From assembly GCF_025061645.1 (NCBI RefSeq), contig NZ_JANYMP010000002.1:248001-312000 (forward strand): 64,000 nt of DNA, written 5' to 3'. The position numbers and the translations under genes are program-made. Position 1 is the stretch's first letter. Each line of letters opens with the position of its first letter. The notes beneath the pieces were generated by a model. The model made no database searches. It was not told where the DNA came from and saw only the letters and a list, made by a program, of their open reading frames with translations. This DNA is from Umezawaea endophytica (GTDB lineage Bacteria > Actinomycetota > Actinomycetes > Mycobacteriales > Pseudonocardiaceae). Of this stretch, positions 1-64,000 are shown in pieces.

Positions 1-2
1 CG

Positions 3-1691
3 GCCAGCGCGTCGACCCTGCTGGCGCTGGTGGAGATGTCGTCGATCCCGCTGCTGCGGGCCATCGCCCCGCACGTGTTCGACGAGCAGCGGCTGACCGG
101 GGACGTGCTGCCCGCGGTGCTGACCCGTCGGTTGGTCGAGCACGCCGTCGCCGTCGGGTCGGACCCGTTGGAGCACGCCGAGCTGTACGGGATGCTGGGG
201 GCTCGGGCCGCGCTCGCCTCGTTGCGGGACGAGGCACTGGTCGCCGCTCACCGTGAAGTCGGGCTGTACCGGGAACTCGCCGTGGACGACGAGACCGAGC
301 ACCGGCCGGCGCTCGCGGAAGCGTTGGGGGACCTGGGACTCCGGTTCGTCGCCGTCGGGGAGCCCGGTGAGGCGCTGCTCGCGGCGCGGGAGTCGGTGGC
401 GCTGTGCGAGGAGGTCGTGGGCGAGGACCCGGAGCGCACGCCGCAGTTGGCCGCCGCGTTCGAGCAACTCGCCCAGCGGTGCACGGCCCTGGGGCTGCGC
501 GAGGAAGCCGTGGAGGCGATCGGGAGGGCCACGGCGCTGTACCAGGGGTTGGCGGTGGCCAGTCCGGGGCTGTTCCGGCTCGACTTCGCGAAAGCCGGGC
601 ACCAGTTGGCCGTTCGGCTGTTCGACGTGGGCCGGACCTCGGAGGCGTCGGAGGTCGCCGAGCGGACCGTCGAGGCCTGGCGCGTCGTCGCGGAGGCCGA
701 TCCGCGGTTCGAACCGGACTTCGCCCGCACCCTCGCCCAGATCGGGATGGTGTTGCGCAGCAACGACCTGCGCGCCGAGGCCGTGGAGGTGGTCGAGGAG
801 TCCATCGTGGTGCTGCGGCGGCTCGTCGCCGTGAACCCGCGGGGTTTCGAGCCGGACCTGGCCGTGGCGTTGACGTCCTGCTCGTCGCTGCTGCTGGAGG
901 CGGACCGGCGGGTCGACGCCGTCCGGTTCGCGGAGGAGGCGGTGGCTGTTCGGCGGCGGGTCGCCGAGTCCGGGCTGCCGGGGCACCAGGCGTCGCTGGC
1001 CGCCGCGCTGTGCCACCTCGTGGAGACGTCCGACCGGTTCGAGGACCGGCTCGCCGCGGCCGAGGAGGCCGTTGACCTGCTGCGCCGCACCGGCGGGCAC
1101 CGCGTCGACCTCGCGGTGGCGTGGGCGACGCTGGCCGGGGTGCTGCTCTACGACCGGCGCGACTACGAGGCCCACCGGGCCGTGGACGAGGTGCTGCTGA
1201 TCGTCCGGCTGCTCCCGCGGCAGGCGCTGGTCGTCGACGGGCCTCGGGTCACGCGGGCGGTGGTGGCGCTGTCGGACGAGCTGTCCGCCGTCCGGCACCA
1301 CGGGAAGGCCGTGGAACTGGCCGAGTTGGTGGTGGTGCTGTGGCGCGACCTCACCGACCCGGCCGCCCACCTGTACGCCCTGCACCGCCTCGCACTCGCG
1401 CTCGGCCAAGCCCGTCGGCACGACGAGGCCCGCGACGTGGCGCACACGGCCGTCGTCCTCTGGCACCTGCTCCGCACCCCGGAGAACCTGGCGGCGGACA
1501 TCGGCTACTCCGAGGCGCTCGCCACCTACGCCAGGCTCTGCGCCGCCACCGGTACCGCCCTCGAACACGCCCTCGACGCCGCCCACCGCGCGGTGCGGGT
1601 CGCCCGCACGGCGAACACCTCGCCAGCGGGCCTGACCCGCGCCCTGACCGCTGTGGACCTCGTCCTGGACGCCGTGGCCACGCCGTCCTGA
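3..1691 (+). CDS. Tetratricopeptide-repeat protein, 5' end outside window
   Basis: The reading frame is already open at the first base, so the true start lies upstream and only the C-terminal 560 or so residues are seen. The visible part is almost entirely helical repeats of about 40-45 residues rich in Ala, Glu, Arg and Val, of the form LxxxGxxxEAxxxAxxAVxLxR, which is the TPR pattern. No catalytic motif is visible. In actinomycetes such arrays often form the C-terminal half of NB-ARC, CHAT or AfsR-like proteins, but the N-terminal domain that would decide this is missing. A stop at 1689-1691 is followed within 10 bases by the end of the convergent DinB gene. Function is unassigned; TPRs normally mediate protein-protein contacts. 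Confidence 0.8.
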   Translation, partial: ASASTLLALVEMSSIPLLRAIAPHVFDEQRLTGDVLPAVLTRRLVEHAVAVGSDPLEHAELYGMLGARAALASLRDEALVAAHREVGLYRELAVDDETEHRPALAEALGDLGLRFVAVGEPGEALLAARESVALCEEVVGEDPERTPQLAAAFEQLAQRCTALGLREEAVEAIGRATALYQGLAVASPGLFRLDFAKAGHQLAVRLFDVGRTSEASEVAERTVEAWRVVAEADPRFEPDFARTLAQIGMVLRSNDLRAEAVEVVEESIVVLRRLVAVNPRGFEPDLAVALTSCSSLLLEADRRVDAVRFAEEAVAVRRRVAESGLPGHQASLAAALCHLVETSDRFEDRLAAAEEAVDLLRRTGGHRVDLAVAWATLAGVLLYDRRDYEAHRAVDEVLLIVRLLPRQALVVDGPRVTRAVVALSDELSAVRHHGKAVELAELVVVLWRDLTDPAAHLYALHRLALALGQARRHDEARDVAHTAVVLWHLLRTPENLAADIGYSEALATYARLCAATGTALEHALDAAHRAVRVARTANTSPAGLTRALTAVDLVLDAVATPS

Positions 1692-1697
1692 CGGGCG

Positions 1698-2192
1698 TCA
1701 GCGACCCGTGGTGCCGTCGAGCCGCTCCCGGAGGATGTCGGCGTGCCCGGCGTGCCTGGCGGTTTCGCTCGTCATGTGGGCGAGGACCCACCGGAGCGTG
1801 TGCCGCGTACCGTCGACCGGCACGGCGAAGCGCGCGTCCGGATCGCCCGCGGCGAGGATCGCGCGGTCGCTGCCCTCGATCGCCTCGCGGTAGTCCCGCA
1901 GCACGTCCTCGGCGGCGCGGTCGGCGGGGACGGCCATGCCGAGCTCCCCGTCCCCGGTCCACGCGGCCCCGGCGAGGTGGTGGCCGAACCAGTAGCGCTC
2001 GGCCTCGGCCAGGTGCTGGACCAGCCCCAGGACGGAGGTGCCGCTGTCGACCAGGGCGCGGCGCGACTGCTCGTCGGTCAGGCCGTCCGCCTTCTTCAGC
2101 ACGCAGTGCCGGGCGAAGGACAGGAACGCCAGCGCCGTGTCGAGTTCGCCCGAGTCGACCCGTGGCACAGGTTCCCGCTGGGTTTCCGCCAT
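1698..2192 (-). CDS. DinB/DUF664-fold protein
   Basis: This 164-residue protein starts at ATG 2192. The sequence shows the four-helix DinB/YfiT/DUF664 pattern: an N-terminal helix, then LVQHLAEAERYWF around residues 58-70, and a C-terminal RWVLAHMTSETARHAGHADI segment around residues 134-153. Histidines near positions 60, 147 and 150 match the metal-binding triad of this superfamily. Members are thiol- or bacillithiol/mycothiol-dependent transferases or of unknown role, so a mycothiol-dependent activity is only a guess. The gene lies 6 bp from the convergent TPR gene and 38 bp downstream of the TetR gene on the same strand, so co-transcription with TetR is possible. Confidence 0.8.
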   Translation of the reverse strand: MAETQREPVPRVDSGELDTALAFLSFARHCVLKKADGLTDEQSRRALVDSGTSVLGLVQHLAEAERYWFGHHLAGAAWTGDGELGMAVPADRAAEDVLRDYREAIEGSDRAILAAGDPDARFAVPVDGTRHTLRWVLAHMTSETARHAGHADILRERLDGTTGR

Positions 2193-2230
2193 GCCGCAGG
2201 GTAGCGCGGAACCGTTGTGGCGCTGAGGAC

Positions 2231-2845
2231 TCAGGGGGACGGCGTGATCACGGCACTGCGCACCTGGGCCATCACCGTGGTCAGCGCGGCGCGCAGCGGG
2301 TCGATGTTCCGGCGCGTTTGCGTCAGCAGGATGCCGCCCTGCAACGCCGCCAGCAGCGCCAGCGCGAGCGCGTCGGGATCGGCGTCCGGACGGAGTTCGC
2401 CGCGGGCGCGCATGGCCCGCAGCCCCCGCCTGAGCGGGGCTTCCCAGCGCGCGAACGCCTGCACGAGCTGAATCCGGACCCCCTCGGAGGTCTCGGCGAG
2501 TTCGCTGGCGAGGCTGCCGAGTTCGCAGCCCCCGACGAAGTCCCGCTCGATCTGGGTGGTGATCGCGTTGCGGCACCACCTCTCCAGCTTCTCGACGCTG
2601 TCGGGGTCCGCCGGTTCGGCCGGTTCGGCGAGGCCCGCGTGGAACTCGATGACGGCCGCGACGAGCGCGGCCTTGTCCGAGAAGTAGTGGTACACCTGCG
2701 AAGTGCTGACCTGGGCCTCGGCCATGACGTCCTGGATCGTCGTGCCCGCGACACCGCGGGCCATGATCACCCGCGCCGCCGTCTCGACGATCCGGTCGCG
2801 GGTGGCGCGGCCTCGGCTGGTCAGGTTCTTCTCACCGGTCGACAC
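2231..2845 (-). CDS. TetR-family transcriptional regulator
   Basis: The protein has 204 residues from GTG 2845. The N-terminal segment RDRIVETAARVIMARGVAGTTIQDVMAEAQVSTSQVYHYFSDKAAL is a textbook TetR helix-turn-helix; its tail carries the usual YHYF signature. The C-terminal part resembles the TetR_C domain of the LmrA/YxaF-like group, with a conserved GGCELGSLASE segment. A longer frame could begin at 2884 but would run into the divergent promoter, so GTG 2845 is preferred. It is divergent from the alpha/beta hydrolase at 2956, and a 16-bp palindrome lies between them. This is the standard arrangement for a repressor controlling itself and its neighbour. The ligand is unknown. Confidence 0.88.
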   Translation of the reverse strand: MSTGEKNLTSRGRATRDRIVETAARVIMARGVAGTTIQDVMAEAQVSTSQVYHYFSDKAALVAAVIEFHAGLAEPAEPADPDSVEKLERWCRNAITTQIERDFVGGCELGSLASELAETSEGVRIQLVQAFARWEAPLRRGLRAMRARGELRPDADPDALALALLAALQGGILLTQTRRNIDPLRAALTTVMAQVRSAVITPSP

Positions 2846-2867
2846 GGTCGGCGACGGTAGCACGGAC

Positions 2868-2883
2868 TGGAATTGACATTCCA
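2868..2883. promoter_or_regulatory. Palindromic operator overlapping a -35 box
   Basis: TGGAAT-TGAC-ATTCCA is a perfect 6-bp inverted repeat with a 4-bp spacer, placed between the TetR gene and the hydrolase. A perfect TTGACA hexamer (2873-2878) sits inside it on the plus strand. GAAACT at 2896-2901 is a possible -10 at 17-bp spacing. A repressor bound here would block the hydrolase promoter. Assignment to the adjacent TetR protein is inferred from position. Confidence 0.55.
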
Positions 2884-2955
2884 TTTTTGCCTGCGGAAAC
2901 TCCGGAGCAGCAGCCGATCAGGGCTGTTCCGCCTACCGGACAACGGAGAACCGCC

Positions 2956-3867
2956 ATGCCCAGCACCCAGTCCGACGCGCTCCGGGACCTCATGACGCGG
3001 ATGACGGAGCGCACCACCGCCAACCCGGCGATGGGTCTCCCGGAGTTGCGCGACATGGTGGACGGACTGTCCACCATGGCCGGTGAACCGACCGGGGTCA
3101 CCTACGAGGAGGTGGTCGCGGGCGATCGTCCGGCGCTCTGGTGCAACCCCGTGGGAGCCGTGGACGACCGCGTCGTCCTGTACTTCCACGGCGGCGGGTT
3201 CCTGGGCAACTCCGCTAGCAGCCACCGCAAGCTGGCCGCGCACCTGGCGAAGGCCGCCGGGATCCGCGCGCTCGTGGTCGAGTTCCGGCTCGCGCCCGAG
3301 CACCCCTTTCCGGCCCAGCTCGACGACGCCGTCGCCGCCTACGGGTGGTTGCTGGACAACGGTTTCGAGGCCGGGAACATCGCCACCGCGGGTGACTCGG
3401 CAGGGGGGAACCTGGCCACCGGCACGGTGTTGAGGCTCCGCGACGAGGGCAGGCCCGTTCCGGCCGCGATCGTGGCGATGTCGCCGTGGTACGACCTGGA
3501 GGCCGCGGAGGGGACGCTCGACACGAACGCCGCGAAGGACGCCTTCCTGAACCGACCGCTGATCCAGGCCATGGCGGGCATGTACCTCGGTGCGGACGGC
3601 TCCCCGCGGGACCCCCTCGCGAACCCCCTGCGCTCCGACCCGACCGGGCTGCCGCCGGTGTACCTCAGCGCGGGCGGTGACGAGGGGCTGCTCGACAACG
3701 CCCAGCGCTTCGCCGAACTGGCCCGCGCCGCGGGGGTCGACGTGACCCTGGAGGTGGTGCCGGGGATGCAGCACGTCCACACGACGATGGCAGGCCGCGC
3801 CCCCGAGGCGGACCGGACGCTGGCCGCCATCGCGACCTGGCTCCGCCCGCTGCTCGGCCTTGGCTAG
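2956..3867 (+). CDS. Alpha/beta hydrolase, hormone-sensitive-lipase (family IV) type
   Basis: A 303-residue cytoplasmic esterase-like enzyme. It carries the family IV oxyanion-hole motif HGGG at residues 78-81 and the nucleophile elbow GDSAGG with Ser148. A late Asp (SAGGDEGLLDN region) and His (GMQHVHTTM region) complete the triad. The RLAPEHPFPAQLDDA segment after the oxyanion hole is also typical. ATG 2956 is chosen because CGGAGAA lies just upstream at 2944-2950; an in-frame extension to 2887 would overlap the promoter. Expected to hydrolyse short-chain acyl esters; the substrate is unknown. It is probably repressed by the divergent TetR regulator. Confidence 0.88.
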   Translation: MPSTQSDALRDLMTRMTERTTANPAMGLPELRDMVDGLSTMAGEPTGVTYEEVVAGDRPALWCNPVGAVDDRVVLYFHGGGFLGNSASSHRKLAAHLAKAAGIRALVVEFRLAPEHPFPAQLDDAVAAYGWLLDNGFEAGNIATAGDSAGGNLATGTVLRLRDEGRPVPAAIVAMSPWYDLEAAEGTLDTNAAKDAFLNRPLIQAMAGMYLGADGSPRDPLANPLRSDPTGLPPVYLSAGGDEGLLDNAQRFAELARAAGVDVTLEVVPGMQHVHTTMAGRAPEADRTLAAIATWLRPLLGLG

Positions 3868-3875
3868 CACGGGAA

Positions 3876-3907
3876 ACGGCGGGCACCGCTCCCGCGACGC
3901 CCGCCGT
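3876..3907. terminator. Bidirectional hairpin terminator
   Basis: ACGGCGGGC and GCCCGCCGT form a perfect 9-bp stem around a 14-nt loop, between the convergent hydrolase and proline dehydrogenase stops. There is no U-tract, as is usual in high-GC actinomycetes. Confidence 0.5.
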
Positions 3908-3941
3908 CAACCGAACCCGAACCGCCCTACCGCGGCTCTGG

Positions 3942-4865
3942 TCAGCCGGTCGTCACCAGCGACCGGAGGAAGAACGCCACGTTGGCCGGGCGTTCGGCCA
4001 GCCTGCGCATGAAGTAGCCGTACCACTCGTCGCCGTACGGCAGGTAGACGCGCATGGTGTTGCCCGCCGCCGCGATCCGCTTCTGCTCCTCCGGGCGGAT
4101 GCCGTAGAGCATCTGGAACTCGTAGCCGTCGAGCGGCCTCGTGCCTGCCAGGTCGGCGGCGATGGCGATCATCCTGGGGTCGTGCGAGGCGACCATCGGG
4201 TAGCCCTCGCCCGCCATGAGGACCTTCAGGCAGCGCACGTACGAGAGGTCGACGTCGGCCTTGTCCTGGAACGCCACCGAAGCGGGCTCCTGGTACGCGC
4301 CCTTGCACAACCGCACCCGCGACCCGGCGTGGGCGAGGTCGCGGCAGTCCTGCTCGGTGCGCTTCAGGTAGGCCTGGAGCACCGCGCCGACCCACGGGAA
4401 GTCCACCCGCAGCTCGCGCAGCACGTCCAGGGTGGAGTCCGTGGTGGTGTGGTCCTCCATGTCCAGCGTGACCGTCGTGCCGACGGCCTCGGCCGCCGAG
4501 CAGATCCGCCTGGCGTTCTCCAGCGCGATCTTCTCGCCGTCCTCCGCCAGGGACCGGCCCACGGCGGAGAGCTTGACCGACACCTCGGCCCGGTCCGCGT
4601 AGCCCGCGGTGTCCAACCTGGACAGCAGCTCCCCGTACGCGGCGACGGTGGCGTCCGCCTGCTCCGCGTCCAGGGTGTCCTCGCCGAGGTGGTCGAGCGT
4701 CACGGTGCGGCCGTCGGCCACCAGCGCGCCGGTGGCGCGGATCGCCGCGTCCACGTCCTCGCCCGCGATGAAGCGGTCCACGACCGGGCGCGTGAACGGC
4801 GTGCTCTCCACGAGCTTGCGCGCGCCGGTCGAGCGGGCGGCGGCCAGGAGGGTGGAGCGGAGCAT
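3942..4865 (-). CDS. pruB: Proline dehydrogenase (monofunctional)
   Basis: A 307-residue FAD-dependent enzyme oxidising L-proline to delta-1-pyrroline-5-carboxylate, with electrons passed to the membrane quinone pool. Hallmarks of the PutA/ProDH barrel are visible: VSVKLSAVG, TLDMEDHTTTDSTL, RLCKGAY and the C-terminal YEFQMLYGIRPEEQ with MRVYLPYGDEWYGYFMRRLAERPAN. The length fits monofunctional bacterial ProDH (about 300-310 aa), not the fused PutA. ATG 4865 is preceded by GGGAGAA and lies 12 bp after the pruA stop, so the two genes form one transcript. The divergent PucR-type gene is the likely activator. The symbol follows mycobacterial usage (pruB; also called putB). Confidence 0.93.
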   Translation of the reverse strand: MLRSTLLAAARSTGARKLVESTPFTRPVVDRFIAGEDVDAAIRATGALVADGRTVTLDHLGEDTLDAEQADATVAAYGELLSRLDTAGYADRAEVSVKLSAVGRSLAEDGEKIALENARRICSAAEAVGTTVTLDMEDHTTTDSTLDVLRELRVDFPWVGAVLQAYLKRTEQDCRDLAHAGSRVRLCKGAYQEPASVAFQDKADVDLSYVRCLKVLMAGEGYPMVASHDPRMIAIAADLAGTRPLDGYEFQMLYGIRPEEQKRIAAAGNTMRVYLPYGDEWYGYFMRRLAERPANVAFFLRSLVTTG

Positions 4866-4877
4866 GGCGGTTCTCCC

Positions 4878-6503
4878 TCAGCCCTGGTGCGGGTGGCGGT
4901 ACGAGGTCGGAGCCACGAAGGTCTCCTTGATGGAACGGGGGCTGACCCAGCGGAGCAGGTTGTGGATCGAACCCGCCTTGTCGTTCGTGCCCGACGCCCT
5001 GCCGCCGCCGAACGGCTGCTGGCCGACGACCGCGCCGGTCGGCTTGTCGTTGACGTAGAAGTTGCCCGCCGCGAAGCGGAGCTCCTGCTGGGCGTGGGCG
5101 ATGGCGCCGCGGTCGCGCGCGATGATCGAGCCGGTGAGGGCGTACGGGGACGCGCTCTCCATCTGGCGCAGCACCTTGTCGTAGTCGGCGTCGTCGTAGA
5201 CGTGCACCGCCAGCACCGGGCCGAAGTACTCGGTGGTGAACACCTCGTGCGCCGGGTCCGTGCCGAGCAGGACGGTCGGCTGGACGAAGAAGCCGACGCC
5301 GTCGTCGGCCGTGCCGCCCGCGACGACCTCCAGCGAGTCCGTGCCGCGCGCCGCCGTCAGCACGCCGGAGAGCTTGTCGAACGAGCGGCGGTCGATGACC
5401 GCGCCCATGAAGTTGTCGAAGTCGGTCACGTCGCCGACGGTCAGCGCGGCCACGTCGGCGAGGAACGCGTCCTTCATCCGGGCCCACACCGAGCGGGGCA
5501 CGTAGGCGCGGGACGCCGCCGAGCACTTCTGGCCCTGGTATTCGAAGGCGCCGCGGACCAGCGCGGTGCGCAGCACGTCGACGTCGGCCGACGGGTGGGC
5601 GAGCACGAAGTCCTTGCCGCCGGTCTCGCCGACGATCCGCGGGTAGCTCCGGTAGTTCGCGATGTTCGCGCCGACCTGGCCCCAGAGGTGCTGGAACGTC
5701 TTGGTGGAGCCGGTGAAGTGGATGCCCGCGAGGTCCGGGGACGCGAGCGCCACGTCGGACACGGCGATGCCGTCGCCGGGCAGCAGGTTGATGACGCCCG
5801 GCGGCAGGCCCGCCTCCTCGAGCAGGCGCATGGTGAGCTGCGCGGCGAAGCTCTGGGTGGGGGACGGCTTCCACAGCACCACGTTGCCCATCAGCGCGGG
5901 CGCGGTGGGCAGGTTGGCCGCGATGGCGGTGAAGTTGAACGGCGTGATCGCGTAGACGAAGCCTTCGAGCGGCCGGTGGTCGGTGCGGTTCCACACGCCC
6001 GCGGAGCTGGTGGGCTGCTCGGCCAGCAGCGTGCGGCCGAACGCGACGTTGTAGCGCCAGAAGTCGGCCAGCTCGCAGGCGGCGTCGATCTCGGCCTGGA
6101 TGGCGGTCTTCGACTGGCCCAGCATGGTGGCGGCGTTGATGGTCGACCGCCACGGCCCGACGAGCAGGTCGGCCGCGCGCAGCAGGATCGCGGCGCGGTC
6201 GTCGTAGGACAGCGCCCGCCACGCGGGGGCGGCGGCGCGGGCCGCGGCGATGGCGGCCTCGGTGTCCTGGTGGGTCGCGCTGGTGAAGGTGCCGAGCACG
6301 GCGCGGTGGTTGTGCGGCTGCACGACGTCGAACTTCGGGCCGCCTCCCGCCCGCTGCTCGCCGCCGATGGTCAGGGTCCCCTCGAGCGGCTCCTTGACCA
6401 GCTCGACGAGCTTCGCTTGCAGCTCAGCGCGCTCCGGCGAACCGGGGGCGTACTGCAAGACCGGCTCGTTCACCGGCGACGGAACCCTGGTCACAGCGTC
6501 CAC
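4878..6503 (-). CDS. pruA: L-glutamate gamma-semialdehyde (P5C) dehydrogenase
   Basis: The enzyme has 541 residues and performs the second step of proline catabolism, oxidising P5C/glutamate semialdehyde to glutamate with NAD+. The ALDH catalytic Glu lies in IVGETGGKDF and the nucleophilic Cys in YQGQKCSAASRAYVP; the Asn of the YAITPFNFTAI segment completes the site. Its N-terminal extension before the ALDH fold and its length match the actinobacterial PruA1 family. GTG 6503 is chosen because GGAGGAG lies 6 nt upstream (6510-6516), while the longer frame to 6539 has no ribosome site. It is the first gene of the operon with proline dehydrogenase, and its product feeds the glutamate pool also drained by the GDH at 48.3 kb. 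Confidence 0.94.
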   Translation of the reverse strand: MDAVTRVPSPVNEPVLQYAPGSPERAELQAKLVELVKEPLEGTLTIGGEQRAGGGPKFDVVQPHNHRAVLGTFTSATHQDTEAAIAAARAAAPAWRALSYDDRAAILLRAADLLVGPWRSTINAATMLGQSKTAIQAEIDAACELADFWRYNVAFGRTLLAEQPTSSAGVWNRTDHRPLEGFVYAITPFNFTAIAANLPTAPALMGNVVLWKPSPTQSFAAQLTMRLLEEAGLPPGVINLLPGDGIAVSDVALASPDLAGIHFTGSTKTFQHLWGQVGANIANYRSYPRIVGETGGKDFVLAHPSADVDVLRTALVRGAFEYQGQKCSAASRAYVPRSVWARMKDAFLADVAALTVGDVTDFDNFMGAVIDRRSFDKLSGVLTAARGTDSLEVVAGGTADDGVGFFVQPTVLLGTDPAHEVFTTEYFGPVLAVHVYDDADYDKVLRQMESASPYALTGSIIARDRGAIAHAQQELRFAAGNFYVNDKPTGAVVGQQPFGGGRASGTNDKAGSIHNLLRWVSPRSIKETFVAPTSYRHPHQG

Positions 6504-6564
6504 GAGCAGCTCCTCCACAACAGCGGATGTCCCCTCCAACGGTAGGTCTCGGAGACCGTCCGAC

Positions 6565-6615
6565 CTTTGTTCGACTGGCTAATATCGGGGTACCCATTTG
6601 GCTGAACGGACAAAG
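6565..6615. promoter_or_regulatory. Inverted-repeat operator flanking the pruA/PucR divergent promoter
   Basis: CTTTGTTCG (6565-6573) and CGGACAAAG (6607-6615) are inverted repeats matching at 8 of 9 positions, 33 bp apart. Between them lies TAATAT (6580-6585), a near-consensus -10 for the regulator gene. The second arm abuts the ATG at 6616. The arrangement suggests binding sites for the adjacent PucR-type regulator; this is inference. Confidence 0.45.
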
Positions 6616-8139
6616 ATGAGCCTCCAGGACGTGCTGATCGCGCTCGGTGACCCGCTGGTCGAGCTCCAGGTCGCGCCGAAGGGCCTCGACGTGGACGTGC
6701 TGGACGTCGTGATCCTGGACCCGGACGACGTCCCCGACGTCCGGCCGGGTGACCTGGCGCTGGTCATCGGCGCGCGCGGCCGGGCGGCGGTGCCGCTGGT
6801 GCGGGCCGCGCGCCGGGCCGCCGCGGTGGTGGTGAAGGCGGACGGGGTGCTGTCGCCGCTGCTCAGGCAGGCCGCGCTGGACGCGGGCGTGGCGCTCGTC
6901 GCCGTGCGCCCCGAAGTGCGGTGGGAGCACCTGGAGTCGCTGGTCAGGGGCGTTCTGGTCAGTCCGGCGGCGGGTGGTGAGGTGCTCGGCGACCTGTTCG
7001 CGCTGGCCCAGACGATCGCCGCGCTGACCGGCGGCATCGTGAGCATCGAGGACACCTCCAGCCGGGTGCTCGCGTACTCGCGGTCCAGCGACGAGGTCGA
7101 CGAGCTGCGGCGGCTGTCGATCCTCGGCAGGCAGGGACCGGAGCCGTACCTGAAGATGCTTCGCGACTGGGGCGTCTACCAGCTCCTCCGGTCCGGCGAG
7201 GAGGTCGTGCGCATCGACGAGCGGCCGGAACTCGGGATCCGGCGGCGGATCGCCATCGGCATCCACGCGGGCACCACTCCACTGGGCACGATCTGGGTCC
7301 AGGAAGGTGACGCACCGCTGACCGAGCAGGCCGAACGGGCGCTGCTCGGAGCGGCCCGCGTGACCGCCCTGCACCTCGTCCAACGCCGCAACGAGCCGAC
7401 GGTGGCGTTCCGCGAGAACCTGCTGGCGTCCCTGCTGGACGGTCGGACGGACGCCGAGTCGGTGGCCGGGCAGATCGGCGCGGACCCCGGCAAACCCGCG
7501 GCCGTCGTCGTGTTCGCCTCGCACGACGAGTCAGCCGACCGCACCGAGGCCGAACTCCGGCGGTCCGAGCTGACCGGCCTGATCTCCGTGCACGCGGCGG
7601 CGTACCGGCGCAGCGCGCTCGTGACGCAGGTCGGCGCGCGCACCTACGCGCTGCTGCCCGACCTGCCGCCCGGAGCCCAACTCCTGAGCCTCACCAAGGA
7701 GATCGTCGCCGCCGCGCACAAGCACATCGGCCTCGGCGTCCGCGCGGCCGTCGGCTCGACGGTGCCCACCCTGGACGAGGCGGGGACGTCGCGGCAGGAG
7801 GCGGACCGGGTGCTCGACGCGATGGACCGCGACCTGGACGTCGACGTGGCGACCCTGGACGACGTCCGGTCCCGCGTGCTCATCGGCGAGACCCTCGCCC
7901 TGCTCGCCGAGCACCCGCGCATCCGCGACCCCCGGTTGGCGGAGCTGGACGGGGAGCTCGCGAGGTCCGTCCTCGCCTACCTCGACGCGTTCGGCGACGT
8001 CCGGTCGGCGGCGAAGCTCCTGCACGTCCACCCGAACACGCTCCGTTACCGCGTGCGGCGGGCGGCCGAGGTCTCCGGGGTCGATCTGGGCGACCCGTTG
8101 CAGCGCCTGTTCGCCCAACTGCAACTGAGGTTGGGCTGA
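6616..8139 (+). CDS. pruC: PucR-family regulator, probable PruC-type activator of proline catabolism
   Basis: The product has 507 residues. A long N-terminal sensory region is followed by a GGDEF-like central segment. It ends in the PucR C-terminal helix-turn-helix, visible as LLAEHPRIRD..., FGDVRSAAKLLHVHPNTLRYRVRRAAEVSGVDL. Divergence from pruA-proline dehydrogenase is the arrangement of mycobacterial pruC, whose product activates these genes in response to proline, so this role is inferred from family and context. ATG 6616 is favoured; a TTG at 6598 in the same frame is possible. TAATAT at 6580-6585 would start transcription near 6592, leaving a short leader for the ATG. The symbol is by analogy. 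Confidence 0.82.
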   Translation: MSLQDVLIALGDPLVELQVAPKGLDVDVLDVVILDPDDVPDVRPGDLALVIGARGRAAVPLVRAARRAAAVVVKADGVLSPLLRQAALDAGVALVAVRPEVRWEHLESLVRGVLVSPAAGGEVLGDLFALAQTIAALTGGIVSIEDTSSRVLAYSRSSDEVDELRRLSILGRQGPEPYLKMLRDWGVYQLLRSGEEVVRIDERPELGIRRRIAIGIHAGTTPLGTIWVQEGDAPLTEQAERALLGAARVTALHLVQRRNEPTVAFRENLLASLLDGRTDAESVAGQIGADPGKPAAVVVFASHDESADRTEAELRRSELTGLISVHAAAYRRSALVTQVGARTYALLPDLPPGAQLLSLTKEIVAAAHKHIGLGVRAAVGSTVPTLDEAGTSRQEADRVLDAMDRDLDVDVATLDDVRSRVLIGETLALLAEHPRIRDPRLAELDGELARSVLAYLDAFGDVRSAAKLLHVHPNTLRYRVRRAAEVSGVDLGDPLQRLFAQLQLRLG

Positions 8140-8220
8140 GGTTCTCCTCATGCTTTACCCGATTCTTGCGACGCCCCTCTACTCTGCGGGAAGGGGGCAC
8201 ATCGAAAGGAAACCGGGCTG

Positions 8221-9264
8221 TTGACCGTCGACGCGGCAGGCAAGCGGGGCAGCGACTTCGCTGAGCTGTCCCGGACCATCAAGCAGGCGGGTCTCCTCGA
8301 CCGCCGGATCGGTTACTACACGTTCCGGCTGGCGGGCAACGCGCTGGCGCTCGCGCTCGCCGTGACCGCCTTCGTGGTGGTCGGCAACTCGTGGTGGCAA
8401 CTGGCCGTCGCGGTCGTGATGGGTGTGGTGTTCACCCAGTTGGCCTTCACCGGCCACGACGCGGGCCACCGCCAGATCTTCCAGAGCCGGAAGGGCAACG
8501 ACCTCGTCGGCCTGGTTCACGGGAACCTCCTGACAGGTGTCAGCTACGGCTGGTGGATCGGCAAGCACAACCGCCACCACGCGAACCCGAACCACATCGA
8601 CGAGGACCCGGACGTCGACATCTCCGTGCTCGCCTTCACCTCCGAGCAGTCGCTCACGAAGAAGGGGATCTTCCGCTTCATCACGAAGCACCAGGCGATC
8701 TTCTTCTTCCCGCTGCTCCTGCTCGAAGGCTTCAGCCTGCACGTCATCAGCGTCAACGCCGTGTTCCGCCGCCAGGTCAAGGGCTGGGCGCTGGAGGCGG
8801 CACTGCTGGCCGTGCACTTCGTCGGCTACCTCGCCGCGGTGTTCCTGGTCATGTCACCGCTCAAGGGCGTCCTCTTCATCCTCGTCCACCAGGGGATCTT
8901 CGGCCTGTACATGGGCGTCTCGTTCGCCCCGAACCACAAGGGCATGCCGGTCCTGACCGACGAGCACCAGTTCGACTTCCTGCGCAAGCAGGTGTTGACC
9001 TCCCGCAACGTCAACGGCAACTGGTTCACCGACCTGGCGCTCGGCGGCCTGAACTACCAGATCGAGCACCACCTGTTCCCGAGCATGCCGCGGCCGAACC
9101 TGCGCCGCGCGCAGGCGCTGGTGCACGACTTCTGCGAGCAGCACTCGATCTCCTACGCCAAGTGCGGCCTGTTCAGGTCGTACGGCTACGTGCTCCAGCA
9201 CCTGCACGAGGCGGGCGCGCCGCTGCGCGGTGCAGCCAAGCTCGCTCGATCAGCGTCCAGGTAG
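8221..9264 (+). CDS. Membrane fatty acid desaturase (acyl-lipid/linoleoyl-CoA type)
   Basis: A 347-residue integral membrane di-iron desaturase. All three histidine boxes are present: HDAGH at 79-83, HNRHH at 116-120 and QIEHH at 280-284. The third box with Gln in first place is typical of front-end desaturases and actinobacterial DesA-like enzymes. Hydrophobic segments near 40-75, 155-175 and 195-235 fit four membrane passes. TTG 8221 follows AAAGGA about 10 nt upstream. It introduces a cis double bond into membrane acyl chains using O2 and ferredoxin/flavoprotein electrons; regiospecificity cannot be read here. Its 3' end overlaps the convergent YidC paralogue by 92 bp, which is unusual. 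Confidence 0.9.
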   Translation: MTVDAAGKRGSDFAELSRTIKQAGLLDRRIGYYTFRLAGNALALALAVTAFVVVGNSWWQLAVAVVMGVVFTQLAFTGHDAGHRQIFQSRKGNDLVGLVHGNLLTGVSYGWWIGKHNRHHANPNHIDEDPDVDISVLAFTSEQSLTKKGIFRFITKHQAIFFFPLLLLEGFSLHVISVNAVFRRQVKGWALEAALLAVHFVGYLAAVFLVMSPLKGVLFILVHQGIFGLYMGVSFAPNHKGMPVLTDEHQFDFLRKQVLTSRNVNGNWFTDLALGGLNYQIEHHLFPSMPRPNLRRAQALVHDFCEQHSISYAKCGLFRSYGYVLQHLHEAGAPLRGAAKLARSASR

Positions 9265-9841
9265 TCGTGGTCAGCAGGTAGATCCCGGCCGCCAGGGGCA
9301 GCACGGCGGCCATCAGCACCGTGCCGAACGGCAGGTACCGCAGAACCCGCGTCAACGGGGTCTGCGGTACCCCGTTCCGCTCGGCCATCATCGCCGACCA
9401 GCGCACGCTGCCGAGGGCGACCAGCGCCAGCGCGGCGAACAGCCCGAGGAACACGGGCGTGTGCCCGAACCCGGTCAGCCACCCCGTTCCGAGCGGCGCG
9501 CCGAGGAACGTCGAGTCGAGCAGCGGGTTCGGCGTGGTGACCAGCCGGTACACGACCATGAAGAACGGGATCTGGGCGAACATCGGCAGGAACCCGGCGA
9601 ACATCGACGTCCCGGAGTCCTGATAGAGCTTCATGGTGGCTTCCTGGAGCTTCACGACGTCCTTGCCGTGCTTCTCCTGGAGCTTCCGCACCTCCGGCGC
9701 GAGGGCGTTCCTGGCCTTCTCGGCCCGGACGGCCGACCGGGTCAGCGGGTGCGTGAGGAGTCGGATGAGGATGGTGAACAGGACGATGGCGGCGGCGGGC
9801 GCGACGAACCCGGCCAGGGCAGAGCCCAGCGAGTAGAACAA
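9173..9841 (-). CDS. YidC/Oxa1-family membrane protein insertase paralogue
   Basis: A 222-residue polytopic membrane protein with the 60KD_IMP fold: LLTHPLTRSAVRAEKARNALAPEVRKLQEKHGKDVVKLQEATMKLYQDSG is the conserved cytoplasmic hairpin after TM1. It is followed by the FLPMFAQIPFFMVVYRLV segment and two further membrane helices. It lacks the long periplasmic domain and is shorter than the housekeeping YidC encoded next to rnpA, so it is a paralogue. The TTG start at 9841 has GGAG about 7 nt upstream. The small membrane gene at 9876-10163 lies just upstream on the same strand, a pairing seen in actinomycetes. The last 31 codons are antisense to the desaturase. Confidence 0.87.
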   Translation of the reverse strand: MFYSLGSALAGFVAPAAAIVLFTILIRLLTHPLTRSAVRAEKARNALAPEVRKLQEKHGKDVVKLQEATMKLYQDSGTSMFAGFLPMFAQIPFFMVVYRLVTTPNPLLDSTFLGAPLGTGWLTGFGHTPVFLGLFAALALVALGSVRWSAMMAERNGVPQTPLTRVLRYLPFGTVLMAAVLPLAAGIYLLTTTTWTLIERAWLHRAAARPPRAGAGARSRTT

Positions 9842-9875
9842 GGGAGCACTCCGTCAGTTCGAGCGGAAAACCGGA

Positions 9876-10163
9876 CTAGGCAGCGAGAACGCTGCGTCCG
9901 GGCGCTCGGGGACGGGGGCGGCCCGCCGCGTCGGGGTCGCGCAGGCGCAGGAAGGCCGTGCGCATCGCCTTCTCGCGCAACGACAGCGAGCGGGTCCACG
10001 CGGGCGCGGCCCGCGGGACGACGGGACCGGCCACCAGCAGCAGCACGACGGCCAGCGCGGTGATCGCGGCCAGCAGTTCGGTGGGCTGGGTGAAGAGGGT
10101 GACCGCGTACAGGGCCGGGAACAGCATGACGAGCAGCAGTTGCAGCCGCTGCCGTTTCGTCAT
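9876..10163 (-). CDS. Small membrane protein, DUF6412-like
   Basis: This 95-residue protein starts at ATG 10163. It begins with a basic MTKRQR segment followed by two hydrophobic helices (about 8-27 and 31-50) and a basic, Arg/Pro-rich cytoplasmic tail. It resembles small DUF6412 proteins encoded beside YidC paralogues in actinomycetes, and it is 34 bp upstream of the YidC-like gene on the same strand, so the two are probably co-expressed. Function is unknown; a role as a partner or substrate of the insertase is only suggested by the pairing. Confidence 0.68.
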   Translation of the reverse strand: MTKRQRLQLLLVMLFPALYAVTLFTQPTELLAAITALAVVLLLVAGPVVPRAAPAWTRSLSLREKAMRTAFLRLRDPDAAGRPRPRAPGRSVLAA

Positions 10164-10180
10164 GGCGCCACTGTACCGAC

Positions 10181-10786
10181 TCAGAGCACCAGGGCGGGGC
10201 GATCCGGGTGGTCGTAGCGGAGCAGCACGTCGGCGGCGGGGTCGTAGCCGTCGTACGCGGGCAGCGTCCACCGCTGCTCGGCGGACGTCTTGCGGTCCAG
10301 CGCGCCCGCGGAGAGCCACAGGTGCACGGTCAGCTCGGCGGGCAGGCCGCGGTCGAGCAGCAGCGTGCCGTCCAGCAGCAGGACCCCGCCCTCGCCCAGC
10401 GTCACGTAGGACGCGCGGCTGGCCCGGTCCGCGGCCGCGTCCCACAGCGACGGCAGCACCTTGCCGGAGCCTCCCGGCTCCAACGGGGTCAGCACCTCGC
10501 GCAGCAGGCCGCCCGCGTCGAGCCAGTCGTCGCGGAACGCGTCCGGGTCGGTGCGGCCGTGCTCCAGGCGGACGGAGGCGGGCCGCAGGAAGTCGGCGGC
10601 CGACACCCGCAGCACCGGACGGCCGCGAGCCCTCAGCGGGTCGACCAGCGCGTCGGCCAGCGAGCCGGGCGCGGCGGGTGCGGCGCCGTCCACGACCACG
10701 CGGGTCCACCCGGCGCGGGGGAGGGCGTCGATCCGCTCGACCAGTTCGGCGACGAGGGTCTCGGGTGTCAGCGATCGGACCTTCAC
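10181..10786 (-). CDS. Uridine-kinase-like P-loop protein with degraded Walker A
   Basis: A 201-residue protein resembling actinobacterial uridine kinase-like NTPases. It shows an N-terminal VxELxxxIDAL helix, the strand WTRVVVDGA, then LLREVLTPL, and later GGVLLLDGTLLL and ELTVHLWL strands, ending with a YDHPDRPALV tail. In relatives the first strand leads into GxxGxGKT/S. Here the loop reads DGAAPAAPGSLADAL, with Pro in place of the phosphate-binding Lys. Kinase activity is therefore doubtful. GTG 10786 overlaps the stop of the upstream DUF402 gene by 4 bp, implying translational coupling. Family assignment comes from overall pattern. Confidence 0.7.
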   Translation of the reverse strand: MKVRSLTPETLVAELVERIDALPRAGWTRVVVDGAAPAAPGSLADALVDPLRARGRPVLRVSAADFLRPASVRLEHGRTDPDAFRDDWLDAGGLLREVLTPLEPGGSGKVLPSLWDAAADRASRASYVTLGEGGVLLLDGTLLLDRGLPAELTVHLWLSAGALDRKTSAEQRWTLPAYDGYDPAADVLLRYDHPDRPALVL

Positions 10787-11382
10787 GGCTGCGGGTAGTC
10801 CTCCCAGCCGTCGGGCAGGGTCGGCACGGGCCAGTCCGGGTCGGGTTCCCACGAGGCCCACGCGGGGTCCCACCACGTCGTGCCCGCGGTGAGCATCGCC
10901 TCGATCTCCTTGCCCTGCCGTCGAACCCGCTCGGCCAGCTCCGCCGAGTACTTGCCCTCGACCACCTGCCGCTCGAAGTCCTCCCGGTCCCGCTCGACCC
11001 ACGGCCCGTCCGCGGGCGCCCAGTAGTCCAGTTCGTGGTCGAGCGTGTCGAACCCCAGCGGCGTCCGCCGGTACGGGTCCTGGAGGTTCAGGTACCACCC
11101 GTGGAACCGGCGCGACGGCCCCTCCCAGTACAGGTCGACGGAGTAGGCGTCGTCCGGCCGGTGCATCTGGAGCTTCCCGTGCCCGCGCCAGGTCGCGTTC
11201 CCCGCGAGCTGCTTCTCGTGCGGCCACGGGTGCGGCGGGTAGCCGAACCTCGTTCCCGGCACCAGGAACACGACCAGCAGGTCCGGCTCGTCCACGACCA
11301 CCCGCGACGGCGTCACCACCCACGGAGCGCCGTGCAGGACCTCGCGACGCAGAACCGTGGCCCCCGGTTGGAAATACCCCAT
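10783..11382 (-). CDS. DUF402 domain protein (FomD-like)
   Basis: This 199-residue cytoplasmic protein starts at ATG 11382. It has the DUF402 pattern: PWVVTPSRVVVDEPDLLVVFLVPGT, then a conserved DAYSVDLYWEG and WYLNLQDPYRRTPLGFDTLDHELDYWAP acidic stretch that binds metal in the family. Characterised members (FomD and the Ntdp enzymes) hydrolyse nucleotide phosphates or CMP-phosphonate conjugates. A nucleotide phosphatase role is plausible but not shown. It is translationally coupled to the downstream uridine-kinase-like gene (4-bp overlap). The upstream region is shared divergently with the LPMO gene. Confidence 0.75.
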   Translation of the reverse strand: MGYFQPGATVLRREVLHGAPWVVTPSRVVVDEPDLLVVFLVPGTRFGYPPHPWPHEKQLAGNATWRGHGKLQMHRPDDAYSVDLYWEGPSRRFHGWYLNLQDPYRRTPLGFDTLDHELDYWAPADGPWVERDREDFERQVVEGKYSAELAERVRRQGKEIEAMLTAGTTWWDPAWASWEPDPDWPVPTLPDGWEDYPQP

Positions 11383-11427
11383 GCGCCCAGCCTAGAGGGG
11401 TGGATACGCCCATCCGGTCCTGGTGCA

Positions 11428-11443
11428 ACAGGTCTGGACCTAT
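11428..11443. promoter_or_regulatory. dre-like (DasR) box 1 upstream of LPMO
   Basis: ACAGGTCTGGACCTAT matches 12 of 16 positions of the DasR-responsive element ACTGGTCTAGACCACT, including the GGTCT-GACC core. It lies about 75 bp before the LPMO start. DasR is a GntR repressor relieved by glucosamine phosphates. The binding assignment is inference. Confidence 0.5.
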
Positions 11444-11449
11444 GAGACT

Positions 11450-11465
11450 AAAGGTCTAGTCCTCT
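11450..11465. promoter_or_regulatory. dre-like (DasR) box 2 upstream of LPMO
   Basis: AAAGGTCTAGTCCTCT keeps the GGTCTAG core and CC of the dre consensus (11 of 16). Its centre is 22 bp from that of box 1, two helical turns, placing both boxes on the same DNA face. Confidence 0.42.
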
Positions 11466-11509
11466 GCTGGGTGCCAGGCCGCCAACCGAACACTGTAGGG
11501 AGTGACCAC

Positions 11510-12142
11510 GTGAAAGCTCGCAAACTCGGTCTGGTGGCCGTCCTCGCGTCCATCGCCGTCGCGCTGCCGATGCTCATGACCGGTGTGGCGCAGGGCCACG
11601 GCTCCGCGCAGGGACCGTTCAGCCGCACGTACAACTGCCGGTGGAACGAGAACCCCGAAGCCCCGACGTCCGGCGGCTGCAAGGCCGCCATCGCCGCGGG
11701 CGGCACGCAGGCCATGTACGACTGGCACGAGGTGAACATCGCCAACGCGGCGGGCAACAGCCGGTCGATCATCCCGGACGGCAAGCTGTGCAGCGCGGGC
11801 CGCGACAAGTACAAGGGCCTCGACCTGCCGCGCACCGACTGGGCGGCCACGAAGCTGACCAGCGGCGCGAACATCACCTTCCAGCTCAAGGCCACCGCCC
11901 CGCACCGCGGCACGTTCGAGCTGTTCAGCACCAAGACCGGCTGGAACCCCTCGGCCCCGCTCAAGTGGAGCGACCTCGACTCGTCGTTCGCGAAGGTCAC
12001 CGAGCCGACGATCGCCAACGGCGCGTACCAGATCAACGTGAAGCTCCCGTCCGGCAAGACCGGCCGCCACCTGATCTACGTGATCTGGCAGCGCTCGGAC
12101 AGCCCGGAGGCCTTCTACTCCTGCTCGGACGTCATCTACTAG
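11510..12142 (+). CDS. Secreted AA10 lytic polysaccharide monooxygenase
   Basis: The 210-residue precursor carries an export signal (basic start, hydrophobic 7-24) ending GVAQG, so the mature enzyme begins at His30. That His forms the copper histidine brace with His132 of APHRGTFELF; Phe202 in EAFYSCSDV is at the usual axial position. Single-domain AA10, about 180 mature residues, without a carbohydrate-binding module. Cys pairs (C43/C57 and others) fit the family disulphides. It oxidatively cleaves chitin or cellulose; the substrate cannot be fixed here, but the dre-like boxes upstream favour chitin. GTG 11510 follows GGGAG. A strong hairpin follows the stop. Confidence 0.92.
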   Translation: MKARKLGLVAVLASIAVALPMLMTGVAQGHGSAQGPFSRTYNCRWNENPEAPTSGGCKAAIAAGGTQAMYDWHEVNIANAAGNSRSIIPDGKLCSAGRDKYKGLDLPRTDWAATKLTSGANITFQLKATAPHRGTFELFSTKTGWNPSAPLKWSDLDSSFAKVTEPTIANGAYQINVKLPSGKTGRHLIYVIWQRSDSPEAFYSCSDVIY

Positions 12143-12174
12143 TCCCGGTGGTGGGCGGTGCTCACCGGAACGAC

Positions 12175-12207
12175 CTGAGGGGGAGCCCACGTCGGGCTCC
12201 CCCTCAG
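12175..12207. terminator. Perfect 14-bp hairpin, bidirectional terminator
   Basis: CTGAGGGGGAGCCC (12175-12188) and its exact complement (12194-12207) enclose a 5-nt loop. The stem includes the TGA stop of the convergent regulator gene on the minus strand and ends the LPMO transcript on the plus strand. Confidence 0.75.
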
Positions 12208-13670
12208 CCGTCCGCGGCCAGCGCGCGGCGCAACTGCCCGGCCACGAGTTCGCACCTCGTGTCGTCGCGCGGCAGCTCCCGCGCGAGCAGGCGCAGCGCC
12301 TCCACGTCGTCGCGCCCGCCGTCGGTGCGGGTGAACTCCCACAGGCTCTCCACGTCCCCCAGCGTGAGCACGGCCCGGCGGACGCCCGCCAGCAGGTCCT
12401 CCCGCTCCTCGCGCACCACCGGCGCCTCCGAGCGCGGCAGCAGCGCTCCCCGGTAGCCCACCGCGGCGGCGGCGACGTCCCCGCGCCGCACCGCTTCCCG
12501 CACCGCGACGAAGTCGCCCTGCACGTCCGCCCGCAGCCGGTAGGGCTTGGTCAGCAGCGTGCCCGTGCCGACCTGCGCGCGCAGCCGGTGCAGCTCGGCC
12601 CGCACGGTCGCCGGGTTCCCCCGGTCGCCGTACAGCTTGAGCGCGAGCTGCTCCGCGGTCAGCCCCCGCGGGTGCAGCACCAGCGCGGTCAGCAGCTCCG
12701 CGTGCCGGGACGTCAGCGGCAGCTCGCGGCCGTTCAGCACGGCGCGGGGGTGCTCGACGCCCAGGAACGTCAACGACAGCAACGGTTGCCGCTGCTGTCC
12801 GGTCGGCCTCGCCACCCGCAGCAGGTAACCCTCGGCCAGCGGTTCCAGCACGCCTTCGCGGCCGTCGCCGAGCGGCACCCGGTCCGAGGTGAGGTCCACC
12901 CGCCGGGGCAGCAGACCGTGCGGTTCCGCGACGAGCACCCGGCCGGTGGGGCTGAGCAGCGCGCCCGGCTCGCCGCGCAACCCGATGAGGTGCCTCATGT
13001 TCCGCGACCGCAGCAGTTCGTCGCTCGCGGCCAGCCGCAGCTTCAGCTCGCTCTCCGCCAGCCGAGCCGCGGCCGACACCAGCGCGCCCATGGTGGGGTG
13101 CATGATGCTCAGCGGTCCGCTGATGTCCACCGCGCCGATCGTGAGCCCGGTGTCCGGGTCGTGCACGGGGCTCGCCGCGCACGTCCACCCGTGGTAGGTC
13201 CGGACCAGGTGCTCGGCGGAGTGCACGACCGCCGACGTGTCGACCGCGAGCGCGATGCCCATCGCGTTGGTGCCGATGGCCTCCTCGGTCCACCGCGCGC
13301 CCTCGGTCAGGCCGACGTCCTCGGCGCTGCGGCGCACCTCCCGCTCGCCCTCGGTCCACAGGATGTGACCGCCCGCGTCTGTGATGATCATGACATGCAT
13401 CGCGTCCTCCGCGATGCCCATCAACGTCTCCCGCAGCACCGGCAGCACGGTCGACAGCGGGTGCCCGGCCCAGCGCTCCGCGACCTCGTCCGGACCGAGG
13501 ACGATCGGCGCCTCGTGCCGGTACGGATCGACCTGGGCGGCCAGGGAACGGCTCCAGGACTCGGAGATCAGCGCGCGGGGCGCGACCCCGGTCGGTCCTC
13601 CGGCGAGGGTCTCCTCGTGCACCCGGCTCAACACGCGCGCCACCACGCGCTGGTCGTCACCCCGGTGCAT
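12204..13670 (-). CDS. GAF-domain regulator with C-terminal winged helix (module copy 1)
   Basis: The protein has 488 residues. The N-terminal half is the AcoR-type GAF sensor: ISESWSRSLAAQVDP, then [33 protein letters not shown] and [20 protein letters not shown]. There is no AAA+ sigma-54 activator domain. Instead the C-terminal half (about 300-400) reads [50 protein letters not shown], a winged-helix of the OmpR/BTAD type, followed by a helical tail. It is divergent from the aldehyde dehydrogenase at 13810, 139 bp away, with a direct-repeat operator between them. It is closely related to the copy at 15197-16654. Probable aldehyde/alcohol-responsive regulator (inference). Confidence 0.85.
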   Translation of the reverse strand: MHRGDDQRVVARVLSRVHEETLAGGPTGVAPRALISESWSRSLAAQVDPYRHEAPIVLGPDEVAERWAGHPLSTVLPVLRETLMGIAEDAMHVMIITDAGGHILWTEGEREVRRSAEDVGLTEGARWTEEAIGTNAMGIALAVDTSAVVHSAEHLVRTYHGWTCAASPVHDPDTGLTIGAVDISGPLSIMHPTMGALVSAAARLAESELKLRLAASDELLRSRNMRHLIGLRGEPGALLSPTGRVLVAEPHGLLPRRVDLTSDRVPLGDGREGVLEPLAEGYLLRVARPTGQQRQPLLSLTFLGVEHPRAVLNGRELPLTSRHAELLTALVLHPRGLTAEQLALKLYGDRGNPATVRAELHRLRAQVGTGTLLTKPYRLRADVQGDFVAVREAVRRGDVAAAAVGYRGALLPRSEAPVVREEREDLLAGVRRAVLTLGDVESLWEFTRTDGGRDDVEALRLLARELPRDDTRCELVAGQLRRALAADG

Positions 13671-13736
13671 CGGTCCTCCCCCCGCTTCCGCCGTCAGGAT
13701 GACGCGCGCCGGGTCGTCGCGGCAAGCCGCCCGCGA

Positions 13737-13770
13737 TGCAACGCGACTGCAACGTCGATCTTCCTACCGT
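13737..13770 (+). promoter_or_regulatory. Direct-repeat operator and -10, module copy 1
   Basis: TGCAACG occurs at 13737-13743 and again at 13748-13754, an 11-bp period. Nine bp after TGCAACGT comes TACCGT (13765-13770), a likely -10 of the downstream gene. The same layout recurs upstream of copy 2. An 11-bp tandem period is typical of OmpR-type winged-helix dimers, fitting the divergent regulator. Confidence 0.55.
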
Positions 13771-13809
13771 CCTGGTTCCCTCGACGCACCCCAGGCTGGA
13801 GACCCCGAC

Positions 13810-15180
13810 ATGGCGAAGTACGCGGCACCGGGCCGATCGGGCGGCATCGTCGCGTTCCGCGACCAGTACGACCACTTCGTCGGTGGCGAGTACGTGCCGC
13901 CTTCACGGGGCTTCTACTTCGACAACCCGTCACCCGTCACGGGCGAGGTGTTCACCAGGGTGGCCAGGGGCACGGCCGAGGACGTCGACCACGCGCTCGA
14001 CGCCGCCCACGGCGCGGCACGGGCGTGGGGCCGCACGTCGGCCGCCGACCGCGCCACCGTGCTGTGCGAGATCGCCGACCGCGTCGAGGACAACCTGGAG
14101 GTCATCGCGGTCGCCGAGACCTGGGACAGCGGCAGACCCATCCGGGAGACGCTGTTCACGGACCTCCCCGCCGCGGCCGACCACTTCCGCTACTGCGCCG
14201 CGGTCGCCCGCGCCCAGGAGGGCGGCATCTCCAGGTCGGACGGCGACCTGGTCGCCCACCACTTCCACGAGCCGCTCGGCGTGGTCGGCATCGCCGTCCC
14301 GTGGACGTCGGCGCTGCTCACCACCGCCTGGCACCTCGCTCCCGCGCTCGCGGCGGGCAACACCGTGGTGCTGAAGCCGTCCGAGCACACCCCGGCGTCC
14401 ATCCACGTGCTCGTGGGCCTGATCAGCGACCTGCTCCCGCCGGGGGTCCTGAACGTCGTCACCGGTTTCGACGTCGAGGCCGCCGCGCCGATGTCCGCGA
14501 ACCGCCGCATCGCGAAGGCCGTGATCGTCCCCGAGCAGACCCGCTGGACCCCGACCGTCTACTTCGCCGACCTGACCCGGCAGCACGACGCCCGCTACAC
14601 CGGCGCCCTGGACGGGTTCGCCGGGTTCACCCTCAACCGGGCCTCGACCGCGATGGTCCAGAACAAGGCGTACGACCACTTCCTGCTGGACGCCACGGCC
14701 CGCACGGGAGCCGTCCGCCTCGGTGACCCGCTCGACCCCACCACCACGGCCGGCCCGCAGGTCAGCGCCGCCCACCTGGCCCGCACCCTGACCCGCGTCG
14801 ACCAGTGCGTCCGCGAGGGCGCCCGCCTCGTCATGGGCGGCGACCCCGTCGACCTGGGCGGCGGCTACTACGTGGCGCCGGCGATCTTCGAGATCGACCA
14901 CAAGACCCGCGTGGTCCACGAGGACTTCACCGGCCCGATCACCCTGGTCAGCCGCTTCGACGACGTGGACGACGCCGTGAAGGCCGTCAACGAGGTCCCG
15001 CCCAGCCCGTCCGCGGGCGTGTGGTCGCGGGACGCGGGCGTCGGCTACCGCACCGGCAGGGCCATCAGGGCGGGCCGGGTCTGGGTGAACAACCACCCGT
15101 CGCACGCGGGGTTCCTGGCCGAGCGCCGCGACCTGGTCGAGTCCTACCAGCACACGAAGAACATGGTGGTGGCGTACTGA
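13810..15180 (+). CDS. Aldehyde dehydrogenase-fold pseudoenzyme (module copy 1)
   Basis: The frame is intact and encodes 456 residues, clearly homologous to the 507-residue ExaC-type enzyme at 16793 from end to end (FVGGEYVPP near the start, [35 protein letters not shown]). The active site is gone. PWNFP is PWTSA at 164-168. About 21 residues spanning the GxTxxG nucleotide loop and the ELGG Glu are deleted around 238-250. The GEVCTC cysteine loop is replaced by RASTAMVQ near 277-284. The C-terminal GGYKDSG interface segment is also altered. The start is ATG 13810. Not a frameshifted pseudogene: no stops, and codon use matches neighbours. A structural or regulatory role is possible. Confidence 0.85.
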   Translation: MAKYAAPGRSGGIVAFRDQYDHFVGGEYVPPSRGFYFDNPSPVTGEVFTRVARGTAEDVDHALDAAHGAARAWGRTSAADRATVLCEIADRVEDNLEVIAVAETWDSGRPIRETLFTDLPAAADHFRYCAAVARAQEGGISRSDGDLVAHHFHEPLGVVGIAVPWTSALLTTAWHLAPALAAGNTVVLKPSEHTPASIHVLVGLISDLLPPGVLNVVTGFDVEAAAPMSANRRIAKAVIVPEQTRWTPTVYFADLTRQHDARYTGALDGFAGFTLNRASTAMVQNKAYDHFLLDATARTGAVRLGDPLDPTTTAGPQVSAAHLARTLTRVDQCVREGARLVMGGDPVDLGGGYYVAPAIFEIDHKTRVVHEDFTGPITLVSRFDDVDDAVKAVNEVPPSPSAGVWSRDAGVGYRTGRAIRAGRVWVNNHPSHAGFLAERRDLVESYQHTKNMVVAY

Positions 15181-15196
15181 TCGGACCCGGCGGGCC

Positions 15197-16654
15197 CTAG
15201 TCGTCCGCCAACGCCCGGCGGAGCTGCGCGACCACCAGTTCCCGCCGCAGGTCCTCGCGGGGCAGCGCACCGGCGAGGCGGTCGAGCGCCTCGGCGTCGT
15301 CGCGCCCGTCGTCGGTGCGGGTGAACTCCCACAGGCTCTCCGCGTCACCGCGGCTGATCACCGCCCGGCGCACCCCGGCCAGCAGGTCTTCCCGCTCCTC
15401 GCACACCACGGGCGCCTCGGACCTCGGGAGCAGCGCGCCCCGGTACCCGGCAACGGCGGCGGTGGCGTCCCCACCCCGTACGGCCTTCCGGACGGCGACG
15501 AAGTCCCCGCGCACGTCCGCCAGCAGCCGGTAGGGCCGGGTCAGCAGGACGCCATCACCCAACTGGGCCCGCAACCGGTGCATCTCCGCCCGGACGGTCG
15601 TCGGGTTCCCCCGGTCCCCGTACAGCCGCAGCGCCAGTTGCTCCGCCGTCAGCCCTGCGGGGTGCAGCGCCAGCGCGGTGAGGATCTCGGCGTGCCGCAG
15701 CGACAACGGCAGCCGCCGACCGTCCAACTCGGCCACGGGGTGGTCCGTGCCGAGGAAATCCAGTGACAGCAACGGTTTCCGGGCCGGGCCACCGGTACGG
15801 GGCACGCGCAGCAGGTACCCCTCGGCCAGCGCTTCGAGCACCCCGATCCGTCCGTCGGGCAGCACCAGTCGGTCGACGGCCACCGGGATCCGGTTCGGCA
15901 GCATCCCCAGCGGCTCGGTCGCCAGCACCCGCCCGGTGGGGCTCAGCAACGCGCCCGGCTCACCCCGCAACGCCGTGAGGTGACGCATGTTCCGCGCCCG
16001 CAACCGCTCGTCGCGGGTGGCGACCTGCACCTGCAACTGCCCTTCGGCGAGCCGGGCCGCGGCGGAGACCAGGGCCCCCATCGCCGGGTGCACGGTCCGC
16101 AGCGGGCCGCTGATGTCGACCGCCCCGAGCATCCGACCGGTGTCGGGGTCGCGGACGGGGCTCGCCGCGCACGTCCACCCGTGGTAGGCCCGGACCAGGT
16201 GCTCGGCCGAGTGCACGGTGACCGGCTTGCCCAGCGCCAGCGCGGTCCCCATCGCGTTGGTGCCGCTGGCGGACTCGCTCCACTGCGCGCCCTCGGTCAG
16301 GTGCACGCGGTCGGCGGCCCGGCGGATCCCCGACTCGCCCTCGCACCACAGGACGTTCCCGTCGGCGTCGGTGATGATCATGACGTGCATGGCCTCGTCC
16401 GCGATGCTCACCAGCGTCTCGCGCAGCAGCGGCAGCACGGACGCGAGCGGGTGGGCGTCCCGCAGGTCCACGACCTGCGACGCCTCGTACACGACCGGCG
16501 CCACGCGCTGCTCGGGGTCGACCCGCGCCGCCAGCGACCGGTGCCACGACTCGGAGATGACCGGGCGGGGTTCGCCGCCGACACCCGACAGCACCGAGTC
16601 GTACACCCGGCTGAGCGCGCGCGAGCGCCGCTGGGCGTCGTCGGCTGGGTGCAT
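15197..16654 (-). CDS. GAF-domain regulator with C-terminal winged helix (module copy 2)
   Basis: This 485-residue paralogue of the regulator at 12204-13670 has the same domain order. The AcoR-like GAF sensor carries [35 protein letters not shown] and [20 protein letters not shown]. The winged-helix core is [33 protein letters not shown], followed by [25 protein letters not shown]. It is divergent from the functional aldehyde dehydrogenase at 16793 with a 138-bp spacer, almost the same as in copy 1. Its stop lies 17 bp from the convergent stop of the pseudoenzyme. Likely an activator of the ALDH-DUF779 operon in response to an aldehyde or alcohol; the inducer is unknown. Confidence 0.85.
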
Positions 16655-16722
16655 GCGACCTCCAACACCCAGGATGACCCGCGATTACCCGTGACCGCAA
16701 CCTGCCGGTTCACCCGAACGGA

Positions 16723-16756
16723 TGAAACGAACATGCAACGTAGGGCTGCCTACCGT
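16723..16756 (+). promoter_or_regulatory. Direct-repeat operator and -10, module copy 2
   Basis: TGAAACG (16723-16729) and TGCAACG (16734-16740) form a direct repeat with 11-bp period. TGCAACGT is followed after exactly 9 bp by TACCGT (16751-16756), the likely -10. The spacing is identical to module copy 1 although the intervening bases differ. Confidence 0.57.
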
Positions 16757-16792
16757 GAGACCCACATCACGCAAAGAAGCGGGAGGCGACAC

Positions 16793-18316
16793 ATGGCGGA
16801 GTTCGCGGCACCTGGTCAGCAGGGCAGCGTCGTGGCGTACCAGGAGCGGTACGACCACTTCATCGGAGGCGAGTACGTGGCCCCGGCCAAGGGCGCCTAC
16901 TTCGAGAACCCCACCCCCGTCACGGGGCAGGTGTTCACCGAGATCGCCAGGGGCACGGCGGAGGACGTCGAGAAGGCGCTGGACGCGGCGCACGGCGCCT
17001 CACGCGCGTGGGGCCGGACCTCCCCGGCCGAGCGGGCGAACGTCCTCAACCGGATCGCCGACCGCATGGAGGAGAACCTCGAGGCGATAGCGGTCGCCGA
17101 GTGCTGGGAGAACGGCAAGCCCGTCCGCGAGACGCTGGCCGCCGACATCCCGCTCGCCATCGACCACTTCCGCTACTTCGCGGGCGTCATCCGCGCCCAG
17201 GAGGGCGGGATCTCGCAGATCGACCAGGACCTGGTGGCGTACCACTTCCAGGAGCCGCTCGGCGTCGTCGGCCAGATCATCCCGTGGAACTTCCCGATCC
17301 TGATGGCCACGTGGAAGCTCGCCCCCGCGCTGGCGGCGGGCAACTGCGTCGTGCTCAAACCCGCCGAGCAGACGCCCGCGTCGATCCACGTGCTGCTGAG
17401 CTTCATCGCGGACCTGCTGCCGCCGGGCGTCCTCAACGTGGTCAACGGGTTCGGCGTCGAAGCGGGCAAGCCGCTGGCGTCGAGCAGCCGGATCGCGAAG
17501 ATCGCGTTCACCGGTGAGACCACCACCGGCAGGCTGATCATGCAGTACGCCAGCGAGAACATCATCCCGGTGACGCTGGAGCTGGGCGGCAAGAGCCCGA
17601 ACATCTTCTTCGAGGACGTGGCCGCGACGCGCGACTCGTTCTACGACAAGGCCCTCGAGGGCTTCACGATGTTCGCGCTCAACCAGGGCGAGGTCTGCAC
17701 CTGCCCGTCGCGCGCGCTCATCCAGAGCTCCATCTACGACCAGTTCCTGGCCGACGCGACCGAGCGCACCAAGGCCGTGAAGCAGGGCAACCCGCTGGAC
17801 ACCGACACGATGATCGGCGCGCAGGCCAGCAACGACCAGCTCGAGAAGATCCTCTCCTACATCGACATCGGCAAGCAGGAGGGCGCCAAGCTGGTCACCG
17901 GCGGCGAGCGCGCCGACCTCGGCGGCGACCTGTCCGGCGGCTACTACGTCACGCCGACGATCTTCGAGGGCGACAACAAGATGCGGATCTTCCAGGAGGA
18001 GATCTTCGGCCCGGTCGTGTCGGTCGCCCGGTTCGACGACTACGACGACGCCGTGAAGACCGCCAACGACACGCTGTACGGGCTCGGGGCGGGCGTGTGG
18101 TCCCGCGACGGTGGGACGGCGTACCGCGCGGGCCGCGACATTCAGGCGGGCCGGGTGTGGGTGAACAACTACCACGCCTACCCGGCGCACGCGGCGTTCG
18201 GCGGCTACAAGGACTCCGGCATCGGCCGCGAGAACCACCGGATGATGCTGGACCACTACCAGCAGACGAAGAACCTGCTGGTCAGCTACTCGCAGAACGC
18301 GCAGGGCTTCTTCTGA
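16793..18316 (+). CDS. exaC: NAD-dependent aldehyde dehydrogenase, ExaC/AldB type
   Basis: A 507-residue enzyme oxidising acetaldehyde or related aldehydes to acids in the cytoplasm. All active-site elements are present: PWNFP with Asn166, nucleotide loop GETTTG (241-246), general base Glu263 in LELGGKS, and nucleophile Cys302 in GEVCTCPSR. The C-terminal [19 protein letters not shown] matches the acetaldehyde dehydrogenase subgroup. ATG 16793 follows GGGAGG (16781-16786). The DUF779 gene overlaps its stop (TGATG), a hallmark pairing of this subgroup. The divergent GAF regulator and the operator at 16723-16756 probably control it. Confidence 0.93.
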
Positions 18317-18681
18317 TGGACCGGGTAGCCCTCACGCAGGAGGCGGCGGAACTCATCCGCCGCCTCCGGGCGGACCACGGGCCGCTGATGTTCCACCAGT
18401 CCGGCGGGTGCTGCGACGGCAGCGCCCCGATGTGCTACCCGGCGGGCGAGTTCCGCACGGGCGGCTCGGATACCCACCTGGGCGACCTCGTCGTGGACGA
18501 CGAGCCCGTCCCGGTGTGGATGTCCGCCAAGCAGTTCGAGTACTGGCGCCACACCCACCTCACCATCGACGTCGTGCCGGGGCGAGGCAGCGGGTTCTCG
18601 TTGGAGGCTCCGCTAGGTGTGCGCTTCTTGATCCGCTCGCGCTTGCTCACCGACGAGGAATCGTTGGCGTTGAACGGTTAG
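18316..18681 (+). CDS. DUF779 protein, aldehyde dehydrogenase partner
   Basis: This 121-residue protein begins at the ATG that shares its A with the TGA of the aldehyde dehydrogenase, implying translational coupling. Family hallmarks are the cysteine-rich FHQSGGCCDGSAPMCYP (residues 26-42) and later VWMSAKQFEYWRHTHLTIDVVPGRGSGFSLE. DUF779 genes almost always follow acetaldehyde-type dehydrogenases. The Cys cluster suggests metal or redox chemistry, but the biochemical function has not been settled to my knowledge. Confidence 0.88.
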   Translation: MDRVALTQEAAELIRRLRADHGPLMFHQSGGCCDGSAPMCYPAGEFRTGGSDTHLGDLVVDDEPVPVWMSAKQFEYWRHTHLTIDVVPGRGSGFSLEAPLGVRFLIRSRLLTDEESLALNG

Positions 18682-18747
18682 GCCCTCCTCGTCGGGTTCC
18701 CCTCGCTATCGTGGTCGTGATCCATCGACCACTCCGGGGGGAACTCG

Positions 18748-19767
18748 ATGAGGACCTTGCTGCTCGCGCTCGTCGCGGGCCTGCTCTCACTCGCCACACC
18801 CGCGTCCGCCGGCGGGCCACCGCCGGTCATCTACGACAGCGACCTCGACATCGACGACGCCGCGACCCTGGCCTACCTGTGCGCCGAACACCACCGCGGC
18901 CGGATCGACCTGCGGGCCGTCACGGTCACCACCAGCGGTTTCGGCTATCCCGGCCGGGTGCGGCAGCACGCGATCAGCGTGCTCCGCCAGTGCGGCCTGC
19001 CGAACGTCCCGGTCGCCGAAGGCGTCCACGAGGCCGTGCACCCGGCGCCCGCCGAAGCGCGCGTGGACGTGGAGGACGTGCTGTCCGGCGCGCTCGGCGA
19101 CCGGGACGAGAACCCCGGTCCCGCAACGGGAACCGCCGCCGACCTGATCCGCCGAACACTGGCGTCGTCGTCGCGCAAGGTCACGATCCTGGCCACCGGC
19201 CCGCTGTCGAACCTGGCGACAGCCCTGCCCGAGGGGGACCGGCTGACCCGCCGGATCGCGGCGGTGCACGCCATGAACGGCGCGGTCCACGTGCCCGGCA
19301 ACCTGTTCGGCTCGGCCCTGCCGGGGTTCGACAACACCCAGGAGTTGAACGCCTGGATGGACCCGGCGGCCACCGCCGCCGTGCTCCGCGCGCTGCCAGG
19401 GGTGCACCTGACCCCGTTGGACACCACCAACCACGTTCCCATCACGCAGGACTACGTGGACCGGCTCGGCGCGGACCTCACCACGCCCAGCGCCCGGATC
19501 GTCCACGCGATCATGACGCAACCCGTGATGAGGAACGGAATTCCGCTCGGCATCTACTTCTGGTGGGACGCCGTGGCCGCGCTGCGCGCGTTCCGCGACG
19601 AGGGCGTGATCACCGAGGAGCGCGACACCCGGATCACCGTCGTCCAGGACGGCCCGCAGAGCGGGCGAACCGTGGTTTCCCAGCGGGGGAACAAGATCCG
19701 GGTCGCCTACGGCGCCGACCGTGAGAAGTTCGAGCAGGAGTACCTCGACGGCCTGAACGGTCGTTGA
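18748..19767 (+). CDS. Secreted inosine-uridine-preferring nucleoside hydrolase
   Basis: The 339-residue precursor has an N-terminal signal peptide (MRTLLLALVAGLLSLATPASA). The mature protein opens with VIYDSDLDIDDAATLAYL, a variant of the DTDPGxDD calcium motif in which all the metal-binding Asp are kept but Pro-Gly is lost. ILATGPLSNLA and the FDNTQELNAWMDP segment, the latter replacing the usual NxxxDPEAA, are family features. It should release bases from extracellular nucleosides for salvage. ATG 18748 follows a strong GGGGGGAA. It ends at a 13-bp hairpin shared with the convergent hexosaminidase. Confidence 0.86.
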   Translation: MRTLLLALVAGLLSLATPASAGGPPPVIYDSDLDIDDAATLAYLCAEHHRGRIDLRAVTVTTSGFGYPGRVRQHAISVLRQCGLPNVPVAEGVHEAVHPAPAEARVDVEDVLSGALGDRDENPGPATGTAADLIRRTLASSSRKVTILATGPLSNLATALPEGDRLTRRIAAVHAMNGAVHVPGNLFGSALPGFDNTQELNAWMDPAATAAVLRALPGVHLTPLDTTNHVPITQDYVDRLGADLTTPSARIVHAIMTQPVMRNGIPLGIYFWWDAVAALRAFRDEGVITEERDTRITVVQDGPQSGRTVVSQRGNKIRVAYGADREKFEQEYLDGLNGR

Positions 19768-19772
19768 GCGAG

Positions 19773-19806
19773 CGGGGTGAGGACCTACGCGCGGGTCCTC
19801 ACCCCG
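19773..19806. terminator. Perfect 13-bp bidirectional terminator hairpin
   Basis: CGGGGTGAGGACC (19773-19785) pairs exactly with 19794-19806 around an 8-nt loop, between convergent stops of the nucleoside hydrolase and hexosaminidase genes. Confidence 0.75.
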
Positions 19807-19814
19807 TTGCGCGA

Positions 19815-21410
19815 TCAATTCCCCCAGGGCACCTGGGGCGAGGCGTAGTAGTTGACCCCCGCAGCCTGCCAACGGGGTCCCTGGGCGGCGAGCCGCTTGG
19901 AGAAGTCCGTCCAGTCGTGCGTCGACTGCGGCGACCACCCGAGTTCGGCGATGGCGGGCAGCCTCGGGAACGCCATCTGCTCGACGTCGGACGACTCGTC
20001 GAGGGTTTCCGTCCACAGCGGAGCCTCGACGCCGCGGACGGCCGACTCCGGCACGCCCTTCAGGTAGGCGCCGGGGTTCCAGTCGTAGGCGTCCTGGACG
20101 TCGGTGTAGCCCGCCCAGTCCAGGCCCAGCTCGGTGTTCTCGTCGTACTTCATGTCCAGGTACGCCTTGGACGCGGGCGAGAGCAGGACCTTGTTGCCCC
20201 GCGCGGCCGCGGCGGCCACGTCGGCGTCCTCGGTGTCGGTGCCCCAGTACTGGGCGACGGCGGAGGTGGCCGGGTTCGTCTTCACGAACTCGTGCCAGCC
20301 CAGCGCCAGCTTGCCGTGCTTCTTCACCAGCGGCAGCACCTTGTCCATGAAGGTCTTGAAGTCCGGCTCGGTCGTGGAGTGGGCCTCGTCGCCGCCGATG
20401 TGCAGGAACGGGCCGGGCGTCAACGCGGCCAGCTCGCGCAGCACGTCGTCGACGAACCGGTAGGTGATCGGCTTGTCGATGCACAGCGAGCTGAACCCGA
20501 CCTCGGTGCCGTCGTAGAGCGGCGGCGCGACGCCGTCGCAGTTCAGCTCGGCGTACGACGCGAGGGCCGCGTTGGTGTGGCCCGGCATGTCGATCTCCGG
20601 GATCACCGTGATACCACGGGATCCGGCGTACGTCACCAGGGACTTGTACTGCTCCTGGGTGTAGTAGCCGCCCTTGCCGCCACCGACCTCGATGCTGCCG
20701 CCGTACGTCGCGAGCCTCGGCCAGCTCTTGATCTCGATGCGCCAGCCCTGGTCGTCCGCGAGGTGCAGGTGCAGGTAGTTGACCTTGTACGCGGCGATCT
20801 GGTCGACGTACCGCTTCACCTCGTCGACGGAGAAGAAGTGCCTCGCCACGTCGAGCATCGCGCCGCGGTGGCCGAAGCGCGGGTAGTCGAGGACGCTGCC
20901 GCCGGGCACGGTCCACGGCCCGGACTGCTTCGTCTTCGCCTCGATCTTCGCGGGCAGTAGCTGCCGCAGCGTCTGGACGCCCGCGAACAGGCCAGCCGCG
21001 GCCCGTGCGCGGATCACGACGCCCCACGGCGTCACGTCGAGCTGGTAGCCCTCCTTGCCGACCTTCGGGTCGGCGCCGACGAGCAGCAGCGTCACGCCCC
21101 TCGGGGTCACGCCGGAGGACACCGGCAGGCGGTAGCCGGTCGCGGGGCGCAGCAGTTCGGCCGCGTACTCGCCGACCTTCCGCGCGTCCGGCGAACCGGG
21201 CTGGGTCTGGATCCTCGCGTTCGCGGTCAGCGAGTAGGACACCCCTGGACGGGGTGTGACCTTGACGGGCGCGGGCACGATCTGGCGCAACGACGTCTCC
21301 GGGGTTGCTTGAGCTGGGCTCGCCGCGCCGACCGCGACCGCTGTGGTTCCGGCGAGCAGCAGTGCCAGAGCGGCACCGCGCACCCGCCGTGCTTTTCCAC
21401 CGATCCCCAC
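19815..21410 (-). CDS. Secreted GH20 beta-N-acetylhexosaminidase
   Basis: A 531-residue precursor with signal peptide (hydrophobic 12-32, cleavage near AQA-TPET). A GH20b domain is followed by the catalytic barrel: HRGAMLDVARHFFS, LHLHLADDQGWRIEIKSWP, PEIDMPGHTNAA and the catalytic pair Asp341-Glu342 in HIGGDEAH. The C-terminal WTETLDESSDVEQMAFPRLPAIAELGW is typical. It removes terminal GlcNAc from chitooligosaccharides by substrate-assisted catalysis, complementing the LPMO at 11.5 kb. A dre-like box lies 77 bp upstream of the start, so derepression by glucosamine phosphates through DasR is likely (inference). Confidence 0.93.
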   Translation of the reverse strand: MGIGGKARRVRGAALALLLAGTTAVAVGAASPAQATPETSLRQIVPAPVKVTPRPGVSYSLTANARIQTQPGSPDARKVGEYAAELLRPATGYRLPVSSGVTPRGVTLLLVGADPKVGKEGYQLDVTPWGVVIRARAAAGLFAGVQTLRQLLPAKIEAKTKQSGPWTVPGGSVLDYPRFGHRGAMLDVARHFFSVDEVKRYVDQIAAYKVNYLHLHLADDQGWRIEIKSWPRLATYGGSIEVGGGKGGYYTQEQYKSLVTYAGSRGITVIPEIDMPGHTNAALASYAELNCDGVAPPLYDGTEVGFSSLCIDKPITYRFVDDVLRELAALTPGPFLHIGGDEAHSTTEPDFKTFMDKVLPLVKKHGKLALGWHEFVKTNPATSAVAQYWGTDTEDADVAAAAARGNKVLLSPASKAYLDMKYDENTELGLDWAGYTDVQDAYDWNPGAYLKGVPESAVRGVEAPLWTETLDESSDVEQMAFPRLPAIAELGWSPQSTHDWTDFSKRLAAQGPRWQAAGVNYYASPQVPWGN

Positions 21411-21486
21411 GAAATCCTCCTGGCCAGGCTGGAACCAACCGTGCGGCGGCGGCTGATTTCACCGTTACAGCCAGCCCTGGAGCTGT

Positions 21487-21502
21487 CAAGGTCCAGACCA
21501 AT
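21487..21502. promoter_or_regulatory. dre-like (DasR) box upstream of GH20
   Basis: Read on the minus strand, ATTGGTCTGGACCTTG matches the dre consensus (A-Y-TGGTCTAGACCA-) at 12 to 13 of 16 positions with the full GGTCT-GACC core. It sits about 77-92 bp upstream of the hexosaminidase start. Confidence 0.55.
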
Positions 21503-23010
21503 CAGGACAGCTTCGGCTTCCCGACCTTCCGCCAGACGGCCGGGAACCGCTGCTCGATCAGGGCCGCCGCGCCGCTCTCCAGGCCGTGCAGCAGACCGAA
21601 GGTGAACCCGTTCTCGCCGTCGAGGTGCGCCTGCACGCCGAGTTCCCGCAGGGCGGGCCGGGCCACCACGCTGTCCTGGTGCTCACCGAGCAGCGTCTGG
21701 ATCCCCTTGATCCGCTTGCGGTACGCCTTGGCGCCCTTGCCGAACACCGGCACGGCCGCCTCCGTCGTGTAGCGCAAGCGCTTGGCCGCCTTGCGCGACT
21801 CGTGCAGCGCCACGTCGCGCACCTCGCCGGGTGACGTGTCGAGCACCTCCTCGGCGTGCCGGGCCAGCCTGCGGTAGCTCTTGTCGACCAGGGCGGGCAG
21901 CGCCTTGGTCGCCCGTTCCGCCGCGAGCGGGGTCAACGGCGGCGCGGCCAGCAGCGCGTCGACCGCGTCGAGCAGCGCGAAGTAGCGGGCGCTGTTGAGG
22001 GTCGCCACGCTGGTCGCGTGCGCGGCCTGCTCCAGCGGGGAGAAGTGCCTGGTCAGCCGGGCCGCGATCGGGCCGAGCACCAGGTCCGGGTCGAGCCGAG
22101 CGACGCCGTCGGAGAACCGCTCCCGCAGCACCTCCAGGTCGCGCGCCTCGCCGAGCACCCCGGCCAGCCACTTCAGCTCCGTCGTCAACTCCCGCGTCCG
22201 CTCGCGGTCGACGACCTTGCCGTAGGCCTGGAGCGCGCTGCGGATCCGCCGGGTGGCCACCCGCATCTGGTGCACGGCGTCGTCCTGGTCGCGGCGCACC
22301 GCCGGGTCGTAGTGCTTGAGCGCGGCGGCGTGCTCGTGCAGGTAAGCCAGCACCACGTCGCCCGTGGTCGCCTTGCGCCCGGTGCGCGGACCGGGCGGCT
22401 TGGGCCCCATCCGGTCGGCCAGCAGGCGGGTCAGCTTCGCCGACGACGTCGACCTGCGGATGCCCGCGGTGTAGAGCCTGCGCTCCACGACGTCGAGCAG
22501 CTCGCGCCCGCCGCGTTCGCCCAGCTCGACCTCGATCTCCCGCCACGAGTCCGTCGTGGACCCCTCGTCCACGACCTCCGCCGACACCAGGTCCTCGACC
22601 ACCTCGACCAGCAGGTCGCCGTGCTCGTCGACGAGCTGCCACCGCTCGCGGGTGGTCCGGATCCGCGCGACCGGCGCCAGCGCCGCACCCCGCGCGTGCA
22701 CCTGCACCAGGCCGGTCAGCTCCTTCGGCGGCTTCTTCGCCTTGCCCAGCGGCACCCGGACCTCCTCGCGGGTGTCCTCGCCGACCGGCAGCTTCAGGTG
22801 CCAGCCCGCGTCGTCCCCTCCGGTGCGCCTGCGCAGCGTCACGCCACCGCGGGCCAGCCGCAGGTCCGGGGTGTCGTAGTAGACGGCTTCGAGTTCGATC
22901 CGCTCCGGCCTGGCCTCCGCGGCCACGCCGGGGAACCCGTCGAGCGGCGGCAGGTCACTGCCCGCCGGGGCTTCGTACTTGCGTTCGGTCTCGTGCACGG
23001 AGGTCGACAT
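21502..23010 (-). CDS. CYTH-CHAD domain protein
   Basis: A 502-residue cytoplasmic protein. The N-terminal CYTH/triphosphate tunnel domain has the ExExK motif at residues 7-11 (ETERK), then VYYDTPDLRLARGGVTLRRR, WHLKLP and an EIEVELGE strand. The C-terminal CHAD domain (from about 215) is helical with regularly spaced His, Arg and Lys: HQMRVATRRIRSAL, ELKWLAGVLGEARDLEVL, HESRKAAKRLRYTTEA, LQT/LGEHQDSVV. CHAD domains bind inorganic polyphosphate and CYTH domains bind triphosphates, so a polyphosphate-related role is likely. No kinase or GDPD gene is adjacent. ATG 23010 is used. Confidence 0.9.
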   Translation of the reverse strand: MSTSVHETERKYEAPAGSDLPPLDGFPGVAAEARPERIELEAVYYDTPDLRLARGGVTLRRRTGGDDAGWHLKLPVGEDTREEVRVPLGKAKKPPKELTGLVQVHARGAALAPVARIRTTRERWQLVDEHGDLLVEVVEDLVSAEVVDEGSTTDSWREIEVELGERGGRELLDVVERRLYTAGIRRSTSSAKLTRLLADRMGPKPPGPRTGRKATTGDVVLAYLHEHAAALKHYDPAVRRDQDDAVHQMRVATRRIRSALQAYGKVVDRERTRELTTELKWLAGVLGEARDLEVLRERFSDGVARLDPDLVLGPIAARLTRHFSPLEQAAHATSVATLNSARYFALLDAVDALLAAPPLTPLAAERATKALPALVDKSYRRLARHAEEVLDTSPGEVRDVALHESRKAAKRLRYTTEAAVPVFGKGAKAYRKRIKGIQTLLGEHQDSVVARPALRELGVQAHLDGENGFTFGLLHGLESGAAALIEQRFPAVWRKVGKPKLS

Positions 23011-23170
23011 CTTCTAGACATACACCTTCCGATGTCCGTTCAGTCCTGTTCAGGGGGGTGTCACGTTCCGTGTCCGACCGTTGACCTGGCCGGGGGTAGT
23101 CGTGGGCCCGTCCGCGTGGTTTTCGCGGTCGAGCCGTCAGCGGGAGCGCCACTTGCGGTTGGCTGGACGT

Positions 23171-23968
23171 GTGGCACCCACGGAGAAGGAGCGGCTCGAC
23201 GTAGTCGAGCCCGCGGTCGCAGGCCTCGACACTGAGGCCAAGAGGCTCGACCTCGAACTGAGGAGGGTCAGCGCGCGGTTGCTGGTGCTCGAACGCCGCC
23301 TGTCGGGCGCGGGTGCCGGTCTGGACGAGGACCTCGACGCCGTCGACGAGGAGATCGCGGACGTCGTGGAAGCGCTGCGCAAGGCGTGGGACGCCGAGCA
23401 GGAGGTGCTGGCCGACTCGGTGCGCGTGCGGGTCCGCCAGGAGGTCGCCGAGTTCGAGGAGCTGAAGGCCCGCCGCGAAGCGGGGCGGCGCAGGCTGGAG
23501 GCCGGGCGCAAGCCCAAGTTCGAGCGCGAGAGCATCGGCCACGAGATCCACCAGTTGGACTGGCACATCGGCGCGCGGCAGAGCAACGCCCAGGAGGCGG
23601 CCGACCGGCTCGCCGCCGACGAGCGGGCGACCCAGGAGGCGTGGCGGCTGGAGGCCATCGTCGCGGGGGAGAAGGCGCGCGAGGAGATCTGGGCCGCCGC
23701 GCGGTCCAAGATCGACCGGGCGCTGGCGGCCGACCTGCGGCTGCCGGTGTGGTTCCGGATCGGTCTCGGCGAGATCATCTGCCCGGACCCGGCCCCGTGG
23801 CTGCTGGCGGCGACCGGGCTGGTGGCGTACCGCCTGGAGTACGGGGTGACGGACCCCGTGCGGCCGCTCGGCCCGATCCCGTCCGCGTCCTCCGGCTCGG
23901 CCGCGTGGGTGCGCCGCACGGAGGTCTACGGCGACGTGTCGGAGCAGATGAAGGGCCTGCGGCTGTAG
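23171..23968 (+). CDS. Coiled-coil protein of unknown function
   Basis: From GTG 23171 the product has 265 residues. An alpha-helical coiled coil covers about residues 10-190, with heptads rich in Leu, Arg, Glu and Ala (LDLELRRVSARLLVLERRL, EEIADVVEALRKAWDAEQEVL, EEIWAAARSKIDRAL). A more globular, hydrophobic tail follows: LRLPVWFRIGLGEIICPDPAPWLLAATGLVAYRLEYGV. I do not recognise a family. No signal peptide or transmembrane helix is clear. Start choice is uncertain: a longer frame from 23081 has atypical composition. It is divergent from CYTH-CHAD and convergent with the HNH nuclease gene. Confidence 0.65.
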   Translation: MAPTEKERLDVVEPAVAGLDTEAKRLDLELRRVSARLLVLERRLSGAGAGLDEDLDAVDEEIADVVEALRKAWDAEQEVLADSVRVRVRQEVAEFEELKARREAGRRRLEAGRKPKFERESIGHEIHQLDWHIGARQSNAQEAADRLAADERATQEAWRLEAIVAGEKAREEIWAAARSKIDRALAADLRLPVWFRIGLGEIICPDPAPWLLAATGLVAYRLEYGVTDPVRPLGPIPSASSGSAAWVRRTEVYGDVSEQMKGLRL

Positions 23969-23984
23969 GGGGCGCGGACCCCGG

Positions 23985-24638
23985 TCAGGGGGCGCAGGTG
24001 GTGAGCATCGACGCCAGCGCGTCGTGCTCGGCCTGGTCGATCGTCAGCTTGTAGGCCGCCTTCACGGCGATCCAGTCCTTGGAGTACTTGCACCAGTAGC
24101 CCTGGGCCGGTGGCTTCCACTTCGCCGGGTCCTGGTCGCCCTTGGACCGGTTCGTCTTGGCCGACGTGGCGATCAACTGGACGCCGCCCAGGTCGTTGGC
24201 GAACGCCTTGCGCTGGTCGTCGGTCCACGCGGCGGCGCCGGAGCGCCACGCCTCGGCGAGCGGCACCGTGTGGTCGATGTCCATCTCACCCGCGTTGGTG
24301 ATCGTCAGCCCCTCGTACGGGCTCACCCAGGTGCCTTCGACGGCCTTGCAGTCCTTGTCGTTCTTCACGTTCGTGCCCTGCTTCTGGAGCACGACCTCGC
24401 GGGTGTCGCAGGAGTTGCCCTGGCCCGCCCAGTGCGGGAACCGGTCGCGGCTGTAACCGGCCATCTTGCCCTCGGGCGCGATGGCGAGCCCGGCGAGCTG
24501 AGCCGTCGAGTCGCCCGCGGACGGGGGAGGCGCGGTCGTGGGCGAGTCGGTGTTCGCCCTGTCCAGGTACCAGGCGAGCGCCGCCAGGACGATCACGATG
24601 ACCAGGCTCGTCAACGCCGTGGCCTGCTTGCGGTCCAT
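23985..24638 (-). CDS. Membrane-anchored or secreted HNH endonuclease family protein
   Basis: A 217-residue protein starting at ATG 24638. Residues 8-25 form a single hydrophobic segment (signal anchor), followed by a Thr/Pro/Ser linker. The extracytoplasmic domain carries the DUF1524-type HNH core: GEMDIDHTVPLAEAWRSGAAAW, then NDLGGVQLIATSAKTNRSKGDQDPAKWKPP, and a final WCKYSKDWIAVKAAYKLTI. Cys pairs suggest disulphides outside the cell. Such small secreted HNH proteins are widespread in actinomycetes and probably act as extracellular nucleases; there is no immunity gene or toxin-export signal nearby. A long hairpin separates it from the upstream formyltransferase gene. Confidence 0.85.
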   Translation of the reverse strand: MDRKQATALTSLVIVIVLAALAWYLDRANTDSPTTAPPPSAGDSTAQLAGLAIAPEGKMAGYSRDRFPHWAGQGNSCDTREVVLQKQGTNVKNDKDCKAVEGTWVSPYEGLTITNAGEMDIDHTVPLAEAWRSGAAAWTDDQRKAFANDLGGVQLIATSAKTNRSKGDQDPAKWKPPAQGYWCKYSKDWIAVKAAYKLTIDQAEHDALASMLTTCAP

Positions 24639-24650
24639 GCGCCCGGCTCT

Positions 24651-24700
24651 CCCGTCCTCGGTGATCGACGGGCCTATGATCAGCGATCACCGAGGACGGG
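24651..24700. terminator. Perfect 17-bp inverted repeat between formyltransferase and HNH genes
   Basis: CCCGTCCTCGGTGATCG (24651-24667) and its exact complement (24684-24700) flank a 16-nt spacer. The hairpin follows the formyltransferase stop on the minus strand by 16 bp and precedes the HNH start by 12 bp, so it either terminates the first transcript or acts in the HNH leader. Confidence 0.6.
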
Positions 24701-24716
24701 CTGCGGGCAGGTCCCG

Positions 24717-25664
24717 TTACGGGCGGCTGGCGAGGTAACCGCCCATGGTCGTGAAGTACTGCGCGGCCCCCAGTTCGGTGCCGTCCTCGGTCCGCACGCG
24801 CTTCACCAGCAGCCCGTGGTTCCGGCCGCGGCGGGATTCCGCGCCCGCGACGATCGCGACGCCGTCACCCTCGCGGTAGAAGATCCGGCCGGGCGTTCCG
24901 CCGTACTTCGCCTCGGACACCTCGGCCTCCACGATCTCCAGCCGCTTGCCCCGGTGGAACGCGTACGCGCTCGGGTAGGGCGCGCACTGGGCCCGCACCA
25001 GCCGGTCCAGTTCCTCCGCCGACCAGGTCCAGTCGATCCGCAGGTCCTCGTCCGCGCGCTTGTGGAAGAACGACGCCTTGGCGCGGTCCTGCTTCGTGAA
25101 CTCGGTCTTGCCGGACGCGATCTCCGCGAGCCCGTCGACCGTGATCGGCCCGAACAGCTCCACCGTCTTGTGGAACAGGTCGGCCGTCGTGTCGCGCGGC
25201 CCGACCGGCACCGACCTCTGGAGCACGATGTCGCCCGCGTCCAGCGTGTCGTCCATCATGTGCGCCGTGACGCCGACCTCCTTCTCGTCGTTGATCAGCG
25301 CCCAGATCAGCGGCGAGAACCCGGCGTAGGACGGCAGCAGCGAGTCGTGCACGTTCAGGGTGCCGTGCTCGGGGAGGGTGAAGATGTGCGGTGGGATCCA
25401 GGTGCGCCAGTTGGTCGCCACGATGACGTCCGGCTGGACCTCCTTGAGGCGCGACACCAGTTCCTCGTCGTCGGGCCGGTTGCGGATCAGCGTCTCGACA
25501 CCGTGCTCGGCCGCGAGGTCGGCGACCGAGTCGCTCCAGATCTGCTCGTACGGGTGGTCGCTCTTCGGGTGGGTGACCACCAGGACGACGTCGTGCTCGG
25601 AATCCAGCAACGCCTGCAAGGTCCGGTGCCCCCAGGTTTGGTAGCCGAACATGACAACCCGCAT
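24717..25664 (-). CDS. CchA-like N-hydroxyornithine formyltransferase (siderophore type)
   Basis: A 315-residue formyl-tetrahydrofolate-dependent transferase. It has the Fmt fold, with the LNVHDSLLP motif (catalytic Asn and His), LDAGDIVLQ (catalytic Asp) and a C-terminal Fmt_C-like domain. The wording MRVVMFGYQTWGHRTLQALL, SYAGFSPLIWALIN and GRNHGLLVKRVRTEDGTEL closely resembles coelichelin CchA, which formylates delta-N-hydroxyornithine, rather than housekeeping methionyl-tRNA formyltransferase. ATG 25664 is chosen because AGAAGG lies 7 nt upstream. An iron box overlaps the promoter. No NRPS, monooxygenase or transporter gene is nearby, so it would serve a siderophore pathway elsewhere. Assignment from memory of the family. 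Confidence 0.82.
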   Translation of the reverse strand: MRVVMFGYQTWGHRTLQALLDSEHDVVLVVTHPKSDHPYEQIWSDSVADLAAEHGVETLIRNRPDDEELVSRLKEVQPDVIVATNWRTWIPPHIFTLPEHGTLNVHDSLLPSYAGFSPLIWALINDEKEVGVTAHMMDDTLDAGDIVLQRSVPVGPRDTTADLFHKTVELFGPITVDGLAEIASGKTEFTKQDRAKASFFHKRADEDLRIDWTWSAEELDRLVRAQCAPYPSAYAFHRGKRLEIVEAEVSEAKYGGTPGRIFYREGDGVAIVAGAESRRGRNHGLLVKRVRTEDGTELGAAQYFTTMGGYLASRP

Positions 25665-25687
25665 GGCCATCCCTTCTTCGATAAAAG

Positions 25688-25706
25688 ACAAGTCAGCCTA
25701 ACCTAA
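25688..25706. promoter_or_regulatory. IdeR/DmdR iron box upstream of the formyltransferase gene
   Basis: On the minus strand TTAGGTTAGGCTGACTTGT matches the 19-bp iron box TTAGGTTAGGCTAACCTAA at 15 positions, with a perfect first 12. It ends 24 bp before the start codon, overlapping the expected promoter. Repression under iron sufficiency is expected. Confidence 0.75.
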
Positions 25707-25707
25707 G

Positions 25708-25726
25708 TAACCGAAGGCTAACCGAA
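25708..25726. promoter_or_regulatory. Second, weaker iron-box-like site
   Basis: The plus strand contains AGGCTAACC, the exact 3' core of the iron box, in a 19-bp frame matching 13 positions. Its centre is 20 bp from that of the first box. It lies nearer the divergent amidohydrolase start, so it could extend iron control to both directions. Confidence 0.4.
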
Positions 25727-25755
25727 CTGGACGAAGCTGCGTAACCTGCCGATTT

Positions 25756-27363
25756 GTGATCCTCGATATGAAGCTGGTGCGCGGCCGAATCATCACGATG
25801 GACCCCGAACGACCCGAAGCGACCACCGTCGGCGTGTGGCGGGGGCAGATCGTCGGCCTGGACGAGGAGGTCGCGGGCCTCAGGGCCGAACGGACCGTCG
25901 ACCTGGACGGCGCCGTGCTCCTGCCCGGCTTCGTCGACGCCCACACCCACCTCGCGTGGGCGGGCCGGGCGAGCGTCACCGCCGACGTGTCCGGCTGCCG
26001 CACCGTCGCCGAGATCATCGCCCGGTTGCGGGAGATCACCCCCACCAGTGGCTGGCTGGAGGTCGCGGGCTACGACCACCGCGTCCTGGACCGGCCGCTG
26101 ACGGCCGCGGACCTCGACGCCGTCACGCGGGACCGCCGCGTCTACGTCCAGGACCGCTCCGGCCACGCCTGCGTGGTGAACTCCCTGGTCCTGCGGGAAC
26201 TCCCCGCCGCGGTGCTGGCCCCCGGCACCCCCGGCGTCGAGTTCGACCGCGACGGCACCCCCACCGGCGGCTTGGCGGAAGGCGCCCAGACGGCCGTCCG
26301 CGCCCTGCGCCTGCCCTACTCGGTCGACGAGATCGCCGACCACGTCGCGCTCGGCGCCCGTCAGTGCCTCGCCCAGGGCGTCACGACCGCCGCCGAAGCG
26401 GGCGTCGCGGGCGGCATCGTGGGCAGCAGCCCGCTGGAGATCGCCGCGTACCAACGGGACCGGCTCCCGCTGCGCGTGCAGCTCATGGTCTCGGCGGACG
26501 TGCTGCACCCGATCACGTCCCACCGGGACGACCGCGTCACCAGGGCGATCGACCTCGGCCTGCGCACCGGTTTCGGCGGCGACCGGCTCGGCCTCGGCGC
26601 CCTCAAGGTCTTCACCGACGGCGGCATGATGGCCAGGACGGCGGCCATGACGGAACCCTACGAGGGCACCGACAACAGCGGCCAGCTCCAGGACGACCCG
26701 GAGCGCATGACGGCCGCGATCCTGGACGGCCACGCCGCGGGCTGGCAACTGGCGATCCACGCCATCGGCGACCGCGCCCTCGACTTCACCCTGGACACCC
26801 TGGAAGAAGCCCGCAGGCGCCACCCGCGCGAGAACACCAGGCACCGCGTCGAGCACTGCGGCACCACCCGGCCGGACCAACTGGACCGGATCGCCGACCT
26901 GAACGCCATCCCGGTCATCCAGCCGACGTTCCTCTACGACAACGGAGACGACTACAGCGCCATCATGGGCGAGCACCGCACGGACTGGCTCTACCGGGGG
27001 AAGTCGTTCCTGGACAAGGGGATCACCATCGCGGGCAGCTCGGACCGCCCGGTCACCGAGGGCGCGCCGCTGAGGGCCGTGCAGTTCATGGTCACCCGCA
27101 CCGCGCGGAACGGCGCGAGGATCGGGCCCGCGGAAGCGATCACCGTCGACCAGGCGCTGGCCGCCTACACCAGGGGTTCCGCCTACGCCTGCGGCGTCGA
27201 GGACACCAGGGGGACGATCGCCGCGGGCAAGCTGGCCGACTTCGCGGTGCTGGCGGACGACCCGAGGAGCCGCGAGGCGGAGAAGATCGGCGCCATCGAG
27301 GTGCTCGCCACCCTCGTCGGCGGCGAACCGGTGCACAACCCGGCGAACCTCGACGGCGCCTGA
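25756..27363 (+). CDS. Amidohydrolase family protein, YtcJ-like
   Basis: A 535-residue amidohydrolase_3 family enzyme. It shows DGAVLLPGFVDAHTHLAWAG (metal-binding HxH), then LKVFTDGGMMARTAAM, WQLAIHAIGDRALDFTL, RHRVEHCG and a late SDRPVTEGAPL Asp. GTIAAGKLADFAVL is the usual C-terminal closing strand. Cytoplasmic, with no signal peptide. Members hydrolyse amide-type bonds in diverse compounds; the substrate is not predictable. GTG 25756 has no ribosome site but TAACCT at 25742-25747 stands 8 nt before it, suggesting a leaderless transcript; ATG 25768 is an alternative. Divergent from the iron-regulated formyltransferase. Confidence 0.85.
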   Translation: MILDMKLVRGRIITMDPERPEATTVGVWRGQIVGLDEEVAGLRAERTVDLDGAVLLPGFVDAHTHLAWAGRASVTADVSGCRTVAEIIARLREITPTSGWLEVAGYDHRVLDRPLTAADLDAVTRDRRVYVQDRSGHACVVNSLVLRELPAAVLAPGTPGVEFDRDGTPTGGLAEGAQTAVRALRLPYSVDEIADHVALGARQCLAQGVTTAAEAGVAGGIVGSSPLEIAAYQRDRLPLRVQLMVSADVLHPITSHRDDRVTRAIDLGLRTGFGGDRLGLGALKVFTDGGMMARTAAMTEPYEGTDNSGQLQDDPERMTAAILDGHAAGWQLAIHAIGDRALDFTLDTLEEARRRHPRENTRHRVEHCGTTRPDQLDRIADLNAIPVIQPTFLYDNGDDYSAIMGEHRTDWLYRGKSFLDKGITIAGSSDRPVTEGAPLRAVQFMVTRTARNGARIGPAEAITVDQALAAYTRGSAYACGVEDTRGTIAAGKLADFAVLADDPRSREAEKIGAIEVLATLVGGEPVHNPANLDGA

Positions 27364-27372
27364 CACGACGGA

Positions 27373-27408
27373 TGGTCGGGTGCGGCATCCCCGACCCGCA
27401 CCCGACCA
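27373..27408. terminator. 13-bp hairpin after the amidohydrolase gene
   Basis: TGGTCGGGTGCGG (27373-27385) pairs perfectly with 27396-27408 around a 10-nt loop, starting 10 bp after the amidohydrolase stop. The remaining bases up to 27602 hold nothing else recognisable. Confidence 0.65.
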
Positions 27409-27602
27409 CCCTCGACACGAGCACGCGCACGGCGAACTCGACCGCGCACACCACCCGTACGAACCACCCCGCGGCCTGCCGGGCCCCAACCCCGACCGGC
27501 GCACGGCGTGGCCGACCTTACTGGGGGTTCCGATCCGGCGGACCGACGACCGGGCAGGTCCTCAGTCCTCCCCCTCGGCCGGATCGGGAGAGGGGCCACC
27601 CC

Positions 27603-28223
27603 TCAGGCGCTCAACCGCCAGTGCGTCACGTACCCGGTCGACTCGGCGGCGATCAACGCGTCCAACTTCCCCAGGTTGGTCCGCTTCCCCAGCCGGAACA
27701 CCCGCCCCCGCCGCGCGTCCAGCACCCAGGGCTCCCCGCCCGGCAGCGTCTCGTCCATCGTCTGCTGCAAGATCCGCAGCCCCACCGTCGCCGCCTCCCG
27801 CGTCAACGGCGCCTCCTTCACGTACACGAGCACGGCCGCCAGCGACCCGTTGGCCAGCCGCAACCCCAGGTGCGGCCTCACCTTCAGCGTCAGGTCCCCT
27901 GCCGTCCACCGAGCCGAGGACACCGGCACCCCGGTGACCCGAGCCTTCCGCAACCACGGCAGGAACCCCTCGGCCAACTCCTCGAACGCCCGCAACTGCC
28001 CGTTCCGGTTGGCCGCCAACACCGCCTCGCGCATCTCCACCTCGGGCGTGGGCGACGACACCGCCCGACGCATCGCGTCCCGCACCGGGTTGTAGAACCC
28101 GCACATCCTCGGGTCCTCAGCCAGGTACATCGCCCGCTGCTCCCCGAGGATGCTGATCCGCCCCCGCTGCCCACTCATCACGTACTCCGTGAACGACAGG
28201 GCCGTAACACTGATCGTGTCCAC
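27603..28223 (-). CDS. Conserved hypothetical protein (unrecognised family)
   Basis: A 206-residue protein from GTG 28223, with GGAGG 9-13 nt upstream deciding the start. It is soluble and mixed alpha/beta: VTALSFTEYVMSGQRGRISIL at the N-terminus, a central helical segment NRNGQLRAFEELAEGFLPWLRKARV, then strands LRLANGSLAAVLVYVKEA and EPWVLDARRGRVFRLGKRTNL. No catalytic motif or membrane segment is seen. I do not recognise the family. It is divergent from the S15 peptidase gene with about 200 bp between, so the two could share regulation. Confidence 0.7.
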   Translation of the reverse strand: MDTISVTALSFTEYVMSGQRGRISILGEQRAMYLAEDPRMCGFYNPVRDAMRRAVSSPTPEVEMREAVLAANRNGQLRAFEELAEGFLPWLRKARVTGVPVSSARWTAGDLTLKVRPHLGLRLANGSLAAVLVYVKEAPLTREAATVGLRILQQTMDETLPGGEPWVLDARRGRVFRLGKRTNLGKLDALIAAESTGYVTHWRLSA

Positions 28224-28424
28224 AGCGCTCCCCTCCGAACGACCGAGACGACCGAACCACCACCCCTGACGTTACGGGCGAGGTCCGACAAAAAACGCGC
28301 GCGCCAAACGCCTCGTCCGCTGCTCCGTTCGGCTCCCACCTCGCCGCGTCCCGCTGTGACGAAACCACCGCATCCGACTTTCGGCTCTTCCCCACCTCCG
28401 GCACCCCTTCGTACTGTCCACCTC

Positions 28425-30305
28425 ATGACGCGTCGCGGATCGCTCATCGCTGCTGCCGCAACCCTCCTGGTCCTCACCGCGGGGGTCACCCCGGCGACCG
28501 CCGCCCCTCCGTCGACCACGATCAGGGACGGCGTGACGCAACCCGTCTTCCCCTTCGCCGACGCGATCCGCGAGACCGTCTACGTGGACACCGGCCTCGA
28601 CCTCGACGCGGACGGCGTCGGGGACCGGGTGGCCGCGGACGTCATCCGCCCGGCCACCGCCCAGAAAGTGCCCGTGATCATGGACGCCAGCCCGTACTAC
28701 CAGTCGGCGGGCCGCGGCAACGAGAGCGAGCGGAAGACCTACGACTCGGCGGGCAGGGCGGTCAAGTTCCCCCTCTTCTACGACAACTACTTCGTCCCCC
28801 GCGGCTACGCGGTGGTCCTGGTCGACTTCGCGGGCACCTCCCGGTCACGCGGCTGCCTCGACACCGGCGGCCGGGCCGAGATCTCCTCCGGCAAGTCCGT
28901 CATCGACTGGCTCAACGGCCGCGCCACCGGCTACACCGCCGTCACGGGCGGCACGGCGGTGGCCGCGACCTGGTCGACCGGCGCCACCGGCATGATCGGC
29001 AAGTCCTGGGACGGCACCATCACCCAGGGCGTCGCCGCGACCGGCGTCGCGGGCCTGAAGACCATCGTCCCCATCGCGGCGATCAGCTCCTGGTACGACT
29101 GGTTCCGCTCCGACGGTGTCTCCTTCAGCGGGTTCGGCTCCCCGACGAGCCTCGCCTCCGGCCACGAGAACGCCAACGCCAGGTCCCGCTGCGGAGCCGT
29201 CCGCACCGAGATGACCAACGGCTCGCCGTCGAACGGCGACGTGACCCCGATGTGGACCCAGCGCGACTTCGTCCGCAACGCCGCCAACGTCAAGGCGAGC
29301 GTGTTCGCCGTCCACGGCCAGGCCGACCTCAACGTGAAGACCCTGAACTACGGCCAGTGGTGGGACGCCCTGCCCGCGAGCACCCCGCGCAAGCTCTGGC
29401 TCTCCCAGACCGGCCACGTCGACCCGTTCGACTTCCGCCGGGGCGCGTGGGTCGACACCCTGCACCGCTGGTTCGACCACTACCTGCTCGACGTTCAGAA
29501 CGGCATCGACACCGAGCCGCAGGCGAGCGTCGAGCGCACCCCGGACACCTGGACCGAGGACCTGACCTGGCCGCCCGCCGGCACGGCCCGGCAGGTGTTC
29601 CGCCCCTCCGAGTCCGGCGGGCTGACCACCTCGCCGTCGACCGGCGCCGCCGCGTTCACCGACAACGGCAGCGGCTCCGCGAACGCCTGGATCGCTTCCC
29701 CCGACAGCACTTCGGCGTCCAGGACGCTGTTCCGCACCGGCGCGCTGACGTCGGACCTGAGGATCTCCGGCACGAGTTCCCTGACCGTGGCGGCCACGCC
29801 GTCCACGTCGACCGCGCACCTCTCGGCGTTCCTGGTCGACTACGGCCCGGCCACGATCCGCAGCGGTGAGGGCATCCGGACGTTGACGACGGAGTCGTGC
29901 TGGGGCGAGAGCCGCACCGGCGACGACGCCTGCTACCTCGACACCGCGACCACCACCACGTCCGTCACGGCCGAGATCATCGCGCGCGGCTGGGCGGACC
30001 TGGCCAACCACGCGTCGCTGACCACGCCGACAACCCTGGTCGCGGGCACGAAGTACACGATGACCTTCCGACTGTCCACAACGGACCACGTCGTCCGGCA
30101 GGGCCACCGGCTCGGCCTGGTGATCGCCGGTGCCGACACCAGCCAGATCAGCGCCCCGTCCCGGCTCCCCAAGGTCATGCTGGACCTCGCCGGGACCTCG
30201 GTGCGGCTGCCGGTGGTCGGCGCGGTTCCGGAGGCCACCACCCACCTGGCCGTCGGCCAGGTCGTCACCCAGCCCGACCGCGCGCACGGCAGGCTCGACG
30301 GCTAG
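28425..30305 (+). CDS. Secreted S15-family Xaa-Pro dipeptidyl-peptidase/esterase
   Basis: The 626-residue precursor has a signal peptide (MTRRGSLIAAAATLLVLTAGVTPATA). The alpha/beta-hydrolase domain has the S15 pattern VVLVDFAGTSRSRGCLDTGG (oxyanion region), nucleophile Ser in GMIGKSWDGTI, the Asp region VFAVHGQADLNVKTLN, and His in LSQTGHVDPFDFRRG. A C-terminal jelly-roll (PepX_C) follows with RISGTSSLTV and HRLGLVIAGAD. It should release Xaa-Pro dipeptides or cleave esters outside the cell. ATG 28425 is used. Its stop overlaps that of the convergent reductase gene in the sequence CTAG. Confidence 0.9.
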   Translation: MTRRGSLIAAAATLLVLTAGVTPATAAPPSTTIRDGVTQPVFPFADAIRETVYVDTGLDLDADGVGDRVAADVIRPATAQKVPVIMDASPYYQSAGRGNESERKTYDSAGRAVKFPLFYDNYFVPRGYAVVLVDFAGTSRSRGCLDTGGRAEISSGKSVIDWLNGRATGYTAVTGGTAVAATWSTGATGMIGKSWDGTITQGVAATGVAGLKTIVPIAAISSWYDWFRSDGVSFSGFGSPTSLASGHENANARSRCGAVRTEMTNGSPSNGDVTPMWTQRDFVRNAANVKASVFAVHGQADLNVKTLNYGQWWDALPASTPRKLWLSQTGHVDPFDFRRGAWVDTLHRWFDHYLLDVQNGIDTEPQASVERTPDTWTEDLTWPPAGTARQVFRPSESGGLTTSPSTGAAAFTDNGSGSANAWIASPDSTSASRTLFRTGALTSDLRISGTSSLTVAATPSTSTAHLSAFLVDYGPATIRSGEGIRTLTTESCWGESRTGDDACYLDTATTTTSVTAEIIARGWADLANHASLTTPTTLVAGTKYTMTFRLSTTDHVVRQGHRLGLVIAGADTSQISAPSRLPKVMLDLAGTSVRLPVVGAVPEATTHLAVGQVVTQPDRAHGRLDG

Positions 30306-31114
30306 CCGAACAACCCGGCGTTGTCCCGCACCCAGTCGGCGAACCGGCGTGGCGGGCGACCGAGCACCCGCTCGACGTCGTCCGTCACGACCGCGTTGTG
30401 GCCCGCGCGCACCCACGCCGTGCCGCGGGTCACCTCCTCCGCGGCGGCGGGGTCCATCCCGGAGCCCAGCAGGTGTTCCAGTGGCACCTCGACGGTCCCG
30501 ACCGCCCTGCCGAGGACCTGCCCGAGCTGAGCGGCCTGCTCCGGCACGCTCAGCAGCTCCGGACCGGTCAGCGTGTACGTCCGCCCGGCGTGGCCGTCGG
30601 CGGTCAGCGCGGCGACGGCCACCGCCGCCACGTCGCGGGGGTCGACCACGCCCTGCTTCCCGTCCCCGGTCAGGTTGGCGAGCCGCCCTTCGGCCGCGAA
30701 CCGCAGCACGTTCGACGCGAAGCTGGACGGCCGCAGGATCGTCCACGCCGCCCCGCTCGCCCGCACGGCCCGTTCACCCGCCAGGTGCCACGCGCCGATC
30801 ACCCGACCGTCGGCGGTGGTCGAGCCGGTCCCGATCGCCGACAGCTTCACGACCTTCGCCACGCCCGCCTCGCGTGCCGCGTCGAGCATCGCCACGTCGT
30901 GCCGGGAGGTCGCCGTGGCGGGAGCGGTGAGCAGGAACAGGGCGTCGACGCCGTCGACCGCGCGGCGCAGCGACTTCGGGTCGTCGAAGTCCGCGCGCAC
31001 CCCGTGGGGTCCACCGCCGCCGCGGGACATGGCGCGCAGCGGGACGTCGAGGTCGGTCAACTGCCGGACGACCTCGCGGCCGATGGTGCCGGTGGCACCG
31101 GAGATCAGGATCAT
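30302..31114 (-). CDS. NmrA-like NAD(P)-binding protein 1
   Basis: A 270-residue atypical short-chain dehydrogenase fold starting at ATG 31114. ILISGATGTIGREVVRQL is the Rossmann GxxGxxG. VRADFDDPKSLRRAVDGVDALFLLTAP and VVKLSAIGTGST follow, with WTILRPSSFASNVL in place of the SDR YxxxK motif. It belongs to the NmrA/HSCARG group, which acts as redox sensors or NAD(P)H quinone oxidoreductases (QorB-like). It is divergent from the AraC-type gene at 31200 and paralogous to the protein at 31992-32846. Its stop overlaps the S15 gene by 4 bp. Confidence 0.87.
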   Translation of the reverse strand: MILISGATGTIGREVVRQLTDLDVPLRAMSRGGGGPHGVRADFDDPKSLRRAVDGVDALFLLTAPATATSRHDVAMLDAAREAGVAKVVKLSAIGTGSTTADGRVIGAWHLAGERAVRASGAAWTILRPSSFASNVLRFAAEGRLANLTGDGKQGVVDPRDVAAVAVAALTADGHAGRTYTLTGPELLSVPEQAAQLGQVLGRAVGTVEVPLEHLLGSGMDPAAAEEVTRGTAWVRAGHNAVVTDDVERVLGRPPRRFADWVRDNAGLFG

Positions 31115-31199
31115 GCCGCCACGGTGCCGCCGGGAACCACCCGCCGGATAGGAAGTTCCGGCACACCCGCGAGCCGCGAACGCGCCTACCGTCGACCGG

Positions 31200-31910
31200 G
31201 TGAGCTTCGACGAACAGGTCCTGCGCGTGCCCGACGGGCTGCGGCCGTGGATCGCGCGGGTCACCGTCGCGACGCCGGGCGGTGCCACCGTGAACGCGGT
31301 GCTCGCCGAACCCGACCACGCGACGACGCTCGCCCTGCGGGAGGGGGCGTTCGTGGTGATCGGTCCGCGCACCCGTGCCCGCTACCACGTGCCGAAGCGG
31401 TTCCGGTCCTGCGTGATGATCCGCCTCCAGCCCGGCCGGGCCGGTGCCCTGCTGGGACTCCCGGCGCGGGACCTGGTCGACCGGGTCGTGCCGCTGCGGG
31501 AGCTCTGGGGCGAGCGGGACTCCGCCGACGTCACCGCGGTCCGCCGCGCCCTCGCCCGCCGATCGACCCGCGACGAGCGCGGGGACCTGGTGCGCGCGGC
31601 CGTCGACCTGTTGCGGGGTCGGCCGGTCGGCGCCGCGGCCCGCGAGCTGAACGTCAGCGAACGGCACCTGCGTTCGGTGTTCACCGAGGCCGTCGGCGTC
31701 TCGCCCAAGCACTTCGTGCGCATCGACCGCGTCCGCACGGTGCTCGAAGGGGTTCGGCCGGGCGGGTTGGCGAGCCTGGCGGCCGAGGCGGGCTACTACG
31801 ACCAGTCCCACATGACGGCCGAGTTCCGCGACGTCATGGGTGTTTCGCCGGGTCGGTTCGCGGCCGGGGAACTGCCTCCGCCGGGAGCCTGTAGCGGCCT
31901 GGTGACCTGA
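31200..31910 (+). CDS. AraC-family transcriptional regulator
   Basis: A 236-residue protein. The C-terminal half has two AraC helix-turn-helices: VGAAARELNVSERHLRSVFTEAVGVSPKHFVRIDRVRTVL and LASLAAEAGYYDQSHMTAEFRDVMGVSPGRFAAGEL. The N-terminal part is a short cupin-like sensor (GAFVVIGPRTRARYHVPKRF). GTG 31200 is preceded by TACCGT (31187-31192) at 7 nt, a leaderless arrangement with no ribosome site. It lies between two NmrA-like reductase genes, one divergent and one downstream, and probably regulates one or both. The effector is unknown. Confidence 0.88.
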   Translation: MSFDEQVLRVPDGLRPWIARVTVATPGGATVNAVLAEPDHATTLALREGAFVVIGPRTRARYHVPKRFRSCVMIRLQPGRAGALLGLPARDLVDRVVPLRELWGERDSADVTAVRRALARRSTRDERGDLVRAAVDLLRGRPVGAAARELNVSERHLRSVFTEAVGVSPKHFVRIDRVRTVLEGVRPGGLASLAAEAGYYDQSHMTAEFRDVMGVSPGRFAAGELPPPGACSGLVT

Positions 31911-31957
31911 GTCACAGAAATTTCCATGTGCACGTAAGCCCTCGGCCTCGCTAGCGT

Positions 31958-31979
31958 CGGTATTCAAGTTTTAATACCG
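31958..31979. promoter_or_regulatory. Inverted repeat upstream of NmrA-like gene 2
   Basis: CGGTATT (31958-31964) and AATACCG (31973-31979) are perfect 7-bp arms around CAAGTTTT, ending 12 bp before the start codon. The position fits a repressor operator over the promoter. The cognate regulator is not identified. Confidence 0.5.
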
Positions 31980-31991
31980 AAGGGAAGTCCA

Positions 31992-32846
31992 GTGACCGTC
32001 CTGGTAACCGCCGCGACCGGCACCACCGGCCGCGCCGTCGTCCACGCACTCCTGACCGCGGGGCAGGAAGTCCGCGCGCTCACCCGAAACCCGGCGACCG
32101 CGGACCTGCCCGACGGCGTCGAGGTCGTCAAGGGCGACCTCGACCGCCCCGACGACCTGGGCGCCGTGCTCGACGGCGTCGACCGGGTCTACTACCTGCC
32201 TGCCGGGGCCCGCGACCAGCAGGCCGTCGACCGGGCGGAGGACTTCCTCGCGCTGGCGGTGAAATCGGGGCTGCGCCGCGTGGTCGCCCTCACCGGCAGC
32301 GCGATCACCACCCGTCGGCCCGGCAGTTTCGAGCTGCTGCTCCAGGTGGAGCAACGCATTGAGGCATCCGGACTGGAGTGGACGCATGTTCGGCCGCACG
32401 AGTTCGCCGTGAACAAGCTCGACGTGTGGGCGCACTCGGTTCGCACGGAAGGCGTTGTCCGCAACGCCTTCCCGGACGGCACGGGTGTTCCGGTGCACGA
32501 GGCCGACATCGCCGAGGTCGCCGTCGTCGCGCTGCTGGAGGACGGGCACCACGGCAGGGCGTACACGCTGACCGGCCCGGAGAGGCTCACGCACCGGCAG
32601 CAGGCCGCCGCCGTCGCCGAGGGCATCGGCAGGCCGCTCAGGTTCGAACCGCTGACCTTCGGCCAGGCGCGGCGGAGCTACATCGAGGGCGGGTTCCCGA
32701 TGGAGATCGCCGAGTACATCCTGTGCTACCAGGCGGAATTCGCCGAGGAGCCGCCGGAGGTCTCGCCGGACTTCGAGCGGGTGACCGGCAGGCCGGGCCG
32801 CACCCTCGCCGAGTGGGCGCGCGACCACCGCGCGGACTTCGAGTAG
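31992..32846 (+). CDS. NmrA-like NAD(P)-binding protein 2
   Basis: This 284-residue protein starts at GTG 31992 after GGGAAG. VLVTAATGTTGRAVVHALL is the Rossmann loop; VRALTRNP, VVKGDLDRPDDLGAVLDGVDRVYYLP and VVALTGSAI follow as in NmrA/QorB proteins. The C-terminal part (YTLTGPERLTHRQQAAAVAEGIGRPL) is shared with the paralogue at 30302-31114. Probable NAD(P)H-dependent quinone reductase or sensor. It is likely under the AraC-type regulator upstream or an unidentified factor binding the inverted repeat at 31958-31979. Confidence 0.87.
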   Translation: MTVLVTAATGTTGRAVVHALLTAGQEVRALTRNPATADLPDGVEVVKGDLDRPDDLGAVLDGVDRVYYLPAGARDQQAVDRAEDFLALAVKSGLRRVVALTGSAITTRRPGSFELLLQVEQRIEASGLEWTHVRPHEFAVNKLDVWAHSVRTEGVVRNAFPDGTGVPVHEADIAEVAVVALLEDGHHGRAYTLTGPERLTHRQQAAAVAEGIGRPLRFEPLTFGQARRSYIEGGFPMEIAEYILCYQAEFAEEPPEVSPDFERVTGRPGRTLAEWARDHRADFE

Positions 32847-32964
32847 GCCCGAGAACCGGGCGGATCATGACGGGAAGCCGTCGAGATCGGTGAACGGGTG
32901 ACCGTTCGCGAAGCACTGCGTGATTCGACGCGTACCTTCGGTGACAGTCACTCGTTTGCGTTCC

Positions 32965-33020
32965 GCGGATGTGGTCGCATGTGACCGGCAAAACCGTCCA
33001 CATGCGACCACACGATCCGC
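32965..33020. terminator. Large imperfect hairpin between reductase gene 2 and tRNA-Arg
   Basis: GTGGTCGCATGTG (32971-32983) pairs perfectly with 32999-33011, and GCGGAT/ATCCGC extend the stem past a 3-nt bulge, with a 15-nt loop. It lies 67 bp beyond the tRNA 3' end on the minus strand and about 120 bp beyond the reductase stop on the plus strand. Probable terminator. Confidence 0.5.
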
Positions 33021-33086
33021 TCCGACCGATCGGGAACCGGGCGACTTTCGACCATGCCCGGTGTTCCGAATCGATCTGACCAGCAG

Positions 33087-33159
33087 CGCCCCCGGCAGGA
33101 TTCGAACCTGCGACCTCGGGATTAGAAGTCCCTCGCTCTCTCCACTGAGCTACGGAGGC
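33087..33159 (-). tRNA. tRNA-Arg (anticodon TCT)
   Basis: Read on the minus strand, the 73-nt cloverleaf begins GCCTCCG and its acceptor closes with CGGGGGC (one G-U pair), followed by discriminator G. The anticodon loop CTTCTAA gives TCT, decoding AGA. The T arm has GGTTCGAATCC. The CCA end is not encoded. AGA is a rare codon in this GC-rich genome. No truncated copy of its 3' end is seen nearby, so there is no sign of an integrated element. Confidence 0.96.
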
Positions 33160-33286
33160 TAGAGGGGATGCCGACCACGTGCCGTAGCAGCGTAGCCGTC
33201 CCCAACGGTCTCATCGCCGGAGGACGTTTGGTCGTTTCCGTTCGGAGACCCGAATACTGGTTAAGAAAGGCCGAAAGTGACGCAGA

Positions 33287-34360
33287 TCACCTTGGGGGCC
33301 GGGTGGATGCCCGCAACACGAGTTCCACCGGCACCCTGATCGGTCCGCCGGGGCTCTCGCCGTCGAGCAGTCTCAGCGCCAGTTCGCCCGCTCTTCGCCC
33401 TTTTTCGGCCAGTGGCTGCCTGACCGTCGTCAGCGGCGGGTCGGCGTGCTTGGCGTCCGGCACGTCGTCGAAGCCGGTGACCGACACGTCGTCCGGCGTG
33501 GAAAGCCCGGCGTCGCGCACGGCCCGCAGGGCGCCGAAGGCGAGTTCGTCGGACGCGCAGAGCAGGGCGGTGGGTCTGGGATCCCGCTCCAGCAGCCATC
33601 TCGTGCCCGCGCGGCCCAGTTCCCGTCTGCTGCCGCTGGCCTCCCAGACCGGCACGTCGGTGATCCCGGCGTCCGCCAGCACGTCGAGGTAGCCCGCCAG
33701 CCGGTCCCTGGTGACGCGGAACGACGCCTCGGCCCGGCGGCGCTCGTCCACCGGTCCGGTCCTGCCGCCGGGGCGCAGCGCGAACGTGAGCACGCCGAAG
33801 TGGCGATGCCCCAACAGGAGTAGGTGCTCTGCGGCCGAACGGGCGCCACCGGTGTCGTCCACTTCGACGCGCGCGGCGCCCGCGAGCACGGGTTGGTCCA
33901 CGACCACCATGGGCAGCCCGCGGGCGCGCACGGCGGCGAGCGCGGGCGCGTCGTCGGGCAGGGAGTACGCGACGAACACGTCGGCCTGCGCCCTGGCCAC
34001 GGTCTCCGGCCTCGGGCCACCGGTCTCGTTCCCCGGCATCAGCACCAGGCAGTGGTCACGACCGTCCACAGTGGACGCCAGTCCGTCGAGCACCACGCTG
34101 ACCGCCGGATCGGAGAACGCCGCGGTCAGCGGCTGGCCGAGCATGAAGCCCACGGCGGCGCTGGACCGGGTCGCGAGGCTGCGGGCCACGGGGTCCGGGC
34201 CGGAGTAGCCGAGTTCGAGCGCGGCGGCCAGTATCCGCTCGCGCAGCGCGGTGGAGAGCTGGTCCGGCCGGTTGTAGGCGTTGGACACCGTGGCGCGCGA
34301 AACCCCGACGACACCGGCGACGGTGTCGAGGGTCGGCTTGCGCGGTCGGGCGATGTCCAC
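33287..34360 (-). CDS. LacI-family transcriptional repressor
   Basis: A 357-residue regulator. The N-terminal LacI headpiece is PTLDTVAGVVGVSRATVSNAYNRPDQLSTALRERIL, followed by the hinge and a periplasmic-binding-protein-like core: VGFMLGQPLTAAFSDPAV, VDDTGGARSAAEHLLLLGHRHFGVL, TALLCASDELAFGALRAVRDAGLSTPDDVSVTGFDDVPDA and LTTVRQPLAEKG. GTG 34360 is preferred because TACCCT stands 7 nt upstream (leaderless); ATG 34378 in frame is an alternative. A perfect palindrome in the divergent spacer is the likely operator. It probably represses itself and the MFS transporter. The ligand, normally a sugar or nucleoside, is not known. Confidence 0.9.
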   Translation of the reverse strand: MDIARPRKPTLDTVAGVVGVSRATVSNAYNRPDQLSTALRERILAAALELGYSGPDPVARSLATRSSAAVGFMLGQPLTAAFSDPAVSVVLDGLASTVDGRDHCLVLMPGNETGGPRPETVARAQADVFVAYSLPDDAPALAAVRARGLPMVVVDQPVLAGAARVEVDDTGGARSAAEHLLLLGHRHFGVLTFALRPGGRTGPVDERRRAEASFRVTRDRLAGYLDVLADAGITDVPVWEASGSRRELGRAGTRWLLERDPRPTALLCASDELAFGALRAVRDAGLSTPDDVSVTGFDDVPDAKHADPPLTTVRQPLAEKGRRAGELALRLLDGESPGGPIRVPVELVLRASTRPPR

Positions 34361-34405
34361 ACCGCAGAGGGTAGCCATCGGCCGCGATGATCGGACTGGA
34401 CGGAT

Positions 34406-34419
34406 CTGAAGCGCTTCAG
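34406..34419. promoter_or_regulatory. LacI-type palindromic operator
   Basis: CTGAAGCGCTTCAG is a perfect 14-bp palindrome with the central CG typical of LacI-family operators. It lies in the 93-bp spacer between the LacI gene and the MFS gene. Confidence 0.7.
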
Positions 34420-34453
34420 TCATGCTGGTGGCGATCCGTGGAGGAGGACCGCC

Positions 34454-35653
34454 TTGCCGTCACCCCGACTGGCCGTTTTCGTCGTCTTCGTCTTCAACGG
34501 CGCGGTCTTCGGCTCGTGGGCCGCCCGCGTGCCCGCGCTCGCGACCCAGGTCGGCGCCCAGGAGGGCACGCTCGGACTCGCGCTGCTCGGCGCCAGCGTC
34601 GGCCTCGCGCTCACCGCGCCGTTCGCCGCCCGCGTCTGCGCGGCCCTCGGCGCCCGCCGCGTCGTGCTGGCCAGCGGCGTCGCCAGCGCGCTGGTCCTCC
34701 CGCTGCTGGCGCTCGCGTCGACCCCGCTGCACCTCGGCCTGGTGCTGTTCCTGCTGGGGTCGAGCATCGCGGCGCTGGACGTGTCGATGAACATCGCGGC
34801 GGTCGGCGTCCTGCGGGAGCTGGACCGGCCGCTGATGCCGCAGTTCCACGCGGGTTTCAGCTTCGGCGGCCTGATCGGCTCGATCGGCGCCGCGGTCGCC
34901 GCCGCCGCGTCCTGGAAGCCGCTGCCGCACTTCCTGGTCGCCGCGGCGGTGGGACTCCTGGTCCTGCTGCTGGTCCACCGCAGGGTGCCCGGCGAGTCCG
35001 GTGAACGCGACCGCGAGGTCGCCGTCGGCCCGCAGCCGACCGTGCTGCGCCGTCCGGTGCTGTGGCTGCTGGCGGGCATCGCGTTCTGCTCCGCCATCGC
35101 GGAGGGCGCGTCGGCCGACTGGTCCGCGCTGTTCCTGGTGCGGGAACGGGGGATGGGCGACGCCGCCGCTGCCGCCGCGTACGCCGTGTTCTCCATCACC
35201 ATGGCCGTCGCCCGGCTGTCCGGCGAGCCCGTCCAGCGCCGGTGGGGCCCCTACCGGCTGCTGATCGGCGGAGCGGTCGTCGCGTCCATCGGACTGGCCA
35301 CCGCCGTGGTCGTCCCGACACCCGCCTCGGGCTACCTCGGGTTCGCGCTCGCCGGGCTGGGGCTGGCGTTCGCGTTCCCGGTGGTCATGGACCTGGCCGG
35401 GGAGGCGGGACGTCGAGCCGACGGAACCGGCGGCGAGAGGGAACTGGGCCTGGTCACGACCGTGGCGTACACCGGCTTCCTGGCCGGGCCGCCCATCGTC
35501 GGCGGGCTGGCCCACCTCAGCTCGCTCACGGTGTCGCTCGGCGTGGTCGCGGGCGTCTGCGCGCTCATGGTGCCCGCCGTCTGGTTCGCCGCCCGCTCCC
35601 GCGCCCGAGAACTCGCCGCTACGCCACCGGAATCCGTGCCAGCGCGGCCTTGA
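34454..35653 (+). CDS. MFS transporter
   Basis: A 399-residue inner-membrane protein with about 12 hydrophobic helices in two halves. It begins RLAVFVVFVFNGAVFGSWAARVPALATQVGA, which is typical of the FucP/YbjJ-like MFS group. FHAGFSFGGLIGSIGAA and the second-half WSALFLVRERGMGDAAAAAAYAVFSITMAVARLSG are also characteristic. TTG 34454 follows GAGGAGGA by 5 nt. Substrate unknown; control by the divergent LacI regulator suggests a sugar, sugar alcohol or related compound. Its 3' end overlaps the convergent DUF3558 gene by 35 bp. Confidence 0.87.
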   Translation: MPSPRLAVFVVFVFNGAVFGSWAARVPALATQVGAQEGTLGLALLGASVGLALTAPFAARVCAALGARRVVLASGVASALVLPLLALASTPLHLGLVLFLLGSSIAALDVSMNIAAVGVLRELDRPLMPQFHAGFSFGGLIGSIGAAVAAAASWKPLPHFLVAAAVGLLVLLLVHRRVPGESGERDREVAVGPQPTVLRRPVLWLLAGIAFCSAIAEGASADWSALFLVRERGMGDAAAAAAYAVFSITMAVARLSGEPVQRRWGPYRLLIGGAVVASIGLATAVVVPTPASGYLGFALAGLGLAFAFPVVMDLAGEAGRRADGTGGERELGLVTTVAYTGFLAGPPIVGGLAHLSSLTVSLGVVAGVCALMVPAVWFAARSRARELAATPPESVPARP

Positions 35654-36212
35654 GCAGCGGAGCCATGACCACCACCATCTGGTCGGGCACACCGCCCGTC
35701 TGGGCCATCGCCACCAGGATGCTGCGGTTCGCGTTCACGGCGACCGTCGCGGTGCAGACTTCCTCCGGGCCGCTCAACTGGCAGAACATCCACGTCGAGT
35801 GGCCCTCCACGAGCTGTTCCTTGCCGCCCTTCTGCCGTTCCCGCACCTGCTCGTAGCGCTGGTAGAGGGCCGTGACGACGGTCCGCCCGTTCTGGCTGCC
35901 GTCGTTCAGCAGGTACTGGCACGACTCCTGGATCGTGTCGTCCTGGCGGCGGGGGTCGCGCTTGAGCACGCCGATGCCCTTGAGGTCGTTCGCGTCCAGC
36001 ATCTTGCACGGGTCGACGCCCGCGACCGTGCGGGGCGTCGCGACCTTCGGGGCGGGCCCACCGGGGGCCGACGACGACGGTGCCGACGACTTCGTCGAGG
36101 TCGTCGTCTGGACGCTCGGATCGGGCAGCGCTGAGCCGTTGATCGAGTAGCTGCAGCCCGCTAGGGCCAAGGCCGCCACCGCGAACGGCAGCGCGCGAGA
36201 AGGGCGGTTCAC
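35619..36212 (-). CDS. DUF3558 lipoprotein
   Basis: The product is 197 residues from GTG 36212. A short signal sequence ends in the lipobox LALAGC, so the protein is expected to be lipid-anchored outside the membrane. A Ser/Thr/Pro linker leads to the DUF3558 domain, with VDPCKMLDANDLKGIGV and a second Cys in IQESCQYLL, followed by a TWMFCQL and EEVCTATV pair. DUF3558 proteins are abundant in Pseudonocardiales and mycobacteria; their function is not established. TACGGT 8 nt before the start suggests a leaderless transcript. Confidence 0.87.
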   Translation of the reverse strand: MNRPSRALPFAVAALALAGCSYSINGSALPDPSVQTTTSTKSSAPSSSAPGGPAPKVATPRTVAGVDPCKMLDANDLKGIGVLKRDPRRQDDTIQESCQYLLNDGSQNGRTVVTALYQRYEQVRERQKGGKEQLVEGHSTWMFCQLSGPEEVCTATVAVNANRSILVAMAQTGGVPDQMVVVMAPLLKAALARIPVA

Positions 36213-36326
36213 GGGGCGAAACCGTAGTGGGTGGCGCGCGTGCCGCCTCCGCTCGGCCACGCCCGCCGCCGACGTGCGGGAACAGGCCGGGGAACAGGGG
36301 CGTGACAGGCGGCCTAGGCTCGATGC

Positions 36327-38300
36327 GTGTCATCCGAAGCCCTCACCGACGTCGAGTCCGCGCCGAGCCCCCGCAGGAGGCGCACGGGACTCGTCCCCCT
36401 GCTGGTGGTCGGCGCGGGCGTCGCGGCTCTGGTCGCGGCCGGACTGCTGGCCGCGACGGGCAACGACCGCACCGGCCTGATCGTGGTCCGGGTCCTCACC
36501 GAGTCCGCGGCGGTGGTGACCATCGGGTCGCTGCTGCTGGCCGCGTTCCTGGTGCCGCCGCAGAGTTCCGGGCTGCTGGCCGCCGACGGGTACGCGGCGC
36601 TGCGCACCGCCGGGTGGACGGCGCTGCTGTGGACGCTCGGCGCCGTGCTGGCCGTGCCGTTCACCGCCGCCGACGCCGTCGGGCAACCCGTGTCCGTCAT
36701 GTTCAACCCGGCCGAGCTGCTCCAGGCCGCCGGGTTCATCGAGCAGGCCCGCGCGTGGATGATCACCGCCGTCGTCGTGGCGCTGATCGCGCTGGGCAGC
36801 ACGATCGTCCTGTCGTGGGGCTGGACGGCGGTCCTGTTCTTCCTGTCGCTGTTCGCCCTGCTCCCGGTCGCGGTCACCGGGCACTCCTCCGGTGGCGGCT
36901 CGCACGACATGGCCACCAACAGCCTGCTGTTCCACCTCGTGGGCGCCGCGCTGTGGGTCGGGGGCCTGATCGCGCTGCTGACCCACGGCCGCCGCAGGGG
37001 GTCCGACCTGGCGCTGGCCACGACCAGGTTCTCCGCCATCGCGCTCGTCTGCTGGATCGTGATGGCCGTCTCCGGCGTGATCAACGCGCTGGTGCGGCTG
37101 CCGCTGGGCGACCTGTTCACCACGAACTATGGCCTGCTCGTGGTCGCCAAGATCGCTGCTCTGCTCCTGCTCGGCGGGTTCGGCTACCTGCAACGGGTCC
37201 GCGGCGTCCGCGACGTCGTGCGGACCGGTTCCAGCTCCGCGCTGCTGCGGTTGGCGGGCATCGAGGTCCTGCTGATGTTCGTCACGCTCGGCATCGCGGC
37301 GGCGCTGAGCCGCACGCCCCCGCCGACCGACGGCAGGTCGCTGCCCAGCAGGGTCGAGCTGTACATCGGCTACGACCTCGCGGGCGCGCCCACCTCGTTC
37401 CGGCTGTTCTTCGACTGGCGGTTCGACCTCATCTTCGGCACCGCGTCCATCGCGCTCGCGGTCCTGTACCTGGCGGGCGTCCGCAGGCTCCGCAAGCGCG
37501 GCGACGCGTGGCCGGTCGGCCGCACGGTGGCCTGGGTGCTCGGCTGCGCCACGATCCTGCTCGCCACGTCCTCCGGCATCGGCCGGTACGCGCCCGCGAT
37601 GTTCAGCGTGCACATGGGGGCGCACATGCTGCTCTCCATGTTGGCGCCGATCCTGCTGGTGCTCGGCGGCCCCGTGACGCTCGCGCTGCGCGCGCTGCCG
37701 ACGTCCGGCAAGGACGGACCGACCGGTCCGCGCGACTGGATCCTGGCGTTCGTCCAGTCGCCGGTCGCGAAGCTGCTGACGAACCCGTTCGTCGCGCTGT
37801 TCCTGTTCGTGGGCTCGTTCTACGGCCTGTACTTCTCCGGCCTGTTCGACGCCGCGCTGCCCAGCCACTGGGCGCACCTCGCGATGAACGCCCACTTCAT
37901 CCTGGTCGGCTACGTCTTCTACTGGCCGGTGATCGGCATCGACCCGGCGCCGAACCGCCTGCCCCCGCTGGGGCGCCTCGGGTTGCTGTTCGCGTCGATC
38001 CCGTTCCACGCGTTCTTCGGCATCACGCTGATGAGCTCGCAGACCGTCATCGGCGAGAACTTCTACCGCGCCCTCGGCCTGCCGTGGGTCACGTCGAGGC
38101 TGGAGGACCAGCGGCTCGGCGGCGGTATCGCCTGGGCGGCCGGTGAACTGCCGCTGCTGGTCGTGATGGTGGCGCTGCTCGTGCAGTGGGCCAGGTCCGA
38201 CAACCGCGACGCCCGCCGGTCGGACCGGCGGGCGGACGGTGACGGCGACGCGGACCTGGCCGCGTACAACGCGATGCTGAAGAAGATGTCGGGGGACTAG
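36327..38300 (+). CDS. CopD-CtaG (cytochrome c oxidase assembly) fusion membrane protein
   Basis: A 657-residue polytopic protein. The N-terminal half is a CopD-type copper resistance/transport domain, with VAVTGHSSGGGSHDMATNSLLFHLVGAALWVGGLIALL providing conserved His. The C-terminal half is the caa3_CtaG domain with FSVHMGAHMLLSMLAPILLVLG, SHWAHLAMNAHFILVGYVFYWPVIGIDP and FHAFFGITLM. About 14 membrane helices are visible. It is thought to handle copper for cytochrome oxidase assembly. GTG 36327 has TAGGCT 6 nt upstream, so it may be leaderless. Its stop overlaps the convergent ABC permease stop in CTAG. Confidence 0.88.
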   Translation: MSSEALTDVESAPSPRRRRTGLVPLLVVGAGVAALVAAGLLAATGNDRTGLIVVRVLTESAAVVTIGSLLLAAFLVPPQSSGLLAADGYAALRTAGWTALLWTLGAVLAVPFTAADAVGQPVSVMFNPAELLQAAGFIEQARAWMITAVVVALIALGSTIVLSWGWTAVLFFLSLFALLPVAVTGHSSGGGSHDMATNSLLFHLVGAALWVGGLIALLTHGRRRGSDLALATTRFSAIALVCWIVMAVSGVINALVRLPLGDLFTTNYGLLVVAKIAALLLLGGFGYLQRVRGVRDVVRTGSSSALLRLAGIEVLLMFVTLGIAAALSRTPPPTDGRSLPSRVELYIGYDLAGAPTSFRLFFDWRFDLIFGTASIALAVLYLAGVRRLRKRGDAWPVGRTVAWVLGCATILLATSSGIGRYAPAMFSVHMGAHMLLSMLAPILLVLGGPVTLALRALPTSGKDGPTGPRDWILAFVQSPVAKLLTNPFVALFLFVGSFYGLYFSGLFDAALPSHWAHLAMNAHFILVGYVFYWPVIGIDPAPNRLPPLGRLGLLFASIPFHAFFGITLMSSQTVIGENFYRALGLPWVTSRLEDQRLGGGIAWAAGELPLLVVMVALLVQWARSDNRDARRSDRRADGDGDADLAAYNAMLKKMSGD

Positions 38301-39121
38301 AGCGGCTTGCGGAAGCCCTTCACCGCGAACGCCCCGCCGACGGCGGCGATCACCAGGCTCGTCACGATCGCCGCCACCGCGCCGGTGACGGGCTGGGCCA
38401 GTGCGAGACCCCGTGCCGCGTCGACTGCGTGGGTGAGCGGGTTGACGTTCGCGATGGCCTGCAACCACCCCGGCAGACCGCTGATCGGCACGTACGCGCT
38501 GGAGGCGAACATCAGCGGGAAGATCGCCAGGAAGCCGACGGTCTGCATCAGCTCGGCGTTGCGCAGCCACGCGGCGATGGCCAGGAACACCCAGCCGAGG
38601 CCCCAGCCGACGACCAGCGAGAGCGCGAGCGCCCCGAGGACGCCGAAGAACCCACCGGCGGGGGAGAAGCCGAAGATCGTGACCGCGAAGGCGATCATGA
38701 CCAGGAGCTGCATCGCGTTGCGCACCAGGTCCGACAGGCTGCGCGCGATCAGCACCGAGCTGAGCCGGATCGGCAGCGACCGGAACCGCGCCAGCACGCC
38801 GTTCTTCATGTCGGTCACCAGGCCGACACCGGCCTGGAGCGCGGACTGCATCGCGGTGTTGACCAGGATCGCGGGCATCAGGAAGTCGATGTAGGCCACG
38901 CCCTGCGGGAAGCCCGGCGTGTTCGCGATGCTGCTGAAGATCTGGCTGAACAGCGTCAGCATGATCAGCGGTTGCAGGACGCTGAAGACCACCATGCGCG
39001 GATCGCTGACGACCGCGCGGAGGGATCTCTGCGTCAGCACGAGGACCTGGGTGGCGAAACCGCTGCCGCGCCACGCGGTGGGGGTCGCCGCGGTGGGCGC
39101 CGGAGCGAGTGTGGAGGTCAT
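38297..39121 (-). CDS. ABC-2 type transporter permease, DrrB-like
   Basis: A 274-residue permease with six hydrophobic helices, starting at ATG 39121 because AGGAG is 6 nt upstream; ATG 39127 would touch that site. The features VVFSVLQPLIMLTLFSQIF, the NTAMQSALQAGVGLVTDMKNGVLARFRSLPI loop and FPLMFASSAYVPISGLPGWLQAIANVNPLTHAVDAARGL are characteristic of the daunorubicin-resistance DrrB family. It follows the ATPase gene by 13 bp. The pair probably exports a lipophilic compound or drug. It is the last gene of a TetR-controlled operon. Confidence 0.9.
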   Translation of the reverse strand: MTSTLAPAPTAATPTAWRGSGFATQVLVLTQRSLRAVVSDPRMVVFSVLQPLIMLTLFSQIFSSIANTPGFPQGVAYIDFLMPAILVNTAMQSALQAGVGLVTDMKNGVLARFRSLPIRLSSVLIARSLSDLVRNAMQLLVMIAFAVTIFGFSPAGGFFGVLGALALSLVVGWGLGWVFLAIAAWLRNAELMQTVGFLAIFPLMFASSAYVPISGLPGWLQAIANVNPLTHAVDAARGLALAQPVTGAVAAIVTSLVIAAVGGAFAVKGFRKPL

Positions 39122-39134
39122 GCCCATCTCCTGT

Positions 39135-40073
39135 TCAGGCGGCCTTGTTGGCGGCGAGGGTGAGGTACACGTCGTCGAGCGTCGGTTCGCCGAGGGCCAG
39201 TTCGGTGGCCTCCAGGCCGACCTCGTCGAGCGCGCGGACCACCACGGCCAGCTCGCGGGACGCGGTCACGGGCGCGGTGAGGGTGTTGTGCTCGACGTCG
39301 AGCACGGGGTGCAGGCCCGCCCGCACCAGCGACTCCACGGCCTTCGGCAGGTCCGTCGCGGAGGCGAGGGTCACGGTGACCGAGCGCTGGCCGACCTGGG
39401 CCTTGAGCTCGGAACTGGTGCCGGAGGCGACGACGCGGCCCTCGGACAGGACGGTGATCGAGTCGGCCAACCGGTCGGCCTCGTCCAGGTACTGCGTGGT
39501 CAGCAGCACGGTCGTGCCGTCGGAGACCAGCTTCTCCACGATCTCCCACATGCTCAGCCTGCTCGACGGGTCGAGCCCGGTCGTCGGCTCGTCCAGGAAG
39601 ATCACGTCCGGGCGGCCGACGAGGCCCGCCGCCAGGTCGAGGCGCCTGCGCATGCCACCCGAGTAGGTGCGCGACGGGCGCTTCGCCGCGTCCGCGAGGT
39701 CGAACAGCTCCAGCAGTTCAGCGGCGCGCTGCCGCGCCTCCCGTGGGCTCGCGCCGAGCAGCCTGGCGATCAGCACCAGGTTGTCGGTGCCGGACAACTG
39801 CTCGTCCACGGCGGCGAACTGGCCCGTCAGGCCGATCCGGCTGCGCACGTCGTGCGCCTGCCCGACCACGTCGAACCCGCCGACCCGCGCGGTGCCGGAA
39901 TCGGGCGGCAGCAACGTGGTCAGGACGTTGACGAGGGTCGTCTTGCCCGCGCCGTTGTGGCCCAGCAGGCCGAGCACGGTGCCCCTCGGTACCGCGATGC
40001 TCACCCCGTCGAGCGCCTTCACGTCGCCGAACGCCTTGACGACGTCCCGCGCCTCGATCATCAGGTCGGTCAT
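39135..40073 (-). CDS. ABC transporter ATP-binding protein, DrrA-like
   Basis: This 312-residue ATPase has Walker A GHNGAGKTT (38-46), signature YSGGMRRRLDLA (137-148), Walker B VIFLDEP (157-163), and a D-loop with TTGLDPSSR. The C-terminal DUF4162-like extension, ending ELALGEPTLDDVYLTLA, is typical of drug-exporting DrrA proteins. ATG 40073 overlaps the TGA of the TetR gene (ATGA), giving translational coupling. It energises the permease encoded immediately downstream. Confidence 0.93.
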   Translation of the reverse strand: MTDLMIEARDVVKAFGDVKALDGVSIAVPRGTVLGLLGHNGAGKTTLVNVLTTLLPPDSGTARVGGFDVVGQAHDVRSRIGLTGQFAAVDEQLSGTDNLVLIARLLGASPREARQRAAELLELFDLADAAKRPSRTYSGGMRRRLDLAAGLVGRPDVIFLDEPTTGLDPSSRLSMWEIVEKLVSDGTTVLLTTQYLDEADRLADSITVLSEGRVVASGTSSELKAQVGQRSVTVTLASATDLPKAVESLVRAGLHPVLDVEHNTLTAPVTASRELAVVVRALDEVGLEATELALGEPTLDDVYLTLAANKAA

Positions 40074-40690
40074 TGCTCTCCCCCTGTCCGGATGGTGCCG
40101 TGCAGGAACAGCTCGACGAGCTGCTCCGATTCCGCCGCGCCCTCGCCGAACCCCTGGTGCTGCATGCGGTTCGTGAACACGAAGCCCATGAGCAGCCGGG
40201 CCGCCAGCAGCGGTTCGACCCGCAGCCGGTCGGCGTCGGGCTCGAACAGCTCGGCGACGCGCCGCATGACCCGCTGCATCTCCTCGGGCGGGCCCTTGCG
40301 CTCGCCGCCCTCCTTGTGCGGCTCGAACCCCGTGTCGCGCAAGGCGCTCATGAGCGACCAGAGGCGGTCGAGGTAGCCCGTGACGGCCTTGACCGCGCCG
40401 GTCAGCCGCTCCTCGATCGGGGCGGTCACCTCGATGCGGTCGATCAACTCGATCTCGGTGTTCGGCTCCATGGCGCTGCGCAGCGCGCACGTCAGCAGTT
40501 CCTGCTTGTCCTTGAAAGCCCGGAAGACCGTGCCCTCCGCGACCTCGGCGGCCTTGGCGATCTGGTTGGTGGTGACGTTCGCGCCGTGCACGAGCAGCAG
40601 CGGGATCGTGGCCTGGACGAGCGCTTCGCGGCGGTCTTCCAGGCTCATCGCCGGGGCTCGGCGGCGGCGGGGGGTGGCTTCGTCGGGCAT
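40070..40690 (-). CDS. TetR-family repressor of the DrrAB-type transporter
   Basis: The product is 206 residues from ATG 40690. The HTH reads REALVQATIPLLLVHGANVTTNQIAKAAEVAEGTVFRAFKDKQELL. The C-terminal domain resembles the transporter-associated TetR group. The promoter is unusually legible on the minus strand: TTGACA at 40721-40726, an 18-bp spacer formed by operator 1, and TACAGT at 40697-40702, 6 nt before the ATG (leaderless). It heads the operon with the ATPase and permease genes, so it autoregulates and controls drug export. The inducer is unknown. Confidence 0.9.
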   Translation of the reverse strand: MPDEATPRRRRAPAMSLEDRREALVQATIPLLLVHGANVTTNQIAKAAEVAEGTVFRAFKDKQELLTCALRSAMEPNTEIELIDRIEVTAPIEERLTGAVKAVTGYLDRLWSLMSALRDTGFEPHKEGGERKGPPEEMQRVMRRVAELFEPDADRLRVEPLLAARLLMGFVFTNRMQHQGFGEGAAESEQLVELFLHGTIRTGGEQ

Positions 40691-40702
40691 GTCGCCACTG
40701 TA

Positions 40703-40744
40703 TGAGTGAGCACTCACTCATGTCAAGGAGTGAGTGCTCACTCA
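40703..40744. promoter_or_regulatory. Double TetR operator
   Basis: TGAGTGAGCACTCACTC (40703-40719) and its exact inverted copy (40728-40744) are 8 bp apart, and each arm is itself nearly palindromic. Operator 1 fills the spacer between the -35 TTGACA and -10 TACAGT of the TetR operon, an ideal repressor position. Confidence 0.72.
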
Positions 40745-40913
40745 GTCTAGCTCGCCCATACCACGGGGGTCCGACGATTCCCGTTCCAAGATCGCTACCT
40801 GTCCACAGGCGGGGTGGTTGTCCACAGTTTCGGAACTCGCGCTTCCCCGCTCCCGGCGCAGGTCGGAAGCTTGTGGGGACGGAACGGGCGGCAGAGAAGC
40901 GGGAGGTACGGCG

Positions 40914-41375
40914 ATGGGGTGGAACACAACGGCGATCACGGTTGTCGGCGTGGTGGCGAGCGAGGTCACGCACCGGGAACTGGCCCTGGGCTACAGCCGT
41001 GCCACGTTCCGGGTCCTGTCCGTGGAGCGGCGGTACGACGCGGAGAAGAAGGACTTCGTGGACGGGGACAAGCTGTTCCTGAACGTGACGTGCTGGCGGC
41101 GGCTGGCCGACGAGGTGGGCAAGGCGCTGGCGAAGGGCGACTCGGTGATCGTCACGGGGAAGCTCCGCAACCGCGACTACGAGCTGGACGGCGAGCGCCG
41201 GAAGGTCTCGGAGATCGAGGCGGTGGCCGTCGGCGCGAACCTCCAGTGGGGGCGGGTGGTGGTCGAGCACAGCCGGACCGGCACGGCTGACGTGCCCATA
41301 CCGGGCCTGCCGGACGTCGTCGCGCCCCGCAAGGAGGGTGAAGGAGTGCCGGAGGTGGTCGCCGTGCCGTTCTGA
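40914..41375 (+). CDS. ssb: Single-stranded DNA-binding protein paralogue (short)
   Basis: A 153-residue OB-fold protein: ITVVGVVASEVTHRELALGYSRATFRVLSVERRYD, then KLFLNVTCWRRLADEVGKALAKGDSVIVTGKLRNRDYELDGERRKVSEIEAVAVGANLQWG. These are SSB hallmarks. The C-terminus ends VVAVPF without the acidic DDDxPF tail that recruits replication and repair partners, so this is a paralogue rather than the rpsF-linked housekeeping SSB. In actinomycetes, SsbB-type proteins act in sporulation segregation or DNA uptake. ATG 40914 follows GGGAGG. The next gene, a Rho-N-like small protein, is 57 bp downstream. Confidence 0.9.
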   Translation: MGWNTTAITVVGVVASEVTHRELALGYSRATFRVLSVERRYDAEKKDFVDGDKLFLNVTCWRRLADEVGKALAKGDSVIVTGKLRNRDYELDGERRKVSEIEAVAVGANLQWGRVVVEHSRTGTADVPIPGLPDVVAPRKEGEGVPEVVAVPF

Positions 41376-41432
41376 CGGTTGGGGGTTGGGTGCGCGTCCG
41401 GTCGGGGTAACCCTCGGCCGGAGGTGGAGAAG

Positions 41433-41690
41433 ATGCCCAATCCGAGCATCAAGGACGAGAAGATGTACCGGAAGCTGCGCGACGAGGGCGCCTCCCAGGA
41501 GAAGGCCGCGCGCATCGCCAACGCGAGTGCGAAGGAGGGAAGGTCGGAGATCGGCGCCAGGGGTGGCCGCGCCGCCAGTTACGAGGAGTGGACCGTGAAG
41601 GACCTGCGGAAGCGGGCGTCGGAACTTGACATCGACGGCCGGTCGGGCATGTCCAAGGATGAGCTGGTCAACGCGCTGCGCAACCACTGA
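41433..41690 (+). CDS. Small Rho-N/SAP-like domain protein (DUF7218-like)
   Basis: An 85-residue protein from ATG 41433 with GAGGTGGAG upstream. The N-terminus KDEKMYRKLRDEGASQEKAARIANASA resembles plant- and actinobacterial small proteins of the DUF7218 type. The C-terminal YEEWTVKDLRKRASELDIDGRSGMSKDELVNALRN is a Rho termination factor N-terminal/SAP-like helix pair that can bind nucleic acid. Probably a nucleoid or RNA-associated protein. Placement after the ssb paralogue suggests a DNA-related role (inference). Confidence 0.8.
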   Translation: MPNPSIKDEKMYRKLRDEGASQEKAARIANASAKEGRSEIGARGGRAASYEEWTVKDLRKRASELDIDGRSGMSKDELVNALRNH

Positions 41691-41819
41691 TCACGTACCC
41701 CGAAGGGGGTGTGTTGCAGGTGTGGGTGACCCTCGGCGGAGTTAACTCTTCAGTGTCGAAAGACGCGCTGCTGGCAACCGCGGTTCTTGCCCGATCGGCA
41801 CCGCTCTACGATCGCGGCC

Positions 41820-43496
<1,677 letters not shown>

Positions 43497-43506
43497 GCCG
43501 GGACGC

Positions 43507-46500
43507 ATGGCGGCGAGAGGCGAAGCGCAGGCGGACGTCGAGGTGAGCACGCTGGTCGTGCCCGCCTGGCGGCTGCGTTGGCGGGCACCGGAGCTCGCTC
43601 TGGTGCTCGGTGAGCGAGCCGTCGCGCTCGCCTCGACCCGCCGTGACGAGATCGACCGGTTGCGGGCGGAGTCCTTGGTGATCTTCGCCAGCAACCGGAT
43701 GGGGCGCGGGGTCCGCATCGCCGACCGCGCCCTCGACGCGCTCCGCGCGTCGGACAAGGCGAAGGAGCAGGAGACCTCCTGGCGCCTGCGGATCGAACTG
43801 GCCGCGTGCGCGACCGCCGTCGGAGCCCCGTTGACGGGCTTCGGCGCGGTCCGCCCGGTGCTGGCGGCGGACGGCGTGCCGCACGCGCTCCGCGCCGCCG
43901 CGCTGGTCCAGGCGAGCGACTGCCTGGTCACCATCGGCCGCGGTCCGCAACTGGGCATGGCGTTGAGCGAGGCCGACCAGCTCTACGTGGCCGACACCCT
44001 GCTCGACGCCGACACCCGCCTGCTGCAACGCGGTCTTCTGCACGCCTCGGCTGCGGCGCAGCACCGCCGGTGGGGCGACCTCCAGGCGGCGACCGACGCG
44101 GCGGGCAAGGGCTTGGAGCTGCTGGCCGGGCTGGGCGACCCGTCCGTCGACAGCGGCCAGGTCAGGGCGAAGCTGACCCTGGAACTGGTCTGCGCCCTGA
44201 TGGACTCCAACCGCCTCGGCGAAGCCTCCGAGGTCGGTTCCCCGCTGCTGGACCTCCCGGTCCGCGCCCCGTCCGCTGGGGACGTCGGCTGGCTGCGGCT
44301 GGCGCTCGCCACCCGCGTCCACCTGCCCGCGGGTCGGGTCGACCTGGCCCGCGGTCTGCTGCGCGACGCGGCGGACAGCGCTCAGCGCCACCAGTTGGAC
44401 ACCCTCCTCGCGGAGAGCCTGCTGGCGCTGGCCCACGTCCACGAGGTGTCCGGCGACCTGGCGGAAGCGTTGACCGACCTGCGTTCCGCCCACGCCGCCG
44501 AACGCCGTCGGGCCCGTGCCGTCTACGCCGTGCGCGCCCGGTTGGCCGCGGAGTTCTCCGGGGCGCACCGCCAGCCGGTGAGCCCGCACGAGCAGCTCGG
44601 CAGCCTGCTGCGCCCCGGCGACGGACGGCCGTCGTCCGCGCAGGGCGTGATGCGCGGCAGCCAGCCGCCCGCCGACGCCGTGCTGGCGCCCGAGCTGAAG
44701 CAGCAGCTCCGCCAGTGGCGGCCCACCCAGGTCCCCAAGCAGGAGGGCGTGCGGGTCAAGCGGTCCCTGCGCGCCGCCGAGGACATGACGGTCGAGGGCA
44801 TCTCCGCGGCCCGCGCCCACGCGGCCGACCGCTGGCGCATGGTCCAGCCGTTCGGCGCGACCGCGCCGGACACCACGCAGGACTCCGCCGCCGACCCCGT
44901 CGCCCCCTCGGGCGGCAGGCGCCGGGCCGAGGACCGCGAGTCCGCGGCCACCGAGGTCCCGGCGACCCCCGCGCAGGGCGACGAGACCGCCGTCCCCGCC
45001 ACCGGCCTGATCGCCGCCGCCGGGGCGATGCGCAGCGGTCGCCGCCGCGCCGCCCGTGAAGCGGCTGAGGACGACACCACGCCCACGCAGGCCTCGCCCG
45101 CGGAACCGTCGGCCCCCACAGCTCCCTGGGCCGCGCAGGAGGCCGCGCCGGAACCGGCTCCCGAAGCCGTTCCGGACAGCGCCTCCGACACGAGCCCCGA
45201 GGTCGCGAACGTCCTCGACTCCCTCGAAGCGGCGGGCCTGCTGAACAAACGCCGGTCGGGCGGGCGCAGGCGGGCACCCGACTCCGGGAACGAGGCGGAG
45301 CCGCCTCGACAGCCCGCCGAGTCCGCGGCCGCTCCTCAGCCGGAGCCGCCGTCCGAGCCCGCTCAGCCGCAGGCGGCGGAAACCCCGAAGTGGCGCGTGG
45401 AGCCCCCGCCGCGCCTCCGCTCCGAGGACGACCAGCCGAAACCGCCGCCGTCGGACCTCTTCGACGCCCCGACCACGGTCCACCCCGCCGTCGGCGCGGA
45501 CGGCCTGCCGGTGGAGCGCCCGTCGACCGGTCTCGGCGCGGCCTTCGCCAAGGGCCCGGCGATCCCCACCGCCCGCGCCCCCCAAACCCCCTCGGCCCTG
45601 GAGCCCCCGCGCCCACCCGAGTCCCCGCGCCGGCCAGACGCGAACCCGGCGGCCGACCACAACACCGGCACCCCCCACGTGGGCCCCGACTTCCGCCTGG
45701 ACGCGGATTCCCTGGGCCGCTCCGGTTTCCGCCCAGCCTCGAACCGCCCGCCCGCGGAGCAGCCGTTCCCGGCGGAGGGCGCCGCGGATTCCCCACGTCC
45801 TCAAGCGGCCACACCGGGCCACCCGGACTTCAGGCTGTCCGCCGATTCCTTCGGCCGCGACGGCTTCCGAACCGCCAACCCCCCGGCGGACCCCACCCCC
45901 ACCACTCCGCACGACTGGCCCTCCGCCGCCACGGGCCACGACGCGCCCCTCACCCCCGACCTGCCGACTGCCTCCGGCACCCCGGACTGGGCCCACGACG
46001 GCGGCTCCGGCTCGGCGCCCGGTCACAGTTCGACGTCGCGGTCACCGGACTGGTCGGCGACCACCGCGTCGAACCGCAACGGCGGCTCGGGCGCGGACCA
46101 GCCGGGCTGGGCACCGGACACCGCGCAGGCCGCGAGCCACCCCGCCGAACCAGGAACCCGAACCGGGCAGCACCAGGACAACGGGCGCGACGCGGAACCG
46201 AACTGGGCCGCGGGCGGCACACCCGGTCAGGCCACCGGCCATCAACCCGACTCCGCTTCCCACTCGACCGACTGGGCCACGACGAACGACACCACCGCGA
46301 ACGAGGGTCGCTCGACCCCCGGTTGGGCCACGGGTGGCGGTCCCGGTTCGCACGCGCCGGACTGGACGTCCGGCGTGCCACGCCCAGCCGAAACCGGCCC
46401 GGCCCACGGCGGCCCCCGATCCACGGACCCGAACGGCGGCCCCGCCCAGAACCACCAGCAGGACCCCGGCCTTGGCCAGGGGTTCGCCGACGCACCGGAC

Positions 46501-48102
46501 TGGGCCACGACGGCCGATCGAGCACCGACCGCACCCCCCGAGACCCGACCAGGGCAAGACGACTTCGGCCCTGACCCGCGCACCCAGACAGACCAGGGCT
46601 TCGTAGCCGGTTCACGGCAGGCGGCAGGCAGCAGTCCCGATCCAGAGTCGCGCCACCGGTCCGATCAGGGCTTCGGCGCCGACCCGCGCTACTCCGTCGA
46701 CATCGACGGCTTCGGCGATGGCTTCCAGTCCGACCACGGCACGGGACGTCAGGGGACGAGCCGGTCCTCCGACGCGGGCCGGGAGTCCAACGCCGGCCAC
46801 GAATTCTCCGCAGGCCACGATTCCGACACCGGTCATGACTTCGGCGCCGGACGTCAGACCGACGCCGGTCGCGAGTTCGCCGCAGGCCATGAGTCCGGCG
46901 CTGGTCGCGAGTTCGCCGCGGGCCACGATTCCGGCGCTGGTCATGACTTCGGCGCTGGGCGCCAGTCCGACAGTGGTCGCGAGTTCACCGCCGGGCGCCA
47001 GTCGGACCAGGATGCCGGGACGCGGTCGGCCGCAGGCTCGGGTTCCGACCAGTCGGCTCGGGTCGAGTCCGACTCGCCGACCTGGGCCCCTGGCGTGCGT
47101 CCCACCTGGGACCCCAGCTTCACGCCGACCGGCGTGGGGGACTCCGGTTTCACACCGACCGGCACAGCGGACTCCGGCTACACACCTGCCGGCGCAGGGG
47201 ACTCCGGCTTCACGCCGACCGGCGCGGGGGACTCCGGCTTCCCATCGACCGGTGCGGGTGACCCCGGCTTCACGCCCGGCGACGCGCGGGACTCCGGCGG
47301 TTACCCCGGTTCCGGGGCCCGGACGTCCGGTGTCGGGGCGGACTTCTCCGACTTCTCGTACGGCGCCGACTTCGCGCACCTGTCGTCCGCGCCCGACTCC
47401 CTCACCGTCCCCCAACCCCCGACGGCGCCGACGCCGGAGCACGAGCCGGACCAGGTCCCCGCGGTCCCGGAGCCGGACCAGATTCCGCCGATCCCGGACC
47501 CCGATCCGATCCCGCAGCCTGCGCCCATCCCGATGCCGCCGACCAGCAGCGGGTTCGACCTCGGGCGGTCGCGGTTCCTGACGTCTGCCGACGTCGAGGA
47601 CGACCTGCCCGAACTCCCCAGGCGCGTGCCCGCCGAGACACCACCCGCGGAACCGGACCCGTTCGTGACGGCCGTCGTGGTCGGTGACCGGACAATCGAG
47701 GTCCCCAGCGCGGCGCGGGCGTCGCGGCGGCACAAGAGCGACCTGAGCCTGGCCGAGCTGCTGACCGAGGCGCTGGTGGCGTACGAGACCGGTCGCCGGT
47801 CCGATCCGGAAGCGGACCAGACGGCGAGCGAGGAGATCGCGGACTGGATCTCGTCGGCTGAGACGCCTGTGTCGCCGATCTCACCGGATCGGCTGGAACG
47901 GGCCGGGCACCACGTGGCGGAGCCGCACCCGGAGCCCGCGCCCGAACCCGAGCCGCGGCCGAGGGCTCAGCCGACCGACTCCGAGAAGACGACCTACTTG
48001 ACGCCGGTGCGGGACGTCGAGTCGACCGCCCCCATCTGGGAGTCCGGTCCGGACGGCGAGCCCGATCCGCCCTACGACAGATGGACGCTTCCCGAATCAT
48101 GA
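43507..48102 (+). CDS. Giant disordered repeat protein with N-terminal TPR-like domain
   Basis: A 1531-residue protein starting 10 bp after ettA. Residues 1 to about 370 are helical and TPR-like (LERAVALASTRRDEIDRLRAESL, LLADAADSAQRHQLDTLLAESLLALAHVHEVSGDLAEALTDLRSAHAAE). From about 380 to 1360 it is low complexity, rich in Pro, Ala, Gly, Asp, Ser and Trp, with SPDFRLDADSLGR-type motifs, a 6-residue repeat array and a 10-residue repeat array. A short ordered C-terminal block contains RRHKSDLSLAELLTEALVAYETGRR. No signal peptide or membrane helix. I do not recognise its function; similar unnamed TPR proteins precede the large GDH gene in actinomycetes. Confidence 0.75.
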   Translation: MAARGEAQADVEVSTLVVPAWRLRWRAPELALVLGERAVALASTRRDEIDRLRAESLVIFASNRMGRGVRIADRALDALRASDKAKEQETSWRLRIELAACATAVGAPLTGFGAVRPVLAADGVPHALRAAALVQASDCLVTIGRGPQLGMALSEADQLYVADTLLDADTRLLQRGLLHASAAAQHRRWGDLQAATDAAGKGLELLAGLGDPSVDSGQVRAKLTLELVCALMDSNRLGEASEVGSPLLDLPVRAPSAGDVGWLRLALATRVHLPAGRVDLARGLLRDAADSAQRHQLDTLLAESLLALAHVHEVSGDLAEALTDLRSAHAAERRRARAVYAVRARLAAEFSGAHRQPVSPHEQLGSLLRPGDGRPSSAQGVMRGSQPPADAVLAPELKQQLRQWRPTQVPKQEGVRVKRSLRAAEDMTVEGISAARAHAADRWRMVQPFGATAPDTTQDSAADPVAPSGGRRRAEDRESAATEVPATPAQGDETAVPATGLIAAAGAMRSGRRRAAREAAEDDTTPTQASPAEPSAPTAPWAAQEAAPEPAPEAVPDSASDTSPEVANVLDSLEAAGLLNKRRSGGRRRAPDSGNEAEPPRQPAESAAAPQPEPPSEPAQPQAAETPKWRVEPPPRLRSEDDQPKPPPSDLFDAPTTVHPAVGADGLPVERPSTGLGAAFAKGPAIPTARAPQTPSALEPPRPPESPRRPDANPAADHNTGTPHVGPDFRLDADSLGRSGFRPASNRPPAEQPFPAEGAADSPRPQAATPGHPDFRLSADSFGRDGFRTANPPADPTPTTPHDWPSAATGHDAPLTPDLPTASGTPDWAHDGGSGSAPGHSSTSRSPDWSATTASNRNGGSGADQPGWAPDTAQAASHPAEPGTRTGQHQDNGRDAEPNWAAGGTPGQATGHQPDSASHSTDWATTNDTTANEGRSTPGWATGGGPGSHAPDWTSGVPRPAETGPAHGGPRSTDPNGGPAQNHQQDPGLGQGFADAPDWATTADRAPTAPPETRPGQDDFGPDPRTQTDQGFVAGSRQAAGSSPDPESRHRSDQGFGADPRYSVDIDGFGDGFQSDHGTGRQGTSRSSDAGRESNAGHEFSAGHDSDTGHDFGAGRQTDAGREFAAGHESGAGREFAAGHDSGAGHDFGAGRQSDSGREFTAGRQSDQDAGTRSAAGSGSDQSARVESDSPTWAPGVRPTWDPSFTPTGVGDSGFTPTGTADSGYTPAGAGDSGFTPTGAGDSGFPSTGAGDPGFTPGDARDSGGYPGSGARTSGVGADFSDFSYGADFAHLSSAPDSLTVPQPPTAPTPEHEPDQVPAVPEPDQIPPIPDPDPIPQPAPIPMPPTSSGFDLGRSRFLTSADVEDDLPELPRRVPAETPPAEPDPFVTAVVVGDRTIEVPSAARASRRHKSDLSLAELLTEALVAYETGRRSDPEADQTASEEIADWISSAETPVSPISPDRLERAGHHVAEPHPEPAPEPEPRPRAQPTDSEKTTYLTPVRDVESTAPIWESGPDGEPDPPYDRWTLPES
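46777..47010 (+). repeat. In-frame 18-bp (6-residue) repeat array
   Basis: Thirteen consecutive degenerate units of pattern G-[RH]-[EDQ]-[FS]-x-[AST], e.g. GREFAA, GHESGA, GHDFGA. It lies within the giant repeat protein and keeps frame throughout. Gly/His/Arg/acidic composition suggests a flexible, possibly phase-separating or charge-binding segment. Confidence 0.85.
47101..47310 (+). repeat. In-frame 30-bp (10-residue) repeat array
   Basis: Seven contiguous 30-bp units aligned to codons, consensus residues GAGDSGFTPT. Units 2 to 5 are nearly identical at DNA level. The array lies in the same giant protein and is a candidate for copy-number variation between strains. Confidence 0.88.
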
Positions 48103-48288
48103 GAATATGATTTGAGGTTTTAATAAGGTTTCCGGCCAGTAACACACCCTGGTCTACGAGAAATACGAGAAAAGTCGCGTTAAACGGCTTTCCCGAAAGT
48201 AGTCCAGGTTGTTCGATTCAGTACCCAGGGCATTGCCACCCCGTTCGAACCGGCCATCTACTGTGGTCCACGGACCCGGTACACAGAG
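48103..48288. other. AT-rich intergenic segment before the GDH gene
   Basis: This 186-bp spacer is visibly richer in A and T than the rest of the window (runs such as TTTTAATAAGG and GAGAAATACGAGAAAAG). AATCAT and ATGATT (48095-48112) form a short inverted repeat over the stop codon of the preceding gene. It presumably holds the GDH promoter and may bind nucleoid proteins such as Lsr2, which favour AT-rich DNA (inference). Confidence 0.45.
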
Positions 48289-51200
48289 GTGCCGGATAGC
48301 TTGGAGAGTCGCCTGAACATGACCTCGACTGGAGCCCCGTCCCGTTCCGAGCTCGATGCCGGCCGCGCCGAGCCAGGCGAAAGCCGATCGGCCAGCCCCG
48401 AGCAGGTTCGGGATGAATTGATCGAACGGGCTGCCGCCGCCGCGCCGGAACTCGCCGATCTCATCCGTTTGTACTACCGCCACGTGCCCGCCGAGGAAGT
48501 CAACGACGACGACCCCGTGGACCTGCTGGGCGCGGTGCGGTCGAACCACCAACTCGCCGAGTCGCGGGTGCCGGGCCGTCCGGCCGTGCGCATCCTGAAC
48601 CCGACCCGCGCGCACGACGGCTGGGCGTGCCCGGTCACGGTCGTGCAGGTCGTGACCGACGACATGCCGTACCTGGTCGACTCCGTCGCCTCCGAGCTGA
48701 CCCGCGGCGGTGTCCAGGTCCAGCGCGTGGTGCACCCGATCGTCGTGGTCCGCCGCGACCCGGTGACCGGCGCGCTGCACGAGGTCCTGCCGCTCGCGGA
48801 CCCGTCGGCGCCGCCCGCCGAGGCCATCGCCGAGTCGTGGATGAACATCGAGGTCGACCTGATCACGGACCCGGACCGGGCCCGTGAGCTGGAGACCCGG
48901 CTGCACGCGGTGCTCAACGACGTCCGCGAGGTCGTCGAGGACACCGACAAGATGACCACGACGGCCCACCAGCTCGCCGACCACCTGGAGAGCGACCCGC
49001 CGCGGCTGTCGGAGGACGAGACGAGCGACGGCGCGAAGCTGCTGCGCTGGCTCGCCGACGACCACTTCACCTTCCTCGGCTACCGCCAGTACGAGCTGAT
49101 CCGCGACGACCCCGCGACCAACGGCGAACCGGCGCTGCGAGCCGTGCTCGCCTCGGGTCTCGGCGTGCTGCGCCAGGACAGCCTGGCCGCGCGCAGCCTG
49201 ACGGCCGGGCCGGACGCGGGCGCGCAGGCGCTGTCGCCGGAGCTGCTGGTGCTGACGCAGGCCAGCGCGCAGTCGAGCGTGTACCGCTCGGTGTACCCGT
49301 ACTACGTGGGCGTGAAGACGTTCGACGCCGACGGCAACGTGACCGGAGAGCACCGGTTCCTCGGCGTGTTCGGCACGACCGCGCTGCACGAGGACGTGTT
49401 GGACATCCCGGTGATCGAACGCCGCGTGCGCGACGTGATCCACCGCGCGGGTTTCCCGCTGCACTCGTACTCGGGGCAGCGGATGCTGGAGGTCGTCCAG
49501 AACTACCCGCGCACCGAGCTGTTCTCGGTCGACGCCGACACGCTCTACGCGACCGTCGCCGGGGTCATCGCGCTCGCGGAGCGCCGCAGGCTGCGGCTGT
49601 TCCTTCGTCGGGACCCGTACGGCCGCTTCTACTCGTGCCTGGTGTACCTGCCGCGCGACCGCTACACGACGACGTCGCGGCTGGCCATGCAGGAGGTGCT
49701 GATCGGCGCGCTCGGCGGCGTGAACCTGGAGTACAGCGCGCGGATAGGGGAATCGGCCCTCGCGCGCGTGCACTTCATGGTGCACACCGATCCCGCTCGC
49801 GGCGCGGTCGAGGTCGACACCGCGGACCTCCAGAACCGCCTGGCCGAGGCCGTGCGGAGCTGGGACGACCGGATGGTCGACGCCGTGCTGGCCGAGCAGG
49901 CCGACGGCGGGCAGAACGGCGGTCTGGGCACCGAGTCGGCCAACGAGCAGGGCCAGCGGTTCGCCGTGGCGTTCCCGGAGGCCTACAAGGAGGACTTCTC
50001 CGCCGCGGACGGCCTCGCCGACTTCCGCCGCATCGAAGCGCTCCGACCGGGCGACCTGGACATGGTGTTCTACGTGCCGGAGGACGCCGAGCCGGGGGAG
50101 CGGCGGTTCAAGCTGTTCCTGGCGGGCGACCGGATCACGCTGTCGCAGGTGCTGCCGATGTTGCAGCGCATGGGTGTCGTCGTGGTCGACGAGCGCCCGT
50201 ACGACCTGGTCCGCGAGGACGGCGTGAAGTGCTGGATCTACGACTTCGGCCTGCGCATCGAGCCGAAGATCCTGGACCGGCTGAACACCTCGGACCTGGA
50301 CACCGTGCAGACCCGCTTCCAGGAGGCGTTCGCCGCCGCGTGGCGCGGTGAGGCGGAGGTCGACGGCTTCAACACGCTGGTGCTGCAAGCCGGTCTGACC
50401 TGGCAGCAGTCGGCGATGCTGCGCGCGTACGCGAAGTACCTGCGCCAGGCGGGTACTCCGTACAGCCAGGACTACATCGAGGACGTCGTGCTCGGCCACA
50501 CGGAGGTCGCGAGCGAGCTCGTGCACCTCTTCGAGGCCCGGTTCGACCCGGCGCTGGACGACGCGAACCGGTCCGCGCGCACGGAGTCGATCACCAACGG
50601 CCTGGTGAAGCTGATCGACGACGTGACGAGCCTGGACGCGGACCGCATCCTGCGCAGCCTGCTCACGCTCGTGCAGGCCACGCTGCGGACGAACTACTTC
50701 TTCCGCGACGCGAGCGGCAACGCCCGGCCGTACCTGGCCGTGAAGCTGAACCCGCAGGCCATCCCGGAGCTGCCGCAGCCCCGGCCGCGGTTCGAGATCT
50801 TCGTGTACTCGCCCCGCATCGAGGGCGTGCACCTGCGCTTCGGCGCAGTCGCGCGCGGCGGTCTGCGCTGGTCGGACCGGCGCGAGGACTTCCGCACCGA
50901 GGTGCTGGGCCTGGTCAAGGCGCAGGCCGTGAAGAACGCGGTCATCGTGCCGGTCGGCGCCAAGGGCGGGTTCGTCGTCAAGCGCCCGCCTACCACCACA
51001 GGCGACACGGGGCTGGACCGCGAGGCGTTCCTGGCGGAGGGCATCGCCTGCTACCGGCAGTTCATCTCCGGTCTGCTGGACCTGACGGACAACCTCGACT
51101 CGGGCAAGGTCATCCCCGCGCCGCAGGTGGTCCGGCACGACGGCGACGACACGTACCTGGTGGTCGCGGCGGACAAGGGCACCGCCCAGTTCTCCGACAT

Positions 51201-53304
51201 CGCCAACGAGGTCGCCGTCTCCTACGGCTTCTGGCTCGGTGACGCGTTCGCCTCCGGCGGCTCGGTCGGCTACGACCACAAGGCCATGGGCATCACCGCC
51301 AAGGGCGCGTGGGAGAGCGTGAAGCGCAACTTCCGCGAGCTGGGCGTGAACACCCAGTCCGAGGAGTTCACCGTCGTCGGCGTCGGCGACATGTCCGGCG
51401 ACGTGTTCGGCAACGGGATGCTGCTGTCCGAGCACATCCGCCTGGTGGCCGCGTTCGACCACCGGCACATCTTCATCGACCCGACCCCGGTCGCCGCGCC
51501 GTCGTTCGCCGAGCGCAAGCGGCTCTTCGAGTTGCCGCGCTCGTCGTGGGCGGACTACGACCTGTCGCTGATCAGCGCGGGCGGCGGTGTCTGGCCGCGC
51601 ACGGCCAAGTCCATCCCGCTCACCGCCGAGGTGCGCGAGGCGCTCGGCATCGACGACGGCGTCGAGAAGCTGTCGCCGCAGGACCTGATGAAGGCGATCC
51701 TGCTGTCGCCGGTCGACCTGCTGTGGAACGGCGGCATCGGCACGTACGTCAAGGCCGCGGCCGAGACGCACACCGAGGTCGGCGACAAGGCCAACGACGG
51801 CCTGCGCGTCAACGGCGCCGACCTGCGGGTCAAGGTCGTCGGCGAGGGCGGCAACCTCGGTCTGACCCAGCGCGGCCGGATCGAGTTCGCCCGCAAGGGC
51901 GGCAAGGTCAACACCGACGCGCTGGACAACTCCGCCGGTGTCGACTGCTCCGACCACGAGGTCAACATCAAGATCCTGCTGGACCAGCTCGTCCGCGAGG
52001 GCAAGTTCGACCAGGCGCAGCGCGACGAGCTGCTCGGCCAGATGACCGACGAGGTCGGCGAGCTGGTGCTGGCGGACAACTACTCGCAGAACGCCGTCAT
52101 GGGCGTGAGCCGGGCGCACGCCGTGCCGATGCTGTCGGTGCACGCGCGGCTGGTCGCGGACCTGGAGCAGCGCGGCGTCCTGGACCGCGAACTGGAGGCG
52201 CTGCCCAGCGCCGCCGAGTTCCGGGCCATGGAGAAGGCGGGCAGCGGCCTCACGTCGCCCGAGCTGTGCTCGCTGCTCGCGCACGTGAAGCTCGCGCTCA
52301 AGGAGGACGTGCTCGCCAGCGACCTGCCGGAGGTGGAGACGTTCGCCCGCAAGCTGCCGGGGTACTTCCCCAGCGAGCTGCGCGAGCGCTTCACCGACGT
52401 GATCCCGGCGCACCCGCTGCGCAAGCAGATCACGACGACGGTGCTGGTCAACGAGGTCATCGACGGGGCGGGCATCTCGTACCCGTTCCGGTTGACCGAG
52501 GAGATCAGCGCGTCCCCGACCGACGCGGTGCGCGCGTTCGCCGTGGTGACCGAGATCTTCGGCCTCAAGGCGCACTGGGACGAGATCCGGGGGCTCGACA
52601 ACCTGCTCGACACGGCTGTCGCGGACGAGATGGTGCTGGAGTCCCGGCGGCTGCTCGACCGCGCGTCCCGGTGGCTCCTGTCGAACCGCCCGCAGCCCCT
52701 CCAGGTCGGGTCCACGATCTCCCGGTTCGCGGGTGTGGTGTCCGAGCTGGCGGACAAGATCCCGGACCTGCTCCAGGGGCGCGAGCGCACGTCGTTGGAG
52801 CTGCACGTCGCCCGGCTGGTCAACGCGGGCGTGTCGCAGGACCTGGCGTGCCGGGTGGCCTCGCAGCTCTTCACGTACAGCCTGCTGGACATCACGGAGA
52901 TCGCGGAGCTGGCCGAGCGCGAGGCCGGGGACGGCACCGGGCTGCTGCCCGAGCGGTCCCACCTGGAGACGGCCGAGCTGTACCACGCGCTGTCCGAGCA
53001 CCTCGGCATGGACCACATGCTGAGCTCGGTGAGTTCGCTGGAGCGCGGGAACCGCTGGCACGCGTTGGCGCGGCTGGCCCTGCGGGACGACTTCTACTCG
53101 TCGTTGCGGGCCATCACGCTGGACGTGCTGCGGATCTCGGACCCCGGCGACAGCGCGGAGGAGAAGATCGCCACCTGGGAGCAGATGAACGCATCCCGGC
53201 TCGGCCGGGCTCGGGCGGCGCTGGAGGAGATCAACCAGGCCAACCGGTTGGACCTGGCCACGCTGTCCGTCGCCGCGCGGCAGATCCGCAGCATGGTGCT
53301 GTGA
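48289..53304 (+). CDS. gdh: NAD-dependent glutamate dehydrogenase, large (180-kDa) type
   Basis: The protein has 1671 residues from GTG 48289 (ATG 48319 is an alternative with GGAGAG upstream). It belongs to the 180-kDa L-GDH family: an N-terminal ACT-like regulatory half ([36 protein letters not shown]), then the catalytic core with [43 protein letters not shown]. A dinucleotide-binding region follows ([32 protein letters not shown]). It deaminates glutamate to 2-oxoglutarate with NAD+, linking proline and glutamate catabolism to the TCA cycle. In mycobacteria this enzyme is inhibited by GarA; no such gene is adjacent. Confidence 0.95.
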   Translation: [1671 protein letters not shown]

Positions 53305-53316
53305 CGTGAGCGGTGC

Positions 53317-53352
53317 GAAGGCCCCCGGAGCCGGTCGGCTCCGGGGGCCTTC
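53317..53352. terminator. Perfect 16-bp terminator hairpin after GDH
   Basis: GAAGGCCCCCGGAGCC (53317-53332) pairs exactly with 53337-53352 around a GGTC loop, 13 bp after the GDH stop. A TTTT run follows at 53359-53362. Confidence 0.8.
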
Positions 53353-53367
53353 CGCCGGTTTTGGGGG

Positions 53368-54306
53368 GTGTTCGTGCGGCTCTCGATGACCGCTGAGCAG
53401 GCGCTCGCCACGCGGATGCGGGCTCAGCGCCTGGTCGCTCCTGCTGCCGACCTCCGTGACGTCGTCGCCTTGCAGGCGCAGGACGTGCGGGCCGTCGAGG
53501 TGGCCGCGGCCAACCGCGGCCTGGCCGTCGAGGGGGTGCGGACCTGGGCGATGCGGGGCACGCTGCACCTGCTCCACCCGGCTGACGCGCGGTGGGTCGT
53601 CGGCCTGCTCGGCCCGCACTTCATCGCCGTCGGTGCTCGTCGGCGCGCTCAGCTCGGGTTGGACGACGAGCTGTGCGCCCGTGCGCTGGCGGCGTTCGGG
53701 GAGGTCCTCCAGGAGCCGAAGGACCGCGCCGACACCGTTCGCGCGCTGGCGGAGGTGGGGGTCGTGGTGGACCCGCGGAGCCAGGCGCCCGCGCACCTCC
53801 TCGCCTTCGCGGCCAACTCCGGTGTCGTCCAGCGCGGTCTGGACGACAGGTACGGCCTGCTCGAAGGAGGGGACGACGACCCGCGCGGCCTCGTCGACCT
53901 GCTCCACCGCTACCTGGAGGCCTACGGGCCCGCGACGGTCGAGGACTTCGCCGCCTGGACGGGGCTCAGGCTGGGGGACGTTCGGCGGATCCCGCTGGAA
54001 GGCCTGTGGGACACGGGGTTCGGGCTGGTGCCGGAGGGCACGGTGCCCGCCGAGCCGTCCGGGGCCACCAGGTTCCTCGGGCACTTCGACACCTACCTGC
54101 TCGGCTACCGCGACCGGTCGCTGGCCCTGTCCCCGGCCGACGCCCCGGAGGTCCAGACGGGCGGCGGGTTCCTCACCCCGCACGTGGTCGTGGACGGGCG
54201 GGTGGTGGGTACCTGGAAGCGGGAGGGCGACGAGGTGGTGGTCAGCCCGTTCCCGCCCGGACGGGGTGGGGAAGTCCGGCGGTCGGCGGGCGAGGACACT
54301 CGTTAG
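53368..54306 (+). CDS. Winged-helix DNA-binding protein, AlkX/YcaQ-like (HTH_42)
   Basis: A 312-residue protein of the HTH_42 (AlkZ/YcaQ-like) superfamily. The N-terminal LVAPAADLRDVVALQAQDVRAVEVAAANRGL has the Gln-x-Gln motif (Q36, Q38) that replaces the Gln-x-Asp of AlkZ. WAMRGTLHLLHPADARWVVGLLGP and PATVEDFAAWTGL, FDTYLLGYRDRSLAL and late VVDGRVVGTWKR strands are family features. AlkZ-type members are DNA glycosylases that unhook crosslinks made by self-resistant antibiotic producers; AlkX (QxQ) members are housekeeping repair enzymes. Start may be GTG 53368 or GTG 53374. It follows the GDH terminator, so it has its own promoter. Confidence 0.83.
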   Translation: MFVRLSMTAEQALATRMRAQRLVAPAADLRDVVALQAQDVRAVEVAAANRGLAVEGVRTWAMRGTLHLLHPADARWVVGLLGPHFIAVGARRRAQLGLDDELCARALAAFGEVLQEPKDRADTVRALAEVGVVVDPRSQAPAHLLAFAANSGVVQRGLDDRYGLLEGGDDDPRGLVDLLHRYLEAYGPATVEDFAAWTGLRLGDVRRIPLEGLWDTGFGLVPEGTVPAEPSGATRFLGHFDTYLLGYRDRSLALSPADAPEVQTGGGFLTPHVVVDGRVVGTWKREGDEVVVSPFPPGRGGEVRRSAGEDTR

Positions 54307-54344
54307 GCTGAGGAATTCCACAGACTTGCAGGAGGCGCGTTCCG

Positions 54345-54776
54345 TTGGGTGTGTTCGTCACGGGTGTCCGGCCGCGGTGGTCGGACATGGATGCGTTCGG
54401 CCACGTCAACCACGCCAACACGGTGACGCTGTTGGAGGAGGCGCGGATCGACCTGCTGTTCACGGAGGCCGCGCGGCACGGCGTGACGGACATGACGCAG
54501 GGCGTCGTGGTGGCCCGGCTCGTGGTGGACTACATAGCGCCGATCGTGTTCACGGGTGACGAGATCGTCGTGGAGATGTCGGTGCGCGAGCTGCGCACGG
54601 CGTCGTTCCTGCTGGACTACACCGTGCGGAACCAGCGCGGTGACGACAGCGTTGTCGTGACGAAAGCGGAAACGCTGCTGGTGCCCTACAACGTGACGGC
54701 CGCACGGCCGCGGCGTCTCGACGAAGCCGAGCGCGACTTCCTCGCGGGCTGGCGTGCCGGAGGTAACGGTGCCTGA
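54345..54776 (+). CDS. Acyl-CoA thioesterase, 4HBT hotdog family
   Basis: A 143-residue single-hotdog protein. RPRWSDMDAFGHVNHANTVTLLEEARIDLL is the characteristic 4HBT motif with catalytic Asp and the HVNHAN loop. VVVARLVVDYIAPIVFTGDEIVVEMSVRELRTASF completes the sheet. It hydrolyses acyl-CoA thioesters; chain length is unknown. TTG 54345 follows AGGAGG. The next gene starts 8 bp before its stop, indicating translational coupling. Confidence 0.9.
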   Translation: MGVFVTGVRPRWSDMDAFGHVNHANTVTLLEEARIDLLFTEAARHGVTDMTQGVVVARLVVDYIAPIVFTGDEIVVEMSVRELRTASFLLDYTVRNQRGDDSVVVTKAETLLVPYNVTAARPRRLDEAERDFLAGWRAGGNGA

Positions 54777-55404
54777 GTTGGTCCTGGCCGATCCCGCCGA
54801 GAGGGACGACCTCGGCGCGTTCGTGGCGCGTGCCGTCCGGTTGGAGCCGCAGGCGGTGGTCCGGCTGCGCAACCGCGGTGACAGCGGCCTGGTGGACGCG
54901 TGGGTGGCGACGCCGTTCGACGCGCTGGCCACGCGCACGGTCGCGGGGCACCTCGAACCGTCGGACGTGACGGTGTCGGGCAGCGACCTGCTGATGGGGC
55001 TGGCCGTCGTGCGCAGCGCCACGGTCGACCCCGGTCCGGCGAAGGACCTGATGTGGCGTTCGGCGCTGCCGCCGACGGCGGGCTGGCTGCCGGTGGACCG
55101 GCTGCCCGGCAGCGTCGTGTCCGGGCTCGCGGACGAGGGCGTGGCGGTGGCGCGGGAGAACGCGGGCCCGCACGGCACGCCGCCCGCGTCGCTGCTGGAC
55201 CAGACGGTGATCACGGTCAGCGGGTCCGGCCTGGACGTGAAGGTGCCGCTGAGGTGCCTGTTCGCGCTGTCCGGGATGGGCTTCCTCGGCACGACCGAGG
55301 AGGACGAGGTGCGCGTGACCGCGACGGACTCGTGGCTGCGGATCGACGCGCGGTTCGGCGCGATCGTCCGCCGACGGCACTCGATGCTGCCTCTGCTCGT
55401 GTGA
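54769..55404 (+). CDS. Conserved actinobacterial protein coupled to the thioesterase gene
   Basis: A 211-residue soluble protein from GTG 54769, chosen because GGAGG lies 5 nt upstream; GTG 54754 is possible. Sequence features: ERDDLGAFVARAVRLEPQAVVRLRNRG, LVDAWVATPFDALATRTVAG, a WLPVDRLPGSVV segment and a C-terminal VPLRCLFALSGMGFLGTTEEDEVRVTATDSWLRIDARFGAIVRRR. I know it only as an unnamed protein that follows this thioesterase in actinomycetes. No catalytic motif is visible. The 8-bp overlap with the thioesterase gene suggests a joint function. Confidence 0.75.
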   Translation: MPELVLADPAERDDLGAFVARAVRLEPQAVVRLRNRGDSGLVDAWVATPFDALATRTVAGHLEPSDVTVSGSDLLMGLAVVRSATVDPGPAKDLMWRSALPPTAGWLPVDRLPGSVVSGLADEGVAVARENAGPHGTPPASLLDQTVITVSGSGLDVKVPLRCLFALSGMGFLGTTEEDEVRVTATDSWLRIDARFGAIVRRRHSMLPLLV

Positions 55405-55472
55405 GCCGACATCGGATTTCGACTACGGTGGCGGTACTGCTTTAGTCGCGTCCGTCGGGGTGGGGGAGGCGC

Positions 55473-58400
55473 GTGGAATTCCGGGTCCTGGGGCCGATCG
55501 AGGCGTTCGTGAACGGCGTCGCGGTGCCCGTCGGCGGGCCCAAGCCGCGCACGATGCTGGCGCTGCTCGCCGTGCACGCGGGCCGGGTCGTCTCGCAGGA
55601 CCAGTTGGTGGACGCCGTGTGGGGCGAGGAGCCCCCTGAGCAGACCCGTGCCGCCGTCTACACCTACGTGTCGACGCTGCGGCGCGCGTTCGCCGACGAG
55701 GCGGACGCGATCTCGCGCACCGGTGGCGGCTACCTGCTCGCCGCCGGGCTCGACCAGGTCGACCTGCACGTGTTCAGCGCCGAGGTCGTCGCGGGGCGCA
55801 GGGCTCTCGCGGACGGCGACCTCGAAGAGGCCGCGGCGCGCTTCACCGCCGCGCTGGCCGTGTGGCGCGGACCGGCGCTGGGCGGTGCGCAGGGCCGGTG
55901 GGCCGAGGGCGAGCGGTCCCGGCTGGAGGAGTTGCGGCTCGCCGCGCTGGAGGACCGCGTCGACGCCGAGCTGGCGATCGGGCGCGGGGCCGCGCTGGTC
56001 GGGGAGCTGGGCGCCGCCGTCGCCACGCACCCGCTGCGCGAACGCCTGCGCAGCCAGCTCATGCTCGCGCTGCACCAGTCGGGCCGCCAGGCGGACGCGC
56101 TGGCCTGCTACCGGGAGGGCCGCCAGGTCCTGCTGGACGAGCTGGGCCTGGAGCCGGGGCAGGCGCTGCGCTCGACGCACGACCGGATCCTGCGCTCCGA
56201 CGACGAACCACCCGCGCCGCCCGTGTCGAGGCTGGAGGCCGTGGAGGTGGTCGTCGCGCCGCAGCGGCCCAGCCAGCTCCCGTTCCACATCGCCGACTTC
56301 ACCGGCCGAGCGGGCGAGGTCGCCCAGCTCTCGGAGCACCTGTCCTCGACAGGCCCCGCGGTGCGGCTCTGCGCGATCTCCGGCAAACCGGGCGCGGGCA
56401 AGTCGACGCTGGCCATGCACGTCGCGCACGCCGTCCGCGACCAGTTCCCCGACGGCCAGCTCTACGCGACCCTGCGCGGTGTCCAAGCCGTGCGCGCGGA
56501 CCCGGCCGAGGTGCTGGCGGGGTTCCTGCGCGCGCTCGGCGTCGCGGACCCGGCGCTGCCCGCCGACCTCGACGAACGCGCCCAGCTCTACCGCACCCTG
56601 CTGGCCGACCAGCGGGTGCTCGTGGTGCTGGACGACGCCGCCGACGAACGCCAGATCCGCGACCTGCTCCCCGGCAGCCCCACCTGCGCCGTGCTCGTGA
56701 CCAGCAGGGAACGGCTCGGCGCGCTCGGCGGCGCCGCGCAGTTCGGCCTGGACGTGCTGGACGAGGCGGAGGCGTTCGACCTGCTCGACCGGGTCATCGG
56801 CGACGGTCGCGCGCGGGCCGAACCGGAGGCCGCGCAGGACATCGTGCGGTTGTGCGGACGGCTGCCGCTGGCCGTGCGCATCGCGGGCGCCCGCCTCGCC
56901 GCCCGCCCGCAGTGGAAGCTCGGACGCCTGGCCGACCGGCTGCGGGTGCAGCGCCGGGTGCTCCAGGAGTTGACGCTGGGCGACCTGGAGGTGCGCGGCA
57001 GCCTGGCGCTGAGCTACGACGGCCTGGCCGCCCGCGAACGCGCCGCGCTGCGCCGCCTCGGCCTGCTCGACGTGTCGACGTTCGGCGGCTGGCTGGTCGC
57101 CCCGCTGATCGACTGCCCGCCGGACGAGGGCGAGGAGGTCGTCGAGCGGCTGGTGGACGCCCAGCTCCTCGACGTCGTGACCAGCGACGACAGCGGTCTG
57201 CTGCGCTACCAGGTGCACGACCTGACCCGAGCGTTCGCGCGGGAACGGGGAGACGCTGAGGAGTCGGAGGCCGAGATCCGCGCGGCCTGCACCCGTGCCG
57301 CCGAGACGTGGCTGACGCTCGTGGAGACCGCGGGGGAGCGGATGCCGCACGCCCAGTTCGGCGACCGCGCGACCCCGACCCCGTCGCCCTACCTCGACGA
57401 CGGTGTGGCCGCGGAGCTGCTCGCCGACCCCGAGGCCTGGTTCGACGCCGAGCAGTCGGACCTGGTCGGTGTGGTCGAGCGGATCAGCGAACTGGACCTC
57501 ACCGACATCGCGACCAGGCTGGCCGCCGCGCTGTGCTCGTCGCGGTTCTCCGTCCGCAACCTGTTCGGCCAGTGGTGGCGCACCCACTCGGCCGCGCTGG
57601 CCGCCGCCCGCCGGGTCGGCGACCGCACCGGCGAGGCGCGGCTGCTGTCCGGCCTCGGCTGGCTGCGCTACGAGCAGGACCGCTTCGACGAGGCCTCCGG
57701 CTACTTCGAGCAGGCGCTGGAGGCGTACGCGCACACCGCCGACGCCCGCGGCCAGGCCCTGACCCGGTTGGCGTCGAGCACCGTGCGCCGCGAGCGCGGC
57801 GAGCTGACCAAGGCGCACGAGTCGCTGGAGCTCGCGCTGGTGGAGCTGCGCGAACTGGACGAGCCGCACGCCGTCGCCCAGACCGAGCACGAGCTGGGCC
57901 GGGTGCTCACCGAGCAGGGCGACCTGGACGACGCGCTGGAGACGTGCGAGCGGACCCTCGCCGCCTACCGGTCGTTCGACGACCGGCGGGGCACGGCCAT
58001 CGCGCTCCGGTCGGTCGGCATAGTGCTCCGCGCGGCAGGCAGGCTGGACGAGGCCGCCCAGCGCTGCGAGGCGGCCGTCGACATCATGCGCGGGCTCGGC
58101 GACCGGCTGATGTCGGCCTACGCCGTGCAGGCCCTGGCGAAGGTCCGCATCCGCCAGGGCCGCGGCGACGCCGTGCGCAGCGACCTGCTGGAGTGCCTGG
58201 CCACGTGCAACGACATGCAGGACGGCTTCGGCCAGGCGCTGCTGCTGCGCACGCTGGGCGAGCTGGAGTCGGCGGCGGGCCGCCCGGAGGTGGCCCACCG
58301 CTACCTGGAGCGCTCCCTGGAGTGGTGGACCGCGCTGGGCCTGCCGGTGTGGCGGGCCCGCACGCTGCGCGACCTGGTGTCCGTGCTGACCGCTCTCGGC

Positions 58401-58511
58401 GACCGGCCAGCGGCCGACCTGGCGTGGACCGAGGCGCTGTCGATCTTCGAGCGGCACGGCAGCCGGGAAGCGCGGGAACCACGCCCGCAGAGCGTCCTCA
58501 ACCCCGCGTGA
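55473..58511 (+). CDS. AfsR/SARP-family transcriptional regulator
   Basis: A 1012-residue STAND-type regulator. The N-terminal OmpR-like winged helix (EFRVLGPIEAFVNG... AVWGEEPPEQTRAAVYTYVSTLRRAF) is followed by the BTAD domain (about 95-240). A NB-ARC ATPase comes next, with Walker A GKPGAGKS (304-311), VLVVLDDAAD and LVTSRERL. TPR repeats run from about 640 to 990. GTG 55473 follows GGGGAGG. Such proteins couple signals to activation of secondary metabolism or morphology, binding heptameric direct repeats. No biosynthetic cluster is adjacent. Its 3' end overlaps the convergent gene by 14 bp. Confidence 0.93.
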   Translation: MEFRVLGPIEAFVNGVAVPVGGPKPRTMLALLAVHAGRVVSQDQLVDAVWGEEPPEQTRAAVYTYVSTLRRAFADEADAISRTGGGYLLAAGLDQVDLHVFSAEVVAGRRALADGDLEEAAARFTAALAVWRGPALGGAQGRWAEGERSRLEELRLAALEDRVDAELAIGRGAALVGELGAAVATHPLRERLRSQLMLALHQSGRQADALACYREGRQVLLDELGLEPGQALRSTHDRILRSDDEPPAPPVSRLEAVEVVVAPQRPSQLPFHIADFTGRAGEVAQLSEHLSSTGPAVRLCAISGKPGAGKSTLAMHVAHAVRDQFPDGQLYATLRGVQAVRADPAEVLAGFLRALGVADPALPADLDERAQLYRTLLADQRVLVVLDDAADERQIRDLLPGSPTCAVLVTSRERLGALGGAAQFGLDVLDEAEAFDLLDRVIGDGRARAEPEAAQDIVRLCGRLPLAVRIAGARLAARPQWKLGRLADRLRVQRRVLQELTLGDLEVRGSLALSYDGLAARERAALRRLGLLDVSTFGGWLVAPLIDCPPDEGEEVVERLVDAQLLDVVTSDDSGLLRYQVHDLTRAFARERGDAEESEAEIRAACTRAAETWLTLVETAGERMPHAQFGDRATPTPSPYLDDGVAAELLADPEAWFDAEQSDLVGVVERISELDLTDIATRLAAALCSSRFSVRNLFGQWWRTHSAALAAARRVGDRTGEARLLSGLGWLRYEQDRFDEASGYFEQALEAYAHTADARGQALTRLASSTVRRERGELTKAHESLELALVELRELDEPHAVAQTEHELGRVLTEQGDLDDALETCERTLAAYRSFDDRRGTAIALRSVGIVLRAAGRLDEAAQRCEAAVDIMRGLGDRLMSAYAVQALAKVRIRQGRGDAVRSDLLECLATCNDMQDGFGQALLLRTLGELESAAGRPEVAHRYLERSLEWWTALGLPVWRARTLRDLVSVLTALGDRPAADLAWTEALSIFERHGSREAREPRPQSVLNPA

Positions 58512-58974
58512 CGGTCCGGTCGACCCGGTGCGCGACGAACCGGTCCGGCCCGGTGAGCAGCGCGGGGTCCTCGTCGGGCAGCAGATCGGTCGAGTTGACC
58601 GCGACCCCGCCCGCTTCCAGCGCCTCCAGCGAGGTCGCCATCCCGACGACCACCACCGAGTCGCCGGGCCCGCTCAGCACGATGCCCCCGACGTAACCGG
58701 GCACCTCCCGCAGCGCGGGCTTGATCCGCTCCTCGAACCCGCGCTCGCCCGCGGCTTTCCGCGCCTCGCTCATCGGCCCGTCGAAGTGGACCAGCGAGAC
58801 CGCGGCGGGCTCCTGGTCGCCCGCGGCTCCGCTCCAGCGGTCCAGCACGGTGAACTCGCCGCCGTCGTCGTGCAGCGACAGCACCACCTGCCTGCCGGTG
58901 CCGATCTCGGTCATCAGGTGCGCGACGGCGGCGCCGCTCGGGATCTGGTCGGTGTGCTCGATCTTGGCGAACAT
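58498..58974 (-). CDS. Conserved hypothetical protein, possible dimeric alpha-beta barrel
   Basis: A 158-residue soluble protein from ATG 58974. It begins MFAKIEHTDQIPSGAAVAHLMTEIGTGRQVVLSLHDDGGEFTVLDRW, then FDGPMSEARKAAGERGFEERIKPALREVPGYVGGIVLSGPGDSVVVVGMATSLEALEAGG. The second part resembles monooxygenase/dimeric alpha-beta barrel domains (pattern of strand-helix-GYVGGxV-strand). No cofactor motif is visible. It lies between the two giant regulator genes; the function is unknown. Confidence 0.7.
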   Translation of the reverse strand: MFAKIEHTDQIPSGAAVAHLMTEIGTGRQVVLSLHDDGGEFTVLDRWSGAAGDQEPAAVSLVHFDGPMSEARKAAGERGFEERIKPALREVPGYVGGIVLSGPGDSVVVVGMATSLEALEAGGVAVNSTDLLPDEDPALLTGPDRFVAHRVDRTVTRG

Positions 58975-59020
58975 CCGGTCACCTCCGGGGTAGTGGCTGT
59001 CGACCGGAATGCTCGTCCTG

Positions 59021-59039
59021 GAGGCGCTGTCCGCGCCTC
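59021..59039. terminator. Short GC hairpin downstream of the LAL regulator gene
   Basis: GAGGCGC and GCGCCTC form a 7-bp stem around a 5-nt loop, 17 bp beyond the LAL regulator stop on the minus strand. Weak candidate terminator. Confidence 0.4.
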
Positions 59040-59055
59040 AGTGCGACCACGTAGG

Positions 59056-61653
59056 TCAGCCACGCAACCCGGTGCGGGCCACCCAACCCGCGACCTGCGT
59101 CCGGTTGGTCAGCCCGAGCTTGCCCAGCACGTTCCGCACGTGCGTCTCGACGGTCCGCTCGGACAGCACCAGCCGTTCGGCGATGGCCCGGTTGGGCAGC
59201 CCTTCCCCGACCAGCCCGGCGATCTCGCGTTCACGGGCGGTCAACGTCGCCACCCCGCCGCGCACGCCCGTCAGCTCCTCCACCAGCGCCGTCGCCTCGG
59301 CCGTCGCGGGCGCCATGCCCAGTTGCCGACTCAGGTGCAGGCAGTCGTCCAGGTGCTCGACCGCGCCGGGCGCCGACGCGGCGACCAGCGCCCTGGCCAT
59401 GGTGAGGTGGGCGACGGCCAGGCAGGGGAGCGCGCCGATCCGCCGCTCCATCGTGATGGCGTCCCGCAGGTGCGCCACCGCCTCGTCGTGCCTGCCGAGC
59501 ACCGTCGCGAACTCCCCGAGGTGACGGCTGATCGACCCGTCGACCCCCGTGCTCGCGTTCCCGTAGTACGCCCCGAGCGGGGCGATCAGGTCGTGCGCCA
59601 GTGCGACCGTCGCCCGGTCGCCGAGCGCCGCCGCGAGCCTGCCGGAGTACGTTACCGTGCCCAGCCACCGCCCGTCGACGGGCAGGTCCGCGAGCAGCGG
59701 CGCGAGCTGCCTCAACCGCAGCAGCGCGCGGTCCCGGTGCCCGCTCAGGAGCAGGTGCGAGCCGTGGATGGCCATGATGATCGGGATGTCCTCACCCGCC
59801 GCCAGCCCAGGTGGGTCCACGGCCTCGGGCTGCCCGGTCCAGCGGCTGAGCTGCCACCGGAAGGCGAGGTAGAACCCCTGCGCGGAGATGTCCTCGGTGC
59901 GCGCGGACACCTCGTCGAACGCCCGTGCCAGCCGGTCGGCCTCGGCGAACCGGCCCACCAGCAGAGCGCGGCAAGCCTTGGCGCGCAACAGGTGCCACCG
60001 GGCGAGCGGCCAGCCGAGCCGGTCGACCATGGCCTCCAGGTCGATGAGCTGGGAGTCGACCTCGGCCATCGACCCGAGCTGCATGGCGGCGTCGATCCGC
60101 CAGATGTGGCCCCACAGCGAGGCTTCCGGCACGCCGAGGGCGAGCATCCGGCCGCCGAGCCGCAACTGCTCGGGGACGTCCGTCGGCCTGCCCGCGAGCA
60201 CGTGGCGGGCGCTGAGCGCGCGGTGCAGGGCATCGGTGTCGCCGTGCCGCTCGGCCATCTCCAGCGCGCGAGCGCTCAGCGGTCCCGCCCGGCCGAAGTC
60301 GTCCAGGTCCACCAGTGCGGCCGCGTGCTGGGCGAGGACGCGGGCGTGCCGGGGGCTGTCCTCGTCGCCGAGCACGGCCCGCGCCCGCGCGCAGAGCTGG
60401 GCGACCGGTCGGCTCGGCGGCCCCTGCACGTCCCGCACCACGACCGCCGCTCGCGCCAGCGCATCCTCGTCGCCGGTCCGGTCCGCCAGGTCCGCGGCGG
60501 CCCGGCAGTGCTCGACCGCCTCGGTCACCAACCCCGCCCGGTGCGACGCCCCCGCCGTCGACAGCAGGCAGTCGAGGCGCTCGACGTCGTTGTCCAGCAA
60601 CGGGAGCACGCGTCCGTACCAGCCCGCGGCGTCGTCGAACGCCTGCCGCTCCACGGCTTCCGCGGCCGCTTCGCGGCAGGCGCCGATCGCGGCGGCCCGG
60701 CTGGCCGGGTCCACGACCGCGCGCAGCCGGTGCCGGGCCCGCTCCGACGCCGTCGTGACCACCTCGGCGAGCCCGCGGTGCCACTCGATCCGGTCGTCCC
60801 GCGACAGCCCGTCGTACCGGGCTTCCCGGACCAGCGCGTGCGACCAGCGCACGGTGCCCGGCGCGCCGGGGTCGTCGACGAGCACGCCCGCCCGCACGGC
60901 CTCCGCCACCGCCGTCCGGTCGGCCCGCAGCACCGCCAGGTCCACCTCGTCGCCGAGCACCGCGGCGGCGTCCAGCAGGCGACCGCACCCCGCGCTCAGC
61001 CCGGCGAACCGGCGCCGCGCCAGGTCGACCGGCGCGCCCGGATCGGCCGCGCGGGCGATCTCCCTGACGTACAAGGGGATTCCGCCGCTGCCGCGCAGCA
61101 CCGCCGACACCCGTTCCGGGTCGGCGTCGGCTCCCAGGTACTCCGCCACCTCGTCGCGGCCGAACGGACCGAGCCGCACCTCGTGCGCGCCGGACAGCCC
61201 GTCGAGCGGCGTCCGGCTGGTCACCACGACCAGGAGCCCGGCCTCCGCGCACAGGTACCGCAGCAGCCGCAGCGACGCGTCGTCCGCCCAGTGGAAGTCC
61301 TCCAGCACCAGCGCTTCCGGCCGGGCCGCGAGCACCGCGTCGGCGCACCGCGCGATGGCCTGGAACCGCGCCGCAGGAGCCGGGTCCACGCACAGCAGGT
61401 CCGGCGCCAGCCCCAGCGCCCGCGCGTGCGGCCCGCCCAGCAGCCGCGTCCACGGCCAGAACGCGGGCGCGCCCTCGTCCGCCACCGCCCGGCCCACCAG
61501 CACCGGCCCGTCCAGAGCCTCGACCAGCCGGGACTTCCCGATCCCCGCCTCACCGAGCACGAGCACGGTGGAACCCCGGCCGCCCCGCGCGTCCTCACGC
61601 AGCCGGAGCAGCAGGTCCAGCTCCCGCCGTCGCCCGACGAGCCCACCGTTCAC
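59056..61653 (-). CDS. LAL-family (large ATP-binding LuxR) transcriptional regulator
   Basis: An 865-residue regulator. The N-terminal AAA/STAND ATPase has Walker A GEAGIGKS (34-41) and Walker B-like ALVLEDFHWADD. A long helical TPR-like middle region follows. A LuxR/GerE helix-turn-helix closes the protein: LTAREREIAGLVGEGLPNRAIAERLVLSERTVETHVRNVLGKLGLTNRTQVAGWV (about 804-860). The start is GTG 61653. LAL proteins often activate polyketide clusters or, like MalT, maltodextrin use. The immediately upstream divergent-free neighbour is a GH13 glucosidase on the same strand, which makes a MalT-like role worth considering, though it is not shown. Confidence 0.92.
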   Translation of the reverse strand: MNGGLVGRRRELDLLLRLREDARGGRGSTVLVLGEAGIGKSRLVEALDGPVLVGRAVADEGAPAFWPWTRLLGGPHARALGLAPDLLCVDPAPAARFQAIARCADAVLAARPEALVLEDFHWADDASLRLLRYLCAEAGLLVVVTSRTPLDGLSGAHEVRLGPFGRDEVAEYLGADADPERVSAVLRGSGGIPLYVREIARAADPGAPVDLARRRFAGLSAGCGRLLDAAAVLGDEVDLAVLRADRTAVAEAVRAGVLVDDPGAPGTVRWSHALVREARYDGLSRDDRIEWHRGLAEVVTTASERARHRLRAVVDPASRAAAIGACREAAAEAVERQAFDDAAGWYGRVLPLLDNDVERLDCLLSTAGASHRAGLVTEAVEHCRAAADLADRTGDEDALARAAVVVRDVQGPPSRPVAQLCARARAVLGDEDSPRHARVLAQHAAALVDLDDFGRAGPLSARALEMAERHGDTDALHRALSARHVLAGRPTDVPEQLRLGGRMLALGVPEASLWGHIWRIDAAMQLGSMAEVDSQLIDLEAMVDRLGWPLARWHLLRAKACRALLVGRFAEADRLARAFDEVSARTEDISAQGFYLAFRWQLSRWTGQPEAVDPPGLAAGEDIPIIMAIHGSHLLLSGHRDRALLRLRQLAPLLADLPVDGRWLGTVTYSGRLAAALGDRATVALAHDLIAPLGAYYGNASTGVDGSISRHLGEFATVLGRHDEAVAHLRDAITMERRIGALPCLAVAHLTMARALVAASAPGAVEHLDDCLHLSRQLGMAPATAEATALVEELTGVRGGVATLTAREREIAGLVGEGLPNRAIAERLVLSERTVETHVRNVLGKLGLTNRTQVAGWVARTGLRG

Positions 61654-61706
61654 ACCGGTCAGTGTGCGTCACGCCCGCGGGTTCGGGGAGCCGAAGCGCC
61701 GTGCGG

Positions 61707-63302
61707 TCAGACCAGCCACACCGCGGTGTCCGGCGGGAGCTGCGCGCCGTCCATGGGCCCGCTGGAGATCAGGATCTCACCGGGCGGCAGCGGCACCGAG
61801 GCGCCGGACGTGTTGAGCGCGCAGATGAGCCCACCGCCCTTGCGGCGGAACGCGAAGCAGCCGGGAGGGGCGCCGTACCACTCCAGCTCGTCACCCGCGA
61901 CGCCCGGTTGCGACTTCCGCAGCTCCAGGGCGTGCCGGTACAGCGACAGCATGGAACCGGGGTCCTCGAGCTGGACCTCGGCGGTCAGGTCGTGCCACTC
62001 GTTGGGGACCGGCAGCCAGGTGTGCGCGTTCTCCGAGAAGCCGAACGGCGGGACGCCGCCCTCCCACGGGATCGGCACGCGGCAGCCGTCGCGGCCCCGC
62101 TCGGTGTGGCCGGAGCGCTCCCACGTCGGGTCCTGCAACGCCCACTCGGGCAGTTCGACGTTGGGCAGGCCCAGTTCCTCGCCGTTGTAGAGGTACACGA
62201 CGCCGGGCAGCGCCAGCTCGACCAGGATCATCGCCCGCGCCCGCTTGAGGCCCAGGTCACCGCCGCCGTAGCGGCTCACGTGCCGGACCACGTCGTGGTT
62301 GGACAGCGTCCACGTCGGCGGGGTGCCGGACGGGGCGACCGCGCCGATGGAGTGGTCGATCGCGGAGCGGACCTGGTCGGCGTCGAAACCGGCTTCCACC
62401 AAGCGGAAGTTGAACGCCAGGTGCAGTTCGTCGGGCCGCACGTACCGGGCGAAGCGCTCGTCGTCGGTCACCCAGACCTCGCCGACGGCCATCGTGCCGG
62501 GGTACGCGTCCAGCGTCTTGCGGATCATCCGGTGGATCTCGTGCACGCCGTCGTCGTCGAACCGCGGGTCGCGCACGTCGTCGTGCAGCACGCCCGACGT
62601 GCCCAGCACCCGCGGGTCCATGTTCGGCAGGTCGTACGGCTTCGCCATGCCGTGCGCCACGTCGATCCGGAAGCCGTCGACACCTCGGTCCAGCCAGAAC
62701 CGCAGCGTCTGCTCCAGGTCGGCGGAGACCTCCGGGTTGTCCCAGTTCAGGTCGGGCTGCTCCGGCGCGAACAGGTGCAGGAACCACTGGCCGTCGCGGA
62801 CCCTGGTCCACGCCGGGCCGCCGAAGAGGCTGGTCCAGTTGTTCGGCGGCTGCGAGCCGTCGTAGCCGCCGCCGTCGCGGAACACGTACCGGGCGCGCTC
62901 ACGGCTGCCGGGCGGCGAGTTGAGCGCGGCCTGGAACCACGGGTGGCGGTCGCTGGTGTGGTTCGGCACCAGGTCGACGGTGATCCGCATGTTGTGCGCG
63001 TGCGCGTCCGCGACCAGCGCGTCGAACGCGGCCAGGTCACCGAACATCGGGTCGACGTCCCTGGGGTCCGCCACGTCGTAGCCGTGGTCCGCCATCGGGG
63101 AGCGGTAGAACGGGGTGAGCCACAGGGCGTCGACCCCGAGCAGCTCCAGGTAGCCGAGGCGCGACCGGATGCCGTCGAGATCGCCGATGCCGTCGTTGTT
63201 CGAGTCGGCGAACGAGCGCACGTACACCTGGTAGAAGACCGCGTCACGCCACCAGGCGGCCTCGTCGGCGATCTCTGGTTGGAGGTCGGAGGATCGTCGC
63301 AC
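61707..63302 (-). CDS. GH13 alpha-glucosidase/oligo-1,6-glucosidase family
   Basis: A 531-residue cytoplasmic GH13 enzyme without signal peptide. Motifs in order: DAVFYQVYVRSFADSNNDGIGDL, region I VDLVPNHTSDRHPWF, region II GFRIDVAHGM with nucleophile Asp214, region III AVGEVWV with acid/base Glu275, region IV LSNHDVVRH with Asp337. This set matches the GH13 alpha-glucosidase subfamilies (AglA-like), acting on maltose or short alpha-glucans. GTG 63302 is used, without a strong ribosome site. The LAL regulator gene lies 53 bp downstream on the same strand, so co-transcription is possible. Confidence 0.92.
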   Translation of the reverse strand: MRRSSDLQPEIADEAAWWRDAVFYQVYVRSFADSNNDGIGDLDGIRSRLGYLELLGVDALWLTPFYRSPMADHGYDVADPRDVDPMFGDLAAFDALVADAHAHNMRITVDLVPNHTSDRHPWFQAALNSPPGSRERARYVFRDGGGYDGSQPPNNWTSLFGGPAWTRVRDGQWFLHLFAPEQPDLNWDNPEVSADLEQTLRFWLDRGVDGFRIDVAHGMAKPYDLPNMDPRVLGTSGVLHDDVRDPRFDDDGVHEIHRMIRKTLDAYPGTMAVGEVWVTDDERFARYVRPDELHLAFNFRLVEAGFDADQVRSAIDHSIGAVAPSGTPPTWTLSNHDVVRHVSRYGGGDLGLKRARAMILVELALPGVVYLYNGEELGLPNVELPEWALQDPTWERSGHTERGRDGCRVPIPWEGGVPPFGFSENAHTWLPVPNEWHDLTAEVQLEDPGSMLSLYRHALELRKSQPGVAGDELEWYGAPPGCFAFRRKGGGLICALNTSGASVPLPPGEILISSGPMDGAQLPPDTAVWLV

Positions 63303-63375
63303 GAGTGTTCATCCTGCCATTCGGGGTGGCGTGGTTCGTCCCGGTCAAGGGGCCGAGCGGGGGAGTGCCGGGGGA

Positions 63376-63759
63376 TCAGACCCAGGCGTTCATGAGGCTG
63401 TTGGCGGCCATCTCCAGGTAGGCCCAGAGCTGCGCCCGGTGCTCCGGCGACAGGTTCTCCTCGTCGACCGCGATCTTCATGCAGCGCAGCCAGGCGTCGC
63501 GTTCGATCGGGCCGATGGTGAACGGCTGGTGCCGCATCCGCAGCCGCGGGTGGCCTCGGGTGTCCGAGTACGTGTGCGGCCCGCCCCAGTACTGCATGAG
63601 GAACAGGCGGAAGCGCTCCTCCGCGGGACCGAGGTCCTCTTCGGGGTAGAGCGGCCGGAGCACTTCGTCGGTGGCCACTTCCTGGTAGAAGCGCGCGACG
63701 ATCCGGTGGAAGGTGTCGTACCCGCCCACCGCTTCGTAGAAGTTCTCCGGAGTGGCCAC
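63376..63759 (-). CDS. glbO: Truncated haemoglobin, group II (GlbO-like)
   Basis: A 127-residue globin from GTG 63759; CAGGAT 6 nt upstream suggests a leaderless transcript, and GTG 63777 is an alternative. [38 protein letters not shown] shows the group II start with Tyr B10; [33 protein letters not shown] carries the proximal His F8; ERDAWLRCM gives Trp G8. Length and sequence match mycobacterial GlbO (about 128 aa). Haem protein that binds O2, linked to respiration or detoxification of reactive species. Confidence 0.93.
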
Positions 63760-63821
63760 CCGTCCATCCTGACTCACGCACCCGCCCCCGCGCGCGTTGG
63801 GGGGCGGATGTCGTGGCCGGA

Positions 63822-64000
63822 TCAGGACTTGGCGGTGGTCACACCCGAGTCGTCCTTGACGGTCGTCACACCGGACCTCTCCAGCGCGGGCATGAGCTTC
63901 GCGCGCAGCGCCCGCTGCACCGACCACTGGCGGCCGGGGCGCACCTTCACGGTGACGCGCATGGTGATGCCCTCCGCGGTGACCTTCTCGACGCCGAGCA
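63822..64000 (-). CDS. Mechanosensitive (MscS-like) channel, C-terminal fragment
   Basis: Only the last 58 codons are in the window; the gene continues past 64000. The visible part reads [22 protein letters not shown] followed by [21 protein letters not shown] and a short hydrophilic tail ending TTAKS. This matches the C-terminal alpha/beta domain of actinobacterial MscS-family channels, where the VT-x-x-G-I strand and RELR-x-K helix are conserved. The membrane part is not seen, so the call rests on this tail. Confidence 0.65.

Follow-up and report, generated by a model that had tools for sequence, protein, structure and literature searches.

The region at positions 12204-18316 of the window, the 64,000-nucleotide stretch of Umezawaea endophytica DNA that was analysed, contains two divergent modules, each pairing a regulator gene with an aldehyde dehydrogenase (ALDH) gene (Table 1). 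The open reading frame coordinates gave regulator/ALDH spacers of 139 and 138 bp, matching the back-to-back arrangement described in the initial annotation of this DNA. The two ALDH copies are 54% identical and the two regulators 69%. A sigma-70 promoter scan of both regulator/ALDH spacers gave no match. The pseudoenzyme gene has no DUF779 gene behind it, the next gene in the layout being reg2. An anti-phage role was considered and rejected, as PADLOC gave no match for any of the four proteins.

Table 1. Genes and predicted operators of the two regulator/ALDH modules (window coordinates).
Feature	Position	Strand	Details
reg1, regulator of the pseudoenzyme module	12204..13670	-	ORF, 488 aa; 69% identity to reg2
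Predicted operator TGCAACG-CGAC-TGCAACG, upstream of the pseudoenzyme	13737..13754	+	Two direct repeats 11 bp apart
Copy-1 ALDH, ExaC-derived pseudoenzyme	13810..15180	+	456 aa; ALDH fold predicted
reg2, regulator of the live module	15197..16654	-	ORF, 485 aa; GAF 37.5 bits; model and fold search
Predicted operator of the live module, TGAAACG-AACA-TGCAACG	16723..16740	+	One mismatch to the repeat pair
Copy-2 ALDH, intact ExaC (NAD-dependent acetaldehyde dehydrogenase)	16793..18316	+	507 aa; NF050026; catalytic residues present
DUF779 protein, overlapping the end of live exaC	18316..18681	+	PF05610, 158 bits

Copy 2 carries Asn166, Glu263 and Cys302, as had been annotated, and its score of 961.8 bits on the ExaC equivalog model NF050026 passed the cut-off of 900. 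Copy 1 scored 485.4 bits on the same model, under the cut-off, and was placed in the ALDH superfamily by PF00171 with 287.4 bits over two stretches (gathering score 23). Alignment with the live copy confirmed the losses already listed for copy 1: PWTSA replaces PWNFP, with Asn166 absent; the 21 residues at live positions 245-265, including Glu263 and the final Gly of the GxTxxG loop, are missing; and positions 300-305, including Cys302, are gone. The alignment extended this list to positions 466-468 and 470-478 (12 residues of the GGYKxSGxGRE region), positions 378-381, the last eight residues and the substitutions Glu403 to Asp and Phe405 to Thr. None of the catalytic Cys, Glu and Asn residues of active ALDHs is present. 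The frame is open and codon use normal, as the initial annotation had noted, with a third-position GC of 97.4% compared to 97.8% in the live copy.

The predicted model of copy 1 has an ALDH fold and its best PDB matches were ExaC (9koi) and a relative (9fm9). Copy 1 resembles ExaC in both fold and sequence; its catalytic Asn, Glu and Cys have been lost, as has the alpha-G segment, together with the C-terminal active-site loop. The combination of a predicted ALDH fold, no catalytic residues and maintenance by selection makes the status of copy 1 as a pseudoenzyme well supported. Human ALDH16A1 is likewise an ALDH family member without catalytic residues and is proposed to work by protein binding (PMC10650815, PMC8160307); its job is still described as unsettled in reviews (PMC10650815). 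ALDH16 is extended at its C-terminus by a large non-functional cofactor domain (PMC8160307), whereas copy 1, at 456 residues with one ALDH fold and no such domain, is a shortened relative of ExaC. The structure of ALDH2*2 (E487K), 1zum, was also among the top fold matches of the copy-1 model. In this variant electron density is lost for the alpha-G helix and for the Arg475 loop (PMC8160307), and these disordered segments, mapped by sequence motif rather than alignment, appear to be those deleted from copy 1. ALDH2*2 is a point-mutant allele, an inactive human variant, while copy 1 is a fixed paralogue from which the segments are gone.

An orthologue of copy 1 in Umezawaea tangerina (77% identity) shares the catalytic-site deletions and has an unbroken frame, which rules out an oddity of a single strain. 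The gene is present in two of the three Umezawaea species, both of which also carry the live copy; in the third (G001) it was lost through a deletion, leaving a regulator fused in frame, and live exaC was kept. The copy-1 orthologue pair gave a dN/dS of 0.31 by NG86 and an omega of 0.09 by MG94 (LRT p ~1e-43). Across 600 neutral simulations the lowest NG86 was 0.72 (runs without a computable NG86 would not enter this minimum) and third-position GC peaked at 0.955 compared to the observed 0.975; a simple neutral pseudogene is thereby ruled out for the Umezawaea pair. Copy 1 is under purifying selection, weaker than that on the live copy, for which the corresponding NG86 was 0.15, a roughly twofold difference. 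The reg1 pair was the least constrained of the regulator pairs, with an MG94 value of 0.16. The initial annotation had proposed a preserved non-catalytic paralogue, to be sought in other genomes with the same deletion and to be abandoned if confined to one strain with dN/dS near 1 or broken in frame in sister strains; the proposal stands, since the orthologue was found and neither of the adverse outcomes was seen.

The regulators had been labelled GAF/winged-helix proteins, a label that held in part. The Pfam GAF cut-off was passed by reg2 only, the winged helix (Trans_reg_C) was under the cut-off in both (18-19 bits compared to 26.2; 18.9 in reg1), and no Pfam match to BTAD was found in the regulators. 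The DhaR equivalog NF008485 matched the N-terminal part of both, at 57.1 bits in reg1 and 58.6 bits in reg2, below its cut-off of 551. A fold search with the reg2 model matched AfsR (8hvr, 8k60; E 3e-6) and gave a weak match to the E. coli complexes of DhaR(N) with DhaL and with DhaK (4lrz, 4lrx), the DhaR(N) match having an E of 2e-5 and poor geometry (TM 0.20, rmsd 17 Å). The model was weak overall, with a pTM of 0.46 and a pLDDT below 60 in 14 of the first 20 ten-residue blocks, and the fold of reg1 was taken over from it. The resemblance to DhaR(N) is thus a lead, which the DhaR HMM matches of both regulators accompany, and the regulator looks like a DhaR-like N-terminal part joined to a SARP-like C-terminal half (winged helix plus helical region). 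By fold that half resembles the AfsR/SARP proteins, from which the regulators differ in their putative DhaR-like sensor, the sub-threshold Trans_reg_C and the lack of a BTAD match. DhaR(N) was solved in complex with enzyme subunits, and its interaction with DhaL and DhaK has a regulatory role. The output half of DhaR is of the AAA+ type, whereas that of the present regulators appears SARP-like and the partner would be an ALDH instead of a kinase subunit.

A TGCAACG-N4-TGCAACG repeat pair could be aligned in all 22 regulator/ALDH spacers, exactly in 16 and with one or two mismatches in six. Direct repeats 11 bp apart suit binding of the AfsR/SARP type. The operator upstream of copy 1 was the sole exact match in the 11.0-Mb genome, and all three Umezawaea genomes had their exact matches at the regulator/ALDH locus and nowhere else. 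When one mismatch was allowed, seven sites were obtained in G000 compared to five for a reversed control pattern; the operator with one mismatch is not special in the genome, and the site of the live gene itself has one mismatch.

Degenerate ExaC genes also occurred in the related genus g8 (Saccharothrix/Actinosynnema), where 12 of 25 species had one next to a regulator and an operator of the same kind, and intact ExaC was not found in any of these 12. The exact operator was present in 22 of the 25 g8 genomes, always with an adjoining regulator gene and an ExaC-family gene, intact at 10 of these loci and degenerate at 12. Nine of the 12 degenerate-carrying species cluster by their regulators. 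The regulator gene of one g8 genome, G064, is shortened. A further genome, G385, contains a full-length ExaC copy in which Cys302 is replaced by Ser. The 15 degenerate copies are a lower bound for the 390-genome family, the residue check having covered genera g1 and g8, G385, G252 and a set of named loci, with the listed loci in G141, G194, G255, G286, G379, G380 and G322 lying outside it. The deletions mostly hit the same active-site segments repeatedly, with boundaries that differ between copies.

The 15 degenerate genes showed no frame break; third-position GC was 0.95-0.99 in 11 of the 12 g8 genes (those measured). Constraint on the degenerate genes is lower than on live copies, and some g8 degenerate pairs reached an NG86 of 0.5-0.6, so that slow decay may be under way in some g8 lineages. 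As a general account, slow decay, in which relaxed selection took the active site first and a frame break would follow, seems quite improbable. The doubled NG86 of the Umezawaea pair, the higher values in several g8 pairs, the loss of copy 1 from G001 and the flagging of two end branches as long, both on degenerate genes, would all fit such a course, but the neutral simulation of the Umezawaea pair, the open frames and the retention of the degenerate gene in the nine regulator-grouped g8 species, with constrained regulators, argue against it. In degenerate-only species the regulators are under about the same constraint as regulators adjoining intact ExaC, with MG94 values of 0.10-0.15 (five pairs) and 0.06-0.14 (five pairs) respectively.

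All 15 degenerate proteins retain Glu192 and have Lys or Arg at residue 189, and in the coenzyme domain, ahead of residue 237, positions that are invariant in live copies are mostly kept (67-97% by group). This would suit a binding role (aldehyde, nucleotide or another metabolite) or a non-NAD catalytic role, either kept or gained, but the GxTxxG loop, Gly225, Phe405 and the catalytic residues have been lost in Umezawaea and in those g8 forms that are most degraded, and we give such a role little credence. Between the Umezawaea proteins and the seven most degraded of the g8 set, no replacement was fixed alike. The pseudoenzymes of Umezawaea and g8 may have had independent origins, and their function is perhaps not common to both.

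The initial annotation suggested that copy 1 titrates aldehyde or forms hetero-oligomers with ExaC. As a general role this is unsupported, because the 12 g8 species in which no intact ExaC was found keep the regulator, the operator and the degenerate gene. Inside Umezawaea the two copies coexist in two of three species, and the pseudoenzyme could join ExaC tetramers as an inactive subunit that alters their activity or stability. The segments that we assign to oligomerisation by the ALDH2 boundaries are conserved between the two copy-1 orthologues (17/19 and 12/14 residues), unlike the deletion-flanking stretches (3/11 and 5/10), and the copy-1 model retains strands in those segments. However, the C-terminal strand agrees with the live copy at no more than 7-8 of 14 residues, and the deleted alpha-G helix lies at the ALDH2 dimer interface (PMC8160307), so that normal dimers may not form; together with the g8 species this leaves mixed tetramers an unlikely explanation.

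The constant partners of degenerate ExaC are the regulator and the TGCAACG-N4-TGCAACG repeat. Copy 1 is a true pseudoenzyme, an ExaC-type ALDH maintained by selection: the helix at the coenzyme site has gone, as have the catalytic Glu and Cys, together with the C-terminal active-site loop, and the remaining fold is retained. We tentatively favour, at a little short of an even chance, a role for this pseudoenzyme as a protein partner, a co-regulator or sensor subunit, of the divergently encoded regulator. The N-terminal part of that regulator resembles DhaR, a transcription factor bound by enzyme subunits, and its AfsR/SARP-like C-terminal half would bind the repeats in the shared promoter. The copy-1 protein would be made, would not bind NAD and would be in contact with the regulator. 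No account of the copy-1 pseudoenzyme or of the present regulator/ExaC pairing was found in a literature search of titles and abstract starts, in which many matches were off-target and subscription journals were thinly covered. The ALDH-like domain at the C-terminus of PutA was also considered, and a literature search on it yielded nothing of use. In the bacterial series, relatives stand at several stages of catalysis loss, the genomic partner is constant and the predicted operator is simple, so the reason why a dead dehydrogenase is kept is directly testable in soil actinomycetes. It also cautions against labelling every exaC-like gene an acetaldehyde dehydrogenase.

The tandem module duplication proposed in the initial annotation was supported by the regulator tree, in which reg1 and reg2 are sisters (100/98), but was not shown by the ALDH trees. 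The ALDH protein tree rejected a grouping of the Umezawaea pseudoenzymes with their own live paralogues (p_AU 0.014) and united the seven degenerate rows tested (90/94), and both ALDH DNA trees placed the pseudoenzymes with g8 genes and not with the live Umezawaea genes. This pattern would be expected if all degenerate ExaCs descended from one old dead paralogue instead of by repeated local inactivation. We consider a single origin rather unlikely, since besides the pairing of reg1 with reg2 the regulator tree has two separate g8 groups in which degenerate loci neighbour live ones (minimum of five changes), the deletion boundaries differ and long branches may attract. Neither third codon positions (p_AU 0.23) nor positions 1+2 (0.098) rejected a local origin; for a single dead clade they gave 0.053 and 0.33 respectively. 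L088 (27% identity) was omitted throughout and the partial L087 from the trees; the structure alignment A2 was without L071, L087 and L088, and the ALDH protein tree without L087 and six close Lentzea rows. The regulator alignment A3 (17 rows) and trees (24 and 39 rows) covered part of the loci, with the fused G001 regulator outside the trees. Recent gene conversion between reg1 and reg2 was not seen, 134 sites supporting the orthologue pairing compared to 17 within-genome and 21 cross sites.

A broader possibility, doubtful but worth stating, is that ExaC in these actinomycetes already had two jobs, as an enzyme and as a partner of the DhaR-SARP regulator, and that catalysis was shed and the regulatory job kept in at least four lineages by the regulator tree (Umezawaea, two g8 groups and G385). 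If so, this would be a repeated route from a metabolic enzyme to a dedicated co-regulator, caught at several stages that run from the full-length Cys302 to Ser form of G385 to the removal of three active-site segments.

The genome containing the window is that of an 11.02 Mb actinomycete, and the ORF layout of the window gave two divergent regulator/aldehyde dehydrogenase (ALDH) modules arranged in tandem, with a DUF779 gene overlapping the end of the live ALDH gene. Alignment and a residue check of both ALDHs confirmed the catalytic residues as named in the initial annotation, which had assigned Asn166, Glu263 and Cys302 to the live enzyme (ExaC) and described their loss from the degenerate copy (copy 1). 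The locus lies between genes for an LPMO_10 lytic polysaccharide monooxygenase on one side and a GH20 hexosaminidase on the other, perhaps a chitin-use neighbourhood.

Copy 1 was found in two of the three Umezawaea genomes, with the orthologs 77% identical; the U. tangerina protein has the same deletions as that of U. endophytica, but retains positions 378–381. The ortholog pair differed by 14.9, 13.4 and 30.0% at codon positions 1, 2 and 3, giving an NG86 dN/dS of 0.315 and an MG94 omega of 0.09 (p ~1e-43), compared to 0.154 and 0.061 for the live ExaC pair of the same two species. The difference in scale between the two methods is probably caused by third positions that are ~97% GC, and because of this disagreement weight was put on the contrast with 600 neutral simulations, run under three base compositions on the Umezawaea copy-1 pair only. 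The lowest NG86 value among these was 0.72, the third-position excess reached 1.39 compared to 2.12 observed, third-position GC reached 0.955 compared to 0.975 observed, and 16 of the 600 were free of stop codons. Copy 1 lies outside this neutral range and is therefore under constraint, but less strongly than live ExaC.

Copy 1 was absent from the third Umezawaea genome (G001), where an in-frame fused regulator of 643 residues stands in its expected place. The fusion consists of the first 279 residues of reg2, the regulator of the live module, followed by reg1, the copy-1 regulator, from approximately residue 121, so that the central part is repeated. Judged against the U. tangerina genes, the junction falls within a 13-bp stretch identical in reg1 and reg2. 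The fused gene is read as the putative scar of a deletion that took out copy 1, in which case the G001 ancestor would have carried both modules.

Features of the ExaC loci (copy 1 residues in the numbering of live ExaC)
Feature	Location or residues	Source
Copy 1 deletions	live positions 245-265, 300-305, 378-381, 466-468, 470-478, 500-507	alignment to live ALDH
Copy 1 substitutions	Asn166 to Thr, Glu403 to Asp, Phe405 to Thr	alignment to live ALDH
LPMO_10	11423-12142	window
GH20 hexosaminidase	19815-21410	window
Fused regulator	5102-7030	G001, L050
Short regulator	near 4210	G064, L113
Second exact operator	324777-324794	G067, contig C1, L100
Degenerate g8 genes		G058, G060, G061, G063, G067, G069, G071, G072, G073, G075, G077, G080

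A search of 390 family genomes for the predicted operator, TGCAACG-N4-TGCAACG, gave exact matches in 139. In genus g8 (Saccharothrix/Actinosynnema, judging from sequence matches with named loci), 22 of 25 genomes contained it, all 22 with a regulator gene and an ExaC-family gene just downstream, the latter intact (507 aa) in 10 and degenerate in 12. The remaining three (G062, G074, G078) had no exact operator and no ExaC at E 1e-120, a threshold that a very degraded copy could escape. In one genome (G064) an apparently shortened regulator of 326 aa stands beside an intact ExaC, the reverse of the usual pattern.

Fifteen degenerate proteins were aligned with live sequences, in which the catalytic positions are retained in at least 19 of 20 rows. 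Cys302 is missing from 14; in the exception, from G058, Trp165 is replaced by Arg, Asn166 by Asp and Phe405 by Pro. Deletions recur at ~228–265, 299–307 and 463–481, while the G060 gene has lost only four residues and a full-length copy from another genus (G385) has Cys302 to Ser and no deletion. Of the 350 positions at which 19 or more of the 20 live rows agree, 105 are retained by all 15. DUF779 adjoins four of the 10 intact g8 genes (G059, G068, G070, G082) and none of the 11 degenerate ones examined (all but G058), so that in g8 DUF779 may be lost before catalysis or along with it. Six partly overlapping degenerate pairs, all from the nine g8 species grouped by the regulator tree, gave MG94 omega of 0.09–0.22 and NG86 of 0.20–0.59, compared to 0.04–0.07 and 0.09–0.21 for six live pairs; omega 1 was rejected for every pair. 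Regulator constraint in degenerate-only species (MG94 0.10–0.15) was about equal to that beside live ExaC (0.06–0.14), and the Umezawaea reg1 pair gave 0.16.

Wherever catalytic residues are lost, the common element is the regulator with its operator and not an ExaC partner, which favours the predicted pseudoenzyme as a putative partner of the regulator. The alternative, hetero-oligomerisation of copy 1 with ExaC, would be specific to Umezawaea. With regions assigned by ALDH2 boundaries, the copy-1 orthologs are 84–85% identical in the coenzyme domain before residue 237, and at 17/19 positions of the oligomerisation hairpin and 12/14 of the C-terminal strand (7–8/14 against the live copy), while the flanks of deleted segments share only 3/11 and 5/10. 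The AlphaFold2 model of copy 1 has an ALDH fold (pLDDT 78.5, pTM 0.76), closest to 9fm9 and the ExaC structure 9koi, and the inactive apo form of ALDH2*2 (1zum) also ranks high. PMC8160307 describes lost density for the alpha-G helix and Arg475 loop of ALDH2*2; mapped by motif only, these appear to correspond to the two main segments deleted in copy 1.

The regulator tree suggests that the module duplicated in the Umezawaea stem. In it, nine of the degenerate g8 loci fall together as a clade (84/94) next to two live loci, G060, G058 and G069 are placed with other live loci, and the live/degenerate state needs at least five changes. The ALDH protein tree grouped the degenerate copies and rejected a local origin (p_AU 0.014), although the ALDH tree, with its long branches, is not a reliable guide. 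In DNA trees the Umezawaea pseudoenzymes fall with g8 genes, and local origin was not rejected (p_AU 0.23 for third positions, 0.098 for positions 1+2); a single degenerate clade gave 0.053 and 0.33, respectively.

The regulator model (pLDDT 73.7, pTM 0.46; ten-residue means of 81–97 from residue 301 onward) matched AfsR (E 3e-6); its superposition on DhaR(N) from the DhaL and DhaK complexes was geometrically poor, and M. tuberculosis EmbR was also among the matches listed. A DhaR HMM matches the N-terminal part of both reg1 and reg2; DhaR is under the control of enzyme subunits. Exact operators, with a repeat spacing of 11 bp, occur in each Umezawaea genome at this locus only (one each in U. 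endophytica and G001, two in U. tangerina); the site of the U. endophytica live gene has one mismatch, and allowing one mismatch gave further sites at approximately the rate of a reversed control pattern. A second exact site in G067 had no ExaC or regulator alongside. One identical TGCAACGAGCATGCAACG site is common to 24 genomes of another genus, g26 (G231–G254); in G252 it is on a different contig from the exaC locus, and it is thus probably a conserved site unrelated to that locus.
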